Shown: positions 1 to 61,087 of the stretch, piece after piece
Layout of the letters: the number at the start of each line of letters is the position of its first letter
Numbering within the stretch: position 1 is the stretch's first letter
From: Prochloraceae cyanobacterium
GTDB lineage: Bacteria; Cyanobacteriota; Cyanobacteriia; Cyanobacteriales; JASJDA01
DNA: 61,087 nucleotides
Assembly: GCA_030065755.1 (NCBI GenBank)
Contig: JASJDA010000014.1
Location: 1-61,087 of the forward strand
Direction of reading: 5' to 3'
Translations under genes and position numbers: made by a program
The notes under the pieces: generated by a model
The model's input: only the letters and a program-made list of their open reading frames with translations
Database searches by the model: none
Told to the model about the DNA's origin: nothing

Positions 1-484
1 TCAAAGTATCGGCGTTTAAAAACTGTCCCTTTCGCGAATATTTACTGGTATCAACCTTTATATCCCCAAACTGGGATAGCAACTCTCTATATATTTTCTC
101 CTTTTCCTTGTCATATGTACCGATACTGTTATTACCAGCAAAACAGCATTGATAGTACAAAATTTCTAGATGCTTCAAACGGTGTTTAGTCCAACCCGTA
201 GACTCTATATACTCCTCGAAAAAATTCAATCCTGCTAAAAAACTTTTTTGCAAGAAAAAGAGACTCCATTTCTCTATTATTTTTCGATGTCCTGGGTTAA
301 TGACTTTTTGTTTTGTTTTCAGTCGCTTCAATATTCTAGAGAAAGATAATTGCTGTAGATCGTGACGATATAAATCTTCAAATCTATGCTTAAATTGTTT
401 TTGTTCGATGTAAGCTAATATTCCAATATTAAAACCAACTTCAAACAAAAATCCTAAATCTTCACCTAGTTTTGAGTCTGTCAT
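1..484 (-). CDS. Unrecognised protein, partial (3' end beyond window)
   Basis: Open frame of 161 codons starting with ATG at 484 (MTDSKLGEDLGFLFEVGF) and still open at the left edge, so the C-terminus is missing. The start overlaps the stop of the 1011 aa gene by four bases (ATGA), a classic translational-coupling arrangement, so the two products are probably made together. The visible part is rich in Leu, Phe, Lys and Glu with no Gly/Pro-rich breaks, which suggests an all-helical fold. No signal peptide or membrane segment is evident. I do not recognise the family. Its role is likely tied to that of its large partner; a small accessory subunit is an inference from gene order only. Confidence 0.8.
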   Translation of the reverse strand, partial: MTDSKLGEDLGFLFEVGFNIGILAYIEQKQFKHRFEDLYRHDLQQLSFSRILKRLKTKQKVINPGHRKIIEKWSLFFLQKSFLAGLNFFEEYIESTGWTKHRLKHLEILYYQCCFAGNNSIGTYDKEKEKIYRELLSQFGDIKVDTSKYSRKGQFLNADTL

Positions 485-3400
485 TTTTTCTCAGTGTTTC
501 GTTTCTCAAATAAAGCTTTTTTCACTTCTGTCAAAAATGCTAAGGAATTAAACTTTACGCTGCCATTCGCGTGATTAAATATGGATAAGGCGGAGACAGA
601 ATTAAAACCTATAATATTTTGGTATGGGTCGAGTTTTAAACTGATATTATTTGCTGCTTCGTACCTGGAAAAATGAAATAGAGTAAGAAACTCTAAAAGC
701 TCATTTTTTAGCTGACCGTCATATATTAAACCCTTCTTAATATCTTCGTCACCTAAAATACCTTCATAGATATTTAATAAGGTTGCATAAGACATAACCC
801 CATTGTAATGTCTGTCTTCTTTTCCTATTGTAATCCCGTTGAATAAATTAAAGAAGATAGCTATTTGTTTGTTGGGATTGTCGATCAAGTTTTCGTCTAA
901 CTCTGCGGTATCTTGAATATACAAGGACTTTGCTGAGATATTTTGCAGTTTAACCACATAATATTTATCAAAAAATACAGGATATATTTTAATGTCCTCT
1001 TTTTCTCCCTTCAAAGTTTGAATCACAGACTTTGACATAAAAAATAATTTTTCATCGTCATCTGCTTCTTCTGTGGTGATATTTAGGGTGTTACTATAGG
1101 GAGACTTAGCGATGTAGAAAAAATGTCTGTATCCTCGACGATCGTATAATGTATCTACCCAATCTCTGAGAATATTAGGACTTCTATGTATTTCCTTACT
1201 ATTGTAGTTTTCAGATAAAGTGCTAATTCTTTTTAGTCTAATCGTGTTATCTTCTTGACGTTCTAATCCGACAATTTCTCCTATTAAGTTAGTAATTTTG
1301 TAGTTGTCCTTTTTAGATCGATCGCATTCTCGACTGGAAACTACAATTATTGCTAATTTATTTACTTCACAAGTAGAAGGTGGATTATTGAGTTTGAATT
1401 TCTTGGGAAGTATGGAGTATAAAGAACTTAGAGCATTACGAATTTTAAATTGATTCCTATCTTTGATACAAAAACCTTGAGAATTCGAGCGATGTCCTTC
1501 ATTCAATAGATGAGATATAACTGCAAAAATAGAGCGCATGAATTCTTCTTCTACTGAAGATTCTTCCTTTTTGTTTAATTGGAATCTTAATATGGGTACA
1601 AACAAAGGTAGTTTAATTTGTTTTGCGGAATCTAGTAATATTCTTAAACTGATATAAGCAAGTAAGGAAAAGGTTAATTTATAAGTAAAAGCAGAGGTAG
1701 ATTTTAGATCTTTAAAAATATCTTCTCTCAGACGATCGTGGTTATAGGAAAACAGCAACATTTTTTGCTGCTTTAAATTGCGATTATAAATATTTACACA
1801 ATTCTCTTGACGAGGAGATACAAGTATGGGAAGAGCCTTAACTTTATCTATGTCATATTCCATACTGAAAGTTTGATTATCTTCTGTAGAGTAATATCGA
1901 ATTTCTTCAATTTTGATATTAGTAGAAAGGCTACATAAATAACTTGGATCTACTGTAGCTTCACTGACATCTATATATTGTAAAGCTGGTTTTAAATTGT
2001 CCTGTTTCAATACATCTTTGAATAAAGTATTATCCTTTAAAATAGTGTTTATCTCTTCTTCTAAAATGCTTTGTTTGACATTTATATTTACTGGATAGGT
2101 TCGCTCTTGCCAATGACTGCGTTGTTTTAATAGCTTTCTTAGTAGTGTTTTGAGTTTGTCTATTTTAGACTCAACTTGGTATTTTTCAAAACCTTTTATA
2201 ATATTTTGCCAAAGGTCTCGTTTCTTGTCATCATCATTGCCTTGAAAAGTTGGTAATACCTTTTGTTCAAAACTTTCTCTAGGATTGTATTCTAAGTCTA
2301 TTTCACTGGACTTACTAGCAAAGATAAAAAAATATAGAAGAGCAATTTTAAATACTTTTTCGACAAAATATTTTTTCTTATTAGGATCGGCGATCGCTTC
2401 TTTATGTTCTTTACTATTGGAATCGATAAGATTAGTAAAATACTTGAAAACAGTTTTACCTCCTTCTGTCTGAACTTTACCGCCTAACTTCAGTTTTACT
2501 CCAAATATGAATTGTTTTTCTCCTTTGTTTTCGTCGTTTATTTCTCCTAAATAACCCGATATTAAAGGTACAATAGGCAGCATATCGAAAGCATCAGCAC
2601 GAGAAAAAATGTCTTTTAAATTAACGGTTTCACCTGCATAATTTACTTCATACTCTCCGTCACTTTTATTGCGATCGCCTATATATTCTTCTATTAATCT
2701 AAGTCGCCTAATTAGGTCTTGTATATAGACAATATCAGCTCGATCGCCACAATGTTCTTGGATGAATGCTAAATATCTAATTTTTGCTTCTCTTTGAAGT
2801 TTACCCAAAGCTTCTGTATCCATCAGTCGCACTAGGCGATCGTAATGGCTATCTTTTTGTTGTATCTGGTCTTTGAAAATGTCATTAACATCTTCTCTGT
2901 CGTTTTCATCTTTAGAAGAAAATTCGTCTTCAATATAGTTTCTTACACCAGCTTGTAATTCTTCCTTAAACTTGCCAGTCTGTACGGTAATTATTAGTTT
3001 GTGACCTTTTAAAATTGGAGAATTACTAGATGGTTGTTTGCTAAAACTCAATCGCTGTTTTTGCAAACTTTTATATGTTTGTGTGAAATTATAATCAAAA
3101 TTTAAATTGGTATGCTGTTTTTTAAAATATATTAAATTACTTGCTATTTTTTCAATATAATCTTCAATAGTTGTCTTATTTTCTCCGTTAGACAAAACAT
3201 TTTCTAGTTTTTTGGTGAGACAATTTCTAATTTTTTGAATGTCTTCAATAAAACTATTTTTAGAGTCTGTATTGGCAAAATTTGTTGTCGCAGATTTAGC
3301 ATTGTAATCTGCACCCAGCAAAGGAGATATAATATTACCAGAAGAAGCAACTAAAAAAGCAATTTCGTCAATATCAATTCTTAATTGATTTCCACTTTGA

Positions 3401-3516
3401 GAAGGCTTAAATGGGTTATTCTCTGGAACTTGCAATTGTGTTAAAATCTTCTTCAGTAAATCGCTGTAATCTAAGGTGACTAGTCCGTTACTACCTTCTG
3501 TTAATTGATTTACCAT
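481..3516 (-). CDS. Large unrecognised protein (1011 aa), first gene of an operon
   Basis: Long intact AT-rich frame with an ATG start preceded by an AGGTAG-like ribosome site. I do not recognise the family and see no Walker A, RuvC, HNH, HD or zinc-ribbon motif. The first ~300 residues are charged and helical (many Lys/Glu/Gln). The middle (~350-620) is mixed. The last ~300 residues look like a separate alpha/beta domain that opens with a hydrophobic strand and an acidic/basic turn (KLAIIVVSSRECDRSKKDN), followed by RDWVDTLYDRRGYRHFF and a late HFSRYEAANNI segment. This size and layout is loosely like large nucleic-acid-binding defence proteins, but that is impression, not homology. HIP1-type GCGATCGC sites occur inside the gene, so it has long resided in a cyanobacterial genome. 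It is coupled by ATGA overlap to the gene at 484. Confidence 0.85.
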   Translation of the reverse strand: MVNQLTEGSNGLVTLDYSDLLKKILTQLQVPENNPFKPSQSGNQLRIDIDEIAFLVASSGNIISPLLGADYNAKSATTNFANTDSKNSFIEDIQKIRNCLTKKLENVLSNGENKTTIEDYIEKIASNLIYFKKQHTNLNFDYNFTQTYKSLQKQRLSFSKQPSSNSPILKGHKLIITVQTGKFKEELQAGVRNYIEDEFSSKDENDREDVNDIFKDQIQQKDSHYDRLVRLMDTEALGKLQREAKIRYLAFIQEHCGDRADIVYIQDLIRRLRLIEEYIGDRNKSDGEYEVNYAGETVNLKDIFSRADAFDMLPIVPLISGYLGEINDENKGEKQFIFGVKLKLGGKVQTEGGKTVFKYFTNLIDSNSKEHKEAIADPNKKKYFVEKVFKIALLYFFIFASKSSEIDLEYNPRESFEQKVLPTFQGNDDDKKRDLWQNIIKGFEKYQVESKIDKLKTLLRKLLKQRSHWQERTYPVNINVKQSILEEEINTILKDNTLFKDVLKQDNLKPALQYIDVSEATVDPSYLCSLSTNIKIEEIRYYSTEDNQTFSMEYDIDKVKALPILVSPRQENCVNIYNRNLKQQKMLLFSYNHDRLREDIFKDLKSTSAFTYKLTFSLLAYISLRILLDSAKQIKLPLFVPILRFQLNKKEESSVEEEFMRSIFAVISHLLNEGHRSNSQGFCIKDRNQFKIRNALSSLYSILPKKFKLNNPPSTCEVNKLAIIVVSSRECDRSKKDNYKITNLIGEIVGLERQEDNTIRLKRISTLSENYNSKEIHRSPNILRDWVDTLYDRRGYRHFFYIAKSPYSNTLNITTEEADDDEKLFFMSKSVIQTLKGEKEDIKIYPVFFDKYYVVKLQNISAKSLYIQDTAELDENLIDNPNKQIAIFFNLFNGITIGKEDRHYNGVMSYATLLNIYEGILGDEDIKKGLIYDGQLKNELLEFLTLFHFSRYEAANNISLKLDPYQNIIGFNSVSALSIFNHANGSVKFNSLAFLTEVKKALFEKRNTEKK

Positions 3517-3543
3517 ATCTACCTAAATGAGTATGCTTAGTTC

Positions 3544-3555
3544 TATAGTACTATA
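3544..3555. promoter_or_regulatory. 12-bp perfect palindrome, candidate operator
   Basis: TATAGTACTATA is a perfect palindrome 27 bases upstream of the ATG of the 1011 aa gene, in the position of a core promoter/operator. On the minus strand it is embedded in TATTATAGTACTATAG, which also offers a -10-like TATTAT. Function is inferred from position only. Confidence 0.35.
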
Positions 3556-3604
3556 ATACCCAAAAATTAAGCATTTTTAGTCATGAGTTTTTAAATATTG
3601 TCTC

Positions 3605-3636
3605 TCTAAGAGGGTAGCTTTGAGACCCCTCTTAGA
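3605..3636 (-). terminator. Strong hairpin between carbonic anhydrase and the unknown operon
   Basis: TCTAAGAGGG pairs perfectly with CCCTCTTAGA across a 12-nt loop. It lies downstream of the carbonic anhydrase stop and upstream of the unknown operon. No clear U-run follows on the minus strand, so it may be an imperfect terminator or a processing/stability hairpin. Confidence 0.4.
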
Positions 3637-3679
3637 CTCTCCACACTAGGCATCTGTAATATTTTGAGGATTTTGCCTA

Positions 3680-4414
3680 TTATTCTAGGATCTCAACTCT
3701 GCCATTTTCTAGATTATAGTAAGCTCCAACTACTTTTATTTTATTTTCTTTAGTTAATTTAGAAATAACTGGAGAAGTTTGGACTTTTTGCTTTTGTAGC
3801 TGTATGTTAGCAATAATTGCGTTATAGACTAGATCGCCTTCTTTACTTCTTGATATTTGAATTGCTGGCAAAATTTCGTTAATAATACTGCCAATAAAAC
3901 CGGATGTAGATCCTAATTCGATCGCTGCTTTAACCGCACCACAATTTTGATGACCCATTACTACGACTGCTTTAGCACCTAAAACTAAAGCACCATATTC
4001 CAAACTGCCAATTTCTCCAGAAGTAGCAATATTTCCCGCGTCTCTGACTACAAATAAATCTCCCAAACCTCGATCGAATATAATCTCAGGAGGTACTCTC
4101 GAATCAGAGCAGGTTAATATACAAGCAAATGGAGACTGACTGTCTGAAGTTTCTAGCAATCTCAGTCTACTTTGATTGGGATTTCTCGATCTTTGTCTGA
4201 TGAATCTTTGATTACCTTGGACTAATTCCGAGATCGCCTGGTCGGGAGACAAATTAGAAAATTTTTTATTGCCAGCACTAGCAACTAGTTTATCTGTAGA
4301 TTCTGCTGCATTTATTTTATTCCCCATACTTGTTAATACGGCATAACTTCCTATAGCTGCTGTACCGTATTGTAAAAGTTTTCTTCTCGCTATATTTTTT
4401 CTGCGCTCTATCAT
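3680..4414 (-). CDS. Beta-class carbonic anhydrase, probably exported
   Basis: Zinc enzyme interconverting CO2 and bicarbonate. The zinc ligands of the beta class are visible: C102-x-D104-x-R106 in CSDSRVPPE, and H155-x2-C158 in GHQNCGA. The N-terminus carries an arginine pair followed by a hydrophobic stretch (RRKLLQYGTAAIGSYAV, residues 10-26), resembling a Tat-type signal, so the enzyme probably acts in the periplasm or thylakoid lumen, like the exported beta-type EcaB of other cyanobacteria. Length (244 aa) fits a beta enzyme plus leader. It stands alone, upstream of the unknown operon on the same strand. Export route and exact location are inferred. Confidence 0.93.
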   Translation of the reverse strand: MIERRKNIARRKLLQYGTAAIGSYAVLTSMGNKINAAESTDKLVASAGNKKFSNLSPDQAISELVQGNQRFIRQRSRNPNQSRLRLLETSDSQSPFACILTCSDSRVPPEIIFDRGLGDLFVVRDAGNIATSGEIGSLEYGALVLGAKAVVVMGHQNCGAVKAAIELGSTSGFIGSIINEILPAIQISRSKEGDLVYNAIIANIQLQKQKVQTSPVISKLTKENKIKVVGAYYNLENGRVEILE

Positions 4415-4651
4415 TTTTTCTGCCTCTGTATTTTGGCAAGCTTAAATAATCAAAAGATTAGAAGATATTCTCAAATTATTCTTCTTCTCCTAATGGCAAC
4501 TTTATCATTTATAAGAGAATTTATACAGGGAATGAATGGCATTTTCAGCCAGGGTATCGCTCTTCCTGGCTATCTTCCTCCCGTCCTCTTTTGGATTTGA
4601 CTTAGATTTTATAAAGTAGGAGATGTCAAAAATCCCCAGAAGTTGACATAC

Positions 4652-4687
4652 TCTCGCCGTTAACCGCTAATCGCGGTTTAACGGGAG
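4652..4687 (-). repeat. 36-bp hairpin repeat, right-end copy (omega-RNA scaffold candidate)
   Basis: Identical over 36 bases to 6027-6062 and in the same orientation. It forms a stem of CCGTTAA-CCGC against GCGGTTTAACGG with one bulged A and a 5-nt loop. It sits 11 bases past the tnpB stop, where the guide-RNA (reRNA/omegaRNA) scaffold of TnpB systems normally ends. The guide would then be the flank just below 4643. Confidence 0.7.
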
Positions 4688-4698
4688 ATTCTAACACC

Positions 4699-5940
4699 TC
4701 ACGATGCTAGCTTTCTGCTTCTTACTGTGCCAACTAGAATATTGTGACCAATACTCCCCGTCGCATCCAGTCCACAGACATTTTCTAGAACGCTATGCCC
4801 TAGCGCGCTTACTCCACGATTTCTAATCTCTTGTGCTGCTGCTACATCTCTTGTGGTTGTATACCCGCACTCGCTACAGCTATGAATTCTAATATCCAAA
4901 GTCTTTTTACCTGTATGTTCGCCGCAGTTAGGACAGGTCTGGCTAGTACCATCCTTGTTCACTTTGGCAAAGTAAGTATCGGTTTTCTGTGCCACCCACT
5001 CTAAGATGTTTACAAATTGCCCAAAACCAGCATCGGCACTATGTTTTGACAACATTCCTCTTTGCCAACTGACAAAATTAATGTCTTCTACAAACAGCAT
5101 CCCTACGCCATTGCACAAGTGATGAGCTAGTTTAAAATGCCAATCTTTACGAGTGTCGGATATACGTTGATGCAGCCTAGCTATTTTCTGGTTTAATTTG
5201 TGTCGATTATTGGATCCTTTCTGCTTATTTCTCAGTCTACGTTGCAGCAATTTAAGCTTGCTTTGTAGGGTTCTAAGAAATTTAGGACGTTTAATCTCCT
5301 CGCCATCACTAGTAGATATAAACTTGTCAAAACCTAAATCTAAACCTCTGGGATGACCGTGAGGTATTGGGTTAGGCATATCGACATCTAACTGTAGTGA
5401 CAGCATCACAAAATAACCAGATGCTTTTCTTACTATCCTTGCTTGTTTAGGAACGACGCCGTCAGGAATCGCACGAGACATTCTCCATTTAACCACTTTC
5501 AAACCAGGTAATTTAATTGAATCATTCGAGATGGGATTTTTATTTAACTGAGGAAAAACAAACGATCGCATTCGATATTTGTTTTTGAATCTAGGCATTC
5601 CAAAACCCCTAACCTTCATATCATCCCAAGCTCTGTCTAAAGTTCTTAACGTTTGCTGTAAAACTTGAGCGTTAGCAGATTTGAGGAATTCGTTATCTTT
5701 TTTGGCTTCAGTTAATAATTTGGCTTGTTTGTGGTAGTTGGGAAATGGCTCGTCAACTGACATAATGTATTCCTTATCAATTGAACAAGCATTAACAGGA
5801 GACTTACGACTAGCACACCAATCCTTGCGATGCCTTAACGCAAAGTTCCAAACGGAGCGACAAACATCAAGAGTGTTCTCAATATATGCGATCTGTTCTT
5901 TAGTTGGTTCTAGCTTGAATTCGTAAGCTAAAGTAATCAT
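4699..5940 (-). CDS. tnpB: TnpB RNA-guided endonuclease (IS200/IS605 OrfB), intact
   Basis: 413 aa, full length for the family. The three RuvC acidic residues are present: D201 in RGLDLGFDKF, E285 in LFVEDINF and D365 in TTRDVAAAQ. The zinc ribbon is complete (C336-x2-C339 in CPNCG and C355-x2-C358 in CSECG). The N-terminal region (MITLAYEFKLEPTKEQ) matches the usual HTH/wedge part of the family. TnpB proteins are known to cut DNA next to a transposon-associated motif using an RNA encoded at the 3' end of the element, which maintains the element. All catalytic residues are intact, so it may be active. It is flanked by identical hairpins on both sides. Confidence 0.95.
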   Translation of the reverse strand: MITLAYEFKLEPTKEQIAYIENTLDVCRSVWNFALRHRKDWCASRKSPVNACSIDKEYIMSVDEPFPNYHKQAKLLTEAKKDNEFLKSANAQVLQQTLRTLDRAWDDMKVRGFGMPRFKNKYRMRSFVFPQLNKNPISNDSIKLPGLKVVKWRMSRAIPDGVVPKQARIVRKASGYFVMLSLQLDVDMPNPIPHGHPRGLDLGFDKFISTSDGEEIKRPKFLRTLQSKLKLLQRRLRNKQKGSNNRHKLNQKIARLHQRISDTRKDWHFKLAHHLCNGVGMLFVEDINFVSWQRGMLSKHSADAGFGQFVNILEWVAQKTDTYFAKVNKDGTSQTCPNCGEHTGKKTLDIRIHSCSECGYTTTRDVAAAQEIRNRGVSALGHSVLENVCGLDATGSIGHNILVGTVRSRKLAS

Positions 5941-6026
5941 GGTTATATTTTAGCCTACACAGACATAAAATGTGTGTAGAAAACATAAAAAAGGCTAAAA
6001 TATGTTTATTTGCTGGTCGCGATTCA

Positions 6027-6062
6027 TCTCGCCGTTAACCGCTAATCGCGGTTTAACGGGAG
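6027..6062 (-). repeat. 36-bp hairpin repeat, left-end copy
   Basis: Exact second copy of the 36-bp hairpin at 4652-4687, upstream of the tnpB start. Left and right ends of IS200/IS605 elements usually carry similar but not identical hairpins, so perfect identity suggests recent duplication or strong constraint. Confidence 0.75.
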
Positions 6063-6159
6063 TCCTCTCGCGACATTTAGGATAGAAACAGATATTGAAG
6101 AAAAATATATCACCAACTCTTTCCATAGCCGATCGCCATTGGTTGCTGCAAGAGATTGA

Positions 6160-6250
6160 AGACTGGTTGGGAGATGGAGGAGAGGGGGAGAGTGGGGGAG
6201 GTCAGAGATCGGCAAACAGAAAATAGCAAACAACAAACAGCAGATTGCAG
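6160..6250. repeat. Low-complexity simple repeats
   Basis: G/A-rich GGGGGAGAG runs followed by CAAACAACAAACAGCAG-type heptads. Related arrays occur at 43551-43605 and, in reverse orientation, at 50463-50512. They look like the short tandemly repeated sequences common in cyanobacterial intergenic DNA. No gene is supported in 5941-6262. Confidence 0.6.
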
Positions 6251-6262
6251 TAAAATCATCTA

Positions 6263-8698
6263 ATGATGTTTAAAATCTCGCCGCCAACAATTCCCGATCG
6301 CGCTTGGTGTCGTCCCATAGGTAAAGACTGGGACAAACCCTACACTGTGCGCTATTCTAGCAATCTAGATGATGGCCCGTGGCACGGAATGCCTTTGGGT
6401 GGTTTTGGTGCGGGTTGTATTGGTCGATCGCCTGGAGGTGATTTCAATCTTTGGCATCTAGATGGTGGAGAACATATTTTTCGCAACCTCCCTGCTTGTC
6501 AGTTTAGCGTTTTCGAGCAGCCAGAAGGGGAAACCCCTCAAGTATATGCTATGTCTGCACGCCCTGAGCTTCGCTCAGATCCGCTTCGCGGATCGCCAGA
6601 AGACGATACATTATCTCGGTGGTCTTGGTATCCGAAAGAAAAAGGTACTTATCACGCTTTATATCCTCGCAGTTGGTTTAAATACGAAGGGGTATTTAAA
6701 TCTCAATTGTTCTGCGAGCAATTTTCTCCGATTTGGGCAAATAATTACCAAGAATCTAGTTACCCAGTCGCAATTTTTGAATGGACGGCGCACAACCCCA
6801 CAGATAAACCCATTACCCTAAGTATTATGCTCACCTGGCAAAATACTGTAGGTTGGTTTACCAATGCCATAAGATCTCCCGAAATAACCGTAAGAGATGA
6901 CGGATCCCCAGAATATCAGTATCAACCTCGTTGGGGGGACAGTACGGGAAATCTCAATCAATGGATACAAGATAACTTTCGAGTCGGCTTTTTATTGAGT
7001 CGAGTACAGCTTCGCGATCGCATTGGTGAAGGAGAAGGACAAATAGCGATCGCTACGGTTACTAACCCCAGTCTAGAAGTATTTCATCTCGGTCGCTGGA
7101 ACCCTAACAGCGATGGTGCAGAGGTTTGGGACTATTTCGCCAGCGACGGCTCCCTCCCAGATCGAGAGGACGAAACTAAAGCAGGACCAGGAGAACAAAT
7201 CGCCGCAGCAATGGCTATTCGCTTTACAGTCCGTCCTGGTAAAACTCGCAAAATTCCTTTTATTTTGGCTTGGGACTTTCCCATCACTGAATTTGCCCAG
7301 GATATAACTTATTATCGCCGCTACACTGATTTTTTCGGTCGCAATGGTAAAAATTGCTGGTCGATCGTCCGCACCGCACTAAAACACGGCGATATGTGGA
7401 AGGAAAAAATCGAAGCATGGCAGTCTCCAATCTTAACGAGAGAAGATCTACCAGATTGGTTGAAAATGGCTCTATTTAACGAGCTATACTTACTCTCTGG
7501 TGGGGGGACTCTCTGGACTTCGGCGACGGAAAATGACCCCGTAGGACAGTTTGGCGTATTGGAGTGCTTTGATTATCGCTGGTATGAAAGTCTAGACGTG
7601 CGCTTATATGGTTCCTTTGCTTTGGCAATGTTGTGGCCTAAATTAGATAAGGCGGTGTTAGAAGCTTTTGCTAGGGCAATTCCCACTAGAGACGATACAC
7701 CCCGAAAGATAGGTTATAACCAGGCTACAGCAATTCGCAAAGCTGCAGGAGCAACCCCCCACGATCTAGGTGCGCCAAACGAACATCCTTGGGAAAAAAC
7801 TAATTACACTAGCTATCAAGATTGCAATCTCTGGAAAGATTTATCTAGCGATTTTGTTTTACAGGTATATCGAGATTTTGTTTTTACTGGGTCTGAAGAT
7901 ACTGAGTTTTTATGGGAATGTTGGGAAGCAATCACTGCGACTCTAGCCTATTTGAAAGGGTTCGATCTCGATAATGATGGCATTCCTGAAAACTCTGGAG
8001 CGCCAGATCAAACATACGACGACTGGGAATTACGAGGTATTAGTGCTTATTGTGGCGGTTTGTGGATTGCTGCCTTAGAAGCAGCAGTGGCGATCGGCGA
8101 GATACTTATAAATAATCCCCCCGCAAATCCTAATTTACAACCCCTTGACTATCCGGAGTCAATAGAAGAGGCGATCGATACTTATAAAACATATCTACAA
8201 CAAGCGCGACCTATTTATCAAGAAACACTCTGGAATGGAGAATATTATCGCCTCGATAGCGAAAGTGGTTCTGATGTAGTGATGGCAGATCAATTGTGCG
8301 GTCAATTTTACGCCCAATTATTAGGTTTACCCGATGTAGTCGATCGTCAATATGTATCCTCGACATTGAAAAAAATCTACGATGCTTGTTTTCTCAAGTT
8401 TCACGAGGGTAAATTTGGGGCAGTAAATGGAGTCAAACCTGACGGATCTCCAGAAAATCCAGATGCTACTCATCCTTTAGAAGTTTGGACGGGAATCAAT
8501 TTCGGTCTAGCTGCTTTTATGTATCAAATGGACATGAAAAATGAAGCATTTAAGTTAGCAGAAGCAGTTGTCAAGCAAGTATATGAAAATGGGTTACAAT
8601 TTCGCACTCCAGAAGCAATTACTGCAGAAGGAAAATTTAGGGCAAGTCATTACTTAAGGGCTATGGCTATTTGGGCTATTTATCGAGTAAAGTCTTAG
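6263..8698 (+). CDS. GH116 glycosidase (bile-acid beta-glucosidase/glucosylceramidase family)
   Basis: 811 aa protein of the GBA2-like family (DUF608, GH116), which are retaining beta-glucosidases. The N-terminal beta domain carries GMPLGGFGAGCIGRSPGGDF. The C-terminal (alpha/alpha)6 domain carries the probable nucleophile E434 in VLECFDYRWY and the acid/base region PDQTYD (581-586) followed by GISAYCGGLWIAALEA. These assignments follow the known bacterial and human GH116 enzymes. No signal peptide is seen, so it is probably cytoplasmic or membrane-associated; the substrate (glucosylated lipid or sterol) is unproven. Residues ~101-111 are encoded by two palindromes that look inserted. The gene starts with consecutive ATG codons. 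It stands alone beside the tnpB element. Confidence 0.92.
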   Translation: MMFKISPPTIPDRAWCRPIGKDWDKPYTVRYSSNLDDGPWHGMPLGGFGAGCIGRSPGGDFNLWHLDGGEHIFRNLPACQFSVFEQPEGETPQVYAMSARPELRSDPLRGSPEDDTLSRWSWYPKEKGTYHALYPRSWFKYEGVFKSQLFCEQFSPIWANNYQESSYPVAIFEWTAHNPTDKPITLSIMLTWQNTVGWFTNAIRSPEITVRDDGSPEYQYQPRWGDSTGNLNQWIQDNFRVGFLLSRVQLRDRIGEGEGQIAIATVTNPSLEVFHLGRWNPNSDGAEVWDYFASDGSLPDREDETKAGPGEQIAAAMAIRFTVRPGKTRKIPFILAWDFPITEFAQDITYYRRYTDFFGRNGKNCWSIVRTALKHGDMWKEKIEAWQSPILTREDLPDWLKMALFNELYLLSGGGTLWTSATENDPVGQFGVLECFDYRWYESLDVRLYGSFALAMLWPKLDKAVLEAFARAIPTRDDTPRKIGYNQATAIRKAAGATPHDLGAPNEHPWEKTNYTSYQDCNLWKDLSSDFVLQVYRDFVFTGSEDTEFLWECWEAITATLAYLKGFDLDNDGIPENSGAPDQTYDDWELRGISAYCGGLWIAALEAAVAIGEILINNPPANPNLQPLDYPESIEEAIDTYKTYLQQARPIYQETLWNGEYYRLDSESGSDVVMADQLCGQFYAQLLGLPDVVDRQYVSSTLKKIYDACFLKFHEGKFGAVNGVKPDGSPENPDATHPLEVWTGINFGLAAFMYQMDMKNEAFKLAEAVVKQVYENGLQFRTPEAITAEGKFRASHYLRAMAIWAIYRVKS
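6564..6594. repeat. Double palindrome inside the GH116 coding region
   Basis: CTGAGC-TTC-GCTCAG is followed directly, sharing one base, by GATCCGC-TTC-GCGGATC. Both stems are perfect with the same 3-nt TTC loop. They encode about ten residues (around PELRSDPLRGS) in frame. The same small-hairpin style (GGGC-TTC-GCCC) occurs at 25915-25925, pointing to a dispersed REP-like family. Confidence 0.75.
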
Positions 8699-8817
8699 TG
8701 AAGTACCTCTCCCATGACGAGCATGGAAGGAGTTTTAACCCTGTCCCTTAGATACTGTTAGTAAGCATCTGAGTTTCGAGAAGGATTTCAGAAATCTTTT
8801 GGCACGGCCAAATCTGA

Positions 8818-9924
8818 TTAAGATTGAAACCGCTGAATAGAAAAAGGTTCGATCCTCAGAGAACTCTTGTTATTCAAAATCAACTCAGACATAATTCGCC
8901 CCACCACGGGTGAAAGTTGGAAGCCATGAGCAGAAAAACCGAAAGCGTGATAAACGTTGGGGTGTTTAGCACTGGAACCAATGACGGGAATGCGATCGGG
9001 CATAAATGCCTCCAAGCCAGCCCAAGTTCTGACAATACGCACTTCAGCCATCCTGGGGAATAGGGCCAGGACGGTTTGGCTGCTTTCACTTAGTTTTGTA
9101 AAATCAATTTCTGTAGTCTCTTTTTCCATGTCATGGTCGGCAAGATAACCCCCACCAATAAGCACCGTACCGTTCTGCATCTGCTTAAAAGATAACTTAC
9201 GGGAAACTGCACCCACTACGGGATCGAGGAAATGGGGTAAACGCTCAGTAACCATCATCATGGGGGCCCCAATTTTTAGAGGGACTGGTTCATCTAAATA
9301 GGCACAAATTTGTCCGGCCCAAGCACCAGCACAATTGACCAGTATTGGTGCATCAAATTTAGCTTGATTTGTCACAACCCGCCAACAGTTGCCCAACCGC
9401 TCTAAACCAGTCACTTGGCAACCCGTTCGATACTTCACTCCCAGGGACTCAGCTTTAAGGCGAAAAGCCGTGAGAGCATGATAGGGACGGGCAAAGCCGT
9501 CGCCGGCTGTATAAAGCCCGCCGACGCAATGGGGTGCCAGAGCTGGAACCAGTTGGTAGAGGCGATCGCGATCGATGAGTTCTTCGCGATCGAAGCCCAG
9601 GGAACTTACTAGGGCAGCACGTTCCTCTAGCTTTTGTAAATCGGCTGCATTTTCCGCTACCCGCACCTGACCGCTCAGTTTAACATCGCAGTCACTGCCA
9701 ACCAAGGAATAAATATCTTGCCACATTTGGGCGGCAACTACGGATAGGGGAATTTCCGCTAGATCGCGATTGAGACGACGCAAACCACCAGCATTAACTC
9801 CAGAAGCATGACGACCAGGGCTGTTTTTTTCCACGACAATTACCTTTTGTCCGCTCATAGCTAAATGTAGAGCCGTAGAAGTTCCCATCAAGCCGCCGCC
9901 GACGATCGCCACATCAGCCTTCAT
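8818..9924 (-). CDS. FAD-dependent amine/imino-acid dehydrogenase subunit (HcnC / OoxB / LhpB type)
   Basis: 368 aa DadA/glycine-oxidase-fold flavoprotein. The FAD-binding Rossmann start is IVGGGLMGTSTALHL (GxGxxG at residues 9-14) and the C-terminus has the family's AFGFSAHGFQLSPVVG. It is the last gene of a four-gene operon and overlaps the preceding gene by four bases (ATGA). With the two genes before it, it resembles the catalytic beta subunit of hydrogen cyanide synthase, opine oxidase or D-hydroxyproline dehydrogenase, all of which oxidise an amine or imino acid and pass electrons to the iron-sulfur/FAD subunit. The substrate cannot be read from the sequence. The region is richer in GC than its neighbours. 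Confidence 0.88.
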   Translation of the reverse strand: MKADVAIVGGGLMGTSTALHLAMSGQKVIVVEKNSPGRHASGVNAGGLRRLNRDLAEIPLSVVAAQMWQDIYSLVGSDCDVKLSGQVRVAENAADLQKLEERAALVSSLGFDREELIDRDRLYQLVPALAPHCVGGLYTAGDGFARPYHALTAFRLKAESLGVKYRTGCQVTGLERLGNCWRVVTNQAKFDAPILVNCAGAWAGQICAYLDEPVPLKIGAPMMMVTERLPHFLDPVVGAVSRKLSFKQMQNGTVLIGGGYLADHDMEKETTEIDFTKLSESSQTVLALFPRMAEVRIVRTWAGLEAFMPDRIPVIGSSAKHPNVYHAFGFSAHGFQLSPVVGRIMSELILNNKSSLRIEPFSIQRFQS

Positions 9925-11333
9925 TCCTCTGCCCTCCCTAAGTTGGCTAGCTGGGCAATACTCAGGGGTCTTATTGGCGGACGAACCCGAAAAGTAGTAT
10001 AGTCGGAGACTGGGCGCAGGTTTTCAGCGGCAACAATCTGAGCAACCGCTGGGGCACACTGCCTCCCCTGACAAGGTCCCATCCCACAGCGGAGATAAAA
10101 TTTAACTCGATCGGGGTCGGCGTGTCCCTCTCGGACTGCTTGGCGAATTTGCCCTGCCGAAATTTCTTCGCAACGACATACTAAGGTTTTGTCGTCGGGG
10201 GGCACGAGTAGTGAATCCGGTAGGCGGTATAAAGCTTCTAGGAAGGGACGTACTCGTAAATCTTTTCCTATCCATTTAAGATCTTCCTGACCCTGGAGAT
10301 CGCGCTGTTGGGTGTCGATCGTATGCAAACTCCGAGCTACTTCCAGGGCGGCTAAACGTCCGCTATGTTCTGCGCTGCGTGCGCCGCCAATACCCGCGCT
10401 ATCACCTACTACAGCAATACCAGGCACATTAGTGTTACCCCACTTATCTACCTGGGGTCGCCAACACTGCTGACCGCGATCCCAAATATGATGGCAACCA
10501 GCGGATTTGGTCAGATTTATTCGAGGAATCACACCAAAATGCACTAAGAGACTGTTTGTGACGATCGTCTCGCGCCTACTGCTCCCCAAAGTATCCCAAC
10601 CGTATTCCACCGCCTCAATCCGATCGTGGCCCTGAGCCTGCAACCCAGAAATCCCGTAGTAAATTGGCACTCCACCTTTATTTAAGTCCAAGGTGTATTT
10701 TAAACCACGGCTTATGTAATCACCGGCGACTAAAGCCTTAGGTAAATGGGGTGCGGCACGCCACAAGTTGCTTCTGGGGGAGAATTCCAGCACAGCTTTT
10801 ACTGATACCCCAGCTCGGAGATATTGCCAAGCAACTAGCAATGGCAAAGGACCAGTTCCGGCGATTACCGTCCCATTGGCGGGAACAACCCCAGCGGTTT
10901 TTAACAATATTTGGGCTGCTCCCGCATACATTACCCCTGGCAATGTCCAGCCAAGAAAGGGTACTGGACGCTCCATTGCCCCACTGGCTACTATCACCCG
11001 CTCTGCTTGAATGATAGATGCCTGACCGTGCCGCAAAATGCCAATCTGGCGACGAGAATTTAAAGACCAAACATTTGTCTGGGGCCAATAATTAGCTTTA
11101 CTAGCACTGAAGGCTTCTACCAAATCAGCACCGTGCTGGTAATCTGCACCCAGCAACGCTAATCTGTCATCGGGGGTATTGGAAATCCCACGGTAAATTT
11201 GCCCCCCAGGGGATGGCTGCTCGTCGAGGACCGTCACATCTAGACCCAAATTAGCAGCAGTGGTTGCAGCACAAAGTCCCCCAGGTCCGGCACCAATTAT
11301 CACCAGCTGATATGAGTCACCCATCTTCTCCAC
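9921..11333 (-). CDS. FAD/NAD(P)-binding oxidoreductase with BFD-like [2Fe-2S] domain (HcnB / OoxA / LhpE type)
   Basis: 470 aa. An N-terminal dinucleotide fold (VIIGAGPGGLCAA, residues 11-23) is followed by a second nucleotide-binding segment and a C-terminal bacterioferredoxin-associated-ferredoxin-like cluster domain with C386-x-C388 and C416-x4-C421. This domain order is typical of the alpha subunit of heteromeric sarcosine-oxidase-like dehydrogenases, where it carries electrons away from the substrate-oxidising subunit. It overlaps the small ferredoxin-like gene by 17 bases and the dehydrogenase by 4, so the three products are almost certainly subunits of one complex. The electron acceptor (respiratory quinone or NAD) is not determined. 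Confidence 0.9.
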   Translation of the reverse strand: MEKMGDSYQLVIIGAGPGGLCAATTAANLGLDVTVLDEQPSPGGQIYRGISNTPDDRLALLGADYQHGADLVEAFSASKANYWPQTNVWSLNSRRQIGILRHGQASIIQAERVIVASGAMERPVPFLGWTLPGVMYAGAAQILLKTAGVVPANGTVIAGTGPLPLLVAWQYLRAGVSVKAVLEFSPRSNLWRAAPHLPKALVAGDYISRGLKYTLDLNKGGVPIYYGISGLQAQGHDRIEAVEYGWDTLGSSRRETIVTNSLLVHFGVIPRINLTKSAGCHHIWDRGQQCWRPQVDKWGNTNVPGIAVVGDSAGIGGARSAEHSGRLAALEVARSLHTIDTQQRDLQGQEDLKWIGKDLRVRPFLEALYRLPDSLLVPPDDKTLVCRCEEISAGQIRQAVREGHADPDRVKFYLRCGMGPCQGRQCAPAVAQIVAAENLRPVSDYTTFRVRPPIRPLSIAQLANLGRAEE

Positions 11334-11613
11334 CTACTCCTTGCTGGCGACGAATCTTCATGCCTTCTGCCACCTGCACCTGACAAGCTTGAATGTTGGG
11401 TAATCCGTCGATTTCCATCAGGCACTCAAAGCACACACCCATCATACATAAAGGTGCTCGAGGTGCTCCCGATATGGGACTGGTGCGAGTATAACCTAAG
11501 TTATGGACTAAAACTGTGGCTGCTACAGTTTCCCCCACCGGTACCTGAAAATCTTCGCCTTCAATATTGACGGTAACTGTATTGTTATTTAATTCGCTCG
11601 TGCGCTTAAACAT
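11317..11613 (-). CDS. Small [2Fe-2S] subunit (HcnA / LhpF type)
   Basis: 98 aa ferredoxin-like protein. Cluster cysteines C56-x4-C61-x2-C64-x12-C77 lie in PLCMMGVCFECLMEID and IQAC, the plant-type 2Fe-2S pattern of the gamma subunit in cyanide synthase and hydroxyproline dehydrogenase complexes. The length is typical. It lies 33 bases after the cyclodeaminase-family gene and overlaps the next gene, so it belongs to the same transcript. Confidence 0.9.
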   Translation of the reverse strand: MFKRTSELNNNTVTVNIEGEDFQVPVGETVAATVLVHNLGYTRTSPISGAPRAPLCMMGVCFECLMEIDGLPNIQACQVQVAEGMKIRRQQGVGGEDG

Positions 11614-11646
11614 TACTGTTTGGCTCCCCCTTACATTGGCCTAGAA

Positions 11647-12711
11647 TCAAAGCTTCACTTTCGATTCCAGACTAGGATGCTCGAAAATCATACTCTGTTG
11701 CAGGTCTAGCTTTGTTCCCTTTTGCTTTTCACTGGCTCGATTGAACATAGCCATGGCGATCGCTACATCAACATATGCTAAGCCCACGGCGTTGAAATAG
11801 ATTCGTTCTGTCTCCGATTCACGACCTGGCTTTTGACCAGAGATCAATTCGTGTAAATCAGCATGGATATTGCTAGCATTAATTAGCCCTTCTTTATACA
11901 TCCTGCTTAAAGTCTGGGTGCGATGGATGACCGTTTCCCAATTGTCGCACACTATTTTATCTGCCTGTAATGCCACTTCAAACTCATCCTCCCAGCCACC
12001 CACATGACTGTAGAAGGTACCTGGTTTTACCCATTCAGCCTTAAGTAGGGGAGCCTGGGCGCTGGTGGCGGTTACCAGAATATCGGCATCCTCCATGGCT
12101 TTTTTAGCATCAGTATTAGTTGAAACAAACTCCAGATCTGGATACAGCCGTGAGAGTTCAGCAATAAATTGCTCCTCGTGCTTCGCAGAATGCTTGGCCG
12201 CTACTCGACATTGCTTGAGGCTGGGGCACACTGCTTTCATAGCAATTAGATGCATCTTCGCTTGTTCCCCCGCACCAATGAAACCAATTACTTCAGAATC
12301 CTGGCGGGCTAAGTGTTTGGCAGCAATACCGCCTATGGCTGCTACCCGCATATTCGATGCTAGAGTACCCTCCATGACACAGATGGGGAAACCTGTCTCA
12401 ATTTCCGACAGGATAAAAATCGCGGATAAATTTTGCTGATCGTGCTGGATGGGATTCATCGGAAATACCGAAACCCATTTCACCCCGCACACCTTTTCAT
12501 CTAAAAGAGTTGCCGGCAGACAGTTAATCCGTTCTTGGGTTGCCTGATTGAAAATCTGCACAATTTTCTCAGGAAAAATTACATGATGTCTCTCAAATTC
12601 CATCATGGCTTTTTCAGCAATGTCCATAACCAGGTGAATATCTAAACAGTCTGCATCAAGCAGGTCTTCCTGAGATAAATAAGTGAAGCTCAGATGGTGT
12701 TTATTACTCAT
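11647..12711 (-). CDS. Ornithine cyclodeaminase / mu-crystallin family enzyme
   Basis: 354 aa. The NAD(P)-binding motif GAGEQA lies at residues 146-151 and the family's conserved lysine is K78 in GVKWVSVFP. Family members include ornithine cyclodeaminase, ketimine (pyrroline-2-carboxylate) reductases, alanine dehydrogenase and SbnB-type enzymes. As first gene of an operon with a three-subunit imino-acid-type dehydrogenase, two models fit: opine catabolism (oxidase plus ornithine cyclodeaminase, as on Agrobacterium Ti plasmids) or hydroxyproline/pipecolate metabolism (dehydrogenase plus ketimine reductase). The exact reaction is undecided. The start at 12711 is the first ATG of the frame. Confidence 0.88.
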   Translation of the reverse strand: MSNKHHLSFTYLSQEDLLDADCLDIHLVMDIAEKAMMEFERHHVIFPEKIVQIFNQATQERINCLPATLLDEKVCGVKWVSVFPMNPIQHDQQNLSAIFILSEIETGFPICVMEGTLASNMRVAAIGGIAAKHLARQDSEVIGFIGAGEQAKMHLIAMKAVCPSLKQCRVAAKHSAKHEEQFIAELSRLYPDLEFVSTNTDAKKAMEDADILVTATSAQAPLLKAEWVKPGTFYSHVGGWEDEFEVALQADKIVCDNWETVIHRTQTLSRMYKEGLINASNIHADLHELISGQKPGRESETERIYFNAVGLAYVDVAIAMAMFNRASEKQKGTKLDLQQSMIFEHPSLESKVKL

Positions 12712-12846
12712 GGATGAATTTTATTTCAACTAGAGTGACAATTCTTATTCTACTTTTAGTTATATTGTTACCTGTTTAACTACCTTTAGAAAATATCCTC
12801 ATTCGGATTTGGTAATGTTTTTGTTTCGGACGAGACAGATGTTAGA

Positions 12847-13149
12847 TTAAACAAGCTTTGTTTGCTTCTTTTTCTTTTGTTTGCTTGGCTGTTGTATCTG
12901 CCAGAGAAGCTTTTTTTTCTTTGCTTCTATCATTAATTTAGCACTTTGGGTACCCTCGGACGTTACAAGAGGATTTTCAACGAAAAAATTAACATTAAAG
13001 TAAAGTTATTTCGCGATAATAAAATTAGACGAAATTAGTAGCTCAAATATTTCTTGTTTATCCTTAAAACCTTCTTTTATACCAAGCGCTCGAAGATTGT
13101 CATCCCAAGCATCAAAAATTAACAAAGCTTTATCTTCAAGAAATCCCTG
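12847..13149 (-). pseudogene. Decayed coding fragments of unknown origin
   Basis: Two consecutive minus-strand frames without start codons read like protein. 13006-13149 gives DKALLIFDAWDDNLRALGI and ends at a stop. 12847-13006 then gives VENPLVTSEGTQSAKLM with a Lys-rich tail. A stop lies just upstream of the first fragment, next to a dispersed repeat. This fits a truncated, frameshifted gene, but I cannot name it and chance open frames are possible. Confidence 0.3.
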
Positions 13150-13156
13150 GTTGGTG

Positions 13157-13189
13157 CGTCCTTACACTGAGGTCCCCTCAGCGCGGGCG
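13157..13189. repeat. Dispersed hairpin repeat, copy 1
   Basis: CGTCCTTAC-A-CTGAGG, a short loop, then CCTCAGCGCGGGCG. It is nearly identical to 57769-57802. The CTGAGG/CCTCAG arms form the hairpin. It resembles an end or remnant of a small mobile or REP-type element. Confidence 0.6.
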
Positions 13190-13218
13190 CTCCGCAAAAA
13201 TAAAATAATAATCTTACT

Positions 13219-13245
13219 CAAAAAAAAGCGCCCAGAAAAGGCGCT
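13219..13245 (-). terminator. Rho-independent terminator of the small membrane protein gene
   Basis: On the minus strand AGCGCC pairs with GGCGCT across a 7-nt loop and is followed directly by a run of eight U. It lies 46 bases after the stop of the 57 aa gene, supporting that gene as a real transcription unit. Confidence 0.8.
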
Positions 13246-13290
13246 ATCCCTATCACACACAGCAGATTAACCCTTATCTATTTCTAGTTA

Positions 13291-13464
13291 CTAGAAGGTA
13301 AGGGTTTGAGTTAGATGAAAAGATATAGCTATCCCAAGTACGGTAAAACCTGAAAATACAAGCACGGAAAAAACCATTCTCAAAAAGTTAGAAGGCTCGG
13401 ATTTTTTATTAATAATCTCATCTTTAATGTTAGTTTTAATTGCTTGAGTAGATTCGCTATTCAT
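13291..13464 (-). CDS. Small single-span membrane protein (57 aa)
   Basis: ATG at 13464 is preceded by a GGTAAGAG ribosome site. The frame encodes 57 residues, starting MNSESTQAIKTNIKDEI, and stops at TAG 13291. Residues ~26-50 (FLRMVFSVLVFSGFTVLG onward) form one membrane span after a soluble, lysine-rich N-terminus. A canonical terminator follows. This is the size class of small photosystem, NDH or cytochrome complex subunits, but I recognise none of them here and the chlorophyll-binding HLIP motif is absent. Function unknown. Confidence 0.65.
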   Translation of the reverse strand: MNSESTQAIKTNIKDEIINKKSEPSNFLRMVFSVLVFSGFTVLGIAISFHLTQTLTF

Positions 13465-13515
13465 ATTACTCTTACCTATTTATTTTTTAATCTCTTATTT
13501 TTTAGCTTAGTTAAC

Positions 13516-13551
13516 AAAAGTAGCGAACTGGGGTCAAAAAAGTAGCGAACT
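13516..13551. repeat. Direct repeat, 14 bp with 22-bp period
   Basis: AAAAGTAGCGAACT occurs at 13516-13529 and again at 13538-13551. The 22-bp spacing (two helical turns) suits a dimeric DNA-binding protein or a transposon end. No adjacent transposase is present. Confidence 0.5.
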
Positions 13552-13604
13552 TAAGACAAAAACATCTTAATATTTCTTCACTTTAGTTAAAAATAATTAA
13601 TATT

Positions 13605-13767
13605 TTATTGAATATTTTCTGACATCCAGTTCAGATAAGACTCATATGAATTCCGTTTAATTAATCATACCTTCAACTAAACCTTTGGCGATCGCCATCC
13701 CATCTTCTGAAGAAGATGGAGTTACAAAAACCAGGCAATAATCAAAAGAATCTCTATTTAGTATCAT
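13605..13767 (-). pseudogene. cutA: cutA remnant with internal deletion
   Basis: ATG at 13767 opens a frame with DYCLVFVTPSSSEDGMAIA and KGLVEG, the N-terminus of the CutA divalent-cation tolerance family (copper-binding trimer, normally ~105 aa). It stops at 13657 after 36 residues. About 40 bases on, in another frame, ESYLNWMSENIQ and a stop at 13605 match the CutA C-terminus. The middle of the protein is missing, so a deletion with frameshift destroyed the gene. It begins 6 bases after the pentapeptide gene on the same strand and was probably once cotranscribed with it. Confidence 0.65.
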
Positions 13768-13773
13768 TTTTTA

Positions 13774-14670
13774 CTACCCAGTTACCAGTCCAGGTTGTAT
13801 GAAAAAAGAATTATTCGCTCGATCTTCTATGGCTCCACTAAGCTGAGCAGCATCGGATTTAGTAGTAAGGGCAATTTTGCGATCGCGTATTGCTTCGCTT
13901 TTGACGAGATCGAGATTATTACCACCTGCATATTCCGCTCGACTTAAAATTGCGTCAGTTAAATTAGCGTCGTCCAAAAGTGCCTCAGATAAATTAGCTC
14001 CTCTCAAGTCTGCTCCTGTCAAGTCAACCCTGCGCAAATGTGCTTCAGATAAATTAGCACCTACTAGGTTTGTTCCTTTAAGAGAAGACCCGTCTAATCT
14101 TGCCTTCCTCAGATTAACTCGCTCTAAATTAGCGCCACTAAGATCGACTTCTTTCAAAAAAGTTTGACTCAGATTAGTACCGTTAAAAGAAGCTCCATAT
14201 AATTTTGCACCACTCAGTCTTGCTTCGTATAAGTTAGCCCAGTCTAAGTTCACTTTACTCAAATTTGCCTCTCGCAGATTAATTTTTCTCAGATAGGCTC
14301 CGCTTAAATTAGCCCCAGACAAATTAGCTGCTCTAAGATTAGTATCAGACAAATTAGCTCCACTCAGTTTAGCCCTTGTTAACTCAGACTTCACCATAAA
14401 AGCACCAGCAAGATTGGCTTTAGTCAAATCTGTTTCTATCAATCTTCCTTCACTAATTTTGACAAAACTTAAATTAGCCCAGTTAAGAATTGCCCCACTC
14501 AAATTTGATTTTGTTAAAAAAGCTCTACTTAAATTAGCCCCCATTAAGTTAGCCCTCGTTAGATTAACTGAAATAAGGGTTACTCTACTTAAGTCTGCTC
14601 CTTTGAGATCCACTCCACTAAAATCTCTATATCCCTGTTCGTAAAGTCTTAGCAAATGGCTAACTTTCAT
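13774..14670 (-). CDS. Pentapeptide-repeat protein
   Basis: 298 aa, of which residues ~20-250 are nearly unbroken A(D/N)LxX repeats (for example LSGANLSGAYLRKINLREAN). Such repeats fold into a right-handed quadrilateral beta-helix. The short N-terminal HLLRLYEQGYRDF is common to cyanobacterial members. There is no signal peptide or membrane span, so it is probably cytoplasmic. Biochemical roles in the family range from DNA mimicry to unknown; none can be assigned here. A cutA remnant follows directly. Confidence 0.9.
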   Translation of the reverse strand: MKVSHLLRLYEQGYRDFSGVDLKGADLSRVTLISVNLTRANLMGANLSRAFLTKSNLSGAILNWANLSFVKISEGRLIETDLTKANLAGAFMVKSELTRAKLSGANLSDTNLRAANLSGANLSGAYLRKINLREANLSKVNLDWANLYEARLSGAKLYGASFNGTNLSQTFLKEVDLSGANLERVNLRKARLDGSSLKGTNLVGANLSEAHLRRVDLTGADLRGANLSEALLDDANLTDAILSRAEYAGGNNLDLVKSEAIRDRKIALTTKSDAAQLSGAIEDRANNSFFIQPGLVTG

Positions 14671-15274
14671 ATTTTTACGACTCCTCTAGTTAGCGCTTTT
14701 TCTTTATTCTTTTAATCTCGTTTCGTTTGGAATTGTACCTAAAATTTAGGAAGGTTTTATAATTTTGGTTGTCGGTTCCCGTCAATGTTAAAGATAGTTT
14801 ATGTGACGTTTTATTTTGACAGTCTTTTTCTTTTTTTTGTCCTATTGTTTGGGGACAATAGGGTTGCTTGTTTTTAAACTGATAGATTTACTGTAGAGAT
14901 CTGGTAGTCTTTATGTCTTCTCTTTTAGCTTCTAACAGTTATCTTGGATAGATTTATTTTAACCTAATTCAATTTGGTAAAAAATAATACAATATATCTT
15001 TATTAAGAAGAACGAACATTTTTAAAATAGCAGATCGTTATTTTAAAATCAACTGTTTTGTTAATTTTAATAATCTTATTGTTTCTTAACAGAATATATT
15101 TTGTAATAATAATTGGAACGAGTTGAAATAATTATATTTTCAGACAAATTTTCTCTATCTTCGCTAAAAAGACGGCCACTTTTGGTCGCGAGATAAATTT
15201 AAGCGTGAATATGCTTGCGGAGCGTCAGCGATCCCGCGTCGAACAGAAAATAGCAAAGTCGTGGGAAATGGGAC
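14671..15274. other. Gene-free AT-rich region
   Basis: No credible gene on either strand. It contains a perfect hairpin CCTATTGT/ACAATAGG (14841-14862) without a following U-run on either strand, an AT-rich inverted repeat TTTTAAAATA/TATTTTAAAA (15020-15048), and a GC-rich remnant near 15210-15240 (GCGGAGCGTCAGCGATCCCG) of the REP-like type. The promoter of the pentapeptide gene must lie here. Confidence 0.5.
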
Positions 15275-16174
15275 TCAAGCTAGTTCCAGAGAAGATAAAG
15301 AATAAACTTGACCGTCAATTAACACTCTGGTAATGCCTTTAGCTTGGAGATAGATCGATGTTTTCTGAATCATCTGACCGTCAGGAACTTTAATCACTCG
15401 CTGAGAACGATGAGAAAAGCGCCTTGCTACTCGATGATTGTCAAAAACTGGCAGAGTTTCCTGTCCGACTTCTTCAACAGGTATATTTCCTAGGTCAGCA
15501 AATTCTTTGAGAGGTCGAGTAATTAGCTCCGAACTTCGATCGATAACCAAATAACAAGTTTGAGGAAAAGACGCCTCAGACAAAGGCATTATTTGAACTA
15601 AAGTGTTTTTAGTTGGGGTATGAGGATAATCTACTTCGCCTTCTGTTGCTTCCCAATCTTCTTCAGGATATTCTAAATCGTCTTCATCTTCTTCGATATC
15701 TTCTAGGTCTTCTCCTAGCATTTCCTGTAAAGTAATAACATTTACTTCATCAATCTCATCTTCTTCTTCATCTTCTTCAAAAGAGTCTTTCCGCTCTTTG
15801 AGAACAATTGGTTCTGGTGAAGGTCGAACTCGATCGCTCTTGCTCTTATTTATTACATTTTGTTGAGTTTTTAAAACAGGAGAAACAGGAGGAATTGGTG
15901 TTTCTACCTTTGAAGAAACATTTTCCTGCGGTACCTCTGACTCGATCGCTACGTCGGCTACCTGTTTGTGAGCGCGATTGGCAGAACGACTTTGACGCTT
16001 TTGTTTAATTAATTCGTCGTATTCTTCTTGTGACAAACTACTTTTTAGAAAACGACTAACCGTCGAGCTACTAACGCTATATCGAATTGCCAGAGTTGAG
16101 GTGGTTTCTTCTGGGTTGCGATATAGTTGAAGAATTTCTTGCTTGTCTCGATCGGTCAGTTTTCTGGGACTCAT
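15275..16174 (-). CDS. HTH DNA-binding protein with acidic middle region
   Basis: 299 aa. Residues 1-60 form a transposase/Sigma70-r4-like helix-turn-helix (LTDRDKQEILQLY, then TSTLAIRYSVSSSTVSRFLK). Residues ~125-175 are extremely acidic (EEDEEEDEIDEV and DLEDIEEDEDDLEYPEEDW). The C-terminal ~90 residues form a compact alpha/beta domain ending VLIDGQVYSLSSLELA. There is no catalytic DDE/DEDD core, so it is not a transposase despite the N-terminus. It resembles a conserved cyanobacterial protein of unknown function; a transcription-related role is inferred from the HTH. Confidence 0.8.
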   Translation of the reverse strand: MSPRKLTDRDKQEILQLYRNPEETTSTLAIRYSVSSSTVSRFLKSSLSQEEYDELIKQKRQSRSANRAHKQVADVAIESEVPQENVSSKVETPIPPVSPVLKTQQNVINKSKSDRVRPSPEPIVLKERKDSFEEDEEEDEIDEVNVITLQEMLGEDLEDIEEDEDDLEYPEEDWEATEGEVDYPHTPTKNTLVQIMPLSEASFPQTCYLVIDRSSELITRPLKEFADLGNIPVEEVGQETLPVFDNHRVARRFSHRSQRVIKVPDGQMIQKTSIYLQAKGITRVLIDGQVYSLSSLELA

Positions 16175-16637
16175 GCTAGCTTCACTACCCTAGTTGCGAT
16201 TGCTGTAGGTGAATTTTAATATAAAACAGACACTCCATAAACCTATTCTTTGTTTCATGGGTGCGAGGGAATAACCTATAAAGTTTCTCGTTTATTTTGA
16301 GATTTATCTCTTATTTAAACTGACTTTTGGTTATCCTTTATATGTTATAGTTTTTTCCTAAATAATGCTAGATACTACAGGAAAGGAATTGAACTTTTAT
16401 CTATATTCGTGTCAAAAGGGTAAACCTAGGAATCGGGATAACTTTGGTATAGCCAAAATATAAATTTAGTTAATTGTCAGAAATATTAAGACAAACTTAA
16501 ACTGAGATTATTCCGCTCGAAATGAACTTTTGTTTTAGGTTTCTTCGATAAATAATCTTAAGGTTTAATTTTGAATTGAGAGATATAGATAGCGGCAAAA
16601 ATTATATTTAATCGCTGCTGAGAATTTTGAACTGCTT
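16175..16637. other. Divergent intergenic region, HTH gene / carA
   Basis: 463 bases holding the promoters of the two divergent genes. I see AT-rich sequence and no convincing gene, attenuator or riboswitch fold. Confidence 0.4.
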
Positions 16638-17783
16638 ATGCCTATTAAAAATACCAGACCAGCCTTATTAGTTCTAGCTGACGGAACATATTACAGAGGT
16701 CGGTCATTTGGAGCTGCGGGCACTACTCTTGGAGAAGTAGTGTTCAATACGGGGATGACTGGATATCAAGAAGTTCTGACCGATCCTAGCTACTGCGGTC
16801 AGATAGTCACCTTCACCTACCCAGAACTGGGGAATACTGGAGTGAACCCTGAAGATGAAGAATCAGATCGCCCGCAAATTCGAGGAGCGATCGCCCGAAA
16901 TATTACTAATCGCCCTAGTAACTGGCGCGCCACTAAATCTCTTAGCGAGTATCTCAAAGAACACGATATCCCTGGAATTTACGGCATTGACACTCGCGCC
17001 CTCACGCGCAAAATTCGTTCTTCTGGGGCAATGAATGGGGCAATTTCTTCTGTTATTCTCGACCCAAAAGAGTTATTGCTAAAAGTACAGGCTGCGCCAA
17101 ATATGGCGGGGTTAAATTTGGTCAATAAAGTCACAACCCAAGAAGTCTACCAATGGTCAGACCCAACAGATCCTCATTGGGAATTTGGCCCGAAACAAGA
17201 GGGTAACGAAGCCGAAAAATTAACAGTAGTGGCGATCGACTTTGGAATTAAACGCAATATATTGCGGCGTTTAGTAAGTTATGGCTGTCGGGTCGTCGTA
17301 GTTCCTGCTAATACATCCACAGCAGAAATTCTCAAACACGATCCCGACGGCATTTTTCTTTCCAACGGACCTGGCGATCCTGCCGCAGTCAGAGAAGGAA
17401 TTGAAACCGCAAAAGCTCTATTAAAAGAAGGTAAACCTACCTTTGGCATCTGTATGGGACACCAGATTCTAAGTTTAGCCTTGGGGGCTGAAACCTTCAA
17501 GCTCAAATTTGGACATCGCGGCTTAAATCAACCAGCTGGACTAAAGGAAAAAGTAGAAATTACCAGCCAAAACCACGGGTTTGCAGTGGAAGAAGAATCT
17601 TTAAACGCTGAAAATGTAGAAATCACTCACTTCAACTTAAACGATCGCACTGTAGCCGGATTGCGCCACAAAACCTTGCCTATATTTTCCGTACAATACC
17701 ATCCAGAAGCCAGTCCAGGCCCTCACGATGCTGACTATTTATTCGAGAATTTCGTCAAATCAATGCAAGAGAGACGATCGTGA
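16638..17783 (+). CDS. carA: Carbamoyl-phosphate synthase small (glutaminase) subunit
   Basis: 381 aa, the usual length. It hydrolyses glutamine and channels ammonia to CarB for carbamoyl phosphate, feeding arginine and pyrimidine synthesis. The N-terminal CarA domain ([24 protein letters not shown]) is followed by a class I glutamine amidotransferase domain with nucleophile C272 in FGICMGHQ and catalytic H355 and E357 in [10 protein letters not shown]. The oxyanion strand NGPGDP is also clear. The gene is monocistronic here and carB is not in the window. Confidence 0.98.
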
Positions 17784-17954
17784 AATCCACCCGATCCTAA
17801 GTCGTTAGAGTACAGCACGGAACCCCGATCCCCTATGGCACAGAGCATTTGAGCGATAAAAACTATGTAGAGTTTGACCAATTAGCTCTAAGGGTTCCAG
17901 AACGCGCTATACTATACGATTAATTTGATTAAACAAAAAGTTTAGGAGGAAGCC

Positions 17955-18320
17955 ATTCCCGAGCAACTAAACCTGACGGTTAGCTTGAGAGGCACTCGTG
18001 AAGTCAGGGAAAACTACCAAATATTTCGTCTTATCGGTCAGTTAGATGCTTTTTCCGAGCCAAATCTTCGGAAAGTTATCAGTAACTGCATTGATTCTGG
18101 GCCAAAAAATGTGATTTTAGTTCTGGGCCAAATCGATTTTATCGATAGTTCTGGTTTGGGTGCCTTAGTGCAGCTATTTAAAAAGGCGAAAAATCTTGGT
18201 GGAAGTTTACAAATTGTCCCTAATGCCCGCGTGACTCAGACAGTTAAACTGGTTAATTTAGACAGATTTCTCTCTCTACAGCCTAATGTAGAGGCTGCAT
18301 TAGAGAAATTAAAGGGTTAA
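17955..18320 (+). CDS. STAS-domain protein (anti-sigma factor antagonist type), apparent AUU start
   Basis: The STAS fold is clear from VILVLGQIDFIDSSGLGALV, where the serine after D is the family's phosphorylation site. Such proteins switch partner anti-sigma kinases or phosphatases. The first conventional start in frame is TTG at 17985, with no ribosome site. Thirty bases upstream in frame, ATT at 17955 follows a perfect AGGAGG (17944-17949) by five bases and adds IPEQLNLTVS, which looks like the conserved N-terminus of cyanobacterial homologues as I remember them. I therefore place the start at the ATT codon (121 aa). A strong terminator follows. Confidence 0.8.
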   Translation: MPEQLNLTVSLRGTREVRENYQIFRLIGQLDAFSEPNLRKVISNCIDSGPKNVILVLGQIDFIDSSGLGALVQLFKKAKNLGGSLQIVPNARVTQTVKLVNLDRFLSLQPNVEAALEKLKG

Positions 18321-18408
18321 GTAACATCCGTATTGGGTCTGCACTAAGCAAATAGCACCAGAATAGGATTGCTCCCTAAAATTCGGTACTAAGAAAAAGT
18401 TGAGCTGA

Positions 18409-18441
18409 GCTATCTGGTTTAATTTCCAGATAGCTTATTTT
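18409..18441 (+). terminator. Rho-independent terminator after the STAS gene
   Basis: AGCTATCTGG and CCAGATAGCT form a perfect 10-bp stem with a 7-nt loop, followed by TATTTTTTAT. It separates the STAS gene from mrnC. Confidence 0.88.
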
Positions 18442-18475
18442 TTATCGTGGAGATATCTTAAGGAAGGCAAAACTA

Positions 18476-18934
18476 GTGAATCAAAAGGAGCGAGCGTCGC
18501 GATCGAAGGCATTAACCATAGCAGAAGTTAGATTTAAAGGGATCGATGGGGTGGGTGGTGAATTTATTCCTCAAATTCGGCAACTATCCCCAGCTTCTTT
18601 AGCCTATGTAGGAGATGCCATTTACGAACTGTACGTGCGCACCTACTATTTATTACCTCCCAAACGGATTTCTGACTATCACGAACGAGTTGTAGCTCAA
18701 GTACGAGCAGAAACTCAAGCTGCTCATTTGAAATCCCTTCTGACTTATCTAGACGAATCAGAGCGAGAAATTGTACGGAAGGGACGTAACGCTGCCACAG
18801 GAGGTCGTCGAGGTCTCTCAAAAGCAATCTATCAACAAGCAACTAGCCTAGAAACACTCCTGGGATATCTCTACCTAAAAAATCCCGATCGTTTGAGCCA
18901 ATTGTTGGAGAAATTAGAATTAGAACCAGATTAG
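18476..18934 (+). CDS. mrnC: Mini-ribonuclease III (23S rRNA maturation)
   Basis: 152 aa RNase III catalytic domain without the dsRNA-binding domain. The signature [19 protein letters not shown] carries the catalytic aspartate, and [20 protein letters not shown] is the second conserved helix. Mini-III trims 23S rRNA precursor ends in Bacillus. The start is GTG at 18476, preceded by AAGGAAGG at good spacing. The rRNA methyltransferase rlmB follows after 17 bases, a sensible pairing for ribosomal RNA processing. Confidence 0.93.
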
Positions 18935-18951
18935 AAGCAAAAAAAATTTAT

Positions 18952-19809
18952 ATGGCTCACAAAAAACGCCCCTCTAGTGCAACAAACCAGCCAAAACCGC
19001 AAAAATCCCCATTGACAAGGCAAAACAGACAAAAACTTCCCAGTCCTTCTCTAGAAGAAGAAAATAGGGATCTCATCTACGGTCGTCACTCTGTCTTAGG
19101 AGTACTAGGAAGCGATCGCCAACTCAATCGGGTTTGGATTACCTCTCAACTTAGATACGATTCTCGCTTTGATTCTCTCTTAGAAGCAGCAAAAGCTAGA
19201 GGGACAGTAATTGATGTTGTCGATCGAACTCGTCTCGATCGCATTACTAACCGAGCCAATCATCAGGGAGTAGCGGCAATTGTTGCTCCCTACGAATACT
19301 GGGATTTAACTGCTCTGATTGAATCGGCAAAAGCTACTACTGCTACTCCAGTAATTGTAATTGCTGATGGAATCCTCGACCCCCACAACCTAGGAGCAAT
19401 TATTCGCACGACAGAAGCGTTTGGCGCTCAAGGTTTGGTTATCCCTCAAAGACGTGCTGCTGGAGTCACTTCCACTGTAATGAAAGTTGCTGCTGGAGCT
19501 TTAGAAAATTTACCTGTGGCTAGAGTCGTTAATCTCAATCGCTCCTTGGAGCAATTAAAAGAGGCTGGTTTTTGGATCTATGGCACTATTGCTGGAAAAG
19601 GTGAGCTATTACACACTATCGATTTCGATCGGGCGATAGGATTAGTGGTGGGTTCTGAAGGTAAAGGTTTAAGTCAGTTGACCCAACGCTGCTGCGACGT
19701 TTTAGCCACTATTCCCCTTTCGGGTAAGACACCGAGCCTTAATGCTTCGGTAGCTGCGGCGATCGCTCTCTACGAGGTTTATAGATGTCGAGCCAACGAA
19801 CAAAGATAA
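18952..19809 (+). CDS. rlmB: 23S rRNA 2'-O-ribose methyltransferase, TrmH/SpoU family
   Basis: 285 aa. A basic N-terminal extension (1-40) precedes a substrate-binding domain ([12 protein letters not shown]) and the SPOUT knot domain with motif 1 [17 protein letters not shown] (N146, R152), motif 2 [10 protein letters not shown] (E236) and motif 3 [15 protein letters not shown] (S262, N264). SAM is the methyl donor. It is probably cotranscribed with mrnC. RlmB of E. coli modifies G2251; the same target is inferred. Confidence 0.95.
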
Positions 19810-19965
19810 AAAATTTATCTGTAAACTACCTCTTTCTTGAAGACAGATGAGGTAACATAAGCAGAAAAGATATAGTATAAAGAAAAGCAAAGAAAATTTA
19901 AGAATTCTAAAAAAAAGAGCTCTAAAGCTTACTTACTACGATTTAAACTGGTAGACAGAAAATTC

Positions 19966-20241
19966 ATGAAAGAGATTCTCATTAAGATTCTTAACTTTTT
20001 AGGATTAGCATACTGGGTAGAAATCACTACCGACAAACCTAAATGCACTTATTATTTCGGTCCCTTTCTCGATCGAAAAGAAGCTGAAATAGCCCGAGAG
20101 GGATATATTGAGGATTTAAAAAATGAAGGAGCTAGAGGTATTACTATCGATCTCAAGCGCTTAAAGCCCGATATCCTAACAATTTCTCAAGAGTTTGACG
20201 ATAAGACTTTGGTTACAACAATTGCTAGTTTCAGTCCCTAA
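19966..20241 (+). CDS. DUF1816 family protein
   Basis: 91 aa cyanobacterial family with the conserved core YWVEITTDKPKCTYYFGPF, then EA...GYIEDLKNEGA and LTISQEFDD. Function unknown; members are small and soluble, and some are linked to phycobilisome or linker-like contexts. Monocistronic here. Confidence 0.88.
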   Translation: MKEILIKILNFLGLAYWVEITTDKPKCTYYFGPFLDRKEAEIAREGYIEDLKNEGARGITIDLKRLKPDILTISQEFDDKTLVTTIASFSP

Positions 20242-20336
20242 TGTTGTTTAAACCAGCGAACAGTTAACAGTTTCTATAAGAGGAAAGAAATTGGTCGAGT
20301 AAGGGTACAGTCCCCTTCTTAACTTGTGGCTGTTCC

Positions 20337-20586
20337 CTATTGCCTGTTCTCTGTTCCTTTTGAATTGAGATTGTCACGATCGCCTGTTAATATCAGCAAA
20401 GGCTGCGGGGATGTTAGCTTACTTGTTTTTTGTAGCAATTGTTGGGTTTGTTTTTGTATTTCTTGGTTAGTTAGTTCGCTTTTTTCTATACCTTCAGTTT
20501 TAGATCCCACTTCAGGTTCTGATGTTTTTTTACAACACAGTCGAAACTGAACTAGATTTTATTTGAGTATTATTTGAGGATTGATT
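20337..20586 (-). pseudogene. Broken 3' tail of the adjacent kinase gene
   Basis: Beyond the kinase stop at 20587 the same frame continues for 18 codons (NQSSNNTQIKSSSVSTVL), then a stop beside an A7 run. Shifting one base there opens a longer coding-like frame (SELTNQEIQKQTQQLLQKTS, then SPQPLLILTGDRDN) that ends at 20337 inside a CTGTTCC simple repeat. This looks like the former extracytoplasmic C-terminus of the kinase, lost by nonsense and frameshift mutations. On the plus strand an unlikely 74-codon frame merely shadows it. Confidence 0.4.
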
Positions 20587-21780
20587 TTACTGTTTTGCCT
20601 TAGGGTTAGTGTCAAAAGTGTTAGGTGGAAAAGGTCGAGCAGGAATCAAACTACTTGGGTATGGCTCGGACGAAGAAGGTTTGCTAATTTCTAGAACCGA
20701 CGATCTAACCTTAGTAGGCTCAACTTCACTAGACTCAACCTGAGTAGTCGTGTCACGCTTTGGATCGACAGGGGCGAGAAGTTTACTCACACTTAGAGTC
20801 AAAACTAAGACAATTCCTGTAAATGCACTCATTCCTGTAATAAATGACAGCTTACTTCTTGTAGCAAGACCGTCACCATCTCTTTGAGTGGGAGGCAGTT
20901 TTTGAGGCATCCCCGAGCGAATAGTAGGACGATTATTGCCAAGCATTACTACCGAGCGATTGAGGCTGGCAGGATCTGGCAATAGAGCCATCCACTCGTC
21001 CATACTAGCAGGGCGATATCTTAATTCTATTTCCATTCCCCGCATTACCGCATCAGAAACCTTCTGACTCAATCGCGGTCTTATCTCTTTTGGGGCAGCT
21101 AAAGGCAGGCGATCGCGCAAGCTTGCGGCTGTGGGAATTTGAGCTGTTAGTAAAGTGTATAAAGTAGAAGCTACACCATAAACGTCTGTACCTGCAGTGC
21201 GTTTAGCTCTAGGAAGATACTGCTCAATGGGAGCGTAGCCTTCTGAAATCAAGTTAGTATGAGTCTGAGTGGCTCCTTGGGAGAACTCCCTGGCAATCCC
21301 GAAGTCAATTAATACTACTTGTTGCTTGTCTGGACGTAAAATAAGATTTTGTGGCTTGATATCTCTATGTAGTAAACCATTTTGATGGACGACTTTTAAG
21401 GCTTCTCCTACTTGTCGAATATATTTAATAGCAGTGGCTTCTGGTAAGGGACTGCTCGGTAAAACTACGGTATCTAAAGTTTGCCCAGGAATGTAGTCCA
21501 TTACGATGAAAGGCAACCCACTTTCGTTGAAAAATTCGCGGAAGCTAACAATATTAGGATGAGAACACTTTAACAGTCTCCTTGATTCATCCAAAAATTG
21601 CTTTCTCAAATTGCCCATAATATTTTTTTGTGTTGAGGCTAATTTGAGAGTTTTGATTACTACTACCTCGTTACTAATAGTGTTAACGGCTTTGTAGGTG
21701 ATCCCAAAACCACCCTGCCCTAGTTCCTGTTGGAGATGATACTTGCCGTTTTGTAAGGTTTTATTATTTAAGTATGTCAT
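20587..21780 (-). CDS. Hanks-type serine/threonine protein kinase, membrane-anchored
   Basis: 397 aa. The kinase domain (residues ~14-270) has the glycine loop GQGGFGITYK, ATP lysine K43, E65, catalytic HRDIKPQN (D140) and IDFG (D159). All essential residues are present, so it should be active. A single membrane span lies at ~313-335 (FITGMSAFTGIVLVLTLSV), followed by a short Ser/Pro-rich outer tail. Coding-like sequence continues past the stop, suggesting that the outer domain has been truncated. Targets are unknown. Confidence 0.94.
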   Translation of the reverse strand: MTYLNNKTLQNGKYHLQQELGQGGFGITYKAVNTISNEVVVIKTLKLASTQKNIMGNLRKQFLDESRRLLKCSHPNIVSFREFFNESGLPFIVMDYIPGQTLDTVVLPSSPLPEATAIKYIRQVGEALKVVHQNGLLHRDIKPQNLILRPDKQQVVLIDFGIAREFSQGATQTHTNLISEGYAPIEQYLPRAKRTAGTDVYGVASTLYTLLTAQIPTAASLRDRLPLAAPKEIRPRLSQKVSDAVMRGMEIELRYRPASMDEWMALLPDPASLNRSVVMLGNNRPTIRSGMPQKLPPTQRDGDGLATRSKLSFITGMSAFTGIVLVLTLSVSKLLAPVDPKRDTTTQVESSEVEPTKVRSSVLEISKPSSSEPYPSSLIPARPFPPNTFDTNPKAKQ

Positions 21781-22291
21781 GGACTATTAAGTAGCTATAT
21801 ATAGTTGAGACAGGCTGTAGGGTGTTGAGAAAAAGCAGTTGCAAAGGAAGTTGACTTTTATTGCTCAAATAAACTCGTTCGTTAAAATTTCTCTACAATA
21901 AATATTACTCCATAATATAGATTAATAATTAGCTTATTTATTTTCAACTTCACGAAATTGAGAATTTCATTGCATCGGCGATCGAACAATGAGAATAGTT
22001 TGACTTACTTACTTTCTGTGACAAGATTGCTTATACCATACAATTTAACTCATTCTCTGAGGTTGTTGCTCACACACTCCCTTCTAGCTGCGATCGCGAG
22101 GCAACAACCCAACAGACAGCTCTCTAGTTGACATTTTACGCTCCCATTGGTACAAGAATTTGAAACAAACTAAAAACTTGATAGCCGATAAACGATCGAG
22201 CAGAGGAGATATCGAACCCATCCGATCTAGAGAGGAACACCAATAACATTAAGGTAGTCCTTTGAACTAATCTATATTAAGCATTTTTCTG
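21781..22291. other. Divergent intergenic region, kinase / YdcF-like gene
   Basis: 510 bases, no gene seen. The clearest element is an inverted repeat GGTTGTTGC (22061-22069) / GCAACAACC (22101-22109) around a 31-nt loop that contains a HIP1 octamer. Promoters of both genes must lie here. Confidence 0.4.
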
Positions 22292-22906
22292 ATGTTGATC
22301 CCAGTAGGTTGTCCTATAAAAAAATATTATTTACTAAAATCTAGAAAATATAGACATTTTATGTTATTGACTTTGCTGTTACCTTTGGCGGCAATTTATA
22401 CTTGGTTTGGCTACAGACAAATAAAAAGCTATTTCACACCACCAGAAGCAATTTTTGTTTTAGGAGGAGACGAACAACGAGAACGCTTTGCTGCTAATTT
22501 AGCAAAAAAGCACCCTGACATACCTATTTGGGTTTCTTCTGGGAGCCCCAAAGGATATGTAGAAAGAATATTTTTAAATAGGAAAATAAAACGCGATCGC
22601 TTATACTTAGACTATCAAGCAACTGATACAGTAACTAACTTTACTACCTTAGTAGATAAATTACAAAAAAGAGAAATCCATAGTGTTTATCTGATAACTT
22701 CAGAAAATCACATGATTCGATCGCGTATAATTGGCGAAATTGTTTTTGGAAGTCGAGGAATTCTTCTAAAACCTATATCTGTACCTACTAAAGCTCCAGC
22801 AGAACCAATGGACAAATCTTTTCGAGATGGAGCGAGATCTATTTTATGGCTAATAACAGGTTATACAGGAGCAACGGAGAAGAAATCTAACTTAGATTGT
22901 CCCTAA
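22292..22906 (+). CDS. YdcF/ElyC-like DUF218 membrane protein
   Basis: 204 aa. An N-terminal membrane anchor (MLLTLLLPLAAIYTWFGY, residues ~24-41) is followed by the DUF218 domain: AIFVLGGDEQRERFAA, then VYLITSENHMIRSR. Members include SanA, YdcF and ElyC, linked to envelope and peptidoglycan precursor metabolism in E. coli. The exact role here is unknown. ATG at 22292 gives a 23-residue basic cytoplasmic leader; M24 is a possible alternative start. Confidence 0.85.
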   Translation: MLIPVGCPIKKYYLLKSRKYRHFMLLTLLLPLAAIYTWFGYRQIKSYFTPPEAIFVLGGDEQRERFAANLAKKHPDIPIWVSSGSPKGYVERIFLNRKIKRDRLYLDYQATDTVTNFTTLVDKLQKREIHSVYLITSENHMIRSRIIGEIVFGSRGILLKPISVPTKAPAEPMDKSFRDGARSILWLITGYTGATEKKSNLDCP

Positions 22907-22920
22907 ATATATTCTACTAA

Positions 22921-23319
22921 CTACAATGATATGTCCTTACGAGAAGCGACGATCGTAATGGTAAATCCAGCGATCGCGTCAATTAAAGACATCAAACCCA
23001 ACAGAAAAAAGGTAGAATTGGCAGCTATGCTTACAGTAACGAACTCGATCGCGAAACAAACAAACAATAAAGTAGACAGAGTGTGATTAATAACGGAAGT
23101 CACTCCAGTCCAAGTAGATCTTAAAATTTCCACATAAAGAATCGCCAGTCCTAACCCAAGTAATAAATCGCTTCCTGTAACTTCCCATGTAGCACCCGAA
23201 ATCATGTTAAAACTGAGCAAGGAGGTTGTAAGTATTGCCACAGAACCCCAAAAAATAACTAAGTGGTAGACAACCAAAACCATTAGAAACAAAGGGATGG
23301 CGCTGAGTAATTTTGTCAT
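22921..23319 (-). CDS. Small integral membrane protein, unknown function
   Basis: 132 aa with about four membrane spans (~8-36, 45-65, 78-100, 105-126), for example LLGLGLAILYVEILR and LLFVCFAIEFVTVSIAA, and almost no soluble domain. I do not recognise the family by name. It is convergent with the YdcF-like gene and divergent from the Nudix gene; the starts of the two divergent genes are only 37 bases apart, so they share a promoter region. Confidence 0.7.
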   Translation of the reverse strand: MTKLLSAIPLFLMVLVVYHLVIFWGSVAILTTSLLSFNMISGATWEVTGSDLLLGLGLAILYVEILRSTWTGVTSVINHTLSTLLFVCFAIEFVTVSIAANSTFFLLGLMSLIDAIAGFTITIVASRKDISL

Positions 23320-23356
23320 TCCTAAAATCTTTTCTATCCAGACTAAAATTCATATT

Positions 23357-23812
23357 ATGCGTCGTACTTGGGAGTTCTTTCAAACCGTATTGGGAATTAT
23401 CTTACGTCATCCTGTTACTGGAGCGACAATTTTACCTATCTTACCTGACGGTAAAATTGTTTTAGTTAGGCGGCGAGATACTGGGAAGTGGAGTTTACCA
23501 GGAGGTGTAGTTGATTGGGGCGAAGATATTGCGACTACAGTACGTCGAGAACTAGCAGAAGAAACAGGATTGGAACTGCAATTGATTCGTCGTTTAGTAG
23601 GGGTATATTCGTCCCCCGATCGCGATCCGAGAATGCATTCAATTTCAGTTTTGGTTGAAGTAGAAGCTTTAGGAAATTTTAAAATTAAGGATACTCGAGA
23701 AGTACTTGAAGTTCGAGCATTTATCCCAGAAGAATTACCTCTGGGAAATCTCAGCCACGACCACGATCGACAACTTAAAGACTATTTCAATGGTTTGACA
23801 ACTTTAGCTTAG
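23357..23812 (+). CDS. Nudix hydrolase
   Basis: 151 aa from ATG at 23357 (MRRTWEFFQ). An earlier in-frame ATG at 23297 would overlap the divergent gene and adds no family-like sequence. The Nudix box is complete: GGVVDWGEDIATTVRRELAE then ETGLEL, with the metal-binding REL-EE glutamates. It hydrolyses a nucleoside-diphosphate-linked compound (Nudix family rule); the substrate is not inferable. It is convergent with purB. Confidence 0.9.
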   Translation: MRRTWEFFQTVLGIILRHPVTGATILPILPDGKIVLVRRRDTGKWSLPGGVVDWGEDIATTVRRELAEETGLELQLIRRLVGVYSSPDRDPRMHSISVLVEVEALGNFKIKDTREVLEVRAFIPEELPLGNLSHDHDRQLKDYFNGLTTLA

Positions 23813-23866
23813 ATAGAGCGATCGACTCTTTTATTTTGAATAAGGATTGGCTAGCAACGAAGAAAT

Positions 23867-25162
23867 CTAAATACACAAACGCTGATAAATATCGTCTAAG
23901 TGTCTCAAATGACGTTGCGGATCGAAACAGGCTTCAATTTCTTGAGTTGATAAAACTTTTGTCACTTGAGGATCTTGACGAATTAATTCGTGGAAATTTC
24001 CCTGCGATCGATTCCAAGCTTGATGAGCGCAAGATTGTACGATTTTATAGGCATCTTCCCGATTCATTCCTTTTTCTACTAAAGTCAGTAACACTCTCTG
24101 ACTGAAAATCACCCCCCCATAAACATTCATATTCCGCTTCATGTTCTCTGGATACACCAGCAAATTTTTCACTAAGCCAGTAATTTCCTTTAGCATAAAG
24201 TGAGTTAAGATGCAAGTATCTGGAAGAATTACCCTTTCCACAGAACTGTGAGAGATGTCCCTTTCGTGCCAAAGAGCAACATTTTCTAAAGCAGCAACCG
24301 CGTGACCGCGAATAATTCTGGCTATTCCAGTCAAACGTTCGGAACGGATGGGGTTGCGCTTGTGCGGCATCGCTGAAGACCCTTTTTGTCCTTTAGAGAA
24401 GTATTCTTCTACCTCTAAGACATCAGTGCGCTGGAGGTTGCGAATTTCCACCGCAAAGCGTTCGATCGATGCTGCTAGTAAGGCTAACTGTTGAACGTAT
24501 TCTGCGTGTCGATCGCGCGATATCACTTGAGTTGAGGCGGTATCTGGTTGCAATTGTAGTTTTTGAGTAGCGATCGCTTCTACTCGCGGATCGATATTGC
24601 CGTAGGTTCCTACTGCACCTGAAATTTTACCTACAGAAATATCTTTTCGCAAACGAACCAGGCGATCGCGGTTGCGCAATACTTCTGCTAACCATCCAGC
24701 TAATTTGAACCCAAAGGTTATTGGTTCTGCGTGTATGCCGTGCGATCGACCTACCATCACTGTATAGCGATGTTGTTGTGCTTGGTAGCGAATTGCTTGA
24801 ATTAATTCTTCTAAACATTCTAAAATCAAATTCAGACTGGCCACCATCTGTAACGCTAAGGCAGTATCTAGTACGTCAGAACTAGTCAACCCCAGGTGAA
24901 TATATCTACCAACATCTCCAACGTATTCGTTAACATTAGTCAGAAAAGCGATGACATCGTGGCGTACTTCGGCTTCTATTTCTAATACTCTTTCTGGGTC
25001 GAAATTAGCTTTTGCCTTAATTTCTTCAACTGCTTCGGTGGGGATATAACCTAATTCTGCTTGCGCCTCACAAACTGCGATTTCTACTTGTAGCCAAGTT
25101 TTGAGTTTATAGGTATCAGTCCACAGTTCGCCCATTTCTGGCAAAGTATAGCGCTCAATCAC
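23867..25162 (-). CDS. purB: Adenylosuccinate lyase
   Basis: 431 aa, full length. It catalyses two fumarate-releasing steps of purine synthesis (SAICAR to AICAR, and adenylosuccinate to AMP). The superfamily signature KGSSAMPHKRNP is present, as are the TSSDVLDTALALQ and GRSHGIHAEP active-site regions carrying the catalytic histidine. Convergent with the Nudix gene. Confidence 0.97.
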   Translation of the reverse strand: MIERYTLPEMGELWTDTYKLKTWLQVEIAVCEAQAELGYIPTEAVEEIKAKANFDPERVLEIEAEVRHDVIAFLTNVNEYVGDVGRYIHLGLTSSDVLDTALALQMVASLNLILECLEELIQAIRYQAQQHRYTVMVGRSHGIHAEPITFGFKLAGWLAEVLRNRDRLVRLRKDISVGKISGAVGTYGNIDPRVEAIATQKLQLQPDTASTQVISRDRHAEYVQQLALLAASIERFAVEIRNLQRTDVLEVEEYFSKGQKGSSAMPHKRNPIRSERLTGIARIIRGHAVAALENVALWHERDISHSSVERVILPDTCILTHFMLKEITGLVKNLLVYPENMKRNMNVYGGVIFSQRVLLTLVEKGMNREDAYKIVQSCAHQAWNRSQGNFHELIRQDPQVTKVLSTQEIEACFDPQRHLRHLDDIYQRLCI

Positions 25163-25261
25163 AGTTTACATGGCCCACGACAACGGTCATATTTTACAAC
25201 TGTTAGTAGCACACTTAACTAATTTTCTCAATTCTGTTCAGAATTCGTATTGAGATGAACT

Positions 25262-25290
25262 ACCGCGACTTACTTCGTTGAAGTCGCGGT
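25262..25290 (-). repeat. Right-end hairpin of a decayed tnpB element
   Basis: ACCGCGACTT pairs perfectly with AAGTCGCGGT (10 bp). On the minus strand it is followed by AGTTCATCTC. It sits ~75 bases past the tnpB remnant stop, the place of the omega-RNA scaffold terminus in IS200/IS605-type elements. The element end would be near 25252. Confidence 0.6.
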
Positions 25291-25365
25291 TTCCGACGCT
25301 TCGACCCTAACCCTTGCCGAAATCCTCCGCAGTGTTTGATAACTTTGGGTTTTTCAGTAGAGGGG

Positions 25366-25845
25366 TCAGTTCCACGTTTGACGACGCTGGTTTCCCAACG
25401 CCCAGGAGAGAATCACTTCAGCAGCATTAACATCACGATCTGTTTCATAATTACATTTACTGCAAAAGTGAACTCTTTGAGATAATAGTTTTTTCTGGAC
25501 ATGACCCCATTTACTACAACGTTGTGAGGGTTTGAGTTTAGTGCTTGGGGCTTCAAGAAAAAAACCACCAGCTTCATTAACTTTATACTTAATAGCTGAT
25601 AGCAACATTCCCATTCCTACATCAAGAATATTGCGATTTAGTCCAGTTTTTTGTCTTTTTCTCTTGCTGCCCTTCTTAGCTTTACGGGTCATGTTTTTAA
25701 CATTGAGTTTTTCCGTACTGGAGTTTAGACTAACTCCCAGTCCGATCTGAGTCGTGAAATCGAACAGGTTAGCACCCAGAGGCGATTCGCCAACTAAATA
25801 GAAACTAAACGGCTTAGTTACTAAAGGTGGGGGCTCACGGAGCAC
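25366..25845 (-). pseudogene. tnpB: Truncated tnpB (C-terminal part, damaged zinc ribbon)
   Basis: Only 159 codons remain, against ~400 in an intact TnpB. The C-terminal block is recognisable: LNRNILDVGMGMLLSAIKYK, then KLKPSQRCSKWGHVQKK, VHFCSKCNYETDRDVNAAE. The final RuvC aspartate (DRDVNAA) is kept, but the second zinc cysteine is Trp (CSKW for CxxC). The first two RuvC acidic residues and the N-terminal domains are gone. The first ~35 residues do not look native and may come from upstream remnant DNA. Confidence 0.85.
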
Positions 25846-25908
25846 TGCGGAGGCATCGCGGCAACTGCTTTTGAGTGCATCCGTTCGATCGATCTTACAT
25901 CGAACTCG

Positions 25909-25942
25909 TCAGGCGGGCTTCGCCCTGAAGGCGGAAGCCTCG
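25909..25942. repeat. REP-like tandem palindromes
   Basis: GGGC-TTC-GCCC is followed by AGGC-GGAA-GCCT. This is the same small-hairpin style as the double palindrome inside the GH116 gene. It lies just upstream of the tnpB remnant and 107 bases past the glgP stop. Confidence 0.5.
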
Positions 25943-26048
25943 GTCAAAATCACTCCACTTCATTCTCATTAAGATTAGCCAATTGATAGTAGACTGAAAT
26001 AGCAAAATTGGGAAAAAACTTGATTTATTAAGGATTACAGGCTCTTTT

Positions 26049-28613
26049 TCAGATCGAACTCAGGTATTCCTCCTGGCATTTAATGGGAATCGGTTGGACT
26101 TGCCAAATTTCTTGACAATATTCCCGAATGGCGCGATCGCTAGAAAACTTGCCCATCCGCGCCACATTGAGAATTGACATTTTCGTCCAATTATCTGGCT
26201 GCCGATAGGCAGCAGCGACTCGCTGGTGACAGTCAGCATAGGATTGGTAGTCGGCTAGGAGCAGATATTCATCATGATGCAGTAATTTATCGACAAGTGG
26301 CTGGAACAGGTGGGGAGTAGCGGGAGAAAAGGAGCCCGAGGCAATTTGAGACAGTACTTGTCGCAGAGCGGCATTACTCTGATAGTAATTCCAGGGATTG
26401 TATCCCTTTTTCTTGAGGGCAGAAACTTGCTCGACACTCAGACCAAAGAGGAAGAAGTTTTCTGCTCCTACTTCTTCCCGCAGTTCGATGTTGGCTCCAT
26501 CCAAGGTGCCGATGGTCACAGCGCCATTGAGAGCAAATTTCATATTGCCAGTTCCCGAAGCTTCTTTGCCGGCGGTCGAGATTTGTTCGGAAAGCTCGGC
26601 GGCTGGATAGACTAGCTCTCCGAGGGACACCGAGAAATTGGGCAAGAAAACTATTTTTAATCCCTCGCCCACCTCGGGGTCGTTGTTAATTACCTCGGCC
26701 ACAGCGTTGATTAACTTAATAATTAACTTGGCCATGTAGTATCCTGGTGCCGCCTTGCCGGCAAAAATGAAAGTCCGGGGCAAGCAATCAGAACTGGGAT
26801 TCTTTTTCATCCGATTATACAGGGCAATAATATGCAGGAGGTTGAGCAGTTGGCGCTTGTACTCGTGGATGCGTTTGACTTGGATATCGAACAGAGAAGC
26901 GAGGTTGATTTCCAGCCCTTGTTGGTGGCGAATGTATTCAGCTAGTTCTCGCTTGTTGTCTTGCTTGACCTGGTGCCAGCGGGCCCGAAATTCCCCATCA
27001 TCCACATAGGCTGACAGCTCCCCAAGAGCTGTCAGTTCTGTAATCCAGCCCTGACCAAGCTGGTCAGTAATCAGGCGGGCTAGGCGAGGATTGCTCAACA
27101 ACAACCAGCGGCGTTGGCTGATTCCGTTCGTCTTATTGTTCAACTTCTGCGGCCACATCTGGGCGAAATCTCTGAGGGTCTTTGATTGCAGCAGTTGGGT
27201 ATGTAGTGCTGCCACTCCATTAACCGAATGGCTGCCGACGCAGGCTAAGTGAGCCATGCGCACCTGTTTTTCGTCTCCTTCCTCAATTAAAGAGAGTCGA
27301 GACCAACGCTGTACATCACTGGGAAAGCGAATCCGCACCTCATCGAGAAAGCGGCGGTTGATTTCATAAATGATTTCCAGGTGCCTGGGAAGGAGGCGGC
27401 CAAACAAGCTGACTGGCCAGCGCTCTAGGGCTTCTGGCAGGAGAGTATGGTTGGTATAGGCGAAAGTCTTTTGAGTGATAGACCAGGAATGCTCCCAATC
27501 CAATTCCTGCTCGTCTACTAGCAGTCGCATCAACTCGGCAATAGCCACTGCTGGGTGGGTGTCATTGAGCTGAATCGCTACTTGAGCCGGAAACTGCTCA
27601 AAAGTGTTGTGGTTGCGGAGATACAGCCGGATGATGTCCTGCAAGGAACAAGAGACAAAAAAGTACTGCTGCTCCAGCCGAAGCCGCCGTCCTTGAGGGT
27701 TATTGTCATTGGGATAGAGAACCTTAGAAATATTTTCCGAGACAATTTTGTCCGCCACTGCTTGCAGGTAGTCTCCCCCATTAAAAACCTGGAGGTTGAA
27801 CTCCTCGCTAGCTCGGGCACTCCAGAGCCGCAAGCTATTAATGGTGTTGCTCTGGTAACCCGGCACCAGAAGATCGTAAGGCAAACCGAACACGGTTCGT
27901 TGCGGAATCCAACGCACCCGATAGCACCCTTGCTCATCTGTATAGGCTTCGGTGTGACCGCCGAATTGGACTTGGACTTGATATTCGGGACGAGGCATTT
28001 CCCAAGGATTGCCCAACCGGAGCCATCTGTCTGGAGATTCCACTTGCCAGCCATCCGACAAGGTCTGGTCGAAGATCCCAAAATCGTAACGAATGCCGTA
28101 GCCGCGCGCCGGAATGTCTAGGGTAGCCAAAGAGTCCATGAAACAAGCAGCTAGCCGTCCCAGACCGCCATTACCTAGACCTGGTTCTGATTCCTGGGCC
28201 AGTAGCTCCTCCAACTCCAGTCCCAATTCACCCAGGAATTGGCGACTTTTTTCGTACAGACCCAAGTCGATCAGATTATTGCGTAGTTGACGCCCCATGA
28301 GAAATTCTAAAGATAGGTAGTAAACCATCTTGACATCTTGCTCTATGTGGGTTTTGGCTGTCTGAACTCGCCGTTGCACCAGTCGATCTCTGATCGTGTA
28401 GGCTAGAGCCATGTAGTAATCGTGAAGATGGGCTAGGGACTCATACTTCCCCTGACTGTAGAGCAGGTGACCGGCAAAAGCTCGTTTCAGGCTCCCTACG
28501 CTTAAGCCAGTGCGCTCGTCCTCTACCTGAATTTCTCGGGTCGGGGGACGATAAATCTCTTGTTTGAGGCGGACTAACATCTGTTCGCGACGCCTCTTGG
28601 CACTTTTGCCCAT
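26049..28613 (-). CDS. glgP: Glycogen phosphorylase
   Basis: 854 aa, full length. It releases glucose-1-phosphate from glycogen using pyridoxal phosphate. Landmarks: VYYLSLEFLMGRQL near the N-terminus, ACFMDSLATLDIPARGYGIRYDFGIF (substrate region, cited in parts), and the PLP-lysine motif EASGTGNMKFALNGA. GC content looks higher than in the neighbouring genes, although HIP1 sites are present. It stands alone with long flanking spacers, so it probably has its own promoter. Confidence 0.97.
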   Translation of the reverse strand: MGKSAKRRREQMLVRLKQEIYRPPTREIQVEDERTGLSVGSLKRAFAGHLLYSQGKYESLAHLHDYYMALAYTIRDRLVQRRVQTAKTHIEQDVKMVYYLSLEFLMGRQLRNNLIDLGLYEKSRQFLGELGLELEELLAQESEPGLGNGGLGRLAACFMDSLATLDIPARGYGIRYDFGIFDQTLSDGWQVESPDRWLRLGNPWEMPRPEYQVQVQFGGHTEAYTDEQGCYRVRWIPQRTVFGLPYDLLVPGYQSNTINSLRLWSARASEEFNLQVFNGGDYLQAVADKIVSENISKVLYPNDNNPQGRRLRLEQQYFFVSCSLQDIIRLYLRNHNTFEQFPAQVAIQLNDTHPAVAIAELMRLLVDEQELDWEHSWSITQKTFAYTNHTLLPEALERWPVSLFGRLLPRHLEIIYEINRRFLDEVRIRFPSDVQRWSRLSLIEEGDEKQVRMAHLACVGSHSVNGVAALHTQLLQSKTLRDFAQMWPQKLNNKTNGISQRRWLLLSNPRLARLITDQLGQGWITELTALGELSAYVDDGEFRARWHQVKQDNKRELAEYIRHQQGLEINLASLFDIQVKRIHEYKRQLLNLLHIIALYNRMKKNPSSDCLPRTFIFAGKAAPGYYMAKLIIKLINAVAEVINNDPEVGEGLKIVFLPNFSVSLGELVYPAAELSEQISTAGKEASGTGNMKFALNGAVTIGTLDGANIELREEVGAENFFLFGLSVEQVSALKKKGYNPWNYYQSNAALRQVLSQIASGSFSPATPHLFQPLVDKLLHHDEYLLLADYQSYADCHQRVAAAYRQPDNWTKMSILNVARMGKFSSDRAIREYCQEIWQVQPIPIKCQEEYLSSI

Positions 28614-29045
28614 AATCAGTCCCGGCTTTCGAGCCCCTAATTAGTCTCTTTTTAACTACTTAATTGAGAGGTAACTAAGTAATTAAGAAGATAACTCGGA
28701 TGGCTGATTTATTCTGTTAACTCGAATACAGAAAATACGGCATAGCCTTCTAGACGTCTCTAGTGGCTCTCCTGCTGGAGGGCGTCGATCTTGTCTCAGA
28801 GCTGATTCGTAAAGAAAATCTATAAATTGAACCATACCCTATATAACAATAAGTTATAAGCGAAGTGACAAAGGTTTAAATAAAAGGGGTTCCCTATAAA
28901 AATAGCAATCTAAGGACCCCTTCCACCCTGCACCCTGCTCCTCCGCTTAAAGAGGAAAAAATCAAAACTCTTAACCGAGCAGTATTGGCTCTCATCCCCC
29001 AGTTGCGTTCCTTACTGGGGGACTTCCCGCGCCCAGGTTAAAAAA
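28614..29045. other. Intergenic region, glgP / tRNA-Thr
   Basis: No gene seen. It contains GGGTTCCCTATAAAAATA (28887-28904), an 18-base match to both arms of the inverted repeat at 60937-61021, and a C-rich CACCCTGCACCCTGCTCC stretch. Probably the glgP promoter plus dispersed repeat DNA. Confidence 0.45.
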
Positions 29046-29117
29046 AGCTGGTGACAAGATTCGAACTTGCGACCGGCTGATTACAAATCAGCTGCTCTAC
29101 CACTGAGCTACACCAGC
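29046..29117 (-). tRNA. tRNA-Thr (anticodon UGU)
   Basis: On the minus strand the 7-bp acceptor GCTGGTG pairs with CACCAGC. The D arm is GCTCAGTGGTAGAGC, the anticodon arm GCTGA-TTTGTAA-TCAGC has TGT in the loop, and the T arm is CTTG-type with TTCGAAT. CCA is not encoded. The length is 72 nt including the discriminator base. Confidence 0.95.
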
Positions 29118-29279
29118 ATTTAATTTTAGGATAGCAAATTTTTTTGCTCCCAATCTAATATATCAGGTTATTGGTTATTGGTAAAGCAACCAAATATAAG
29201 TATTGGAGTCTGCAAACTACGTGCGATCGCACTCGATCGAGAGACTTGTTTGAGCGATCGCGTGACAATAACCAATAAT

Positions 29280-29936
29280 TTATGACATATTACTCTCGAT
29301 CGCCCAACGTGCCAACTCCGTCCGATTCTTAAGACTGGTTTTATTGAGCATATTAGAAACGTGACTTTCAATAGTTCGCTGACTTACGTTAAGTTTTTCA
29401 GCTATGAGTTTATTAGCCATTCCTTTAGCCACTAACTGAACCACTTTGATCTCTGTTGGGGTCAACTCTACGTTTTTGGGTACTTTGATTTTGGGTTGAA
29501 GACTCGATCCTTTGCTACCCTGTGCAATCAAACGGTCTGCTTGTTTTAGGGAAGATTCTACTTGTGCTACTAACTCTTCTGGTTCAAAGGGTTTTACCAT
29601 GTAAACATCAGCCCCTACGTTCAGACCCTTTACTCGGTCTTGACTTTGACCCTTGGCTGAGAGAAATAAAACGGGAACGCATTTGGTGCGCGAATCCTCT
29701 CTAATCTTTTGCACCAGAGTATAACCGTCCATTTCTGGCATCATCACGTCACAGATAATCATGTCAGGAATTTGATGTTGTAAAATCTCTAGTGCTTCCC
29801 GACCATTTTCAGCCGTCGTGACTTTGTAGCCTCGAAATTCCAAGTAATCCTTAACCAGCAAGATTAAGTTAGGATCGTCATCAATCAATAATAGTTGCTT
29901 GCTATCTTTGTGATAATTTTCTTTCATGCTTGACAT
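29280..29936 (-). CDS. NarL/LuxR-family response regulator (Rre1/Ycf29-like)
   Basis: 218 aa. The receiver domain has acidic residues D19-D21, phosphoacceptor D63 in IICDVMMPEMDG, S93 and K115 in VKPFEPEEL. A LuxR-type HTH follows (LTPTEIKVVQLVAKGMANKL, then QRTIESHVSNMLNK). This is the pattern of the cyanobacterial stress regulator Rre1, homologue of plastid Ycf29; orthology is likely but rests on memory. No kinase gene is adjacent, as is usual for Rre1. Confidence 0.88.
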   Translation of the reverse strand: MSSMKENYHKDSKQLLLIDDDPNLILLVKDYLEFRGYKVTTAENGREALEILQHQIPDMIICDVMMPEMDGYTLVQKIREDSRTKCVPVLFLSAKGQSQDRVKGLNVGADVYMVKPFEPEELVAQVESSLKQADRLIAQGSKGSSLQPKIKVPKNVELTPTEIKVVQLVAKGMANKLIAEKLNVSQRTIESHVSNMLNKTSLKNRTELARWAIESNMS

Positions 29937-30041
29937 TCTTTATCTCAGCCTTAGTTCACTTTTGTCGTGCTTGAGTCTCTCTCTTCTGTTTTCGATCGGG
30001 AGAAGCTAGTGGATTTGCTGATTTTCGGGTCTACTTTTATA

Positions 30042-30539
30042 TTACCCTTTGTTGTCTGTTTTTGGCTCTACGGTAGAGCTATATTCTCTTATTATGGCTG
30101 TTTCTGGTAAATAATGTTCGTAGAAGGCGTAATCTTTGACAATTTTATTCCCTATTAAATGTTCTTGAATAATTCTTTCGATCGCTTCTGTGGTAACGTT
30201 ATGGTACCAAACTCCATCGGGATAAACTACCATAATTGGGCCGCAAACACAAACTCGCAGACAGTTAGCTTTGGTTCGATAAACGCAGTGTGGGTGAGAT
30301 TGTGTGGGTTTATCTAGTTCTAATTCTTTTAAACGTCGTTTTAGGTAGTTCCAAGATTCTAAGCTAGTTGCTTTTGAACAGCATTTTGGCTTAGTTTGGT
30401 CAGCACAAAGGAAAATGTGTCGCTGAATTTTATTGATTCCTAAGCTTTCTACGCTTTCTGCTAATGTATCTCTAGTAGCTGTTCGATTTGTGTTTTCTGC
30501 TTCTAAACTATTTTGATTTTCTGTAGTTTCTTCGGTCAT
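30042..30539 (-). CDS. Thioredoxin-like [2Fe-2S] ferredoxin family protein
   Basis: 165 aa. After a ~35-residue polar leader comes [14 protein letters not shown] and later [20 protein letters not shown], the four-cysteine pattern of thioredoxin-like 2Fe-2S ferredoxins that also occurs in NADH/bidirectional hydrogenase subunits. It probably carries one [2Fe-2S] cluster and is cytosolic. Partner unknown; monocistronic. Confidence 0.85.
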
Positions 30540-30753
30540 TTTATTATTTTGTAGTCCATATAGTTCATTTTATTTGATAAGTTTGGCGATCGCTCTTCGA
30601 GACCACCAACTACTTTTGATTGCGCCCAACAGAAGGTTATACTAAACTAATATTATGGCTGAAAATTCAACAATTTAAGCTAGTGCCTCTCTGTAAGTCG
30701 CTAATAATTGCTAGGGCAGATGAAATATTAAATAGTTTTTTAAGTTATTAACA

Positions 30754-32646
30754 ATGCTAATAAATAAACTTAGATCGAGTAACACAATACATATTTGTAT
30801 AATCGTAATGTTTGGTTTGATTGCAACTATTCCAGTAATGTCTTCTAGAATTTTATATGGGCATGATATACTGTATCATTTAGCATTTTCTAAATCTTTT
30901 TTAGAACAATTTTGGAATGGGGATTTGTATCCTCGATGGATGCTCCAAATGAATAATGGTTTTGGGAGTCCGTCTTTCTTTTTTTATCCTCCTATTCCCT
31001 ATTATTTTACCAGTTTGTTTAATCCTTTTTTTTCTAACGATATATATGGTTGGAATCAGCTATGCGGAGCGTCTTCATTTTGCCTAATTGCTTCGGGATT
31101 TACCGCATACATTTGGCTCAAAGAAATTACTAATAAAACCTCGGCACTAATCGCTGCAATTGTTTATATGGCTTGGCCTTACCATTTAGTTGTCGATCTT
31201 TATCTACGTTTTGCTTTTGCAGAATATTGGTCTTTTGTTTGGATGCCTTTAATATTGTATTTTAGTGTCAAAATAATTAAAAATCCTAAAATGCAGTTTT
31301 TTTTAGGATTAGCATTCAGCTATGCATTGCTGGCAATGACTCATTTACCAACCTTTATTATTTTCTTTCCTATTCCTGTTGGTTACATATTATTATTTAC
31401 ATTAGATCGAACACAAAGAAAAAAGATATTACTTTATTCAGCTTTAGCGATAATACTTTCATTTTGTTTGTCAGCAATTTATTGGTTTCCAGCCCTTACT
31501 AGCCAAAAATACGTTAGTATCAACGCTTTATGGGATAACGATAGTAAGAAATTCTATAATACTTTTCTATTTGCATTAAAAAGTAAGACTCTAAATAAAA
31601 CTTTTTGGCAAGATTTTTGGAAATATTTGGAAATTATAACAACGATCTCAGCAGGGGTTGGTTGCTGTGCTTTTCTGGCTACTAGAACTAATCAAAAAGC
31701 AACATTGAGACGGGAGAGTTATTATTGGTTTTTTATTGTCACGATCGTTGTATTTATGATGTTACCTTTAAGTGAATTGGTTTGGCATCTATTACCTATA
31801 GTGCAAAAAATTCAATTTCCTTGGCGTTTTAATACTCTGTTGACGGTTGCTATTGCTCCACTTTTAGCATTAGGTATATCTGAATTTAAAACACCTATTA
31901 AATTGACAAAAGACAAAATGGTATCAATTATAATTTTGCTGATAATAAGCTTACTATTATCCCTGATTGAATATTTACCATTTCAAAAAAAAATATACTT
32001 TTTTGGCAGTCATAATAGCGTGCTAACAATTACTACAGTCTTTTTGATAAGTCTGCTCGTCTTTCAATTGCAAAAAACAATTAGTAATTTTCAGAAAAAA
32101 ATTTTAATAATTGGTCTTATCTTAACTACAAGCTTATTATTCAATAATATTATATATACGTCTAAAAAAATCCAAAGATTAAGCTATAGTAACGTCGTTC
32201 GAGTTCTAGAAATAAGGAAAGCTCCTCGAGAATATAGACCCAAATGGGTATCAAAAGAAGTATTTAATTATCTCCTGAAAGAACCCGTTACTAATGACCG
32301 GAAAGTAAGGACAAATTCAAAACAAGATCGAGTATTAATCAAACAGTGGCAACCTAGAAAGATTCTCGTACAAACTAATGCCGTTAATGATATCCAGTTA
32401 ACCATCGCTCAATTTTATTATCAAGGATGGACTGCTAAAATTAAAGACCGACATCTAAGTCTTCCTGTTCAGCCTTCGTCCAAAGGTTTATTAAACATAT
32501 CAGTACCCGCAGGCGATCGCGAAGTTTTAGTAATTTTAGAAGCAGGAATAGAAGAGCGTATAGGTCAAATAATCAGCGCGATCGCAGTTGCGATCTCTCT
32601 CTTATTGACAACGCAAATTAAATTCAGAAAGTTTCCCGAAAGTTGA
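30754..32646 (+). CDS. Polytopic PTPS-related membrane protein (GT-C-like)
   Basis: 630 aa with about 11-12 membrane spans. The first outer loop has YGHDILYHLAFSK, GDLYPRWMLQMNNGFGSP and FFFYPPIPYYF, typical of the 6-pyruvoyl-tetrahydropterin-synthase-related membrane family, which despite its name resembles lipid-linked glycosyltransferases (the acidic D in HDILYH takes the place of the GT-C motif). A C-terminal soluble domain (~520-600) ends in a last span. Probably acts on envelope glycans; the donor and acceptor are unknown. Confidence 0.82.
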   Translation: MLINKLRSSNTIHICIIVMFGLIATIPVMSSRILYGHDILYHLAFSKSFLEQFWNGDLYPRWMLQMNNGFGSPSFFFYPPIPYYFTSLFNPFFSNDIYGWNQLCGASSFCLIASGFTAYIWLKEITNKTSALIAAIVYMAWPYHLVVDLYLRFAFAEYWSFVWMPLILYFSVKIIKNPKMQFFLGLAFSYALLAMTHLPTFIIFFPIPVGYILLFTLDRTQRKKILLYSALAIILSFCLSAIYWFPALTSQKYVSINALWDNDSKKFYNTFLFALKSKTLNKTFWQDFWKYLEIITTISAGVGCCAFLATRTNQKATLRRESYYWFFIVTIVVFMMLPLSELVWHLLPIVQKIQFPWRFNTLLTVAIAPLLALGISEFKTPIKLTKDKMVSIIILLIISLLLSLIEYLPFQKKIYFFGSHNSVLTITTVFLISLLVFQLQKTISNFQKKILIIGLILTTSLLFNNIIYTSKKIQRLSYSNVVRVLEIRKAPREYRPKWVSKEVFNYLLKEPVTNDRKVRTNSKQDRVLIKQWQPRKILVQTNAVNDIQLTIAQFYYQGWTAKIKDRHLSLPVQPSSKGLLNISVPAGDREVLVILEAGIEERIGQIISAIAVAISLLLTTQIKFRKFPES

Positions 32647-32781
32647 GTTAGGTTTAGAAAATTAACTCAAAGAAAATCAACACACTACGTGATGCTGGCG
32701 CGCCGCCAAAGCTTTAATATCGTATTGTTGGAACCGGACGGTGAAGGTAGCCTAATGCTTGACCTGTCAAAAAAAGTATGC

Positions 32782-34680
32782 TCAGTCAACCAGATTTGAT
32801 ATGGTTAAGCGATCGCTTTGAGGATTATAACCAATTACAGTATTATCTATTTTCAGTTTAGTTTCCATACCTGTTCCCTCTAAAGTTGCCACAGGAGGAA
32901 TTCCTTGCCCTACCATCATAACAATCCAAATATTAGTATTAGAGGCAGAAACTCGAACTTGTAAAGGGTCGCCACTCATAACCGTTACTGGATTTGGATG
33001 TATTATCCATCCTTTTAGATAACTATTATTCTGGCCGCGAAGCACAAAAATATTTAAATTATTCTCCCTGCCAACAGTAGAAATAATGCCCCCATCATTT
33101 TTTTCATCTCCTAAATTAAGCTGCCAAGTGTAATCGTGAGTTTCCTCATCCTTAATTCGATCTAGTGTAGTAATAATTGCTGTATCGGTATTTCGATCGA
33201 ACTTAACCAATAAATGTCTTTGAACATTATCTAAACCGAGACTTGCATATTTTTCCCCGCCACCAATAATGGCATATCCGCCATCAGAGAAAGATGCAAA
33301 CAATTTTTGTTGACCTGTGTTTTCTCGATCGCTAAGCTTGCCATCTACTAACAAACTGCTAGATAGGGCAGGTTTTTGTTCCTTTGCTGGACCGCCAATA
33401 AAACGACTCTGATATGCTAATAAACCCAATTGAAAAGCTTCCGAGCGATCCCAAGCATTTCCATGATGGTCGATATCCGCCATAATCGAAAGTAAAATAT
33501 CATTTTCATCCTTCCAGCGATTGCGAAAAAAATAAGCACCTCTTTTTCGATCGTTAATGGCTGGGGGATATATGCCAGTGGGGTCAAAGGAAGGAGCACT
33601 TTCGGGATAATAAATTAGTGACCAAATCGTAGCACCTCGACGATCGTCAAATTTTTCGCCAGCAGTACCTGGTGCGCGAATACCCATGTGACGATCGTAG
33701 AAATAACGATAAAAAGGCAACTGTCTGGGAGAAACTGAAGCTAATAGCAAACTTGCCCATCCTTCATCATTGATGCCAGAATGGGAGACTCCTGATTGAA
33801 GAAACTCGCGCTCTTTATTCTCGTTCATAAAGAAAGCTCCAGCATACATAATTAGTTTCCAGAAATCTAAATTCTGAAAATAGCTATCTAACTCAGTATC
33901 GCCAACACTACGAAGTGCATAAACGGCTGGGAGGAGAAAGATACCTGCATAACCTGTATAACCAATTCCTTCTTGAGATAATCCTAATTCTCCATAACCA
34001 TTAGACAAATGAGTTTTCAGCCATTTCTTCAGCTGTCGGTATCTGTTGGTGCGGTTTTTTTCCCCATATATTGCTAACATCATCACTAGCTCTCCACCTC
34101 GGCAAACTGCTACCCAATTAGAAGCCATGAGTGGATTGCGTAAATTTGAGTGCTGATAAGTCAGCCAAGCATCAAGAGAAAGATTAATCTTTTCTTTAAT
34201 ATAAGCTCTTTGTTTTGGTGTCATACCGTGATAAGCCCAATCATAAACGAGAGCCATATTTCGACCTATAGTAGCTCTTGATAGTCCATATCCCTTGTCT
34301 GGAAGGCGATTGTCTGGATCTGGCTCGTTATAAATAGCTTCGATCGCTTCATAAGCAACTCGAGCATATTCTCTGTTATTAGTTAACAGATAAAGAAATG
34401 CTGCTTCTTTTGCTAAATAAGAACGAGCGTAATTCCAATTACCATCATTTGGCTTGCGATCGTACGCGCGCCAATCTTTTTGCTCGACACGGGATTTTAG
34501 AGCCGAGAATGCTTGTTGATGGTGAGATTGGGGTACTCGAATTGCCCATTGAATTTCGTTAATTCGCTCTTGATTGATAAATAAACGGGGATGATTTTCT
34601 TCTGCTTGCGCTGCTAATGGTGTCAAAATAATTAACCAACTCATTAAAATATGACTTAAGCAAGCAATATTGTTTTGCAT
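32782..34680 (-). CDS. Secreted heparinase II/III-like polysaccharide lyase or related protein
   Basis: 632 aa with a clear signal peptide (hydrophobic SWLIILTPLAAQAEE, cleavage after AQA near residue 26). Residues ~27-360 are helical with an (alpha/alpha)-toroid look (NGNWNYARSYLAKEAAF, RNPLMASNWVAVCRGG, LSQEGIGYTGYAG). Residues ~380-632 are beta-rich (ADIDHHGNAWDRSEAF, then GGYAIIGGG). This order matches heparinase/alginate-lyase-like enzymes. The substrate is not known; surface polysaccharide remodelling fits the neighbouring genes. Confidence 0.7.
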   Translation of the reverse strand: MQNNIACLSHILMSWLIILTPLAAQAEENHPRLFINQERINEIQWAIRVPQSHHQQAFSALKSRVEQKDWRAYDRKPNDGNWNYARSYLAKEAAFLYLLTNNREYARVAYEAIEAIYNEPDPDNRLPDKGYGLSRATIGRNMALVYDWAYHGMTPKQRAYIKEKINLSLDAWLTYQHSNLRNPLMASNWVAVCRGGELVMMLAIYGEKNRTNRYRQLKKWLKTHLSNGYGELGLSQEGIGYTGYAGIFLLPAVYALRSVGDTELDSYFQNLDFWKLIMYAGAFFMNENKEREFLQSGVSHSGINDEGWASLLLASVSPRQLPFYRYFYDRHMGIRAPGTAGEKFDDRRGATIWSLIYYPESAPSFDPTGIYPPAINDRKRGAYFFRNRWKDENDILLSIMADIDHHGNAWDRSEAFQLGLLAYQSRFIGGPAKEQKPALSSSLLVDGKLSDRENTGQQKLFASFSDGGYAIIGGGEKYASLGLDNVQRHLLVKFDRNTDTAIITTLDRIKDEETHDYTWQLNLGDEKNDGGIISTVGRENNLNIFVLRGQNNSYLKGWIIHPNPVTVMSGDPLQVRVSASNTNIWIVMMVGQGIPPVATLEGTGMETKLKIDNTVIGYNPQSDRLTISNLVD

Positions 34681-34830
34681 CTAAGTGATTTGACGAGTAT
34701 CGATCGAAACAGAGTAAACTTTTAAAAATTTGATAACTTCCTGCTTATTTTTATATTAAACTCAGTCAGACAAAGCTTTTTTCCTGATTATTAACTCGAT
34801 CGCCACCATTACTTTATTCGCTTCGCTTGA

Positions 34831-34856
34831 AGTCAGAAATAGGAAGTCAGAAGTCA
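34831..34856. repeat. GTCAGAA-type heptad repeats (outside ligA)
   Basis: AAGTCAGAAATAGGAAGTCAGAAGTCA-like units, in opposite orientation to the array at 34966-35012. The two form an inverted pair around the hairpin at 34931-34960. Confidence 0.5.
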
Positions 34857-34930
34857 TACCAATTCTTAAATTTTGGACTTCAAATCGGGGTTTAAAACCC
34901 CCACTATAATCTTTGATTTAGTGGTCTACA

Positions 34931-37043
<2,113 letters not shown>

Positions 37044-37169
37044 TTATTCCATATATAGTATATAAGTACTGCTAAGTCGAGTATTACTCTAACTGAGGTG
37101 TTATTTGGATGAGATTTAAGGGAAATATACCAATGTAAGCCCTGAGATCGGTCAGTCGATCGATATTTT

Positions 37170-39674
37170 ATGGATAGTCCCTCTCCCTCTCTAGTTTGGC
37201 GCGGTCAGTTATTAGGCTGGTTGTGTCTGGCTGTATTGGTAGTTTTCACTTGGTTTCCCAGAAGCTATTACGTCATGTTAGCCTGGCCATTGTTTCCTAT
37301 TTGGCTGGTTGGGTTTTTGGTGCTGGGTTTGTGGGCAATTTGGATGTTGCGTCAATTTAAGTTGCCATTTAAACCTCTAGGATATGGGTTAGATTGGCCG
37401 ATCGCACTAGGATCGATCGTTCTGATTTTATCGGCAGTTTTTGCAGAATTCAAGGAAGTAGCTTTTTGGAATGTCTCGATCGCTTTTTGCTATGTTATAT
37501 TGCTCTACGTCCTGCGCAATTGGTTAGAAAAGGGTGGATTAACTTTACAGCGTCTCTGGATTGGGGTTTGTATTGTCGGTATTGTTAGCAGTCTAATTAG
37601 TATAGGTACTTGGCCGCTACAACTGCAAGCAGGTGGCGATCGAAATTATTTACCCATGGGACATCCTAATTTTGTAGCAGGATACGTGCTTCTAGTTTTG
37701 CCTTTGACTGTTTGTTTGGGTTTGTCTCGTAAGGGTTGGCAGCGAATTACCCTATTAGCTTCTAGTTCTATATTAGCGATCGTACTCTACACTACTGGAT
37801 CGCGAGGAGGATATGTAGGTTTTCTGGTTGCCATACTGGTAGCAATAGGATTTTTTATTTTCCAAGAGAAAGGGAAACAGCGATGGTTGCGCATTGGGAT
37901 TTGTAGCGTTTTGCTGTCTCTAATTTTAATTATTGCTCTCAACAACCCCAGAGTTCAGCAAATTGTTAAAGTTTCACCCACCGCTAATTCTCAACCAGTG
38001 GAATTGAAAATTGACGGTCAGACTGAGGATCGACTGTTTATGTTACAGACGACTAAAAATATTTTTTTAAAAAATCCTGTCTTTGGTGTTGGCGCTGGCA
38101 ATATGTCGCGAGTTTACAACCTCTATCGTCCGCTGGAGGTGGGTTTGGGTGCTTCTGCTGTTCAACAGCTTCACAATACCTATGCTCAAGTTGTGGGGGA
38201 ATTAGGATTAGTTGGTTTAAGTACTTTTTTCTTTTTAATTTTTTGTTTGTGTCGCTTGTGGTTTAGTTTATATCAAAAACTATCCGATCGCTGGTTGCTA
38301 TATGGCATAGGATCTAGTTTCTTAGGCTATGGCGCATTAGCTTTTACTGATTATCAGCTAGAAAATATTGGCATTAGCAGCACTTTAGTTTTACTGGTGG
38401 TGTTTCTCGTTGGCTTAGCAGATGCTCATAAATTGTCTCAACCAGAATCTTTCAACTATTTCAGTCGCCGTTATCTAAGTTTAGGCGTTATTACAGTTGG
38501 AATATTTATGCTTTTACTCTGGATACCTGTAACTTCTGCAATAGCAATAAGTTCGACATCTGTTCGGAATTTACAAACAGGGAATATCGACAAAGCTTAC
38601 GAAAAATCTTCTCTTGCAGCCAATTTAGTTACTTGGGATCCTATCTATAACCTTGTAGCGGGATTTCAGCTTTTGAGAGTGCGAGATCCTGTTGAGGATA
38701 CTGACCTATTCAATGAATTAACTGAAATAGCTTTAAGCCATTTTCAAAAAGGCTTGGATGCTGCTCCTTACGACTCTGCATTTAATCAAAACTTAGGGAT
38801 ACTTTATCGGGGTGCTGGTAATAGCGATCGAGCTGCATTTTATTTTAGTCGCTCGATTCAATTATTACCTCGGAATAATCAATACACTTATTACTTACTC
38901 GGTCGAGAATACCTCAAACAACAAAAAATAGACAAAGCAATAGCAGCTTTTTCTTTACAAGGACTAATTTACCCTGAATTTCTAACATCAGATATATGGT
39001 CTCAGTCTCCCTTGTCCAGTCTCAAAGAACCTGTTTTACAAGCAACATTGAATCTTTTACAAGAACTATTAAATAAGTTATCCGTTGAAGATACTAATTA
39101 CGATCGGATTTATGAAAAGCTAGTAGTTTTAAAGTGGTGGCATCAAAAACCATTAAAAAACTTGGAAATAAAGCGCCTGCGTCCTGTAGTTCGATCGCTA
39201 CTTTTAGCAGAAACATCACCTCAGTCAGCTTTGAAAATTATTAATGATAATATCGATTCTTCAGGCGATCGGGATGCACTGTTATTACTTCGTGCTTGGA
39301 TTAATCCACAGCAGTATTTAACAGCTTATTTGCAAACTAATTCTGCTGCTAGTCTCAACCCTACAGTTCAAAAACTACTCGAAGAAAATATTTACCAACA
39401 GAGAAACTTAAGAGATTGGTTATCTTCTCTCAAACAAAATTCAAATAATATAAATAGAAATGCTTTAATACTTACTTATAGAAATTTTCAATCTCCCCAG
39501 GCGGCAAAAATATTACTACCTCAAGAAGTGACGACTAATTTTGTAGTTCAATTGCTAAATTTATTTACACCTTTTCCTAGAGTTATAACTCCGCTCGATC
39601 GGTTAATTGATGAAGTGAAAACCGAAAAGCTAAATTTACCACATCCTAGTAAGAATGGCTTTAAAATTGATTAA
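37170..39674 (+). CDS. O-antigen ligase-like membrane protein with TPR region
   Basis: 834 aa. Residues ~10-460 hold about 12 membrane spans with the Wzy_C/O-antigen-ligase core (PMGHPNFVAGYVLLVLPLT, TTGSRGGYVGFL, and AVQQLHNTYAQVVGELGL). Residues ~470-640 are TPR-like (FQKGLDAAPYDSAFNQNLG, AAFYFSRSIQLLPRNNQYTY) and the rest is soluble and helical. The family joins or polymerises glycans at the outer face of the inner membrane. IctB of cyanobacteria is a shorter relative. Probably part of surface polysaccharide synthesis. Confidence 0.88.
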   Translation: MDSPSPSLVWRGQLLGWLCLAVLVVFTWFPRSYYVMLAWPLFPIWLVGFLVLGLWAIWMLRQFKLPFKPLGYGLDWPIALGSIVLILSAVFAEFKEVAFWNVSIAFCYVILLYVLRNWLEKGGLTLQRLWIGVCIVGIVSSLISIGTWPLQLQAGGDRNYLPMGHPNFVAGYVLLVLPLTVCLGLSRKGWQRITLLASSSILAIVLYTTGSRGGYVGFLVAILVAIGFFIFQEKGKQRWLRIGICSVLLSLILIIALNNPRVQQIVKVSPTANSQPVELKIDGQTEDRLFMLQTTKNIFLKNPVFGVGAGNMSRVYNLYRPLEVGLGASAVQQLHNTYAQVVGELGLVGLSTFFFLIFCLCRLWFSLYQKLSDRWLLYGIGSSFLGYGALAFTDYQLENIGISSTLVLLVVFLVGLADAHKLSQPESFNYFSRRYLSLGVITVGIFMLLLWIPVTSAIAISSTSVRNLQTGNIDKAYEKSSLAANLVTWDPIYNLVAGFQLLRVRDPVEDTDLFNELTEIALSHFQKGLDAAPYDSAFNQNLGILYRGAGNSDRAAFYFSRSIQLLPRNNQYTYYLLGREYLKQQKIDKAIAAFSLQGLIYPEFLTSDIWSQSPLSSLKEPVLQATLNLLQELLNKLSVEDTNYDRIYEKLVVLKWWHQKPLKNLEIKRLRPVVRSLLLAETSPQSALKIINDNIDSSGDRDALLLLRAWINPQQYLTAYLQTNSAASLNPTVQKLLEENIYQQRNLRDWLSSLKQNSNNINRNALILTYRNFQSPQAAKILLPQEVTTNFVVQLLNLFTPFPRVITPLDRLIDEVKTEKLNLPHPSKNGFKID

Positions 39675-39675
39675 A

Positions 39676-39821
39676 GGGCAATAGGAAATGGGGAACAGGG
39701 AACAGTGTAAGGTATTAGACTATTTATGCTGGCTCAAACTCTAGATGCAGTCGTTTATTTACCTGATTACCGATTACCGATTAACTGTTCCCTGTTCCCT
39801 GTTCCCTGTTCCCTATTCCAA
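39676..39821. repeat. GGAACAG / CTGTTCC short tandem repeats
   Basis: GGGGAACAGGGAACAG on the left and four consecutive CTGTTCC-type heptads on the right form an inverted arrangement between the convergent O-antigen-ligase-like gene and the TPR-like gene. It could act as a large bidirectional hairpin. Confidence 0.65.
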
Positions 39822-39828
39822 AAAGTTT

Positions 39829-40638
39829 TCAAGTATCTTTTTCTGGCAAAATAACTTCCACTGTTCCTTCATCTGTAATATTAAATATCACACCTAAAGC
39901 TTTGAGGCGATCGAGTGCATAATCGCGAGTTTTGTCGTCTGAAGCGTTAGATAAAATCGACAGCCAAGCACCAATACTAGCGTGTTTAACATCGCGCTTT
40001 GTTGTTGCTAAAAAATGAGCTGTTCTACTAGCAACTTCTGCCATATAATTTCCAGTTTCATCTTCACGATATTTAGACCATTTTTCTGCCATTTCATAAG
40101 AGTGTCTGGCAGCTTTAAGATCTCCCATAAATAAAATTTCATCTACTCCTTTATAATTCCAAAGATAATTAGCATCTTGTTTTACTAAATAAGACTTTGG
40201 TGCAATATCAGGAGAAATTGAATCGATTACTTCTTGCATCAAAGCAACAGTTCGATCTGGTTTACCTGCAAACAAAGAGTTAGCTGTGGAGAGAACAAAA
40301 TAGGCTTGGATAAATCGCGGATCTTGCTCTGCTATGGTTTCAAAATATTCAGTAGTTAAAGAATAACCTGTTTCTTCTCTAGCTGTTTCGTCACCGTAGT
40401 ATTGAATAAAATTTAAAAATGTCCAGTCAGCAACCAGGTTTTTAAAGCCAAAAGATGGCATTTGTTTCTGGACATCGAGCATCACTTTAAGCTTTTTTTC
40501 TTCTTGAATGTAGTTATCTGTACTTAGATCGCTTTTGAGCTGCTGGTAATGCTGTTTCTGCAAAGAAATAACACTTGTTAGAGTAATTAAAAGTGTTAAA
40601 GAGCTGAATATGGTTGAGAAAGATATTTTATTTAGCAT
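39829..40638 (-). CDS. TPR-like protein downstream of pilin genes, unknown function
   Basis: 269 aa. An N-terminal hydrophobic segment (SLTLLITLTSVISLQ, ~13-27) could be a signal or anchor. The rest is helical with TPR-like spacing (YFETIAEQDPRFIQAYFVLS, GDLKAARHSYEMAEKWSKY). It starts 33 bases after the second pilin gene, so it is cotranscribed. A role in pilus assembly or secretion is inferred from context only. Confidence 0.65.
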   Translation of the reverse strand: MLNKISFSTIFSSLTLLITLTSVISLQKQHYQQLKSDLSTDNYIQEEKKLKVMLDVQKQMPSFGFKNLVADWTFLNFIQYYGDETAREETGYSLTTEYFETIAEQDPRFIQAYFVLSTANSLFAGKPDRTVALMQEVIDSISPDIAPKSYLVKQDANYLWNYKGVDEILFMGDLKAARHSYEMAEKWSKYREDETGNYMAEVASRTAHFLATTKRDVKHASIGAWLSILSNASDDKTRDYALDRLKALGVIFNITDEGTVEVILPEKDT

Positions 40639-40671
40639 AGGAAATATCCCCTTTTAATCTTTTATTTTCCC

Positions 40672-41190
40672 TTACTTAATTGTTAGTCCATCGTTGGTAC
40701 AAGGATCGTTGTAATTATTAGGCGCTTCAACAGTTGCATTAACATCTTTTGCTTGGCATATAACTATGTAGTAAATGCCAGAATCAAAATAGGTCGCAGC
40801 ACTATAATTTCTCGTCCGATCTTTTTCTGGGTTTAGAGGTATCGCGTTTTGTTTCACTATGTTCAGACTTCCAGATGTTGATAGTGTTGGATCGGGAAAA
40901 CTATAATACTTAGTATCTTCTAAGGTTATATATCCATTAAGAGCCTGTTGAGTGCTAGCAAACTTTTGTGTTTCAAAGTGATATGTCTCTTGGGCGCGAG
41001 ATAAAACTCCAAGGTTATTTTTAGCTTCTGTTTCTCTAGATTTTCCTATCTGTTGAATTAAGTTTGGTAAGGCAACTGCAGCAAGAATACCAACAATGAT
41101 TACTACAACTAGGAGTTCTATTAATGTAAAACCTTTCTGACTGCTTTTTTTCTTTTTGCTTAGTAAATAGAGGGAAAATTTCTCTAGCAT
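40672..41190 (-). CDS. Type IV pilin-like protein (second copy)
   Basis: 172 aa. The prepilin motif KG-FTLIELLVVVIIVGILA has cleavage after G20 and the conserved Glu at mature position 5 (E25). The globular domain ends with a cysteine pair (VICQ ... DPCTND). The basic leader SKKKKSSQKG is typical. It is probably a minor or alternative pilin expressed by read-through from pilA. Confidence 0.92.
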   Translation of the reverse strand: MLEKFSLYLLSKKKKSSQKGFTLIELLVVVIIVGILAAVALPNLIQQIGKSRETEAKNNLGVLSRAQETYHFETQKFASTQQALNGYITLEDTKYYSFPDPTLSTSGSLNIVKQNAIPLNPEKDRTRNYSAATYFDSGIYYIVICQAKDVNATVEAPNNYNDPCTNDGLTIK

Positions 41191-41230
41191 GGATATAAGG
41201 ATTGAAACAAATTTATTTTTAAAGTTGCTA

Positions 41231-41262
41231 TAAAAATACCAGGCAAGTGAAGTTTGCCTGGT
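41231..41262 (-). terminator. Terminator between the two pilin genes
   Basis: On the minus strand ACCAGGCAA pairs with TTGCCTGGT (9 bp) around a 7-nt loop, followed by ATTTTTA. It should set the first pilin well above the second by partial termination. Confidence 0.8.
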
Positions 41263-41285
41263 TATAATTTGAGCGATGATAAATT

Positions 41286-41813
41286 CTATTTCAGCTCGAT
41301 ACTGTTAGCAGCACAATCAATTGTACCAGTACCAACAGTGGGAGCGATTGCTGTGGTAGATTTCGCAACAGTTTGGCACAGAGCGGTATCATAGGCTCCT
41401 GAATCGAAAGCAACACCACCAGAATAAGCTCTAGTACCATTGTTTGCAGAATTAGCGTCTTCGCCTGTAACTGTAACGGAAGCTCCAGCATTAGCGGTGG
41501 ATGCAAAGCTATAGTATTTTGGTTTGATTATTACACCGATAGCGTTGCTAGCAGTAGTCTCGGTATTACTTAAAGTTACAAAATTTTGAGCTTCGTAGTG
41601 GTAAGCTTGCTGAGCTCGGTTGATACTACCAACGCCATTTTTACCTTCTACTTCTCTACCTTTTCCTACTTGACCTAATAGGTTAGGTAGAGCAACTGCG
41701 GCTAGAATACCAACAATAATTACTACAACAAGTAGTTCAATTAGGGTAAAACCTTTGTCACCTTTTTTAGAGCGTAATTGTTGTAAAAGTTTAGCTAGAA
41801 ATTGAGAGTTCAT
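41286..41813 (-). CDS. pilA: Type IV major pilin-like protein
   Basis: 175 aa. The prepilin peptidase motif is KG-FTLIELLVV with cleavage after G21 and Glu5 of the mature protein at E26. The mature N-terminal helix is followed by a Ser/Thr/Ala-rich globular domain with a C-terminal cysteine pair (LCQT ... IDCAAN). Pili of this type give twitching motility and DNA uptake in cyanobacteria. First gene of a three-gene unit with a terminator just behind it, as expected for an abundant major pilin. Confidence 0.92.
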   Translation of the reverse strand: MNSQFLAKLLQQLRSKKGDKGFTLIELLVVVIIVGILAAVALPNLLGQVGKGREVEGKNGVGSINRAQQAYHYEAQNFVTLSNTETTASNAIGVIIKPKYYSFASTANAGASVTVTGEDANSANNGTRAYSGGVAFDSGAYDTALCQTVAKSTTAIAPTVGTGTIDCAANSIELK

Positions 41814-42170
41814 GATGTTTTTTTTGGGTAGGAGTTATCTGTTTTCTTCTAGATAAAACATACCCACTGTTTTCCAATTTAATATCATTTTGAGAAAAAA
41901 ATTTTTCGTTGTTGAACGCTCATTTTTCAAGAGCTAGCTAGCTCACAATTTTTAGGTGAGATGAGGGGAGTGTGGGGAGTTAATTAAGTAAGCAATCTTT
42001 TTCTCTCTTCTCGTTGCTTCCTTATCGGAGACTCCCTCTTTGCTGTCGCTCCACTTTTCGACCATCTCATTTAACATTTTTCTATCTTCCCACACCTCCA
42101 TACTCCCCTTACTATTGGATTATGTATTATACTAAAAAAAACGAAGTCGTTATGAGTTTGACATAAAGCC
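41814..42170. other. Divergent intergenic region, pilA / NTRC
   Basis: No gene seen. A 14-bp perfect palindrome GAGCTAGCTAGCTC lies at 41931-41944. G-rich AGTGTGGGGAG (near 41969) and C-rich CCCACACCTCC (near 42090) form an inverted pair. Promoters for both directions lie here. Confidence 0.45.
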
Positions 42171-43544
42171 ATGACTAAAGAAAGTGTAGAGAATGTTGTA
42201 ATAATTGGATCTGGACCTGCTGGCTTTACTGCTGCTATCTATGCGGCGCGAGCGAACTTGAAACCCGTTATGTTTGAAGGCTTGCAAGCTGGAGGGGTTC
42301 CAGGGGGACAGCTAATGACTACTACAGAAGTAGAAAATTTCCCTGGTTTCCCAGATGGAATTACGGGCCCGCAGTTAATGGAAAATATGAAAGCACAAGC
42401 GGTACGCTGGGGGACTGAGTGCTATACAGAAGATGTAATTGAAGTCGATCTGAGTCAGCGTCCTTTTACTGTACGTTCTACCGACAGAGAATTTAAAGCT
42501 CACAGTATTATTATTGCTACGGGAGCGACGGCGAAACGCTTGGGACTACCTAGCGAAGAGAAATACTGGAGTAATGGAATTTCTGCTTGTGCCATTTGTG
42601 ACGGTGCTGCGCCTATTTTTAAAGGTGTGGAACTAGCTGTAATTGGCGGTGGGGACTCCGCAGCAGAAGAGTCGGTCTATCTCACTAAATATGGTTCCCA
42701 CGTTCACACGATCGTCCGTCGGGATGAGATGCGAGCTAGTAAAGCCTTGCAAGATCGGGTGTTGAATAACCCTAAAATTACCGTTCACTGGAATACAGAC
42801 ACAATTGACGTGTTTGGTAGCAATGGACGTATGGAGGGGTTGAAAATTCGCAATAATAAGACGGATGAAGCAAGCGAACTCAAAGTTAACGGATTATTTT
42901 ACGCGATCGGTCACACTCCCAATACTTCTTTATTTAAAGGACAGCTAGAACTAGACGATGTTGGTTACATTAAAGTTAAACCAGGTACGGTAGAAACTAG
43001 CGTTGAAGGTGTCTATGCGGCTGGAGACGTTCAAGACCACGAATATCGTCAGGCTATAACTGCGGCTGGAACTGGTTGTATGGCGGCGCTGGTAGCGGAA
43101 AGGTGGCTTTCTGGTAATAATTTGATTACGGAATATCATCAGAAAAAGGGAGCAGAACAGCCTCACCAAGAAGCTAAAGAGGAAAAGCCTGTTGCTGCTG
43201 ACACAGAAAAAACCTTTGAACTGGAGGATACTCGTCATGTAGGAGGATATGCTCTACGCAAACTATTCCACGACAGCGATCGCCTGTTGATGGTCAAATA
43301 TGTTTCTCCTAGTTGTGGGCCTTGTCGAACTCTCAAACCGATTTTGAGTAAAGTAATAGATGAGTATGATGGCAAAATTCATTTTGTCGAAATTGACATC
43401 GAAGACGATCCAGAAATTGCTAAGCAAGCTGGAGTAATAGGAACTCCCACCATACAATTCTTCAAGGATAAGGAATTGGTTAAGGAACTCAAAGGCGTTA
43501 AGCAAAAAAGCGAGTTTCGTCAGGTGATTGATAGTTACTTGTAA
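42171..43544 (+). CDS. NADPH-thioredoxin reductase / thioredoxin fusion (NTRC)
   Basis: 457 aa. Residues 1-320 form the reductase, with FAD motif [12 protein letters not shown], redox pair C140-AI-C143 and NADP motif [12 protein letters not shown] linker (~321-350) leads to a thioredoxin domain with C382-GP-C385 in [12 protein letters not shown]. This fusion is the known NTRC of cyanobacteria and plastids, which passes NADPH electrons to 2-Cys peroxiredoxin and other targets. Both active sites are intact. Monocistronic. Confidence 0.96.
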
Positions 43545-43550
43545 AGAGGG

Positions 43551-43652
43551 AACAGGGAACAGAGGAGAGTGGGGGAGGGGGAGAGGGGGAGAGTGGGAGA
43601 GGGGGAGAAGATTAACTTAAGACCAACTAACCACTAACCACTAACCACCACC
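43551..43652. repeat. Simple repeats, left flank of the glycosyltransferase gene
   Basis: GGAACAGGGAACAG, then GGGGGAGAG runs, then three AACCACT units reaching into the 3' end of the glycosyltransferase gene. Mirrored in inverted order at 44870-44933. Confidence 0.65.
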
Positions 43653-44855
43653 AACTATCGCCTCTTCATAACTCTTTCCAGCACTTTCCCAGGTATATTG
43701 TTGTTCGATGAGCGATCGAGCGTTAGTAGATAGTTGTTCTCGCAGTTGTGGGTCTTCAAATAAACGAGCGATCGCTTCTACGTATTCTTCTACTCGGTTG
43801 GCGCGTAAGGCTCGCAAAGGAACATTAGTACTGTCTGCTTCTATACCTTCTAAACCTCGATCGCTCCCTACTACTGGTACTCCAGTCGCCATAGCTTCTA
43901 GGGTTTTATTTTTAATACCGAAACCAGCGCGCATGGGTACGACGCAAACTGTAGCTTGATGTAGATATTCTGCCATTGAAGGGACTCTACCTGTTACTGT
44001 AATCCCAGGACGTTTTGCTAATGCTAATACTTCTGGTGCGGGTTTGGATCCTACTACGGTTAGGGTGGTATCGGGATATTTTTGCTGTAGGATTGGCAAT
44101 ACTTCTACAGCAAAAAAGCAAGCAGCATCAATATTAACTATATAATCCATTCCTCCAGTAATTATTATGCGGTGTCCTCCTGGATCTGTTTGGCGATTGG
44201 GGAAAGATTCTAAATCGACCCCGTTGGAAATTACATTTACTGGTAGATTGGGATTAAAACCGAGGATCTGCTCTTTGTCTTCAGGAGTCGTGACGACAAC
44301 AGAGTTGAATTTGCTCAAGAAACCTCTTTCGTAGCGACGCAAAAGAGGAAGATAGAGGCGATCGCGCAATTGGTTTTGTGAAGTTCCTGTTTCTAGTTGG
44401 TTTTTACAAGTTTGATAAACGGAACTGTGGATATTTACTACCGTACGTAGTTGTTTTTTCCACTGGGGACGCACGTAAATTTCATTAACGCTATGTTCGC
44501 ACGTAAGTGCTTCAAATCTTCCTGTCCCTACTGCTTCATCCACCCACTTCTGAATGTTTGCTGAGTAGATATACGAGACGTTAGGTGGGGTTCCCTCTAC
44601 CCAAAACTGCCCAAAGCGCTTTATTTTACTTACTATGCCTCCCTGAGTGTCTGTAGGAGGGGGAAAAACCACTAGTTCCTCCACACATTCTCGTAATTGT
44701 TCAATTTCGGCTTCGGTAATATCTCGAACCCTTTGAGTAACTAAGGTAATTTTATGATTCTGGCTGAGATACTTAAGTAAATTAAAGGTTCTCACCTGCG
44801 TCCCCCCTCTAGTTGGAGGGTAGGGAAAGGTAGAGGATAGCATGAGAATTTTCAT
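43641..44855 (-). CDS. GT4-family glycosyltransferase
   Basis: 404 aa GT-B fold enzyme. The N-terminal domain starts MKILMLSSTFPYPPTRGGTQ. The donor-binding C-terminal domain has TVTGRVPSMAEYLHQATVCV and KNKTLEAMATGVPVVGSD with the family E-x7-E-type site. It transfers a sugar from an activated donor to a surface glycan or lipid; specificity is unknown. The gene is bracketed by inverted simple repeats. Its C-terminus (EEAIVGGG) runs into one of them. Confidence 0.93.
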   Translation of the reverse strand: MKILMLSSTFPYPPTRGGTQVRTFNLLKYLSQNHKITLVTQRVRDITEAEIEQLRECVEELVVFPPPTDTQGGIVSKIKRFGQFWVEGTPPNVSYIYSANIQKWVDEAVGTGRFEALTCEHSVNEIYVRPQWKKQLRTVVNIHSSVYQTCKNQLETGTSQNQLRDRLYLPLLRRYERGFLSKFNSVVVTTPEDKEQILGFNPNLPVNVISNGVDLESFPNRQTDPGGHRIIITGGMDYIVNIDAACFFAVEVLPILQQKYPDTTLTVVGSKPAPEVLALAKRPGITVTGRVPSMAEYLHQATVCVVPMRAGFGIKNKTLEAMATGVPVVGSDRGLEGIEADSTNVPLRALRANRVEEYVEAIARLFEDPQLREQLSTNARSLIEQQYTWESAGKSYEEAIVGGG

Positions 44856-44869
44856 CGATTTACAGGATA

Positions 44870-44933
44870 GTGGTTAGTGGTTAGTGGGTTAATTTTTCCC
44901 CCTCTCCCTCTCTCCCCCTCTCCCCCTCCTCTA
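44870..44933. repeat. Simple repeats, right flank of the glycosyltransferase gene
   Basis: TAGTGGTTAGTGGTTAGTGGG followed by CCCCCTCTCCC runs: the reverse complement of the units on the left flank, in mirrored order. Confidence 0.65.
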
Positions 44934-45197
44934 GCGATATTTTACCGAGCTTTTTTTGACTAAGTCTTTTAGTTGTTTTTGTTTTTGTTGCAGTTTTTTT
45001 TCTTTCTCGATTCGCTCTGTTTCTAATTGCTCGTAACTTTTTGCTTCTAGCTGGTATTCTTTTTCTATTTTTGCTCTTTGTTCGTCAAATTCCCTGTGTT
45101 TTTGCAGGCAAGAATAATGCCAAAATCCTACGGTTAAAAATCCTATACAGTTACTAGCAAGTGCTATTTTTTGCCAATCTATTCTTCTTTTAACCAT
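44931..45197 (-). CDS. Small membrane-anchored coiled-coil protein
   Basis: 88 aa. One N-terminal span (~11-29, IALASNCIGFLTVGFWHY) is followed by an almost pure Lys/Glu/Gln coiled coil (EKKLQQKQKQLKDLVKK). It starts 4 bases after the polysaccharide deacetylase stop, so it is cotranscribed. The deacetylase also has an N-terminal span plus coiled coil, so the two may pair in the membrane. Family not recognised. Confidence 0.7.
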   Translation of the reverse strand: MVKRRIDWQKIALASNCIGFLTVGFWHYSCLQKHREFDEQRAKIEKEYQLEAKSYEQLETERIEKEKKLQQKQKQLKDLVKKSSVKYR

Positions 45198-45201
45198 AAC
45201 T

Positions 45202-46122
45202 TTATTCTCCTGGAAAAGCTTGGCTCATGGTCATAAATTGAAGATTATTTTTGTCTAGATTGGTAATAATGTCTTCTAAAGCAAAAACTGTTTTGTCCAT
45301 TGTGTCGTGCATGAGAACAATATCTTGTCCTTTCGACCTACTTACTTCTCTAATCATTGCCTTAACAGTAGTTCTGCCGCGCCAATCATTGGTATCAATT
45401 GTCCATAATGCTGTACTCATACCTAGCTGATGGGCAATTTTTAAAGTAGTTCTATCTTGTTCTCCGTATGGAGATCGAAACCAACGGGAAGTGTATTTAT
45501 TCCCTAAGCATTTTTGGATCTCAGTTCGTGCTGTTTCCATTTGCTTTTTCTGAAAGCTAGCACTGCGTCCTTTAAGATATGCATGACTGTATGTATGATT
45601 GGCTATTTCATGTCCTTCTTTGAAGATGCGTTTCAAGATCTCGCACCCGTTTTTTGCGCTTCTACCAGTGACAAAAAAAGTAGCTTTGACATTATGTTTT
45701 TTGAGAATATCTAGGATTTTTGTTGTGGCGCTCGATGGCCCGTCATCGAATGTTAAAGCTACTGCCTTTTTGGGCATTTTAGCAACAAGATATTTGGCAT
45801 TAACCAGGGTGATGTCGATCGGGTTAAGTTTTCTCTTTTCTATTTTTATTTTTTCTAATACTGCTTTGTATCTTTTGTCTAAAACTATTATTTGCTCTTG
45901 ATTTTGGACTTGTAATTGTTTTAATTTGCCGATTTCTTGGTTTCTTTGGACAATTAATTCTTCCTTGTTAGTTAATTCATTGCTGGCATAAGTTACGTAG
46001 GTTAAAAAGAAAGTCCAAATTACCCCGCCAGTTATTAGTGCTTTTAAAAACCCAACTAGATCTAGATAAAAGAATAGGGATCTGCGTTTTTTTACAGGCT
46101 GAAACTGCGATCGAAAAATCAT
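45202..46122 (-). CDS. Polysaccharide deacetylase (NodB domain), membrane-anchored
   Basis: 306 aa. A membrane anchor (~22-45, FLKALITGGVIWTFFLTYV) leads to a short coiled coil (~50-95) and a CE4 NodB domain with the catalytic/metal motif ALTFDDGPSS, the zinc motif HEIANHTYSH and RSPYGEQDR. It removes N-acetyl groups from peptidoglycan or exopolysaccharide at the cell surface. All motif residues are intact. Operon with the 88 aa protein. Confidence 0.94.
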   Translation of the reverse strand: MIFRSQFQPVKKRRSLFFYLDLVGFLKALITGGVIWTFFLTYVTYASNELTNKEELIVQRNQEIGKLKQLQVQNQEQIIVLDKRYKAVLEKIKIEKRKLNPIDITLVNAKYLVAKMPKKAVALTFDDGPSSATTKILDILKKHNVKATFFVTGRSAKNGCEILKRIFKEGHEIANHTYSHAYLKGRSASFQKKQMETARTEIQKCLGNKYTSRWFRSPYGEQDRTTLKIAHQLGMSTALWTIDTNDWRGRTTVKAMIREVSRSKGQDIVLMHDTMDKTVFALEDIITNLDKNNLQFMTMSQAFPGE

Positions 46123-46363
46123 TAACCACTACCTCACAAATCAATACACTCTCCACACCTTAAGTGGTTTTACTTAAGGATTTTCACTGAAGCTTTGCTT
46201 CAGATTTTGATTTTTCTCTTTAATAAAGATTAAAAGCTATTAATATTCTTCTAGTCAACCCACAATACCACTGAAATTGTTCGTCTAGAAATAAATTATT
46301 TAAAGTAAATATAAGCAAAGAAAAATTAAGTATTTTAGCTTGCTTTCATTTCAATCTTGACAG

Positions 46364-47137
46364 TCAGTCTTTTTTGTAGTGATAAACTAAAATACCTTCA
46401 TTTTTTCCGTCATAATAATCTATAGTTAAACGATCGCGATCGATTTTAAAGCTATAAGCAGCACTTAAAGCCTTTAAGTAATTACTTTCTTGTTGTAAAA
46501 TTAGTCTCTCACAAGACATTCTAGTAGTGGCAAATCCAACAAATCTAATTGCATTTCCTTTTTGTCTGTAAGTACCATTGTATAAATTACAACTAGCGGT
46601 TCCAGTTATTTTCCCATTATTAAAAGAGGCAGTAATATTAGTGTTTGGCAGAACTTTTTGGTCATTTAATCTCTCAAGTTCCCAAGTAGTATTATTTAAA
46701 ACGTTCATTTGGGTTCGATCGGGAAGACTTTCTAATGTTCTTAAGTCGTCTTTAGCTCTAGACAAGAGTTGGGTGCGACTGCAGGAATTGGTTCTTAATT
46801 GCGTGTTATTGCCAAAAGCATATACGAGATATGTTTCTCTGAGGTTAAAGTTAATTCCACAAGCGGCACTGTGTAATCCTGTAGCAATAGTAACTGTGTC
46901 GCCTAGTTCTCCTTTCCAGATTGTTTGTACTCTAAAATTAACTTCTATCTGAGATTCATTCTGCTCTTTACTAATGACTTGACCAGCAAAAACAGCCGTT
47001 GCTCTTTCTTTTTCTTCTAATGGTGGTAGGGGACGCATACAGCTACAAGCCAGTGCAACTCGATAATTGATTTTAAAAAATAACGCTACAAAAAACACTA
47101 AAACAATTGTTACTTCGATCGGACGATTAAATTTCAT
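46364..47137 (-). CDS. Secreted TIMP/netrin-like plus META (HslJ-like) domain protein
   Basis: I prefer ATG 47137 (257 aa), which gives a clean signal peptide (MKFNRPIEVTIVLVFFVAL...); the frame extends to another ATG at 47176. Cleavage before CSC at ALA-C puts cysteines at the mature N-terminus, as in TIMP/NTR folds: ACSCMRPLPPLEEKERATAV, FRVQTIWKGELGDTV and SAACGINF. A META domain follows (NTTWELERLNDQKVLP, GTASCNLYNGTYRQKG, TRMSCE). META domains occur in heat-shock HslJ and secreted inhibitors. Function unknown; a protease-inhibitor role is possible. Confidence 0.8.
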   Translation of the reverse strand: MKFNRPIEVTIVLVFFVALFFKINYRVALACSCMRPLPPLEEKERATAVFAGQVISKEQNESQIEVNFRVQTIWKGELGDTVTIATGLHSAACGINFNLRETYLVYAFGNNTQLRTNSCSRTQLLSRAKDDLRTLESLPDRTQMNVLNNTTWELERLNDQKVLPNTNITASFNNGKITGTASCNLYNGTYRQKGNAIRFVGFATTRMSCERLILQQESNYLKALSAAYSFKIDRDRLTIDYYDGKNEGILVYHYKKD

Positions 47138-47402
47138 TTGTGATTTTTTTACCTGCACCAGATGGGAGACGAACAATTATAATACTACTTAGACTTATTG
47201 GCTGTGGTAATTGTTTCTTCCTGCCTCTGCTATAATTTTGAGTTAGAAGTGAAGCCAATCAACTGCGGCTATTTTGTGCGCTCGAAGCGTTGTTTAAGTT
47301 TTTTCCCTGTATCTCCACCAATAATTATTGACTCTAAACCTAAAAAAAATCTACTGTTCTAACTCTGTTGCTAAGTCTTTCCCTGCTTCTAAAATATCTT
47401 CA

Positions 47403-47527
47403 GATCCCTACATCTACTGGGGGATTTCACGATCGCTTGCTGCTGGGTCTGAGATCTTCTCAACCCTTCCACGAGTACGGACGTGGGGTTACAACCGACA
47501 CTACTGCGTGGGGGAAGAGCCTTTTTT
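47403..47527 (+). ncRNA. Candidate structured leader or small RNA
   Basis: Three consecutive hairpins can form: ATCCC/GGGAT (47404-47425), GGGT-GAG/CTC-ACCC (47444-47465) and CCACG/CGTGG (47469-47486). A T6 run follows at 47522-47527, and the next gene starts 40 bases later. The local GC content stands out from the AT-rich spacer. No known RNA family recognised. Confidence 0.25.
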
Positions 47528-47567
47528 CGACACTTAAAGGTAATATATTTAAGAAAACAAAGAGTAA

Positions 47568-48389
47568 ATGAACACTAACGAATTAAAATTTCTCCTCAAG
47601 TTGTTCGATTGTAGCGATCGTCGAGCATATCTGGCTAGTCCTATTTTCCGGAATTTCCCTGACAAAGAGATAATTTCTCAGAAATTAGCTGCTGATGGAC
47701 TAATCGATTTTAGCCAAGAAATTTCTGCTGTTTTTATTGCACCACCAGGTTCGGCGTTGCTTAATCTTCCCATAGAAGAATTACCCATCTCGGACATAGA
47801 ATTTAGAATCCTCGATAGAATCAATAGATACCCTGGAATCCAACCCAAGCAGATCCATATTAAAACCAAAGAAAAATTGCTTAAAACAGCAGAATTGCAC
47901 GATATTTTACACAGTTTTCACTCGCGAGGTTTAATTTTCATTGAAACCGAACTGAAAAACCAAAAGGTTTTGGTATGGCTTACTGAAAGAGGATTGCAAT
48001 GCGTAAAAAAATTGCAAAATTACTTCGAGTCTTTACGCAAAGAATCTGTAGAGGAAGTGGATGAGACTTCAACTTTTGTACCATCTCAAGTAGATCCTCC
48101 ATCTACTGAAACTTCTAGTAAACTGACAGATGAAGAAATTTTGCAGGTAATTCGGGATTTAGACAAAGAACTAGGTACAGATAATTATTTGCCCATCTTT
48201 TATCTGCGGCAAAAGTTACAACCGCCACTTTCTAGAGAAGAATTAGATACAGTAATTTATCGCCTGCAACGCAGTGACAAAATTGAACTTAGTTCCTTAC
48301 AAGAAGGAATGAACTATACAAAAGAGCAAATTGATGCTGCAATTAATCAAGGTATTGGTAGGCGATTATTTTTTATTATTCTCAATTAA
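47568..48389 (+). CDS. Winged-helix-like protein, first gene of an ATPase pair
   Basis: 273 aa, soluble. Residues ~75-150 look like a winged helix (EFRILDRINRYPGIQPKQIH, then LHSFHSRGLIFIE) and a second one lies at ~185-260 (ILQVIRDLDKELGTDNYLPI, then LDTVIYRLQRSDKIELSSL). A Ser/Pro/Glu-rich linker joins them. The AAA ATPase gene follows after 42 bases, so the two probably work together. Family name not recognised. Confidence 0.75.
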   Translation: MNTNELKFLLKLFDCSDRRAYLASPIFRNFPDKEIISQKLAADGLIDFSQEISAVFIAPPGSALLNLPIEELPISDIEFRILDRINRYPGIQPKQIHIKTKEKLLKTAELHDILHSFHSRGLIFIETELKNQKVLVWLTERGLQCVKKLQNYFESLRKESVEEVDETSTFVPSQVDPPSTETSSKLTDEEILQVIRDLDKELGTDNYLPIFYLRQKLQPPLSREELDTVIYRLQRSDKIELSSLQEGMNYTKEQIDAAINQGIGRRLFFIILN

Positions 48390-48431
48390 AATCCTGCGGA
48401 AGTTAATTTTTGGAGTTGGGATAGATACACT

Positions 48432-50444
48432 ATGGCATCCATCGAACAAATTATTCAACGAGAAATCAATCCTTTTGATACTGTAACTTTTCGTACTGGT
48501 AACTTTTGGCAGGAGCAACAAAATTCAAATTTAACTGTTGAATCGATACATCGACAGGAACTCGATCGAATTATACAAGTTCTCGATCGAGTAGGTTCTG
48601 ACCATCAAACTCGTACTATTTTGCTTTGTGGTGAAAGAGGTTCGGGAAAAAGTTATTTATTAAGTCGTTTGAAAAAACTACTTAATTATAAAGCTTTTTT
48701 TGGTTATATTGGCCCTTGGGCCGATAGCGATCGCCTCTGGCGGCACGTACTCCGCTACACTGTTGATAGTTTGACCCACTCTCCCGAAAACGAGCAAGAA
48801 TCTCAACTACTGCTGTGGCTGAAAAGTTTGTCTGCTTTGCGCGATCGCGCTACGGCTAAACAATTAGTGAGTGCGCGAGGACTTTTTATTCTCAACCTTA
48901 GAAGTACTTACCCCAGTGGTATTTATCAGCCTAAAGATTTTTTTAGCTCACTATACGCTCTCATTAATCCTCAATTAAATCCCCTCGCTTGTGACTGGTT
49001 GCGAGGAGAAGATATAGATGAAGAGGATTTAAAACTTTTGGCTGTAAAACGTCCCATTAACACTGAAGATGCAGCCCAAAATATTCTATCTAACTTTGGC
49101 AAAATTGCTACCGATACTAAACCAATTGTATTGTGTTTCGATCAACTTGATAAACTTGCTCTATCTCCTGATGGTCTTTCTGGTCTTCAACCATTATTTA
49201 CGATTAATAGTACGATTCATAATGAAAAATTGAAAAATTTTTTGATTATTATTAGCTTGGTAACGGAAACTTGGCAAGAAAATAAAAAACATCTCATTCA
49301 AGCAGATCTAGATAGATTAGATCGACAAATTTTACTCAAGGATATCAATCTCATTCAAGCAGAAACTATTTGGGCTAAACGATTATTTCCTCTTCACGAT
49401 CGAGCCATACCTCAACCAAAATCGGCAATTTATCCCTTAAATACTAAAACTTTAGAGGAAGAATTTCCTGGAGGAAAAACCAATCCAAGGGATACTCTTA
49501 AACTGGGAAGAAAACTGATCCAAGAATATAAAATAGGAATTAGTCGAGAAACCGAACCGAATAAAATAGAAATACCAATTGTTCGAGAAACTAAATCGAT
49601 CGCGAATAAAATAACCAGGGAAATCGCTTCAGATAATATAGCTGCTTTTAAATTAATCTGGAAGCAAGAATTTACTAAAACTCAGCAGAAAGTAACTCAA
49701 ATTAAAAAATTCTCCTCTCCAGGTTTAATTAAAATGTTGCAAGAAGCATTAAATGCTTTAGAAATACAAGGAGTAACATCCAATTTATTAACGAGTAGAA
49801 GCTACAAAAGTTACTCTTTAAGTTATCAGCGATCGCCTGAGGAAAAAGTAGGAATTGTCTGGACAGAAGATGCTAATATGGCCACTTTCTTCTACGTAAT
49901 GCTCGCTTGTCAAAAAGCGATCGAGCGGAATTTGTGCCAAACTCTATATTTAATTCGCAGTGAAAAATTAGGCAACCCAAAAAACAAAGGATACAAACTT
50001 TATCAGCAAGTTTTTGTTAATTCTGACCACATTCACATTATACCAGAACTAAAATCTATTTATTATTTAGCTACTTATCACAGTTTAGTAAATGCTGTTT
50101 GTGCTGGAGAGTTAGTAGTAGGGGATACTCCTCCTAATATCAAACAATTAGAATCTTTTATCCGCGATTCTCAAGTATTAAATGACTGTCCTCTAATACA
50201 GAAAATATTAAATTTAAAAGCTCCCATAAATAGAGAGCCAGTAAAAGAATTTTTATTGAATATAATTAAAACTCAGCAGGTGATGGGGCTGACTACTTTA
50301 ATACAAACTGTTTGCAGTCACTTTTCTCAAATAAGTGAAACTAGAATTGAGCAACTAATTCAGGAACTTTCTCAAGAAAATATCATTAAAATTCTCAATG
50401 AAGGAATAGAAAAAGAAGCACAGTTAGTATTCTTGATTAAGTAA
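48432..50444 (+). CDS. AAA/P-loop ATPase with C-terminal winged helix, unknown role
   Basis: 670 aa. Walker A GERGSGKSYL (67-76) and Walker B VLCFDQLDKL (D237, D240). A WLRGEDIDEEDLK segment (189-201) just before Walker B recalls the DUF2791/BrxD-like and ORC-type ATPases, from memory. Residues ~420-560 hold another alpha/beta domain (KVGIVWTEDANMATFFYVML, TLYLIRSEKLGNPK). The last ~70 residues are winged-helix-like (TLIQTVCSHFSQISETRIEQ). It is paired with a winged-helix protein. DNA or nucleoprotein handling is plausible; the process is unknown. Confidence 0.82.
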   Translation: MASIEQIIQREINPFDTVTFRTGNFWQEQQNSNLTVESIHRQELDRIIQVLDRVGSDHQTRTILLCGERGSGKSYLLSRLKKLLNYKAFFGYIGPWADSDRLWRHVLRYTVDSLTHSPENEQESQLLLWLKSLSALRDRATAKQLVSARGLFILNLRSTYPSGIYQPKDFFSSLYALINPQLNPLACDWLRGEDIDEEDLKLLAVKRPINTEDAAQNILSNFGKIATDTKPIVLCFDQLDKLALSPDGLSGLQPLFTINSTIHNEKLKNFLIIISLVTETWQENKKHLIQADLDRLDRQILLKDINLIQAETIWAKRLFPLHDRAIPQPKSAIYPLNTKTLEEEFPGGKTNPRDTLKLGRKLIQEYKIGISRETEPNKIEIPIVRETKSIANKITREIASDNIAAFKLIWKQEFTKTQQKVTQIKKFSSPGLIKMLQEALNALEIQGVTSNLLTSRSYKSYSLSYQRSPEEKVGIVWTEDANMATFFYVMLACQKAIERNLCQTLYLIRSEKLGNPKNKGYKLYQQVFVNSDHIHIIPELKSIYYLATYHSLVNAVCAGELVVGDTPPNIKQLESFIRDSQVLNDCPLIQKILNLKAPINREPVKEFLLNIIKTQQVMGLTTLIQTVCSHFSQISETRIEQLIQELSQENIIKILNEGIEKEAQLVFLIK

Positions 50445-50462
50445 AATGTTTACAACTATGCT

Positions 50463-50512
50463 TAAGGGTTGTTGGCTGTTGGCTGTTGGCTGTTTGCTAT
50501 TTGCTGTTTGTT
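50463..50512. repeat. TTGGCTG heptad array
   Basis: Tandem TGTTGGC / TGTTTGC units between the convergent ATPase and phosphohexomutase genes. Reverse-complement relative of the CAAACAACAAACAGC repeat near 6213-6250. Confidence 0.7.
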
Positions 50513-50529
50513 TATAATTCTCTTCCTCT

Positions 50530-51972
50530 TCAGACATTATTAGCCCAATCTCTTGCCCAAGTCAGAGTTTTGCGAACTTCTACTGAGGTTGGTGCTTCGC
50601 AGTACAAGCGCAATACTGGTTCGGTACCGCTAAAGCGAATTAATAGCCAACTTCCATCGGCTAAGCGAAATTTATAACCGTCAACAGTAATGCAATCTAC
50701 AATTGATTTACCTGCTATTTCTTGAGGTGTTTCTGTTTCTAAGCGATCGAGCAATCGCGATCGCACCTCCATACTAGCTAGGGGCAGGTCAATTCTGTCG
50801 TAGAAAGATTTAAAATTAGTTAAATCTTGCAATTGAGCGTATAAGGCGCTTAAATCCTGTTGGGATTCGACGATCGCTTCTAGGACGTAAAGTGCTGATA
50901 GTAAGGCATCTCGTTCGGGAATGTGGGTTCCGTAACCAATTCCTCCTGATTCTTCTCCACCTATTAGTACCTCTGCTGCTAGCATCCGATCGGCGATATA
51001 TTTATATCCGATCGGGGTTTCATATAGAGCTAGATTGTATTGTTTGGCCAGGCGAGGTATGATATCGGAGCCGCTGACTGTTTTTACTACTTCTCCTTTC
51101 CATCCTCGACGTTTTGCCAGATGTTCTAACAAAATGGGGATTAAGATCTGGGAACTGAGAAAATTTCCTTGACCGTCTACAGCAGCGATGCGATCGCTAT
51201 CTCCGTCAAACACCAATCCTACTCTAATGCTATCTTCTTGCTGGCGTTCTCCTTGTTTGATAATGCCGAACAATTCAGACAGGTAGCGAGGTAAAGGTTC
51301 GGGGGGGTTTCCACCAAATAGGGGATCGCGCTTGCTGTGAATTTCTTCGATTTCGGTCTCTAGCAGCCTGCTCAAACCGCTTGCAGCCGCACCATACATC
51401 ACGTCTGCATATACGTACAGTTTTTTTGTAGCGATCGCACTCTGGATTTTCTCTACGTCCACTTTAGAGCGTAATTCGTGGCAATAACTGGGCCAAGGAT
51501 CGAATAATTCTACAATTCCTGGCTTTTCCGCTTCTTGCTGAGGAGATCCTAACAAAGCTTCTATTTGCTTGGTTACTTCTGGAGAAACCGAACCTCCAAA
51601 GGCTCCTTTTACTTTCAATCCTAAATAGTATGCTGGGTTGTGACTGGCTGTAATTACTATTGCTCCTAGAGCATTTTGCGTCTTAGCTGCCCAACTAAAT
51701 GCAGGTGTGGGGGCGTAACTTTTAGATAGGAGTACGTCAAATCCTGCTTTTGCTGATGCTTCTGCTGCTGTTTTGGCAAACTCTTCTGCCATAAACCTGC
51801 GATCGTAGCCGACAATTATGCGGCGAGTGTCTCGATCTTTTCCATAATTTTCAGCTAATACTTGCGCTGCTAGGGGGGCTAGCATGGCCACGCGATCGAA
51901 GGTAAAATCGGCTGCAATTACACCTCGCCAGCCATCTGTACCAAATTTTATGGGTTTTGTGCTAACTGGCAT
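50530..51972 (-). CDS. Phosphoglucomutase/phosphomannomutase family enzyme
   Basis: 480 aa alpha-D-phosphohexomutase. Phosphoserine loop TASHNPAYYLGLKVKG, metal loop VFDGDSDRIAAVD, sugar loop GGEESGGIGYG and phosphate loop RFSGTEPVLRLY are all present. It interconverts hexose 1- and 6-phosphates, supplying NDP-sugar synthesis (compare the pyrophosphorylase at 59644) and glycogen metabolism (glgP). Substrate preference among glucose, mannose and glucosamine is not decided by motifs I can see. Confidence 0.93.
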   Translation of the reverse strand: MPVSTKPIKFGTDGWRGVIAADFTFDRVAMLAPLAAQVLAENYGKDRDTRRIIVGYDRRFMAEEFAKTAAEASAKAGFDVLLSKSYAPTPAFSWAAKTQNALGAIVITASHNPAYYLGLKVKGAFGGSVSPEVTKQIEALLGSPQQEAEKPGIVELFDPWPSYCHELRSKVDVEKIQSAIATKKLYVYADVMYGAAASGLSRLLETEIEEIHSKRDPLFGGNPPEPLPRYLSELFGIIKQGERQQEDSIRVGLVFDGDSDRIAAVDGQGNFLSSQILIPILLEHLAKRRGWKGEVVKTVSGSDIIPRLAKQYNLALYETPIGYKYIADRMLAAEVLIGGEESGGIGYGTHIPERDALLSALYVLEAIVESQQDLSALYAQLQDLTNFKSFYDRIDLPLASMEVRSRLLDRLETETPQEIAGKSIVDCITVDGYKFRLADGSWLLIRFSGTEPVLRLYCEAPTSVEVRKTLTWARDWANNV

Positions 51973-52152
51973 AAAACTATTAATAGTAATTAATGTTTGA
52001 ACCCAGTCGCTTGAATGCTTGTTAACTGGATCCTCGATCGCTTTATCTTACCACAATAATGAAGTAAAATTTCAAATAAAATCAATTGCCTTTGAGCCCT
52101 CAGGACGAGGAAGAGCTGGTTAAAATACTCTGCCAATTTGTCTTTTTTTTTG

Positions 52153-52539
52153 CTAATTGGGAGGTGTTTGAACCTCTTCACCATTAATTGGTGCTATTGC
52201 CTCTTCCCCAGTAGCTAAGTTTTTCAGTTCGGCAATTAATGGGGTTTCATCCTGCAGATGTACCAGAAAATCTTGTAACCTCATTCTTTGAATATAAGGC
52301 CATCCTCCAGTTTCATCTATTTCCTTAAGAAAATGATAAAGAGAATTGCGGGTATCTGGTAAAGATTCCTGAAACATCTCTTCTCGAATTGTTCGATGTA
52401 ATAATTCAAGAGAGCGCAGCAATGATAACAAAGCGCGACTATCTCCTTCGTGTTTCTTTGCCAGATTCCAAATAGTAGAACTAATTTCTTCTAGTTGGGA
52501 TTCCAGTTGGCGGCTTTTCAAATTTAAATCGCATTTCAT
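52153..52539 (-). CDS. Conserved cyanobacterial-type helical protein, unknown function
   Basis: 128 aa soluble protein, mostly helical (LESQLEEISSTIWNLAKKH, LLSLLRSLELLHRTIREEMF), with a central GGWPYIQRMRLQDFL and an acidic/Pro-rich tail. There are no motifs of known enzymes. It sits upstream of the phosphohexomutase on the same strand with a 180-base spacer. It looks like a real gene by length and codon pattern. Confidence 0.6.
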   Translation of the reverse strand: MKCDLNLKSRQLESQLEEISSTIWNLAKKHEGDSRALLSLLRSLELLHRTIREEMFQESLPDTRNSLYHFLKEIDETGGWPYIQRMRLQDFLVHLQDETPLIAELKNLATGEEAIAPINGEEVQTPPN

Positions 52540-52694
52540 TGATTTTAGTTAGAAAAATCCACATTATCATAACTTCTTTTGAAGATTAGTTCATAATTTA
52601 TAAGTATTTCTTAAAAGAATTGGGAGGCGAGTCGATCGAAATAGTAACCCTCTTTTGTTATTTTGAGATTACACGACTTGGCTGCGAAAATAAT

Positions 52695-52756
52695 GGAGAC
52701 TCTCAGCTCTGTTGCTTAAACTCATTTTAGTTTATAGCAACAGACTGAGAGTCCCC
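52695..52756 (-). terminator. Long terminator-like hairpin after acsF
   Basis: GACTCTCAG pairs with CTGAGAGTC, and further in GTTGCT pairs with AGCAAC and AAACT with AGTTT, giving a stem of over 20 bp with small bulges. On the minus strand ATTATTTTC follows. It ends the acsF transcript. Confidence 0.75.
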
Positions 52757-52803
52757 ACGCACAGAATGGAATTATTACCAATTGCTACTTCAATCTCGTC
52801 CAA

Positions 52804-53880
52804 CTAACGAACAGTTCCTCTGAGAGCCTCAGCATCAATGGGTTTGAGAAGATACAAGCGTAAGAAATCTCCAGCAATGCCTGCAATTAAAGGAATTTTG
52901 CGCAGGAACTTCACGAATTTGGGAGCGTTACTTTGTTCGACTTCTTTGAGTTTTTGGTTGCGATCGGAGCAACGGTAGACCCGTTTGAAAAATTCTGGAT
53001 GCTCTACGTCCAGAATTACTGGGAAAGCTCTAGCTGAAGTATTATTAGTTTCGCGGATAACTTGTTTGTCGAATTCGGTGGCATCGATTCCTAAAGAGTT
53101 GTAGAAATCGGTTCGTTCTTGAACGGTTAAAGTATGGGTAACAAAAACCGACAATAAAGAAAAACGCGCCCATAACTTACCGTGCCAAGTATCCCACATA
53201 TGACGCTGGCTTCGCACTAAGGCAGTAAAAATATCTCCGTGACGATTTTCATCTTGACACCAATTATCGAAGAATGAGAACAGAGGATGAAACTTGTGTT
53301 CGGGATGTTTTTCTAGGTGACGGTAGGTGATGATGTAACGCCAGTAGCCAATTTTTTCCGAGAGATACACCGTATAAATAACCAACTCTGGTTTAAAGAA
53401 GGTGTAGGTGCGTTTTTTGGTCAAATAGCTCAAATCTAAGGAAATGCCAAAATCTGCCATCGCCTTGTTAATAAATCCTGCATGACGGGCTTCATCTCTC
53501 GCCATGTGATGAAACATTTCCGCTAACAAGGGACTGCGACCTTTAAGCTTGCGAGATAGCTCTTTGAATAACAGAAAGCCAGAAAATTCCGAAGTACAAG
53601 AACGCTCTAGAAAGTCAATAAAAGCCCTGCGAGTAGTTTCATCGACGTTTTCCCAAGTTCGGTTAAATTGCTCGTCGCGGACGAAGTGGTGGCGATTGTA
53701 GTCCGTTCGCATTTGTTCGAGCATCGCTTCTAGCTCTTCTTGCTGAGAGGATAAATCTAAATTAGCTACTGCATCGAAGTCTGTAGTGTAAAATCGAGGC
53801 GTGAGAAGTGTTTCTTTTACCGGAGCTTTGACACCTGGTCTGAGTTCTTCTATTCCTGGTTGGGGTGCGGTTGCTACCAT
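52804..53880 (-). CDS. acsF: Mg-protoporphyrin IX monomethyl ester oxidative cyclase
   Basis: 358 aa diiron enzyme that makes the fifth ring of chlorophyll (protochlorophyllide synthesis) using O2. The diiron ligand motifs are clear: MARDEARHAGF and CQDENRHGDIF, with upstream RSCTSEFSGFLLFKEL. Many cyanobacteria carry two copies (ChlAI/ChlAII). Because this one is divergent from ho and hemN, it is probably the low-oxygen ChlAII-type isoform; this is inference from context. It starts 280 bases from ho across a shared control region. Confidence 0.95.
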   Translation of the reverse strand: MVATAPQPGIEELRPGVKAPVKETLLTPRFYTTDFDAVANLDLSSQQEELEAMLEQMRTDYNRHHFVRDEQFNRTWENVDETTRRAFIDFLERSCTSEFSGFLLFKELSRKLKGRSPLLAEMFHHMARDEARHAGFINKAMADFGISLDLSYLTKKRTYTFFKPELVIYTVYLSEKIGYWRYIITYRHLEKHPEHKFHPLFSFFDNWCQDENRHGDIFTALVRSQRHMWDTWHGKLWARFSLLSVFVTHTLTVQERTDFYNSLGIDATEFDKQVIRETNNTSARAFPVILDVEHPEFFKRVYRCSDRNQKLKEVEQSNAPKFVKFLRKIPLIAGIAGDFLRLYLLKPIDAEALRGTVR

Positions 53881-54033
53881 GAATCTTCCTAAATTACGCT
53901 TTACATTTTAAGTTATCGGTATTTTGCTATTTTTACTAGCACTTGTTATTAAAGTTTTACACGGTCTTAAACGAGAATTTTGAAGTAGAAAGTTAAGTAA
54001 AAAATTGAAAACTTTTTTTGAGCTTTTTGTCGA

Positions 54034-54062
54034 TAATCACTTTACTCTCTATACAGTGATTA
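54034..54062. promoter_or_regulatory. Inverted repeat in the acsF / ho control region
   Basis: TAATCACT and AGTGATTA (8 bp each, perfect) are separated by 13 bases. It lies 98 bases before the ho start and ~150 from acsF, a likely operator. In Synechocystis the corresponding genes are activated by the MarR-type regulator ChlR; binding here is a guess. Confidence 0.45.
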
Positions 54063-54160
54063 AATGTGAAGAAGACTGATAAAAATTCGATTAGAACCCT
54101 TGGAATTGTACCTGCTAGGCTACTCTGCCATATTTTTTTTTGAATCAATGAGGTATTTAG

Positions 54161-54913
54161 ATGAGCATTAATTTAGCCACAAAACTGCGTGAAGAAACAG
54201 CAAAAGCTCATACCAATGCGGAAAATAGCACCTTTATGAAATGTTTTCTTAAAGGAATTGTTAACGAAGAAATTTTCCGTAAGTTCACAGCTAACTTGTA
54301 TTTTATTTACAGTGCCTTAGAAGAAGAGCTGCAGCGCCACAGCAACCATCCCGTAGTAGGAAAAATTTATTTTCCTGAAATAAATCGCAAAGAAAATTTA
54401 GAAAAAGATTTAGAATATTACTACGGTGAAAACTGGAAAGAGCAAATTGCGCCTACTCCAGAATGTCAGACTTTTGTCGATCGCATTCACGAAGTAGCAG
54501 CATCAGAAACACCTCTATTAGTCGCTCACGCTTACGTGCGTTATCTAGGCGATCTTTCTGGCGGTCAAGGATTGAAAACTATTGCTAAATCGGCAATGAA
54601 TTTACCTGAAGGTAAAGGAACAAACTTTTATCAATTTGATGCTTTTAACAGCTTTGAAGAAATACAAGCATTCAAGGGTAAATATCGCCAAGCTTTAAAT
54701 TCTTTACCAATAGATGAAGCTACAGCTCAAAAAATTACTGACGAAGCTGTCCGCGTTTTCGATCTAAATCGCAATGTTATGCACGGCTTAGAAGGGTTCA
54801 TCACTTCAATAGTAGATCCGAGTGTTTTAGCTGAAATTAACTCTCAGGTAATTCCTGGCAGTACAGAAAGACCTCATCCCCATGCTGCACGAATGGTAGC
54901 TGCGGCTGAATAA
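54161..54913 (+). CDS. ho: Heme oxygenase (biliverdin-forming)
   Basis: 250 aa. It opens heme to biliverdin, the precursor of phycobilins, using ferredoxin electrons. Proximal heme ligand H17 lies in ETAKAHTNAEN, and the distal helix has RYLGDLSGGQGLKTIAK. The length fits cyanobacterial HO1/HO2. With hemN directly downstream and acsF divergent, it is probably the HO2-type, low-oxygen-induced isoform; this depends on context, not on sequence differences I can verify. Confidence 0.95.
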   Translation: MSINLATKLREETAKAHTNAENSTFMKCFLKGIVNEEIFRKFTANLYFIYSALEEELQRHSNHPVVGKIYFPEINRKENLEKDLEYYYGENWKEQIAPTPECQTFVDRIHEVAASETPLLVAHAYVRYLGDLSGGQGLKTIAKSAMNLPEGKGTNFYQFDAFNSFEEIQAFKGKYRQALNSLPIDEATAQKITDEAVRVFDLNRNVMHGLEGFITSIVDPSVLAEINSQVIPGSTERPHPHAARMVAAAE

Positions 54914-55051
54914 GTAAAAAGTAGCAAAAATTAGTGCTGAGTAAAAAGTACTGGGTTCTGGGTCAATATAGGTACCTAAACTTATTAGTATTCAGAATTC
55001 AGTATTTAGAACTTAGCACTGAAAAATACATTTTTCCAGGTAACTAAAAAC

Positions 55052-56440
55052 ATGAAACTCGAACGACACAAAGTAAAATTTGATTCAGAGTTAATTAAAA
55101 AGTACGACAAACAAATTCCTCGCTACACTAGTTATCCCCCCGCAACTGAATTTACACCTAATTTTACAGAAACAGATTATAGAAAAGCGATCGCTAGAGG
55201 CAATACCAGACAATCTCCTCTTTCTCTTTATTTTCACATTCCCTTTTGCGAAGAACTTTGTTATTATTGCGGTTGCAATAAAATTGTTACTAAATTAAAA
55301 GACAAAGTAGTACCTACTTATCTAGATTATCTCTACAAAGAAATTGACAGTATTTCTCCTTTAATAGATAAAAAACGTAAAGTAAATCAACTTCATTTTG
55401 GTGGTGGAACTCCTAACTATTTAAACGCCCCAGAAATAGAAGATTTGTGGAACAAAATCCACCAACATTTTACTTTTGATAAAGAAGCAGAAATATCTTT
55501 AGAAGTTAACCCGCAATATCTAGATAAGAATTATATTCTTTTCTTGCGAAATCTCGGTTTCAATCGCATTAGCTTTGGGATTCAAGATTTCGATCCCAAA
55601 GTCCAAAAAGCAGTAAATCGCGTCCAACCAGAAGAAATGCTGTTTAATGTCATAAATTGGATGCGAGAAGCTGGATTTGAAAGCATTAATGTGGATTTGA
55701 TTTACGGATTGCCTTATCAAACAGCAACAAGCTTTAGAGAAACAGTCCAAAAAACAATAAGGCTCAATCCCGATCGCATTGCTTTATTTAATTTTGCCTA
55801 TTTACCTTCGATAATACCAGCACAAAAGAAATTACCCTCTGAAGCCTTACCACCAGCTTCAGAAAAACTCTCCATGTTCCAAATGACCATCGAGGAATTA
55901 GAAAAAGGAGGGTATTTATTTATTGGGATGGATCACTTTGCCAAACCCAATGACGAATTAGCGGTCGCTCAAGAAAACGGAGTATTGCACCGCAATTTCC
56001 AAGGATATACCACCAAACCAGAATCCGATTTGATTTCTTTTGGTTTGACATCAATTACCATGCTTCACGATGTCTACGTCCAAAATTATAAAGGACTAAA
56101 AGAATATTATCAGGCAATTGATGAAGGTAAATTCCCGATCAATATAGGATATGAATTAACTCCAACAGATATTCTACATCGGGAAGTAATTAAAGAATTG
56201 ATGTGTAACTTTAGACTCAATAAGCGAACAATAGAAAGCAAATATAACATCGATTTCGATCGATACTTTGCTTCGGCGCTAGAACAGTTAAAGTCACAAG
56301 AAGAAGACGGATTGGTTACTCTTTTACCAGAGGCAATTGAAATTAACCCTAGTGGTAGATTATTGCTGAGAAATATTGCTTACGTTTTCGATACTCACAC
56401 TCCCAGAAGAAAAGAGCAAAGATTTTCTCGATCGATTTAA
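55052..56440 (+). CDS. hemN: Oxygen-independent coproporphyrinogen III oxidase
   Basis: 462 aa radical-SAM enzyme. Cluster cysteines C66-x3-C70-x2-C73 plus C75 lie in HIPFCEELCYYCGCNK, the arrangement of true HemN rather than HemW. N-terminal KYDKQIPRYTSYPPATEF is also typical. It makes protoporphyrinogen IX without O2. It follows ho with a 138-base spacer containing inverted repeats (AGTGCTGAGT near 54942 and ACTTAGCACT near 55011), so it may be cotranscribed or partly independent. Confidence 0.96.
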   Translation: MKLERHKVKFDSELIKKYDKQIPRYTSYPPATEFTPNFTETDYRKAIARGNTRQSPLSLYFHIPFCEELCYYCGCNKIVTKLKDKVVPTYLDYLYKEIDSISPLIDKKRKVNQLHFGGGTPNYLNAPEIEDLWNKIHQHFTFDKEAEISLEVNPQYLDKNYILFLRNLGFNRISFGIQDFDPKVQKAVNRVQPEEMLFNVINWMREAGFESINVDLIYGLPYQTATSFRETVQKTIRLNPDRIALFNFAYLPSIIPAQKKLPSEALPPASEKLSMFQMTIEELEKGGYLFIGMDHFAKPNDELAVAQENGVLHRNFQGYTTKPESDLISFGLTSITMLHDVYVQNYKGLKEYYQAIDEGKFPINIGYELTPTDILHREVIKELMCNFRLNKRTIESKYNIDFDRYFASALEQLKSQEEDGLVTLLPEAIEINPSGRLLLRNIAYVFDTHTPRRKEQRFSRSI

Positions 56441-56451
56441 TTGTGTTAGTG

Positions 56452-56473
56452 GAGGCGTTCGATCGAACGTCTC
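56452..56473 (+). terminator. Hairpin after hemN
   Basis: GAGGCGTTCGA and TCGAACGTCTC form an almost perfect 11-bp palindrome 12 bases after the hemN stop. Only a weak U-tract (TCTATT) follows, so termination strength is uncertain. Confidence 0.45.
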
Positions 56474-56502
56474 TATTAAACTAAGCAAATTAAGTCAAAC
56501 CA

Positions 56503-56979
56503 ATGCAAATTGAAACATACGCCCCCGTCCATCTCGATGCTGTTATTCGTCTTTCCCTTCGGGCATGGACTCCAGTCTTTGATTCGATTCAGAAAGTGAT
56601 GGATCTCGATGTCTATCGGGAATTCTATCCCGATTGGCGTGTCAGCCAGCAAAAGGCTGTCGAGGGTGTTTGTGCTGCCGAGGACACAAATGTATGGATT
56701 GCTATTGATGCTGGTACAACTGTGGGTTTTGTAGCCGTGAAACTAGACTCGGATAGTAGCATGGGTGAAATCTATATGGTTGCTGTCGATCCAGACTTTC
56801 AAGGTCGCGGCATTGGTACTGCTCTGATAGAATTTGCTCTAGATCGGATGAAAGATGCGGGGATGTCTGTTGCAATGGTTGAAACTGGAGCCGATCCAGG
56901 TCATGCACCAGCACGTCACACCTATGAAAAGGCTGGCTTCGGGCTGTTACCGATTGCCAGATACTTTAAGAAGCTCTAG
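56503..56979 (+). CDS. GNAT-family N-acetyltransferase
   Basis: 158 aa. The acetyl-CoA loop is DPDFQGRGIGTALIEFAL, followed by MVETGADPGHAPARHTYEKA and GF near the end, a standard GNAT layout. Substrate unknown. Codon use looks more GC-rich than in hemN next door, a possible sign of transfer, though the gene is short. Confidence 0.9.
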   Translation: MQIETYAPVHLDAVIRLSLRAWTPVFDSIQKVMDLDVYREFYPDWRVSQQKAVEGVCAAEDTNVWIAIDAGTTVGFVAVKLDSDSSMGEIYMVAVDPDFQGRGIGTALIEFALDRMKDAGMSVAMVETGADPGHAPARHTYEKAGFGLLPIARYFKKL

Positions 56980-57035
56980 ATAGGTACCTTAAGTGGTTCA
57001 TCTTGAGATCGAACTAAGGGTAAAGTAGAAGAGCA

Positions 57036-57680
57036 TTAAGGTGACAACCGTTCCCTAATCCAGTTCCCATTTTCTGCTAATCTATAGCGCAGGCGATCGT
57101 GCAAGCGATTGGGACGACCTTGCCAAAATTCAAATTCAGAAGGAATTAATCTAAATCCCCCCCAATGAGGTGGACGGGGAATTTCCTTATCTGCGTATTT
57201 TTGCTCTAACTCCTCTAATTTGCTCTGTAGCACCTCGCGACTAGCAATAACCTCCGTTTGTTTTGATACCCAAGCACCTAGCTGGGAACCGCGAGGGCGA
57301 GTGCTAAAATAGGCATCTGACTCTGCTGAGGAGACCTTTTCCGCCTTACCTTCAACTCTGACTTGCCGTTCTAATTCTATCCAAAAAAAAACCAGTGCAG
57401 CTTGAGGATTTTCCAATAGGTGTTGTCCTTTAACACTTTCGTAATTAGTAAAGAAAACAAAACCGCGATCGTCTACATCTTTGAGCAGTACAATCCGAGC
57501 TGAAGGTTTTCCCTCCGAACTAATAGTAGCTAGGGTCATTGCGTTGGGTTCGGTTAAATTGGCATCTACTGCCTGTTGAAACCAAATTTTAAACTGATCT
57601 ATAGGGGAGATAGCAGCATCGGCTTCGCTGAATCCAGCAAGAGTATAATTGCGGCGCAGATCGGCAATAGATAAGTTCAT
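57036..57680 (-). CDS. pdxH: Pyridoxamine 5'-phosphate oxidase
   Basis: 214 aa from ATG 57680 (MNLSIADLRRNY), the usual family length; a longer frame from 57713 adds 11 residues that do not fit. FMN- and PLP-binding landmarks: PSARIVLLKDVDDRGFVFFT, WIELERQVRVEG, RPRGSQLGAWVSKQ and the C-terminal FWQGRPNRLHDRLRY. It oxidises PNP/PMP to PLP, the cofactor of glgP among others. Confidence 0.96.
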   Translation of the reverse strand: MNLSIADLRRNYTLAGFSEADAAISPIDQFKIWFQQAVDANLTEPNAMTLATISSEGKPSARIVLLKDVDDRGFVFFTNYESVKGQHLLENPQAALVFFWIELERQVRVEGKAEKVSSAESDAYFSTRPRGSQLGAWVSKQTEVIASREVLQSKLEELEQKYADKEIPRPPHWGGFRLIPSEFEFWQGRPNRLHDRLRYRLAENGNWIRERLSP

Positions 57681-58098
57681 GAAAATACTTTGAAACGTGG
57701 AAACCGATATCATTATATGGAGTGCAGGTTTTTTGAGTGGAAACCTGCAAAACCTCCCATGTTTGCTACGTCCTTACGCTGAGGTTTTCCTCAGCGCGGG
57801 CGGTGCGCCTGCTGGGGTAATGTTTGCCTCGCCAAAGTTATCGGTCGGTACTATCCCAAAAGCACTGTTTTACCCCTCGTAAGACTGTTTAACTTTTGAG
57901 TTCTAGAGCTTGGAGCTGGCAAGCACTCCAAGGTAGGAACTTTAACACTTGCCGATAACGTAGTCCGCAATAGGACTGAGGCTGGTCAGCTAACTAAAGG
58001 TTTGAGGCTTGAAGCTCTGTAACTTTAGTGCGGGGTGCTGACTGCATTGTTACCTCAAGAGATTATCATATTAAATTGAGCTATAGAGGAGTCAGTCA
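57681..58098. other. Intergenic region with mobile-element remnants
   Basis: No gene. It has a hairpin GCAGGTTT/AAACCTGC (57724-57748), the dispersed repeat copy 2 (57769-57802), then GC-rich sequence with paired segments (GGAGCTGGCAAGCACTCC) and a GCTTGAAGCTC...AGTGCGGGGTGC stretch resembling the 3' structured end of an IS200/IS605-type element without its gene. Confidence 0.4.
57769..57802. repeat. Dispersed hairpin repeat, copy 2
   Basis: CGTCCTTAC-G-CTGAGG-TTTT-CCTCAGCGCGGGCG. It differs from 13157-13189 only at one arm base and in the loop; here the stem is a perfect 8 bp (CGCTGAGG/CCTCAGCG). Confidence 0.65.
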
Positions 58099-58461
58099 AT
58101 GCGAAGCCTTAATTTTTTAATTAATTTTCTGATTATTTTTGCTTTTTGTTTGGCTATAGCCTTATTTGCCATCGAGAATACGGGGTCAGCTTCAATACTA
58201 CTTATTCCTGGATATCAAGTAGAAGCACCTCTGTCTGTAGAGCTAATTTTAGCAATGGGTATAGGAGCAATCTTAGCCTGGTTGTTTGGGATCTGGACGG
58301 GATTGCAAAATCAGTTAACTAATTTTCGACAAAGTCAGCGAATTAGAGCGAAAGATAAACAAATAAAAGAATTAGAAGAAAATATGGAAAAATTAAAAGA
58401 AGAAGCAGAAAAGCAACAACAATTATTACCAAGCTCTGACGAAACAACCTCCGCAGCATAA
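58099..58461 (+). CDS. LapA-domain (DUF1049) membrane protein
   Basis: 120 aa with two membrane spans (~5-27 and 45-68) in the LapA pattern, the conserved ALFAIENTGSASILLIPG between them, and a C-terminal Lys/Glu coiled coil (EENMEKLKEEAEKQQQ). LapA acts with TPR partner LapB in lipopolysaccharide control in E. coli; the role in cyanobacteria is unproven. scpA follows 15 bases later, so the two are cotranscribed. Confidence 0.85.
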   Translation: MRSLNFLINFLIIFAFCLAIALFAIENTGSASILLIPGYQVEAPLSVELILAMGIGAILAWLFGIWTGLQNQLTNFRQSQRIRAKDKQIKELEENMEKLKEEAEKQQQLLPSSDETTSAA

Positions 58462-58476
58462 AAAAATTATTGCTCG

Positions 58477-59283
58477 ATGACTACAACTCACGCTAGAGAA
58501 GCGATCGCTTATCTTATTGACCAAGCTCAACAGGGACATATTGACCCCTGGGACGTTCAAGTAATTGAGGTAATAGACCGTTTCTTGAGCGAAGTGGGTC
58601 TAATGGGCGGAAGTTTGGCAAACCAGCAAAAAACCGACTTACCAAAGTCAGGACAAGCTTTTTTATGGGCATCAATGCTGGTTTTGCTCAAAGCTGATAC
58701 TTTGGAGAAACTAGAATCGATTGAGCAAGAGGAAGCAGAAATAGCAGATTCAGACGTTTTAGTTGAAGAAAACGAGCGAAGCTCTTTACCAAAACATCTA
58801 GAACGTCAACTCAAAAGGCGATCTTCTGCTCCTCCAATTCGCAGGCGAAAAGTTACACTACAAGAATTAATCGAACAAATAAAGAAAATTGCTTCTGAAT
58901 TGGAGCAAGAAACTGATAGTTCTAGCTATCGGCGAATTCGTTCTACTTCTCGAAAAGAAGCTGTAAAGGCGATCGCTCAACTTGCTCACAACGAAAATCT
59001 TACTGAAGTAGCTACCCAACTAGAAAAGTTTCTCGCCTTCGATTTACCTAATTTAGCGCCAGGACAAACAGATATCGATCTAGAACGACTCTTACAATGG
59101 TGGACGGAGTTGAGTGGAACTTCCCAAAATCAAAACCAAGCCCACGATCGCAACCAGTCCCACGATCGAGTAGGGATTTTTTGGGCGCTACTGTTATTGT
59201 CTGCCCAATCAAAAGTAGAATTGTCCCAAGTAGAATTCTACCAAGACTTGAAAATTAAACCTCTTGAACGCACCACCAACTAA
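58477..59283 (+). CDS. scpA: Segregation and condensation protein A
   Basis: 268 aa kleisin of the SMC-ScpAB condensin. The N-terminal ScpA core (AREAIAYLIDQAQQGHIDPW, then FLWASMLVLLKADTLE) binds the SMC neck, and the C-terminal winged-helix region ends VELSQVEFYQDLKIKPLER. smc and scpB are not in the window. Cotranscribed with the LapA-like gene. Confidence 0.92.
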   Translation: MTTTHAREAIAYLIDQAQQGHIDPWDVQVIEVIDRFLSEVGLMGGSLANQQKTDLPKSGQAFLWASMLVLLKADTLEKLESIEQEEAEIADSDVLVEENERSSLPKHLERQLKRRSSAPPIRRRKVTLQELIEQIKKIASELEQETDSSSYRRIRSTSRKEAVKAIAQLAHNENLTEVATQLEKFLAFDLPNLAPGQTDIDLERLLQWWTELSGTSQNQNQAHDRNQSHDRVGIFWALLLLSAQSKVELSQVEFYQDLKIKPLERTTN

Positions 59284-59643
59284 ACTGGCGTTATGGTTGG
59301 GGATTCTTTCGCCATCAATAATGACGTTACCGAGTACACTAGCGTCCGTAGCAAACCGTAGAAACTTTTGTCTACGAGAACCTCAGTAAAAAGCCAATTA
59401 GAAATTATAATTGCTTTGGTAAATAGGTCGTGCCTCCAGATAGTAATCTTTTGCCGTACCAAGTTCCTTGTATTATACCAGTTTTGCGCTCAACATCTTT
59501 GTTCAAATCCAGAACTAGTATTTTTCAAGACACGCAAAAATCCGCTCGGCTCGTCTCGTCTCTATAAGTTTTCGATCGCTAATTAGAGACAATGGGACTG
59601 ATATAAATAAAAATATGTAACAAAGGGTTGAGGAAAAAAGTAC
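59284..59643. other. Intergenic region, scpA / NDP-sugar pyrophosphorylase
   Basis: No intact gene. Short minus-strand frames (for example TDASVLGNVIIDGERIPNHN near 59290-59350) read somewhat like protein but are broken by stops. The promoter of the pyrophosphorylase lies near the right end. Confidence 0.35.
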
Positions 59644-60810
59644 ATGAAAGCCATGATTTTGGCGGCAGGAAAAGGAACTCGGGTTCGTCCCATTACATAT
59701 ACGATTCCTAAGCCATTAATTCCTATTCTAGAAAAGCCAGTGATGGAGTTCTTATTAGAACTATTACGCCAACACGGCTTTGACGAAATAATGGTTAATG
59801 TAAGTCATTTGGCTCAAGAGATAGAAAGCTATTTTAAAGACGGTCAAAGGTTTGGAGTTCGTATAGGTTATTCTTTTGAAGGTCGAATTGAAAAAGGAGA
59901 GTTGATCGGAGCAGCGATCGGCTCAGCAGGGGGAATTAAACGCATTCAAGAGTTTAACCCTTTCTTTGACGATACTTTTGTAGTTTTGTGTGGCGATGCT
60001 TTAATCGATCTCGATCTTACTGCTGCAGTGAAATGGCATAAAGAAAAAGGCGCGATCGCTACGATCGTCACTAAATCCGTACCGAAAGAAGACGTACCCA
60101 GTTACGGAGTTGTGGTAACAGACGAGGAAGGTCTAATTCAGTCTTTCCAAGAAAAGCCATCAGTTGAAGAAGCTAAGAGTACCAATATTAATACGGGAAT
60201 CTATATTTTTGAGCCAGAAGTTATAAATTACATTCCCCCAAATCAAAAATACGATATTGGCGGCGAATTGTTTCCTAAGTTAGTAGAAATGGGAGCGCCT
60301 TTCTATGCTATTTCTATGGACTTTGAATGGGTTGATATTGGTAAAGTTCCAGACTACTGGCACGCTATTCGCGGCGTTTTACTCCAAGAAATAAAAAATG
60401 TACCAATTCCAGGAACCCAAGTTGCTCCTGGTATATATACTGGAGTAAATGTGGCAGTTAACTGGGATAAAGTAGATATCACTGGGCCTGTTTACATTGG
60501 TGCGATGACCCGTATTGAAGATGGGGCTAAAATTGTTGGTCCAACAATGATCGGACACAATTGTTGGGTTTGTAGCGGAGCAACAGTTGATAATAGTGTT
60601 ATTTTTGAATACTCCCGTTTGGGTTCTGGTGCTTCCTTGATTGATAAATTAGTTTACGGACGCTATTGTATAGATAAAACAGGAGCGTCGATAGATCTCC
60701 AAGCGGCAGCTCTCGATTGGTTAATTACTGACAGACGCGAAGAAGAACTCAATCAAAGATCCGAAGAAGACGTTATTAGATCTGTATTGAAAGACAAACA
60801 AGACAGTTAG
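59644..60810 (+). CDS. NDP-sugar pyrophosphorylase (mannose-1-P guanylyltransferase-like)
   Basis: 388 aa. The N-terminal nucleotidyltransferase domain has MILAAGKGTRVRPITYTIPK, FVVLCGDALIDLDL and the EWVDIGKVPDYW catalytic region. The C-terminal left-handed beta-helix has hexapeptides (IGAMTRIEDGAKIVGPTMIG). It makes GDP-mannose or a related NDP-sugar for surface glycans, linking to the phosphohexomutase and the glycosyltransferases in the window. The nucleotide and sugar specificity are not certain. Confidence 0.9.
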   Translation: MKAMILAAGKGTRVRPITYTIPKPLIPILEKPVMEFLLELLRQHGFDEIMVNVSHLAQEIESYFKDGQRFGVRIGYSFEGRIEKGELIGAAIGSAGGIKRIQEFNPFFDDTFVVLCGDALIDLDLTAAVKWHKEKGAIATIVTKSVPKEDVPSYGVVVTDEEGLIQSFQEKPSVEEAKSTNINTGIYIFEPEVINYIPPNQKYDIGGELFPKLVEMGAPFYAISMDFEWVDIGKVPDYWHAIRGVLLQEIKNVPIPGTQVAPGIYTGVNVAVNWDKVDITGPVYIGAMTRIEDGAKIVGPTMIGHNCWVCSGATVDNSVIFEYSRLGSGASLIDKLVYGRYCIDKTGASIDLQAAALDWLITDRREEELNQRSEEDVIRSVLKDKQDS

Positions 60811-60827
60811 CTTAAAAGCGAAAAAGC

Positions 60828-60921
60828 CCCACGTCTGTACCTGTTAAGGTCAGCGTGGGATGAATTCGTGCGAGTTGACGACAGTCTTAAGTGAGCGATG
60901 TGAAACGAGTGAACTTAAGAC
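60828..60921. repeat. Two hairpins downstream of the pyrophosphorylase
   Basis: CCCACG/CGTGGG (60828-60859) and a perfect 9-bp GTCTTAAGT/ACTTAAGAC (60884-60921). The first resembles the CCCCACG-type terminal hairpin of IS200/IS605-family elements, but no tnpB is attached. Confidence 0.45.
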
Positions 60922-60936
60922 ATGGGACAGTTCTTC

Positions 60937-61021
60937 TTATTTTTATAGGGAACCCTTTTTGTTTTAACCGAGGTTCCTTCGCAAATAACCTATCGATAAT
61001 GAGGGTTCCCTATAAAAATAA
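60937..61021. repeat. 20-bp perfect inverted repeat (MITE-like)
   Basis: The right arm AGGGTTCCCTATAAAAATAA (61002-61021) is the exact reverse complement of 60937-60956, with 45 bases between. Eighteen bases of the arm recur at 28887-28904. The unit carries no gene. Confidence 0.75.
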
Positions 61022-61087
61022 AAGATTTTCCTGGGAGGAAACGAGCAAACCAACTTAATCTTTTTTTTATCAAAAAATAAGTTATCG

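What the first reader, a model, noticed from the sequence alone, without database searches (positions are those of the whole stretch)
1..3516. Unrecognised two-gene operon: 1011 aa protein coupled to a helical partner
A very large intact protein with no motif I can assign is fused by ATGA overlap to a second unrecognised gene that leaves the window. Size, coupling, isolation from housekeeping operons and closeness to a TnpB element fit a defence or conflict module, but no nuclease, helicase or nucleotidyltransferase motif is visible. HIP1 sites inside argue against very recent import.
Basis: partly seen in the sequence, partly recalled or inferred. Interest (0 to 1): 0.62.

Follow-up and report, generated by a model that had tools for sequence, protein, structure and literature searches.

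The report
Cryptic Argonaute-fold protein paired with helicase
The unrecognised 1011-residue protein is predicted to fold like Argonaute (the guide-binding protein of RNA interference), although sequence search does not show it, and it is nearly always encoded just before a giant helicase with a nuclease-like front domain, so the pair is probably an undescribed defence system against invading DNA that moves between bacteria.

Summary
Window 481-3516 (-) is an intact 1011 aa ORF (A), overlapping by ATGA a second ORF (B, 161 aa) cut by the contig edge. A second copy of the operon in the same genome completes B: 1226 aa, an SF2 helicase behind a PD-(D/E)XK-like N-terminal domain. A has no Pfam, NCBIfam or PADLOC match. 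Its AlphaFold model (pLDDT 84) hits only Argonautes at E<=0.001 (42 Foldseek hits, best 4e-6; VIA Z 10). Profile-profile tests link A to neither prokaryotic Argonautes nor pPIWI-RE, while those two find each other. A appears catalytically dead; a MID-like Gln-Gly is invariant. The pair is patchy (42 of 386 cyanobacterial genomes; all 42 also carry B, next to A in 38). It sits on conjugative plasmids, shows recent transfer, has low GC, and has a second subfamily in cyanobacteria and on proteobacterial plasmids, sometimes beside known defence genes. Best reading: a guide-directed anti-plasmid or anti-phage system that works like ApsAB or DdmDE but differs in gene order, nuclease position and sequence. 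Function is inferred, not shown. The defence guess is supported; 'no helicase' and 'helical partner' were artefacts of the contig end.

The parts
481..3516 (-). Gene A: 1011 aa protein with an Argonaute/PIWI-like fold, apparently without catalytic residues
   Evidence: ORF; family of more than 50 sequences; AF2 model pLDDT 83.7, pTM 0.82; Foldseek and VIA-align hits to Argonautes
2..484 (-). Gene B, first 161 residues only (rest beyond contig edge): start of the N-terminal PD-(D/E)XK-like domain of the helicase; holds conserved E15, G153 and D159
   Evidence: paralogous full-length B at G000:C199 (L003:6951-10631, 1226 aa); conserved residues
481..484 (-). ATGA overlap coupling A stop and B start
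   Evidence: the same or very short spacing in many relatives
520..3057 (-). Residues 154-999 of A, the range aligned to Argonaute structures; MID-PIWI part about residues 540-1000 (window 517-1899)
   Evidence: model_range 154..999; 536-546..1000 for short Ago and MID-PIWI chains
1474..1479 (-). Codons for Q680-G681, invariant in 31 of 31 A sequences across two phyla; candidate MID guide 5'-end site
1..130 (.). Contig-edge stretch identical over 130 bases to the B gene of the second operon copy (86% identity beyond it): assembly break at a repeat

Best explanation
A and B form a two-gene, horizontally moving interference module. A is a divergent PIWI/Argonaute-fold protein without a recognisable RNase H active site; it probably binds a short guide, with its 5' end held in a MID-like pocket (invariant Gln-Gly), and finds complementary foreign nucleic acid. 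A then loads B, an SF2 helicase with an N-terminal PD-(D/E)XK-like domain, which unwinds and possibly cuts the target, removing plasmids or phage DNA. Shown here: gene architecture, A-B pairing, mobility, the predicted fold, helicase motifs and conserved residues. Inferred: guide binding, loss of catalysis in A, nuclease activity of B, and the anti-plasmid or anti-phage role.
For: Fold: all 42 Foldseek hits with E<=0.001 are Argonautes (4e-6 best) and all 50 VIA rows are Argonautes, Z up to 10.3 over about 300-350 residues. Partner: Helicase_C and P-loop hits in 17 of 17 B proteins, SF2 folds, motifs GxPGIGKT, DEhxGD, QhhYRxRG conserved in 21 of 21. Coupling: 42 of 42 A-positive cyanobacterial genomes have B, 38 with A directly before B on one strand; all 10 full-length B on 72,556 plasmids have A upstream; a second subfamily has A'' before B'' in all 10 loci read, one with A'' shortened. 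Mobility: 6 of 6 type-I plasmids conjugative; nearly identical A on a Fischerella contig and a Trichormus plasmid; GC 31.5 vs 40.4%. Neighbours: PDC-S37/Hhe-like gene downstream in Acinetobacter, HEC-01AB upstream in G048, WYL gene, toxin-antitoxin genes. Parallel: ApsAB pairs an Argonaute-like protein with a helicase-nuclease and eliminates plasmids (PMC11096173).
Against: No experiment. The Argonaute relation rests on one predicted model; hhalign of A with pAgo or pPIWI-RE finds nothing even with a 31-sequence two-phylum alignment. The usual catalytic Lys of the PD-(D/E)XK motif is Ser in 21 of 21 B proteins, so B may not cut, and the N-terminal domain assignment is by motif reading only. 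In Microcoleus and Oscillatoria the operon has a settled chromosomal site. A few loci keep A without B nearby (L007, L016, L019, L020). The defence neighbours were picked by eye, not by an unbiased survey.
Confidence: 0.6

Rival explanations
1. A-B is a divergent member of the ApsAB/DdmDE family already noted as present in cyanobacteria, not a separate system.
For: Same pairing of Argonaute-like and helicase/nuclease-like proteins, conserved QG in the MID-like region, and ApsAB-like systems were reported in some cyanobacteria and beta-/gamma-proteobacteria (PMC11096173).
Against: ApsA has its PD-(D/E)XK nuclease at the C-terminus and precedes ApsB; here the Argonaute-like gene is first, the nuclease-like domain is N-terminal, and no conserved Lys follows motif VI in 21 B proteins. 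The ApsB Y[X]3K..QG motif is present in only 10 of 31 A proteins. ApsAB and DdmDE sequences could not be compared directly.
Confidence: 0.2
2. A-B is a plasmid- or ICE-borne conflict module that protects its carrier element (inter-plasmid competition) rather than the host.
For: All six type-I plasmid copies are on conjugative plasmids; integrases and transposases lie nearby.
Against: Most copies found are chromosomal or on unplaced contigs, some at a fixed site. The mechanism would be the same; only the beneficiary differs.
Confidence: 0.3
3. A-B is a DNA repair, recombination or transcript-processing module of cyanobacteria (housekeeping).
For: Fixed locus near pheT and bcp in Microcoleus; intact genes under purifying selection.
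Against: Found in only 11% of cyanobacterial genomes sampled, patchy within families, transferred on plasmids, different lineages at one site, extends to proteobacterial plasmids.
Confidence: 0.1

Closest known systems
ApsAB antiplasmid system (E. coli ST38, PMC11096173)
   Same: Two-gene operon; one product only structurally Argonaute-like and not identified among pAgos by sequence; the other a giant SF2 helicase with nuclease-type domain; QG in the MID-like motif; mobile-island setting.
   Different: Gene order is reversed (helicase first in ApsAB); ApsA nuclease is C-terminal with a normal DxK; ApsB lacks a PIWI RNase H fold according to its authors, whereas A aligns through MID-PIWI; the Y[X]3K part of the ApsB motif is not conserved in A.
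DdmDE plasmid defence system (Vibrio cholerae)
   Same: Guide-binding inactive Argonaute protein recruiting a helicase-nuclease that destroys plasmids (mechanism from review PMC12904381).
   Different: Gene order is helicase first in DdmDE (own knowledge, not checked here); no sequence or structure test against DdmD or DdmE was possible here.
pPIWI-RE systems (Burroughs et al. 2013, PMC3702460)
   Same: Large protein with C-terminal MID-PIWI-type fold, operon with helicase, patchy and mobile.
   Different: No match to PF13032; no profile-profile link; no separate REase gene; helicase shows no conserved cysteine cluster of DinG type; a true pPIWI-RE is present separately in the same genome (G000:C180).
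Prokaryotic Argonautes (long and short pAgo; SPARTA, SPARDA)
   Same: Predicted fold of residues about 154-999, MID-PIWI best covered (TMt up to 0.42 against short pAgos).
   Different: No PF02171 match, no hhalign link, no catalytic DEDX at the positions read from the alignment; partner is a 1226 aa helicase rather than an APAZ effector.

Membership tests
Argonaute/PIWI superfamily | MID-PIWI fold | tested here: met
   AF2 model; Foldseek 4ncb E 4e-6, all 42 hits at E<=0.001 Argonautes; VIA Z 10.3, rmsd 4.3-4.7, 299-329 aligned
Argonaute/PIWI superfamily | Detectable sequence similarity (PF02171 or profile-profile) | tested here: not met
   No Pfam hit in 45 members; hhalign negative while pPIWI-RE vs pAgo gives E 2.8e-4
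Argonaute/PIWI superfamily | RNase H catalytic DEDX tetrad | tested here: inconclusive
   No Asp in the centre of beta1 (VVSSRE) or at the usual place in beta4 (YIAKAP) in 45 type-I sequences, none consistent in type II; mapping is by topology, not by superposition. Many pAgos also lack it
Argonaute/PIWI superfamily | MID guide 5'-end motif | tested here: inconclusive
   Q680-G681 invariant in 31 of 31; K705 in 42 of 45 type-I sequences only
pPIWI-RE | RNaseH_pPIWI_RE domain (PF13032) | tested here: not met
   Family search finds C180 in this genome but neither A copy
pPIWI-RE | REase - DinG helicase - PIWI three-gene order | tested here: not met
   Order is A then B; no REase gene; no conserved Cys in 21 B proteins
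ApsAB | Helicase with C-terminal PD-(D/E)XK nuclease, gene upstream of the Argonaute-like gene | tested here: not met
   Nuclease-like motif is N-terminal (E15, D159, D/E176-x-S178); no conserved Lys after residue 866; B lies downstream of A
ApsAB | Y[X]3K[X]nQG[X]nK motif in the Argonaute-like partner | tested here: not met
   QG 31 of 31, but Y...K within 60 residues upstream in only 10 of 31
ApsAB | Antiplasmid activity | not testable with these tools
   Needs an experiment
DdmDE | Sequence or structural homology to DdmD and DdmE | not tested
   No DdmDE sequence was at hand; PADLOC shows no hit for A and only a weak mad8 hit for B, but its DdmDE content was not verified
SF2 helicase (B) | Walker A, Walker B and motif VI in a two-RecA fold | tested here: met
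   GxPGIGKT, DEhxGD, QhhYRxRG in 21 of 21; Foldseek and VIA to Brr2, UvrB, Mfd, RIG-I; Helicase_C above cut-off
PD-(D/E)XK nuclease (B N-terminus) | D-Xn-(D/E)-X-K active site | tested here: not met
   D159 and (D/E)176 conserved, but position 178 is Ser in 21 of 21; invariant K244, K248 and Q251-x3-Y255 may compensate

The most novel reading that the evidence does not exclude
A is a further major prokaryotic PIWI family, beyond pAgo and pPIWI-RE and below sequence detection, defining an undescribed guided defence system across at least two phyla, with a helicase carrying a rewired PD-(D/E)X(S) nuclease domain.
Probability: 0.45. Interest if true: 0.82.

Novelty: new variant of a known kind. 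Interest (0 to 1): 0.68.

Why it matters
It would extend the small set of Argonaute-helicase systems that remove plasmids, show that PIWI-like proteins exist that sequence libraries miss, and offer a natural two-gene system on conjugative plasmids of genetically tractable cyanobacteria in which guide use and target choice can be tested directly.

Tried and rejected
Pfam, NCBIfam, PADLOC and PHROGs searches of A gave only noise. PDB sequence search with A, B and B N-terminal profiles: nothing significant. Viral contigs and phage records: no relative of A, none of B in phages; BFVD fold search of A: no hit below 0.04. pPIWI-RE was my first hypothesis and was rejected after PF13032 and hhalign tests. 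A shared origin of the two contig ends as a tandem A-B-A-B array was considered; the 15 bases upstream of the C199 copy do not match the end of B, so not supported. No DdmE or ApsB chain was seen among the 50 listed fold hits of A; the lists are dominated by Argonautes, so this says nothing either way.

Full report
OBSERVATION. The window starts with two minus-strand ORFs: A, 481-3516, 1011 aa, and B, 2-484, 161 aa and open at the edge, overlapping as ATGA. The genome (G000, 8.46 Mb in 455 contigs) carries a second copy on contig C199, whose A is about 77-78% identical. There B is complete: 1226 aa. The first 130 bases of the window are identical to that B and the next 350 are about 86% identical, so the contig ends where two B copies become indistinguishable; only one full B is assembled.

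WHAT A IS. No library recognises A. An alignment of 45 relatives gave an AlphaFold2 model with pLDDT 83.7 and pTM 0.82. Foldseek against the PDB returned 42 chains at E<=0.001, every one an Argonaute (long, short, bacterial, archaeal, eukaryotic); the first non-Argonaute is the HerA-NurA complex at 0.02. VIA-align gave Z up to 10.3 over about 300-330 residues, model range 154-999, and 340-350 residues against short pAgos for 536-1000. The relation is not visible in sequence: hhalign of A against cyanobacterial pAgos or pPIWI-REs fails, also with a 31-sequence alignment spanning two phyla, whereas pPIWI-RE against pAgo gives E 2.8e-4. So A has an Argonaute-like fold but sits outside both sequence families; the same genome holds a separate, genuine pPIWI-RE at C180.

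CONSERVED RESIDUES OF A. Across type-I and type-II proteins the invariant positions include Q680-G681, G795, Y910, H948, L962-x-P964 and A993. Q680-G681 lies in the MID-like region where Argonautes hold the guide 5' end, and ApsB has a QG in its MID motif, in which another residue (K413) was shown to be essential (PMC11096173). The predicted RNase H strands carry VVSSRE and YIAKAP where active Argonautes have Asp, so I infer that A does not cleave; this mapping rests on fold topology, not on superposed coordinates.

WHAT B IS. Full-length B has Helicase_C above cut-off and P-loop hits, a fold matching SF2 helicases (the model is only pLDDT 66) and motifs GxPGIGKT, DEhxGD, DAS, TxxxRGxSxP and QhhYRxRG kept in 21 sequences from cyanobacteria and proteobacteria. 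Its first 330 residues carry E15, G153, D159, (D/E)176-x-S178, K244, K248 and Q251-x3-Y255, invariant or nearly so across both phyla. With the predicted strand order around D159 and D176 this reads like a PD-(D/E)XK domain with the RecB-type QxxxY, but the usual Lys is Ser everywhere. No Pfam model or PDB sequence confirms it, so nuclease activity is open.

PAIRING AND SPREAD. Of 386 cyanobacterial genomes 42 have A and 56 have B or a B-like match. All 42 A-positive genomes have B; in 38 an A directly precedes B on one strand (counted by hand from the listed places, gaps up to about 2 kb), in two a contig edge intervenes, in one they are 7.5 kb apart (G187) and in one on different contigs (G131); G051 holds decayed copies of both. 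Ten of the other B-like genes were read and belong to a second subfamily of about 1270-1340 aa; each is preceded by an A homologue (one shortened), which the type-I profile finds at E 2e-16 to 3e-25 for the nine long ones. The same subfamily is on plasmids of Cupriavidus, Acinetobacter and Acetobacter. In 72,556 plasmids, A and full-length B relatives occur on the same ten records; the eleventh, Stanieria, has a truncated B beside a transposase. No relatives were found in phage records or viral contigs.

MOBILITY AND CONTEXT. All six type-I plasmids are typed conjugative. A on a Fischerella contig and on the Trichormus variabilis plasmid are nearly identical. GC of 1-3516 is 31.5% against 40.4% in the rest of the window. 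In Microcoleus and Oscillatoria the operon sits between pheT plus a YciI-like gene and, in Microcoleus, bcp, but at least three separate A lineages occupy that site, including A-B-A arrangements and orphan A genes from the second-A lineage; I read this as an exchange hotspot rather than a housekeeping operon. Adjacent known or candidate defence genes include a PDC-S37/Hhe-like protein downstream of B in Acinetobacter sp. PK01, HEC-01A/B upstream of A in G048, and a WYL regulator in A. piscicola; these were chosen by eye. Toxin-antitoxin genes and a STAND-type ATPase lie near plasmid copies.

MECHANISM. [quoted passage not shown] The steps of guide loading, target type, recruitment and cutting are inferred.

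MEMBERSHIP. Membership in ApsAB is not claimed: gene order is reversed, the nuclease-like domain is at the other end and lacks its Lys, and the Y[X]3K part of the motif is not conserved. DdmDE could not be tested by sequence. pPIWI-RE is excluded by its own defining features.

VERDICT. A real, conserved, mobile two-gene system whose first product is an Argonaute-fold protein hidden from sequence searches. Function is unproved. The paper library held no description of this exact pair, but most subscription papers are outside it and ApsAB-like systems in cyanobacteria have been mentioned, so I call it a new variant of a known kind.

Noticed in passing
window 57817-58042 (-): HEARO RNA (RF02033, 146 bits), the RNA that normally accompanies IscB; the next ORF on that side (57036-57713) is a pyridoxamine oxidase, so this may be an orphan omega-RNA.
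   Followed up: partly
window 4699-5940 (-): Intact TnpB-family protein (NCBIfam guided_TnpB, 272 bits) 1.2 kb from A; its guide RNA was not sought.
   Followed up: no
G000:C180:7701-8561 (L066): The same genome has a true pPIWI-RE protein in addition to the two A copies.
   Followed up: partly
L008:3325-13015, L010:6083-15794, L017:6652-16348: A-B-A arrangement: two A genes of different lineages flank one B; whether the second A is a partner or a decoy is unknown.
   Followed up: partly
L024:17519-21160 and L055:16540-20160: A large STAND-type ATPase with a weak effector-associated EAD10 match follows the A-B pair on an Aulosira plasmid, with a similar-sized gene at the same place in Fischerella; possibly a second defence gene travelling with it.
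   Followed up: partly
L105:432-2233 (G048:C329): HEC-01A and HEC-01B candidate defence genes lie about 1.3 kb upstream of a type-II A-B pair.
   Followed up: no
L021, L013, L022, L053 between A and B: In several relatives A and B are separated by 0.2-1.2 kb; L013 has a small ORF of 180 aa in the gap and L021 an opposite-strand ORF of 152 aa.
   Followed up: no
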